11,751 bases of DNA, from assembly GCA_031272655.1 (NCBI GenBank), contig JAISTJ010000040.1, positions 1 to 11,751 of the forward strand. The letters run 5' to 3'. Position 1 is the stretch's first letter; every line of letters starts with the position of its first letter. The translations under genes and the position numbers were made by a program. The stretch comes from Tannerella sp. (lineage in GTDB: Bacteria > Bacteroidota > Bacteroidia > Bacteroidales > Tannerellaceae). The notes beneath the pieces are model-generated. The model was not told the origin of the DNA, made no database searches, and worked only from the letters and a program-made list of their open reading frames with translations. Shown here in pieces: positions 1 to 11,751 of this stretch.

Positions 1-163
1 TTTTGAACAGGATTTCGCTGTTGATGCCCTTTTTTTGCAACATACGCGCCAAAGTTGTCCTGTGGCAGCCGATTTTACCCGCAAGCCAAGAGATGGAACG
101 CTCCTGCCGGTCGAGTTCCAGCCGTATCATATATCCTATGTCTATTTCTAGATATTGCTGCAT
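1..163 (-). CDS. Small XRE/HTH-type regulator, N-terminal part (3' end outside window)
   Basis: A reading frame starts at the ATG complementary to 161-163 and stays open to the window edge, giving 54 residues beginning MQQYLEIDIGYMIRLELDRQ. The segment ERSISWLAGKIGCHRTTLARML has the pattern of a helix-turn-helix: a first helix with the SWLA core, a Gly/Cys turn, and a recognition helix starting HRTTLARM. The layout resembles short Bacteroidota regulators of the form 'IG..I...L..Q.RS..WLA..L.C.RT..YK.....I...LL.RIS', recalled from general knowledge. The likely role is cytoplasmic DNA binding; its targets are unknown. Repeated GTGAA-type half-sites lie just upstream and could be an autoregulatory operator. 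The C-terminus is missing, so the full length cannot be judged. Confidence 0.6.
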   Translation of the reverse strand, partial: MQQYLEIDIGYMIRLELDRQERSISWLAGKIGCHRTTLARMLQKKGINSEILFK

Positions 164-170
164 AAAAAAA

Positions 171-270
171 GCGTGAAACTGTTTGTTAATCGCTTAACTG
201 TTTCTGAGGCTCTACCAAAGCCATTGCAAGTGTCAAGCGCAAAACAGTTCACGCCAAAAGACGTGAACTT
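171..270. promoter_or_regulatory. Repeated half-sites upstream of the HTH gene (possible operator)
   Basis: Three related words occur: GCGTGAAACTGTTT at 171-184, its near reverse complement AAAACAGTTCACGC at 241-254, and ACGTGAACTTTCGC at 261-274. The second and third form a perfect inverted repeat, GTTCACG (247-253) and CGTGAAC (262-268), around an 8-nt spacer. They sit 8 to 110 nt upstream of the HTH start codon, where an autoregulatory operator would be expected. Binding by that protein is inference; the repeats themselves are visible. Confidence 0.4.
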
Positions 271-399
271 TCGCAACTCTTTCTCACTTGCTTTTAGAAA
301 TTGGTAGATTTCAGAAACGAGAATAATAGCTATAAGTTCAAGATATTCTATATCAATCTTTTAAGTTTTACATATTGTTATAATGTTAAAATTCAGATG

Positions 400-407
400 C
401 AAAGATA
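400..407 (-). promoter_or_regulatory. Candidate Bacteroidota -7 box
   Basis: The minus strand reads TATCTTTG, an exact match to the TAnnTTTG -7 box of Bacteroidota housekeeping promoters. No convincing -33 TTG box is seen about 20 nt upstream. If used, it would drive the HTH gene through an unusually long leader of about 230 nt that includes the half-sites. Confidence 0.3.
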
Positions 408-469
408 AGTGAAAAATTCGGATTTTTACTCAGAACAGGGCAAAAATTTGCATGGCTTTGAAAAAAGTA

Positions 470-563
470 GGGCTGAAAGCCCGATTATCATTAGCGTAGG
501 GCAACGCCCTACGAATAAATGCCCACCCACAATCCAAGGGCTGTAAGCCCGCTAGCAATCGGG
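470..563. repeat. Cluster of GC-rich palindromes
   Basis: Three short hairpins follow one another. GGGCTGAAAGCCC is at 470-482. A perfect 8-bp stem with a 3-nt loop, CGTAGGGCAACGCCCTACG, is at 495-513. GGGCTGTAAGCCC is at 538-550. The words joining them (CCCGATTATCATTAGCG after the first, CGCTAGCAATCGGG after the last) are roughly inverted copies, so the cluster looks like two inverted composite units. Such modules resemble dispersed REP-like intergenic elements. No coding role is likely. Confidence 0.6.
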
Positions 564-590
564 TCAATAAAACTATTTATGCCGATTTTT

Positions 591-726
591 CTGGATTGCT
601 TCGTTCCTCGCAATGACGGGATACCCGAAAACCTGGATTGCTTCGTTCCTCGCAATGACGAGATACCCGAAAGACTGGATTGCTTCGTTCCTCGCTTCTT
701 CTTTTTCGCTTGCGGAAAAAATGACG
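591..726. repeat. 42-bp tandem repeat, 3 units, carrying the dispersed CGTCATTGCGAGG element
   Basis: Units begin CTGGATTGCTTCG at 591, 633 and 675. Units 1 and 2 are 42 nt each and differ only at a few bases in the tail. Each carries on its minus strand the 25-nt element that starts CGTCATTGCGAGG and ends GAAGCAATC, exactly at 594-618 and 636-660. ATTGC and GCAAT at its two sides can pair into a hairpin. Unit 3 is split by a 24-nt insert at 696-719, placed between GC and AATGACG; the insert itself can fold (TTTTTCGC with GCGGAAAA). Further copies of the element are at 7050-7074 and 10394-10418. Confidence 0.85.
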
Positions 727-733
727 GGACTGC

Positions 734-788
734 GCCCCTTCAGGGCTGGGACTGGGGGTTGATTTCATTGACTCAGGGCGTTGCCCTG
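734..788. repeat. Further GC-rich palindromes
   Basis: CAGGGCGTTGCCCTG at 774-788 has a 6-bp stem and 3-nt loop. It is the same type as the 495-513 hairpin, and both have the word GCTAATG or CATTAGC beside them. A weaker GCCC/GGGC pairing (GCCCCTTCAGGGC) lies at 734-746. The 774-788 hairpin lies about 110 nt downstream of the minus-strand tRNA pair and could help end that transcript, but it has no T-run. Confidence 0.5.
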
Positions 789-897
789 CGCTAATGCCTT
801 TACTGCTTTCTGCCGTAGATGTAACGTTATTTTTGAATGCCCGCAAAATCACAAACGCCAACCGTCTGAATTACAGATGATTAGCGTTAGTGTTTTG

Positions 898-981
898 TAC
901 TCGAAGGGGGACTTGAACCCCCACAGCCATAATGGCCAAGGGATTTTAAGTCCCTCGTGTCTACCATTCCACCATTCGAGC
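898..981 (-). tRNA. tRNA-Leu (anticodon UAA)
   Basis: On the minus strand an 84-nt cloverleaf folds. The acceptor stem GCTCGAA pairs with TTCGAGT (the first pair being G-U). The anticodon stem AGGGA/TCCCT encloses the loop CTTAAAA with anticodon TAA. There is a long class II variable arm with a GCCA/TGGC stem, and the T-arm GGGGGTTCAAGTCCCCC is complete. The discriminator base is A, as expected for Leu. The 3' CCA is not encoded and must be added after transcription. It lies 18 nt downstream of tRNA-Gly, so both are probably processed from one precursor. Confidence 0.93.
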
Positions 982-999
982 AGACGGTTCAAGAGTGTG

Positions 1000-1072
1000 A
1001 GCGGAAGACGGAACTCGAATCCGCGACCCTAACCTTGGCAAGGTTATGCTCTACCAACTGAGCTACTTCCGC
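1000..1072 (-). tRNA. tRNA-Gly (anticodon GCC)
   Basis: On the minus strand a 73-nt cloverleaf folds. The acceptor stem GCGGAAG pairs perfectly with CTTCCGC. The D-arm region is AGCTCAGTTGGTAGAGC. The anticodon stem TAACC/GGTTA encloses the loop TTGCCAA, giving anticodon GCC, and the T-arm carries GTTCGA-type sequence (ATTCGAGT). The discriminator is T and CCA is not encoded. It is the promoter-proximal member of the Gly-Leu tRNA pair, and its promoter boxes lie about 18 to 50 nt upstream. Confidence 0.93.
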
Positions 1073-1089
1073 ATTTGTCAAATCGGGCG

Positions 1090-1123
1090 CAAAGATATGA
1101 AAAAAATTTTTTAATCCGCAAAA
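1090..1123 (-). promoter_or_regulatory. Bacteroidota-type promoter for the tRNA pair
   Basis: The minus strand carries TTTTG at 1123-1119, then a 21-nt AT-rich spacer, then TATCTTTG at 1097-1090. This fits the Bacteroidota pattern of a TTTG -33 box and a TAnnTTTG -7 box about 20 nt apart. The predicted start site falls about 10 nt before the mature 5' end of tRNA-Gly. The promoter lies just after the end of the Rieske-like lipoprotein gene, so read-through from that operon is also possible. Confidence 0.65.
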
Positions 1124-1153
1124 TTTTTCCCGATTTTTCTTTTATTTTTGTTT

Positions 1154-1594
1154 TTAATTCTTGACAATCAGCTTGTTACCGTTTTGAATTACGGTATATT
1201 TCTTTAGATAGTACTTGCTTTTGCCGTTTGGGGCGCCCGGAACCATGCTTAGATCGTAAACCGTACCGCAACGCGGGCATACGGCATTGAGGACGTTTTC
1301 ATCAACTTCAACCGTTACGGTGGAGTTCGATTCGTAAGGGCAGGCGCGGTCGAACGCGACGTATTCGTCTAATATTGTGTGAACTACAAGCACTCCGCCG
1401 AAACCGATACGCTCGCCCAATGCTGCGTTAATATTTTTGGTCGTGTATTCCTTGAACGACGGGAACGCCTTCAATTCCTTGTCCTCGAAAGTGAGGTCGA
1501 GGTTGAGATAGACCGTCATTGTGGGAATGGGGTTTTCATGCTCGCCACAGGAGGCTGAAAACAGGATAGCAAATATTAACAGTAACCGTTTCAT
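1154..1594 (-). CDS. Rieske-like lipoprotein with altered cluster ligands
   Basis: A 146-aa protein with a hydrophobic N-terminus (residues 4-15) and a lipobox-like SASC ending at Cys16 is predicted to be an exported, lipid-anchored protein. Residues 80-135 have a Rieske-like layout: AFDRACPYE, then AVCPRCGTVYDL, then a Gly/Pro loop and KYYLKKYTV. A true Rieske 2Fe-2S site needs C-x-H and C-x2-H. Here the positions read C85-x-Tyr87 and C106-x2-C109, so both histidines are absent and only three cysteines remain in the domain. It may have lost the cluster or bind another metal. The start codon overlaps the argH stop (ATGA), so it is translated as the last gene of the pyrE-argH operon. No specific function is assigned. 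Confidence 0.75.
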   Translation of the reverse strand: MKRLLLIFAILFSASCGEHENPIPTMTVYLNLDLTFEDKELKAFPSFKEYTTKNINAALGERIGFGGVLVVHTILDEYVAFDRACPYESNSTVTVEVDENVLNAVCPRCGTVYDLSMVPGAPNGKSKYYLKKYTVIQNGNKLIVKN

Positions 1595-2928
1595 TTCAAC
1601 AATTCTTTTTCCGCATTATTGACTTTTTCAAAACCAAACCGACTGATAATCTTCTGTTTAAGTGCTGTTATACGGTCATTGCAGAGATTGCCGATGCTGC
1701 CTTCATGCGTATGGCGGATGTTGCGGTCGGGGGTGAAAGCGCCCGCTTCGATAGCGAGACCTACCTGTTTATAGGCGTCGCGGAACGGCACACCCTCGCC
1801 GACAAGACGGTTGACCTCCTCGACGCTGAACACGGGGGTGTATTTCGGGTCGTCTAAGATATGTTCGTTGACCTTGATTTCGTTCATCATCCGCGTTGTC
1901 ATCAACAGGCAGTCTTTAAGTTCGCCGAATGAAGGCAGGAATATTTCTTTAATAATCTGGAGGTCGCGGAAATAACCTGACGGTAAATTGTTGATAATCA
2001 GGGTAATTTGTTGCGGAAGAGCCTGCAGTTTGTTGCATTTGGCGCGGGTCAGTTCAAAGACGTCAGGGTTCTTTTTATGCGGCATGATGCTCGACCCTGT
2101 TGTATAGGCGTCGGGCAGGCGGATGAAACCGAAGTTTTGGCTGTTGAACAGGCATGCGTCAAAGGCGAGCTTCGAGAGCGTGGCTGCGACGCCGGCGAGG
2201 GCAAAGGCAACCGTCCGTTCCATTTTGCCGCGTCCCATCTGGGCATAGACGACGTTGAAGTTCATTGAATCGAAGCCGAGCAGTTCGGTCGTGAGCGTGC
2301 GGTTGAGCGGGAACGACGAGCCGTAACCGGCGGCCGAGCCGAGCGGGTTGCGGTTGCAGATACGGTAAGCGGCGAGCAGCAGTTCGAGGTCGTCGGCAAG
2401 GCTCTCGGCATAAGCGCCGAACCACAGCCCGAACGACGACGGCATCGCTATCTGCAGATGCGTGTAGCCGGGCATCAGGACGTCCTTGTAGCGTTCACTT
2501 TGCGCAATCAGGACATCAAAGAGGGCTGATACATGCGTTACAAGTTCCTGAATCTGCGCACGGGTAAAGAGTTTGAGGTCGAGCAGTATCTGGTCGTTGC
2601 GCGAGCGTCCGCTGTGGATTTTTTTGCCGGTGTCGCCAAGCGCCCGCGTCAGAAGCAACTCCACCTGCGAATGAACGTCTTCAACGCCTTCTTCTATGAT
2701 GAAATCGCCGTCTTTTGCCGTTTTGTATATCTTTTTCAATTCGGTCAACAGTGCTGCAAGTTCGTCTTTGGCGAGCAGGCCGACCGATTCAAGCATAATG
2801 ATATGCGCCATAGAGCCAAGTACGTCATATTCAGCTAAATACAAATCCATTTCACGGTCTTTGCCGACCGTGAAACGCTCTATTTCCGTATCAACCGCGA
2901 TGTTCTTTTCCCAAAGTTTCTTTGACAT
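1591..2928 (-). CDS. argH: Argininosuccinate lyase
   Basis: This is the cytoplasmic enzyme of the last step of arginine synthesis, splitting argininosuccinate into arginine and fumarate. The start is set at MSKKLWEKN, giving 445 aa, a usual size for the family. The frame is open 38 codons further upstream, but that would overlap the SRPBCC gene. Fumarase/aspartase superfamily motifs are present: SGRSRND near residues 106-112, the catalytic-His segment GYTHLQ near 154-159, and the signature GSSIMPHKKNP near 279-288, which includes the mobile catalytic serine. The gap from the SRPBCC stop is 10 nt, and the 3' end overlaps the lipoprotein gene by 4 nt, so the genes are surely cotranscribed. Nothing suggests loss of activity. 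Confidence 0.96.
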   Translation of the reverse strand: MSKKLWEKNIAVDTEIERFTVGKDREMDLYLAEYDVLGSMAHIIMLESVGLLAKDELAALLTELKKIYKTAKDGDFIIEEGVEDVHSQVELLLTRALGDTGKKIHSGRSRNDQILLDLKLFTRAQIQELVTHVSALFDVLIAQSERYKDVLMPGYTHLQIAMPSSFGLWFGAYAESLADDLELLLAAYRICNRNPLGSAAGYGSSFPLNRTLTTELLGFDSMNFNVVYAQMGRGKMERTVAFALAGVAATLSKLAFDACLFNSQNFGFIRLPDAYTTGSSIMPHKKNPDVFELTRAKCNKLQALPQQITLIINNLPSGYFRDLQIIKEIFLPSFGELKDCLLMTTRMMNEIKVNEHILDDPKYTPVFSVEEVNRLVGEGVPFRDAYKQVGLAIEAGAFTPDRNIRHTHEGSIGNLCNDRITALKQKIISRFGFEKVNNAEKELLK

Positions 2929-2938
2929 AGTTGTAACT

Positions 2939-3355
2939 TTATTCACTATAAGGCAGGTTCGCCAGCACGTCCGAAATCCTGTCCACTGCTTCCTGTAAGG
3001 GCTTGGAAACCATAGGTTTGATGAACGGATTAAGGTCTGCACGAACGGTCATCTTCATCTTTGTGTCGTTCGTTTCAACCTGTTTGAGTTGTATCCACAT
3101 CGTCAGCGGAACGGGCGAGTTGGTTGTCTCGAACTTGATAGTCCTGTTAGGCTCACGCTCAATTATTTTGAACTCGACCGAGCCGACAGGTGAGACCGAA
3201 AAACTGCACGTATCGCGGTCGAAAGTGAAGTTTTGGAGCTTGTCCTGCGGGATACGGTCTTTGACCCGTTCCAGATTGGAAAGGTCGGACAGCATGGCGA
3301 ACACTTTGTCGTCGCCATGCGGGATTGTCTTGATGTCGCTTACGAAATCTGCCAT
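2939..3355 (-). CDS. SRPBCC-family protein between pyrE and argH
   Basis: The 138-aa product starts at MADFVSDIKTIPH; a longer in-frame start would run into pyrE and is rejected. Its order of strands and helices fits a START/Bet v1-like (SRPBCC) fold. There is an N-terminal strand, helices around residues 15-34 (DKVFAMLSDLSNLER), then a run of beta strands (FSVSPVGSVEFKIIERE, TIKFETTN, PLTMWIQLKQV, KMKMTVRADLN), and a long C-terminal helix (KPLQEAVDRISDVLANL). Such proteins form a hydrophobic cavity for small ligands, but this member's ligand is unknown. It begins 2 nt after the pyrE stop and ends 10 nt before argH. From general knowledge the pyrE / SRPBCC / argH order recurs in Bacteroides relatives, which suggests a conserved but unexplained link. 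Confidence 0.8.
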   Translation of the reverse strand: MADFVSDIKTIPHGDDKVFAMLSDLSNLERVKDRIPQDKLQNFTFDRDTCSFSVSPVGSVEFKIIEREPNRTIKFETTNSPVPLTMWIQLKQVETNDTKMKMTVRADLNPFIKPMVSKPLQEAVDRISDVLANLPYSE

Positions 3356-3357
3356 AT

Positions 3358-3996
3358 TTATTTGTCGGGATCCCAGTTTGCGGGGTCTTTGCGCCATTCC
3401 TGCAGAACGGCGATATCCTCCTGGGTGATGTATTTTATACGCAATGCTTCGTCAATCACGGCGTTGTAGTTCGAGAGCGTTACCAAAGGCACTTTCGCCT
3501 CTTTAAAACTCTGCTCCACAATAGGGAAACCGTGAGTGAAGATAGCAACCATCCCTACCACCTCGCATCCGAAGTCGCGCACCGCTTTGACCGCTTTAAG
3601 GCTGCTTCCGCCGGTAGAAACCAAATCTTCGATTATAACTACCTTTGAAGATGTTTTAAGCTCGCCTTCGATGAGGTTTTCAAGCCCGTGATCTTTAGGC
3701 GCTGAGCGGATATAGACGAACGGCAGACCAAGAAGGTCGGCCACAAGCGCCCCCTGAGCAATGGCTCCCGTTGCAACGCCTGCAATAGCCGTCGCTGTGG
3801 GATATTTCTCGATTATCACACGGGCGAGTTCAGTCTTGATAGCTGTGCGGATAGCAGGATACGAGAGCGTCTTCCTGTTGTCGCAATAGATAGGCGACTT
3901 CCACCCGGAAGCCCAAGTGAAAGGATTAGCGGGTTGCAGCTTGATAGCTTTTATTTGCAGCAACTTCTCCGCAATAAGTCGTTCTAATGTTTTCAT
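3358..3996 (-). CDS. pyrE: Orotate phosphoribosyltransferase
   Basis: This enzyme joins orotate to PRPP to form orotidine 5'-monophosphate in pyrimidine synthesis in the cytoplasm. The 212-aa length is normal. The PRPP-binding motif VVIIEDLVSTGGSS is at about residues 119-132, with the two acidic residues and the TGG loop intact. The catalytic loop RSAPKDHGLENLIEG (about 97-111) contains the conserved Lys and His. The N-terminal FTWASGWKSPIYCDNR is the usual orotate-binding region. It is the first gene of the minus-strand operon that continues into the SRPBCC gene, argH and the lipoprotein. A TACCTTTG -7 box lies about 33 nt upstream of the start. Pairing a pyrimidine gene with an arginine gene is notable because both pathways draw on carbamoyl phosphate. 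Confidence 0.96.
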   Translation of the reverse strand: MKTLERLIAEKLLQIKAIKLQPANPFTWASGWKSPIYCDNRKTLSYPAIRTAIKTELARVIIEKYPTATAIAGVATGAIAQGALVADLLGLPFVYIRSAPKDHGLENLIEGELKTSSKVVIIEDLVSTGGSSLKAVKAVRDFGCEVVGMVAIFTHGFPIVEQSFKEAKVPLVTLSNYNAVIDEALRIKYITQEDIAVLQEWRKDPANWDPDK

Positions 3997-4028
3997 AGCT
4001 TTACCTGTTTTTAACCATAAATACGGCG

Positions 4029-4036
4029 CAAAGGTA
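4029..4036 (-). promoter_or_regulatory. -7 box of the pyrE operon promoter
   Basis: The minus strand reads TACCTTTG, an exact TAnnTTTG match, giving a leader of roughly 25 nt before the pyrE start. The expected -33 TTG is not clear in the AT-rich sequence upstream, so the call rests on the -7 box and its position. It is divergent from the tsaC promoter, about 45 nt away. Confidence 0.5.
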
Positions 4037-4081
4037 ATATATTTTTTAATAAACGGCGCTTTTTAACGAAAAATTTATATC

Positions 4082-4116
4082 TTTTTTGCATTTAACACTA
4101 ACTTGCATTATCTTTG
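4082..4116 (+). promoter_or_regulatory. Bacteroidota-type promoter of the tsaC operon
   Basis: TTTTTTG at 4082-4088 is followed by a 20-nt spacer and TATCTTTG at 4109-4116. Both boxes and the spacing fit the Bacteroidota consensus well. The -7 box ends only 10 nt before the start codon at 4127, so the mRNA leader would be just a few nucleotides and leaves no room for a Shine-Dalgarno sequence. Confidence 0.7.
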
Positions 4117-4126
4117 CACCCCGATT

Positions 4127-4699
4127 ATGAACAATTTTGACGAAGATATTAGGACTGCGTGCGCGGTTTTGCGGGAAGGAGGATTGATACTCTACCCGAC
4201 CGACACGGTTTGGGGCATCGGATGCGACGCTACCGACGAGGCTGCCGTTGAGCGGATTTACAGGCTCAAACGGCGCACCGACAGTAAGGCTATGCTTGTG
4301 CTTACCGACACGGTGGCCAAACTTGAAGCGTATGTTACGGAGGTTCCCGAAATGGCATACGAGTTGGTAGAAGTCAGCGACAGCCCGCTTACCATCATCT
4401 ATCCTGAAGCGCGTAACCTCGCGCGGGGGCTTGTCGGCGAAGACGGGAGCATCGGCATCCGCATCACCCGCGAGCCTTTCTCGCAGCATCTGTGCGCCCT
4501 GTTCCGCAAACCCGTGGTTTCTACTTCGGCGAATATTAGCGGTCAGCCGTCGCCCGCTTCTTTCGGCGAAATCGCGTCAGAAATCATTAACGGCGTTGAT
4601 TATGTCGTGAAATACCGTCAAAATGAGACCGTTAAGTGCAAACCTTCGGGGATAATCCGCTTGGGCAAAGGAAATACCGTACAAATAATCAGAAAATAA
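4127..4699 (+). CDS. tsaC: L-threonylcarbamoyladenylate synthase (TsaC/Sua5/YwlC family)
   Basis: The 190-aa product is a YrdC-fold enzyme that makes threonylcarbamoyl-AMP from threonine, bicarbonate and ATP. This is the first step toward the t6A modification at position 37 of tRNAs reading ANN codons. Seen motifs are LYPTDTVWGIGCDA (about 22-35), the KRR..SKAMLVL segment (48-59), SPLTIIYP (86-93), GSIGIRIT (107-114) and STSANISG (132-139). The length matches the short TsaC-like form, lacking the extra Sua5 C-terminal domain. The start at MNNFDED is preferred over an upstream in-frame ATG at 4103, because that codon lies upstream of the promoter's -7 box. It is followed after 1 nt by the sugar transferase gene, so the two are cotranscribed. 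Confidence 0.92.
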   Translation: MNNFDEDIRTACAVLREGGLILYPTDTVWGIGCDATDEAAVERIYRLKRRTDSKAMLVLTDTVAKLEAYVTEVPEMAYELVEVSDSPLTIIYPEARNLARGLVGEDGSIGIRITREPFSQHLCALFRKPVVSTSANISGQPSPASFGEIASEIINGVDYVVKYRQNETVKCKPSGIIRLGKGNTVQIIRK

Positions 4700-4700
4700 G

Positions 4701-6095
4701 ATGGATAAACGCAAACAAAGGATAAGATATATCATTTCGGATTTCATTACGGCGGCTGTCGCGTGGTTTCTGTTCAATCTGCTTCGCTATCACGAAGTTG
4801 TGCAGTACGAGTCCGACACTCTGGGAAATTTTTTGCTGTACGGGCAGGTGCTGAAAGGACAAACGCTAATTCCGTTTTTCTGGCTGATTATCAGCTTCTT
4901 TTCGGGATATTACAACCGCCCGTTCGGGAAATCTCGGATCGGGGAGTTTTTTACGACTTTTGTTACTGTGGCTGTGGGTGTTACGTTGATATTTTTTGTA
5001 GTGGTGCTTAATGAGGTGCCCCGTTCGTTTCAGATTTACTATAACCTGTTTTTCGCGCTCTGCCTGCTGCAGTTCGTGTTGATGTACGCGGGGCGGTTTG
5101 CGATTACGACATACACGATGCATAAGGTTTGGCGGCATGAATGGCGGGAAAATGCGCTGATAATCGGGAATGGCGAAAATGCCATGCGGCTTTGCGACAA
5201 CCTGATTGAACAAGGCTATCTCGTGATGGGGATGGTGGACGAAAAAGATATTAGTCCCGATAAATCCGTGCTTCACTATACTTGGACAGGCGCCATGGGG
5301 GACGAAGCTATTCGTAACGGCAAACAACACATTCATGCGATATACGTAGCGGTGGATTCGGGCAACGAAGTCCAACTCCTTTATAACCTGTATCATTACA
5401 ACATCCCGATAAAGGTAGTGGCTACCGAAAAGAATAACCTTCTCTCGAAAGCGAAAGTCAATAATATTCAGGACATTCCGACCATTGACGTTATGGAAAA
5501 CAACTTTTCGGAGATGGAACGCAACATCAAGTGGTTTATGGACAAAGCAGTTTCGGCGCTGGTGCTTGTCGTCCTGTCGCCGCTTTTCCTGTACATCGCG
5601 CTGATGGTGAAGCACGGCAGCAAAGGGCCTGTATTTTTCCGTCAGGAGCGGATAGGTTATCGCGGTAAACCGTTCACTATCTTTAAGTTCCGCACCATGT
5701 ACGCCGATAAAGCAGGCGAGGGGCCGCTATTGACGGCACGCGACGACAAGCGCGTTACGCCTTTCGGGAAGTTCCTGCGAAAGTATCGTTTGGACGAGAT
5801 ACCGCAGTTCTGGAACGTGCTGAAAGGGGACATGTCGCTCGTCGGTCCGCGCCCCGAACAGAAATATTATATAGACAGGATTGTTACGAAAGCGCCTTAT
5901 TATTACCTGCTTCACAACGTCCGCCCGGGCATCACTTCGCTTGGGATGGTGCGTTACGGCTATGCCGAGACGGTCGAAAAGATGATCGAACGCCTGCATT
6001 ACGACATCCTCTATTACGAAAACATGTCGCTCGTCCTCGACATTAAGATATTGATTTACACTATAAAAATAGTTTTTACTGGGAAGGGGGTATAG
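4701..6095 (+). CDS. Polyprenyl-phosphate glycosylphosphotransferase (WbaP/WcaJ-like initiating sugar transferase)
   Basis: The 464-aa membrane enzyme would move a sugar-1-phosphate from a nucleotide sugar to undecaprenyl phosphate, starting assembly of a polysaccharide or glycan repeat unit on the inner membrane. Four N-terminal hydrophobic segments (about 12-27, 57-70, 87-103, 113-131) are followed by a Rossmann-like region with NALIIGNGENA (151-161). A further hydrophobic segment (284-303) precedes the catalytic bacterial sugar transferase domain. That domain shows FRQERIG (313-319), FKFRTM (328-333), the LDEIPQFWNVLKGDMSLVGPRP block (364-385) with the catalytic Asp-Glu pair, and VRPGITS (407-413). 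The sugar specificity cannot be read. No other polysaccharide genes are nearby, so it is an orphan here, placed in an operon with tsaC and a ClC channel. Confidence 0.92.
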   Translation: MDKRKQRIRYIISDFITAAVAWFLFNLLRYHEVVQYESDTLGNFLLYGQVLKGQTLIPFFWLIISFFSGYYNRPFGKSRIGEFFTTFVTVAVGVTLIFFVVVLNEVPRSFQIYYNLFFALCLLQFVLMYAGRFAITTYTMHKVWRHEWRENALIIGNGENAMRLCDNLIEQGYLVMGMVDEKDISPDKSVLHYTWTGAMGDEAIRNGKQHIHAIYVAVDSGNEVQLLYNLYHYNIPIKVVATEKNNLLSKAKVNNIQDIPTIDVMENNFSEMERNIKWFMDKAVSALVLVVLSPLFLYIALMVKHGSKGPVFFRQERIGYRGKPFTIFKFRTMYADKAGEGPLLTARDDKRVTPFGKFLRKYRLDEIPQFWNVLKGDMSLVGPRPEQKYYIDRIVTKAPYYYLLHNVRPGITSLGMVRYGYAETVEKMIERLHYDILYYENMSLVLDIKILIYTIKIVFTGKGV

Positions 6096-6099
6096 ATAA

Positions 6100-7920
6100 A
6101 TGATTGAAAATAAGGATAATATATTTTACAGGTTTTTGCTTTGGCGCGAGAAGCATATCAATGAGCGGACTTTTGTGCTGATAATCAGTTTCTTGGTCGG
6201 TTTGTGCGCTGCTGTTGCCGCTATCGTGCTGAAGAACGCTATTCATCTGATACAGAACTTGTTGACGTCTAATCTTAAAGAGGGCGCTAACTATCTGCTG
6301 CTGCTTTATCCTGTGGCGGGGATACTGCTTGCGGGGCTGTTTGTGAAATATATCGTGCGCGACGACATCAGTCACGGCGTTACGAAAATACTTTTCGCCA
6401 TTTCGCAGCGCAAAAGCCGCATCAAGCCTCACAATATGTGGTCGTCAATGGTGGCGAGCAGCGTTACAATCGGCTTTGGCGGCTCGGTAGGCGCGGAGGC
6501 GCCTATCGTGCTGACGGGTGCGGCTATCGGCAGCAATCTCGGACGGCTGTTTCGCCTTGAGCAAAAGACGCTCATGCTCCTTGTAGGATGTGGCGCCGCA
6601 GGGGCTGTGGCAGGGATTTTCAAAGCGCCTATCGCGGGCTTAGTCTTTGTTATTGAGGTGCTTATGCTCGACCTTACGATGACGTCGGTGCTGCCGTTGC
6701 TGATAGCATCCGTTACCGCCGCCACAATGTCGTACATCTTTACAGGCACGGAACCAATGTTCAGTTTCTCGCAGACAGAGGAATTTGCGCTGCACAAGAT
6801 ACCTTACACGCTGATGTTGGGCATCTTTTGCGGACTTGTTTCGCTTTATTTCACCCGCGCTTCGATACGCATCGAGGGTTGGTACCGCAAGTTCCTGCCG
6901 CAATACTGGCAGAAATTCCTCGTCGGGGCGGCGGCGCTCAGCCTGCTTATCTTCCTATTCCCGCCGCTCTATGGCGAAGGTTACAATACAATCGTCTCGC
7001 TGCTCGACGGGCAGTTCACCAACCTCATGCAGCAAAGCCCGTTAAGTACCGTCATTGCGAGGAACGAAGCCATCTCGCCATTCATAGACTATTGGGGCAT
7101 CATCTTCTTCCTCATCCTAATCCTGCTATCCAAAGTTTTCGCCTCAACAGCCACCAATAGCGGCGGCGGCTGCGGCGGTATCTTTGCCCCAAGCCTTTAT
7201 TTAGGCTGTATCGCGGGTTTCGTTTTCTCTCACTCTTCCAACTATTTTGATATTACGGCGACGCTTTCGGAGAAAAATTTCGCGCTAATGGGCATGGCAG
7301 GCGTAATGTCAGGCGTTATGCACGCACCGCTGACAGGCGTTTTTCTGATAGCCGAACTGACAGGCGGCTACGACCTCTTCCTGCCTCTGATGCTCGTTTC
7401 AACAAGTTCCTACGCCACAATTATCATCTTCGAGCCGCACAGCCTCTATTCCATGCGACTTGCGCAGAAAGGCGAACTGATGACGCACCACAAAGACCGC
7501 GCCGTGCTGACGCTGCTCAAAATGGACAACATCATAGAAACCGATTTCATCCGCGTCAGCCCCGACATGTCGCTTGGCGACCTTGTGCGCAACGCCGTCG
7601 CCCAAAGCCCCCGCAGCATGTTCCCTGTTGTCGAAAACGACGGCAAACTGCTTGGCGTGGTGCAGGTGGATAACATCCGCAACATCATGTTCCGACCCGA
7701 ACTGTACGACCGCTTCCACGTCTCGCGCTTCATGCTCTCGCCCCCTGCAAAGGTCGTCAACAACATGTCTATGGAACAGATAATGCGCCTCTTCGACGAC
7801 ACAAAAGCATGGAACCTCCCCGTCATAGATGAGAACGGCGCCTACCTCGGTTTTGTCAGTAAATCAAAGATTTTCAACGCCTACCGCGAAGCGCTTGTGG
7901 ATACATTTATGGGAGACTAA
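6100..7920 (+). CDS. ClC-family chloride channel/transporter with C-terminal CBS pair
   Basis: The 606-aa inner-membrane protein has about ten or more hydrophobic segments from residue 25 to 445. ClC landmarks are GFGGSVGAEAPIVLTGAAIGSN (125-146), where Glu133 sits at the gating-glutamate position, and GGIFAPSLYLG (359-369). Others are GMAGVMSGVMHAPLTGVFLIAELTGG (398-423) and a conserved Tyr region at 450. Two CBS domains follow (about 475-535 and 542-598), which in this family often sense nucleotides. A gating Glu is compatible with either a Cl-/H+ exchanger or a channel. Residues 318-326 (VIARNEAIS) are encoded by a copy of the dispersed repeat found elsewhere in the window, lying in frame in a loop between membrane segments. 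The gene starts 4 nt after the sugar transferase stop and ends before a hairpin terminator. Confidence 0.95.
   Translation: MIENKDNIFYRFLLWREKHINERTFVLIISFLVGLCAAVAAIVLKNAIHLIQNLLTSNLKEGANYLLLLYPVAGILLAGLFVKYIVRDDISHGVTKILFAISQRKSRIKPHNMWSSMVASSVTIGFGGSVGAEAPIVLTGAAIGSNLGRLFRLEQKTLMLLVGCGAAGAVAGIFKAPIAGLVFVIEVLMLDLTMTSVLPLLIASVTAATMSYIFTGTEPMFSFSQTEEFALHKIPYTLMLGIFCGLVSLYFTRASIRIEGWYRKFLPQYWQKFLVGAAALSLLIFLFPPLYGEGYNTIVSLLDGQFTNLMQQSPLSTVIARNEAISPFIDYWGIIFFLILILLSKVFASTATNSGGGCGGIFAPSLYLGCIAGFVFSHSSNYFDITATLSEKNFALMGMAGVMSGVMHAPLTGVFLIAELTGGYDLFLPLMLVSTSSYATIIIFEPHSLYSMRLAQKGELMTHHKDRAVLTLLKMDNIIETDFIRVSPDMSLGDLVRNAVAQSPRSMFPVVENDGKLLGVVQVDNIRNIMFRPELYDRFHVSRFMLSPPAKVVNNMSMEQIMRLFDDTKAWNLPVIDENGAYLGFVSKSKIFNAYREALVDTFMGD
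7050..7074 (+). repeat. Dispersed repeat element inside the ClC gene
   Basis: This 25-nt segment begins CGTCATTGCGAGG and ends GAAGCCATC. It matches the elements at 594-618 and 636-660 (on the opposite strand) at 24 of 25 positions; the only change is CAATC to CCATC. It is read in frame as VIARNEAI without disturbing the protein, in a loop region between hydrophobic segments. Confidence 0.85.
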
Positions 7921-7925
7921 CTTTT

Positions 7926-8215
7926 GAATTAAGAATTAAGAATTAAAAATTAAGAGCTAAGAGTTACATGTAGTCAAGGCCTCAGAAGCGGATTAAGTAA
8001 GTCCGCTTTTTTTATGCCCTTTTGTCTTATAATAATACATAATTTTTCTGAATTTTTCTTAAATATTTAATATCGTAACATTTTAATTTCCTAATTATAC
8101 TATCAGGGTCGTTGAATAGAAAATAAATGAATTGTACGAAAGCGGCGCGGTTGGTTACACTCAAAGATGCCCACCACATCAGAGGCTCGCTAATCTAATT
8201 CTTAATTTTTAATTC
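7926..8215. repeat. AT-rich inverted repeat pair flanking a non-coding stretch
   Basis: Reiterated GAATTAA words run from 7926 to about 7955. The 16-nt word GAATTAAAAATTAAGA at 7940-7955 recurs as a perfect reverse complement at 8200-8215, so the two arms enclose about 245 nt. The arms could mark an old small mobile element, but low-complexity words of this kind are common between genes in Bacteroidota, so chance or independent copies are also possible. Confidence 0.45.
7986..8013 (+). terminator. Rho-independent terminator after the ClC gene
   Basis: A 7-bp stem AAGCGGA (7986-7992) / TCCGCTT (8002-8008) with a 9-nt loop runs straight into seven T's (8007-8013). It lies about 65 nt after the ClC stop codon and would end the tsaC-sugar transferase-ClC transcript. 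Confidence 0.8.
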
Positions 8216-8355
8216 AGCCTGTCCGTCTATCTCAACTTACCAAATCTATATCGGGTCATTTTTGTAATACACTGATATATAAGCTTTTAATAAGCTATCG
8301 CAAACGCCCGATATATGGGGGGCTGTTTCAAAAAGCGTTCTTTTACTTCGTGGCT

Positions 8356-8429
8356 CACTGACGGCTCTGCAAGGCAAGCAACCGGCAGTGAAACCTTAAA
8401 AACCAACAACGGGGAAGCCGAAAACCGTT
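8356..8429 (+). promoter_or_regulatory. Possible structured leader upstream of the DUF6745-like gene
   Basis: CACTGACGG (8356-8364) can pair with CCGGCAGTG (8382-8390) with one mismatch across a 17-nt loop. AACGG (8408-8412) can pair with CCGTT (8425-8429). These lie 35 to 108 nt before the start codon at 8464. No T-run follows, so a plain terminator is not indicated. I recognise no known riboswitch or leader RNA class. Confidence 0.3.
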
Positions 8430-8463
8430 AACAGAGTAGGCACACATTTAATTCGTATTATTA

Positions 8464-9870
8464 ATGAGTAAAAACAAACAACAACTTGGGAATGACCCTG
8501 ATTTTCAACGAGCAAAGCCTCGCTTGACAGCCATTGAGCAAAAGTATCTTCGTATGATTACGAACAGAAATGTGGATATGCCGACCTTGAGAAGGTGCAT
8601 TCACAATCTCTACAAAAGCGCGGGCATCCAAACCGAGCCGGAAATCGTTGTCTGCGACGATATGTACGTATGCAGGCTCTTGATTGAAATGCTGAAAGAC
8701 ACGGAAGTAACAGAGCATTTACAATTAAGTAAGCCTGTTGAACTCCCTAAAATAAAGGTATATCTGTCCTCGGCATATCGTTTGTGGAATAAAATAGACT
8801 ATGCTATTAGTAAAGAAAAAATTCGATATTGGTCTATGGATGGTAAATTGCCTTGGCCCTCTACTAATAGGCTGCCTATTTGGGGCATACATAATAATAT
8901 CAGAACTATTGTAAATAACGCAGACAAAATGAATGTTCATAAAAATTTCCTTGAGCGCTTTAGAGAAAATCCTGACACCGGCAGTTGGGAATTTATGCCA
9001 ACCATACTCTCAACTCTTCCATGCTCGCTTGAGAACTATTTCTCTTCCGATGCGTTCTTCAACTATATCTGCTCCAAATCAGCGGATACTGATTTTTGGC
9101 TTAAGATACAATGGAATTACATAGGCAAAGCGTATGATTCTTCCGACAAACTTGATTTTGTCAATTATTACAATCTTTTTTATTATGATTATTATAAATC
9201 AAAAAGATGGAGGCAGACCAGGAAAGTTGAAGTCGCACGTAATAAAGTCAAGGACAATCTGATAGAACTTCATCAAGCCTGTTCCATATTTCAATCTTTC
9301 TTGTATGAAAACTATGTGTTTATTGTTAAAACGCCGCAAATAACACTTGACGCTGACCGTAAGGATGCAATCGCATTCCACGACGTCGAGCAACCGGCTA
9401 TATTCTTTAACGAGGCTTGTAATTTCTGCTTCATAAATGGTCGTCAAGTACCCGGCTGGGTCGTCAAAGAAAGAGATTATGAAATGCTCTATTACAAATT
9501 CATGGCAGAGAAGAACGAGAATATAAGAGCAGCAGTTGTTACCGTTATCAAAGCGCGGCACGGGACGGAAGGTCTGTTGGACTTCCTTAAAGCCGAAGTG
9601 GTTGATGAACAAACTATTAGCCATTTCGACGGATATACCGAGACGGTGAGCCTGCTTAAAACAAAGGAACGATACAGTTTTCTTCGAGACCGTATGAAGC
9701 AGCCGTATCAACCCTATTGCTGGTCTAAGATAGTTTGCCCGTCAACCGGCTCTACATATCTTATTGACAACTCGGCAGATTTCACCGACGCTGTTGAGGC
9801 TCTCAAGTGGCTTCGCCCGTCGTTTGTGCCCGATACAATGAAATATAAATGGTCATTTTTTGCTAATTAA
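8464..9870 (+). CDS. DUF6745-like protein of unknown function
   Basis: The 468-aa product has no signal peptide or membrane segment and is probably cytoplasmic. Two regions remind me of DUF6745 proteins. The first is an N-terminal LTAIEQKYLRM...LRRCIHNLYKSAGI...PEIVVCDD (21-66), similar to their 'Y..AGL..P..vvw..SP' start. The second is a C-terminal part: VFIVKTPQITLD (285-296), AIAFHDVEQPAIFF (302-315), FINGRQVPGWVV (323-334), the helical IRAAVVTVIKARHGTEGLLDF (354-374), and a final ST-G-STYLID...DAVEALKWL (427-450). The assignment is from memory. The middle (90-270) is rich in aromatic and charged residues with no recognised motif. It is followed after 21 nt by the domain A gene, so it is probably the first gene of the accessory operon. 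No enzymatic function is proposed. Confidence 0.6.
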   Translation: MSKNKQQLGNDPDFQRAKPRLTAIEQKYLRMITNRNVDMPTLRRCIHNLYKSAGIQTEPEIVVCDDMYVCRLLIEMLKDTEVTEHLQLSKPVELPKIKVYLSSAYRLWNKIDYAISKEKIRYWSMDGKLPWPSTNRLPIWGIHNNIRTIVNNADKMNVHKNFLERFRENPDTGSWEFMPTILSTLPCSLENYFSSDAFFNYICSKSADTDFWLKIQWNYIGKAYDSSDKLDFVNYYNLFYYDYYKSKRWRQTRKVEVARNKVKDNLIELHQACSIFQSFLYENYVFIVKTPQITLDADRKDAIAFHDVEQPAIFFNEACNFCFINGRQVPGWVVKERDYEMLYYKFMAEKNENIRAAVVTVIKARHGTEGLLDFLKAEVVDEQTISHFDGYTETVSLLKTKERYSFLRDRMKQPYQPYCWSKIVCPSTGSTYLIDNSADFTDAVEALKWLRPSFVPDTMKYKWSFFAN

Positions 9871-9891
9871 TAGTTTAATATTTAAGTATTT

Positions 9892-10263
9892 ATGAAGGTT
9901 TTAAAACAAATCGGTCACCAAGGTGACACCCAATGGTTCGCTGTGGACATGATACCACAGGACGCAGTCAAAGTAGAAAAGCAGTACATCGCTGCTTCCG
10001 AACGCACCGGCTCGGTGCATGCCCTCTGCGGCAACTACGACATGTACAGGGGGACTGACGGAGTAACGTACGTGGACGTCCACGAGGAGTGTGTACTCAA
10101 TCACACTTACCGTCATAACCTCGGCACTGATGGCTACGACCGTGCTGTAACGCTTCCGGTCAAAGACCACCGCCACTCCGTTATCGCCCCCGGCGTCTAT
10201 GCCGTCGGCATCCAGCAACGCTTCGACCCCATAGTTGTACGTCGACGCATCATCATCGACTAA
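9892..10263 (+). CDS. Small His-rich conserved protein (domain A, stand-alone copy)
   Basis: This is a 123-aa soluble protein. It reads QGDTQWFAVDMIP near residues 10-22, then IAASERTGSVHALCG (33-47), YVDVHEECVLNHTY (60-73) and KDHRHSVIAPGVYAVGIQQRFDP (91-113), ending RRRIIID. The block with conserved His residues, one Cys in ALCG and one in EEC could be a metal site, but that is inference. The outline resembles small proteins with 'vaHSETGH.H', 'H' and 'G.y.v..QREY.P' elements that I recall from other phyla, possibly as neighbours of DUF6745 genes. A second copy forms the N-terminal part of the fused gene at 10978, with about 81 of 111 aligned residues identical. The gene lies 21 nt after the DUF6745-like gene. 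No family name is given with confidence. Confidence 0.75.
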   Translation: MKVLKQIGHQGDTQWFAVDMIPQDAVKVEKQYIAASERTGSVHALCGNYDMYRGTDGVTYVDVHEECVLNHTYRHNLGTDGYDRAVTLPVKDHRHSVIAPGVYAVGIQQRFDPIVVRRRIIID

Positions 10264-10280
10264 AGGTCAAAGCCCTGCAA

Positions 10281-10366
10281 TACTGAGCGCGAAGAACGCC
10301 AGGCAGCACAGTTGCCAAGTAAAAAGCCCTTAGCGTCTTATGCACTTGGCGCCTTTGCGCTCAGTA
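10281..10366. repeat. Cruciform-forming repeat element between domain A and domain B genes
   Basis: TACTGAGCGC (10281-10290) and GCGCTCAGTA (10357-10366) are perfect 10-bp inverted ends. Inside them GCCAAGT (10314-10320) and ACTTGGC (10344-10350) form a second perfect 7-bp pair. The 86-bp element can therefore fold as a branched hairpin on either strand. Its size, perfect ends and intergenic position suggest a miniature repeat element; no other full copy is seen in the window. Confidence 0.65.
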
Positions 10367-10393
10367 TCAATTCACTCACCACTCACCACCTCC

Positions 10394-10418
10394 CGTCATT
10401 GCGAGGCACGAAGCAATC
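10394..10418 (+). repeat. Dispersed repeat element, third locus
   Basis: This copy begins CGTCATTGCGAGG and ends GAAGCAATC, differing from the 594-618 consensus at one base (GGCAC for GGAAC). It lies 28 nt after the cruciform repeat and 28 nt before the domain B start codon. It has the same orientation as the copy inside the ClC gene and is inverted relative to the 591-726 array. Confidence 0.85.
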
Positions 10419-10445
10419 TCACTAAACATTCATCACTAAATTTTT

Positions 10446-10934
10446 ATGGAAACAAAAGTAAAAAAACAATCAGAAACAGAAACAAACGAATTAGCAATTC
10501 TTCTGCGTACAACCCCGTCTAACCGTCCTGTCAAAGGCAGAACGATGGTCTATATTCCGGCTATCAATCCGGATACGTTCCTACATCTTAATTGGTGGCA
10601 TGACTCATGCCGTCTGCGCGACTATTCGGGCTATACCGGCTACAATCTTTTCGAGAGCACGCCTCCACGTCTTGAATGGGTTGAAAAGCAAGGTATTAAA
10701 TACGAAGTGGCTGTTCCTGACGGCAAAATCGCTTTCAATATCCCTTATTGGCATCAAAAAACCAAAGAATTGAACGAGCAATACGGCATCAAACCAAGTA
10801 AACGGCACGTACATCTCGGCCTCCCGCATGAAATGAACGACCGCTTAGCGACGCTTGCCGATAGCAACGGCGTCAGCATCAACGACTACATCGCCGGCGT
10901 GCTGCAAAGCCACTTAAAATTAAGTAATAAGTAA
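10446..10934 (+). CDS. Domain B protein with C-terminal ribbon-helix-helix-like segment
   Basis: The 162-aa soluble protein opens with a short charged stretch (METKVKKQSETETNE). Then comes a block shared with the next gene: VYIPAINPDTFLHLNW (35-50), SCRLRDYSGYTGYNLFE (54-70), IKYEV (84-88) and YWHQKTKELNEQYGIKPSK (101-119). I do not recognise this block. Residues 121-157 (HVHLGLPHEMNDRLATLA, then NGVSINDYIAGVLQSHL) follow the ribbon-helix-helix pattern of CopG/HicB/Arc-like proteins: a strand, a helix ending in LA, a G-S turn, and a second helix starting NDYI. It may bind DNA, but such segments also serve as dimerisation or accessory domains. In the downstream paralogue the same region is fused behind domain A. 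A gap of 182 nt filled with repeats separates it from the domain A gene. Confidence 0.75.
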   Translation: METKVKKQSETETNELAILLRTTPSNRPVKGRTMVYIPAINPDTFLHLNWWHDSCRLRDYSGYTGYNLFESTPPRLEWVEKQGIKYEVAVPDGKIAFNIPYWHQKTKELNEQYGIKPSKRHVHLGLPHEMNDRLATLADSNGVSINDYIAGVLQSHLKLSNK

Positions 10935-10977
10935 AGATTCAAGATGCAATAATTATTAATTTTAATTTTTTTAAGTT

Positions 10978-11751
10978 ATGCAATTTTTAGAACAACTCGG
11001 TCTCCAAGGTGATACTCAATGGTTTTCCGTTGATAAGATTCCGGAGGATGCATTCAAAATTGAAACGCGGTTCATCGCTGCTTCCGAAAAATCTGTACAT
11101 GCCCTTTGCGGCAAATACGACATGTACGAGGGCTTGGACGGCGTGATATACGTGGATGTCCACGAGGAGTGTGTGCTCAATCACACTTACCATCAGAACC
11201 TTGGCGTTAAAGGCTACAACCGTACCGTAACGCTTCCGGAGAAAGACCATCGCCACTCCGTCATCGCCCCCGGTCAATATTCCGTCGGCATTCGCAAACG
11301 TTTCTTCCCATTTCCCCTGCATCGTCGAAATGCAAACAAACAATCAGAAGAAGAAATAGATGACTTTGATGGATTACTGCTACATCTGCTACAAGAACAA
11401 TTAAGCCGTGAAACTCATGGCGTATCGTTGATCTATGTTCCGGCTATCAATCCGGACACGTTCCTGCGCTTCAACTGGTCGCACTCTTCATGCCGCCTGC
11501 GCGATTATTCCGGATATACCGGCTACCCTCTTTTCGAACACAATCCACTTCGCGTTGAGAAAATTGATGAGAAAGACATTAAGTATGAAATCGTCATGCA
11601 ATACGTGCCGTTTACCGACATTGACTATTGGCATCAGAAAACAAAAGAGATAAACGAACAATACGGCGTCAAACCGAGCAAAGCGCACGTACATCTCGGT
11701 CTCTCGCCTGACATGTACAGTCAGTTAGCGATGCTTGCCAAGAGCAATGGC
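10978..11751 (+). CDS. Fused domain A-domain B protein (3' end outside window)
   Basis: From the ATG at 10978 one frame is open without a stop for 258 codons to the window end. Residues 1-111 (start MQFLEQLGLQGDTQWFSVDK) match the protein at 9892 at about 81 of 111 positions; the main gap is loss of Thr-Gly in the ASERTG segment. Residues 112-150 form a linker (HRRNANKQSEEEIDDFDGLL...). Residues 151-258 (IYVPAINPDTFLRFNW, CRLRDYSGYTGYPLFE, YWHQKTKEINEQYGVKPSK, HVHLGLSPDMYSQLAMLA) match the protein at 10446 and break off inside the ribbon-helix-helix-like segment. The linker's KQSEEE aligns with KQSETE at the start of the separate domain B protein, so the joint sits right at that gene's beginning. 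It starts 43 nt after the domain B gene and is probably in the same operon. Confidence 0.85.
   Translation, partial: MQFLEQLGLQGDTQWFSVDKIPEDAFKIETRFIAASEKSVHALCGKYDMYEGLDGVIYVDVHEECVLNHTYHQNLGVKGYNRTVTLPEKDHRHSVIAPGQYSVGIRKRFFPFPLHRRNANKQSEEEIDDFDGLLLHLLQEQLSRETHGVSLIYVPAINPDTFLRFNWSHSSCRLRDYSGYTGYPLFEHNPLRVEKIDEKDIKYEIVMQYVPFTDIDYWHQKTKEINEQYGVKPSKAHVHLGLSPDMYSQLAMLAKSNG

Follow-up and report, generated by a model that had tools for sequence, protein, structure and literature searches.

Fusion and fission (Rosetta-stone) pairs in general consist of separate genes together with a composite gene, and the locus described here holds such an arrangement. A second described system that it resembles is formed by genes of the DUF6745 family (PF20530) that are accompanied by a short neighbour with the pattern QGD...GHxH...HEEH...QREYxP, for which we found no family name; as in our window, an A-type gene stands there beside a DUF6745-type gene. 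A third resemblance, to the Arc-type ribbon-helix-helix (RHH) regulators (PF03869, phrog_582), lies in a probable RHH region at the C-terminus of B.

The window, i.e., the whole 11,751-nucleotide stretch that was analysed, is the entire contig C203 of a Tannerella sp. genome (G000; 72.5% complete, 225 contigs). It carries a gene that we name U, followed by a single-domain gene (A1), a separate gene (B1), and a fused gene (A2-B2) that is cut by the contig end. A search of the genome's contigs confined A and B matches to this contig.

RESULTS

A split and a fused copy of the same two domains lie side by side

The initial annotation read A and B as two separate genes that are followed by a gene with A and B in one frame. 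The open reading frames lie where it placed them (Table 1), with 0 stops in the 258 fused codons, and the alignment that it proposed at the joint (KQSETE/KQSEEE) is real. A stop in the fused gene near 11310-11430, which it had named as a ground for doubt, was not found on checking the assembly sequence. Its other doubt, a missed frameshift joining the gene at 9892 with that at 10446, is ruled out for one frameshift: A single missed frameshift cannot join A1 to B1, since every forward frame of the gap is interrupted by stops and the frame of B1 itself is closed at 10284, 10320, and 10437.

A1 and A2 share ~70-71% identity (E = 2.6e-54) and B1 and B2 ~56-57% (E = 1.2e-46); judged by similarity far above chance, both halves are true paralogues. 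A direct repeat (D3) pairs 9864-10002 with 10950-11088 at 76%, and the duplication extends ~28 nt upstream of the A start codons. At the joint, ungapped A homology at the DNA level stops at 11309 and B homology begins at 11328, such that the last ~11 A codons, the 182-nt gap, and the first B codons are missing from the fused gene, with a six-codon linker instead. Pairwise dN/dS, obtained by a simple counting method on single pairs, amounted to 0.28 for A1-A2 (117 codons, dS 0.67) and 0.31 for B1-B2 (134 codons, dS 0.95). Both halves look constrained as proteins by this measure, and the split and fused forms look maintained. The ages of the A and B duplicates are not far apart, as expected from the duplication of a two-gene unit.

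Table 1. Features of the window, with the basis of each assignment.
Feature	Position	Strand	Basis
RF02914 (DUF805b, cis-regulatory motif)	8408..8442	+	cmscan 52.1 bits vs gathering 35.6, E 3.5e-13
U, 468 aa; C-terminal part a divergent DUF6745 relative	8464..9870	+	neighbour survey and profile-profile match
Leader of A1	9864..9891	+	resembles A2 leader (10950-10977); direct repeat D3
A1, complete single-domain A protein, 123 aa	9892..10263	+	ORF; 231 homologues; 40/41 family-conserved columns kept; tree
Gap between A1 and B1, 182 nt	10264..10445	.	stops in all three + strand frames
Inverted repeat I3 (15-nt arms, 93% complementary, 58 nt apart); long hairpin	10280..10367	.	repeat search and DNA fold
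Copy of genome-wide repeat ATTGCGAGGNACGAAGCAATC	10398..10418	+	pattern count in G000
B1, separate B protein, 162 aa	10446..10934	+	85% to B part of P0002, 56% to B2
Probable Arc-like RHH region of B1, ~residues 119-158	10800..10919	+	several weak library matches
A2-B2 fused gene, 258 aa, open at window end	10978..11751	+	ORF
A2 domain of fused gene	10978..11309	+	homology limits; AlphaFold2 domain of beta strands
Six-codon linker at fusion joint	11310..11327	+	stretch between A and B homology limits
B2 domain, ~20 residues short at contig end vs B1	11328..11751	+	alignment to B1

Within the gap, the predicted DNA fold of 10270-10400 has a z score of -3.90, with 0 of 200 shuffles equally good. 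The repeat ATTGCGAGGNACGAAGCAATC occurs in the genome in 76 forward and 62 reverse copies at no more than 1 mismatch, against 0 for a backwards-read control, i.e., as an interspersed repeat of 138 copies over both strands. One copy, read from the sequence, lies within the ClcA-like gene near 7050-7080, and pieces of the repeat match many genomes of the genus.

Upstream, the G+C content is ~0.38-0.39 over U (window 8000-9600) compared to ~0.47-0.56 in the housekeeping genes (1600-7600), and the low value would fit a foreign source of U. The RF02914 motif is separated from the downstream U by 21 nt and has no second copy above cut-off in the genome; in a related locus (L008:8811-8843), the motif precedes a different gene, neither A nor U. 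No promoters stood out in a scan of the sequence (5 found, 8.2 expected). In genome G080 (one contig), other genes follow the ClcA homologue.

A1 resembles ordinary members of a large single-domain family

Among 233 candidates, 231 homologues of A were found at E <= 1e-3, in a search that admitted 68 to 215 aa only, such that long fusions could not show. In an AlphaFold2 model of the fused protein, the A domain consists of beta strands with ten-residue pLDDT means of 84-97 over residues 1-110, and its conserved histidines and acidic residues might serve to bind metal or in catalysis. Across 99 standalone A rows, 41 columns reach a conservation of 90% or more; A1 deviates at one of them, A2 at six, and the A part of a second fused protein, P0002, at eight. 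H9, K30, G40, Q108, and D112 are altered in both fused A domains and intact in A1, and Q108 is invariant among 13 near and remote A proteins. Moreover, A1 reaches the C-terminal end of the single-domain family, an end that is altered in both known fused A domains. A tree of 123 rows, for which the tool warns of few columns for the number of rows, unites A1 and P0004 with A2 and the A part of P0002 in one group (100/99) and pairs the two fused A domains (100/98).

A1 thus does not appear to be a broken half: It looks like the ordinary form, with the fused A domains as a derived branch. Since A1 keeps the family columns and the C-terminal end that the fused A domains changed, fusion appears to be derived on the A side, and since the fused A domains are both changed and grouped, fission by insertion is disfavoured there. 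One viral contig (L020:5994-6303) encodes a truncated or recombined A, with other sequence following its first ~50 residues.

The second fused protein has a mixed history

P0002, a 272-aa A-B protein carried by two JGI contigs no longer than 4395 bp, is the only other fusion found. For its A part, identity is 85% with A2 and 68% with A1, and A2 is nearest in 0.99 of 2000 bootstraps (110 columns). For its B part, identity is 85% with B1 and 52% with B2, and B1 is nearest with a bootstrap of 1.00 (137 columns). The split pair and the two halves of this composite lack a single common history. The equal 85% of the two halves suggests that P0002 split once from this array and combines an A2-type A with a B1-type B, the outcome expected of an exchange within the B region; alternatively, B2 could have evolved very fast. 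The halves seem to have been re-assorted, and no single event seems to explain A1/B1, A2-B2, and P0002 together. B1 may be a beheaded fused gene instead of an ancestral free B, as three B sequences give no root.

These data bear on two claims of the initial annotation. The fusion that it saw in the split/fused pair is real and both forms look maintained, but the view of the pair as one unit before and after a single event is not supported. The ancestry, which it let run either way (fusion by deletion of the gap or fission by insertion of repeats into it), is now narrowed on the A side, where the intact positions of A1 disfavour fission, and P0002 fits neither simple route.

B appears nearly an orphan, with a probable Arc-like end

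Among 5.8 billion proteins, B was found in three only, namely, B1, the fused A2-B2, and P0002: A query with the fused protein (admitting 142 to 451 aa) returned these three among 266 candidates, and a query with B1 returned the same three among 21. No A-B match was present in 122 other genomes of the family, and B was not found in viral contigs by two protein-based scans and one DNA-pattern scan. On these counts, B appears to be nearly an orphan. It is absent from the other A loci seen and is therefore not needed for whatever U and A do.

The C-terminal part of B1 resembles Arc-like repressors. It matched phrog_582 (Arc-like repressor) at E = 1.8e-5 over residues 104-159, the Pfam families HicB and Arc at 0.0018 and 0.004, both below gathering, and the PDB Arc repressor at E = 0.22 over residues 122-157. 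Against Arc (PF03869), B1 scored 17.4 bits and P0002 17.3 bits, where gathering is 20.4. Although each of these matches is weak, the Arc-like ones fall on the same 35-55 residues of the B end across several libraries. We call B probably Arc-like and not a member of PF03869, since its score lies below gathering. The top-ranking PDB entries for B1, plant UDP-glycosyltransferases (E = 0.005, residues 50-96), we took for chance matches. Weak HicB, CopG-antitoxin, and RelB-antitoxin matches were also seen for B; family scans named no toxin family for U, A1, B1, or A2-B2, the locus being covered as far as the contig end. In the AlphaFold2 model of the fused protein, the B part is of low confidence (block means 31-62).

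The recurrent neighbour of A is a DUF6745-like gene

We fetched 14 related loci with the A profile (L007-L020; 2 from genomes and 12 from viral contigs) and found a U relative encoded within ~4 kb of A in 12 of them. A U-like gene lay <150 nt from A in 10 of the 14 loci and 2.3 and 4.0 kb away in two; as to the two loci without U, L018 starts 37 nt before A and L020 has only the first half of A. In 8 of the 12 U homologues, the N-terminal half contains long four-residue repeats of SQLxSQLx or xDQVxDQV types (e.g., L007:6375-7751 and L016:4307-5941), which are absent from the window's U, and the L016 homologue matches Pfam DUF826 in the repeat region (31.5 bits vs 25).

The window's U has no match to PF20530 (gathering 27 bits), and two of six scanned U homologues match it below cut-off (15.8 and 14.7 bits). 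A profile-profile comparison (hhalign) of U with DUF6745-type proteins, however, gave a probability of 98.5 (E = 2.3e-15, for one comparison) over 150 columns in the C-terminal domain, and all nine of nine DUF6745-type proteins outscored every reversed control against U. We call U a divergent relative of DUF6745 and not a member, as judged from these profiles. No U match was found in 392 other genomes of the order.

The pairing was seen again at larger distances. In a phylum sample of 395 genomes, A matches occurred in G000 and G358 only and PF20530 in G358 only, where a remote A gene (L023:7160-7522) overlaps a DUF6745 gene (7500-8702, E = 1e-10). A SAM_alpha riboswitch match (RF00521, L023:6916-6991, 43.5 bits vs 36) lies in the same locus and is followed by the A-DUF6745 pair; an ORF beyond the pair (within the stretch 7160-9869) is one that we take to be metK, and the pair may be part of a SAM-regulated operon. 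In a plasmid sample of 11 records with a DUF6745-type match, an A-like short gene lay directly upstream (0-204 nt) of the DUF6745-type gene in 8. A Nostoc record had no A-like gene of at least 60 aa directly upstream, and two Acetobacter records gave partial DUF6745 matches, seen in annotation only. Remote A and U homologues stand side by side in Deinococcus, Methylobacterium, Nonomuraea, and Streptomyces. At six loci (L024, L026, L027, L030, L052, and L053), DUF6745 and A-like genes adjoin genes annotated STM4011-STM4015, which include two radical SAM families; all six lie on plasmids, from the genera Deinococcus, Methylobacterium, and Streptomyces. The D. ficus locus (L029) continues with a gene for a VWA protein.

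The short QGD/HEEH neighbours link well to A at the profile level. Compared with A by hhalign, their family gave a probability of 84.7 in global and 90.8 in local mode (E = 1.2e-6, for one comparison), and the A-like genes share G11, D12, E37, H43, H93, G101, Q108, P113, and D123 with A1 (nine invariant columns in 13 rows). Single members are weak: By hmmsearch, five of nine pass inclusion, and two of nine (Scad and Dfic) fall below the best reversed control. A accompanies DUF6745-type genes both in phage contigs and in bacteria from several phyla, and the two therefore probably share one task.

DISCUSSION

We propose that two small genes, A and B, underwent a tandem duplication as a pair behind U, the DUF6745-like gene. 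The second copy would then have lost the final part of A2, the spacer, and the opening codons of B2, yielding the in-frame A2-B2 protein, while A1 would have remained an ordinary A protein; B sequences would later have been exchanged between copies or arrays, producing P0002 with its A2-type A and B1-type B. We consider this evolutionary part likely, in an order of events that we infer. For its consequences, A may be a small beta protein and act together with U (its remote homologues probably act with DUF6745 in the same way), and the C-terminal Arc-type RHH domain of B may dimerise and bind DNA, in which case the fused protein would tie an A domain to DNA. The likeliest role of A2-B2 would be to regulate the U-A locus, either by competition with the free A1-U pair or by sensing it. 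This regulatory part, from DNA binding and dimerisation to A-U contact and regulation, is possible yet rather doubtful, and the whole, i.e., duplication, fusion, and a regulatory offshoot, we hold tentatively, at a little short of even confidence. A broader version is unlikely, though worth stating: A and DUF6745-type proteins might form an undescribed and very old two-protein module, spread over phages and bacteria of several phyla, that was here wired to DNA by the capture of an orphan RHH protein, both free and fused, as module regulator.

The initial annotation took the split/fused pair to mean that A and B act together physically. This is plausible in view of the two fused proteins, but the gene that recurs beside A is DUF6745-like and not B, and the initial annotation made no mention of this neighbour. 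The stronger form of the idea, in which A and B are an old physical pair whose complex is recorded in the fusion, strikes us as improbable: The two fused proteins have a homologous joint and A1 adjoins B1, yet B occurs in so few proteins compared to the 231 homologues of A, the three scans of viral contigs were without it, and U takes its place as the recurrent neighbour.

Similarly improbable to us is a mobile U-A island that carries B as an accessory DNA-binding or RHH antitoxin-like gene, with a fusion that arose by near-neutral shuffling of the array and has no role of its own. The lack of A-B matches in the family and of U matches in the order would fit such an island, as would the different genes behind the ClcA homologue of G080, the mixed look of P0002, and the antitoxin-like matches of B; against it, the dN/dS of ~0.3 in both halves suggests that the products are kept, and no toxin family was named for the four scanned proteins. 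Least of all do we expect an ancestral A-B fusion that repeat insertion (a hairpin plus the ATTGCGAGG repeat) divided into A1 and B1 in copy 1, for although a hairpin and a genome-wide repeat are present in the gap, and the start of B1 matches the P0002 linker from KVKKQSE on, such that B1 could be a beheaded fused gene, A1 spans to the free-family end and keeps positions that both fused A domains changed, where a split half should carry the fused-type end, and no A-like stretch was seen by eye in the three forward translations of the gap.

Duplication and fusion, with a possible regulatory offshoot, remain our preferred reading, and the case, although genuine, is a modest one, next to a gene pair that has received little study. 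Where a split and a fused copy occur naturally next to each other, whether two domains work together can readily be tested. RHH-domain fusions are ordinary, and the conserved A-DUF6745 pairing is the more lasting lead; the setting in G358, with its SAM riboswitch and metK-like gene, and the STM4011-STM4015 neighbours on plasmids provide a first lead on the role of DUF6745.

Set against the known systems, the window departs from each in its own way. Compared to DUF6745 loci, its U is without a PF20530 match and differs in its N-terminal half, the order is reversed (U comes first here, but the A-type gene does so in G358 and the eight plasmid loci), and B and the fused copy are added. Unlike in Arc-type regulators, the RHH region of B would follow ~100 residues of orphan sequence, preceded in A2-B2 by an A domain as well, and its scores are below Pfam gathering. 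Compared to Rosetta-stone pairs, finally, both forms stand side by side in one locus, and the halves of P0002 are without one common history.
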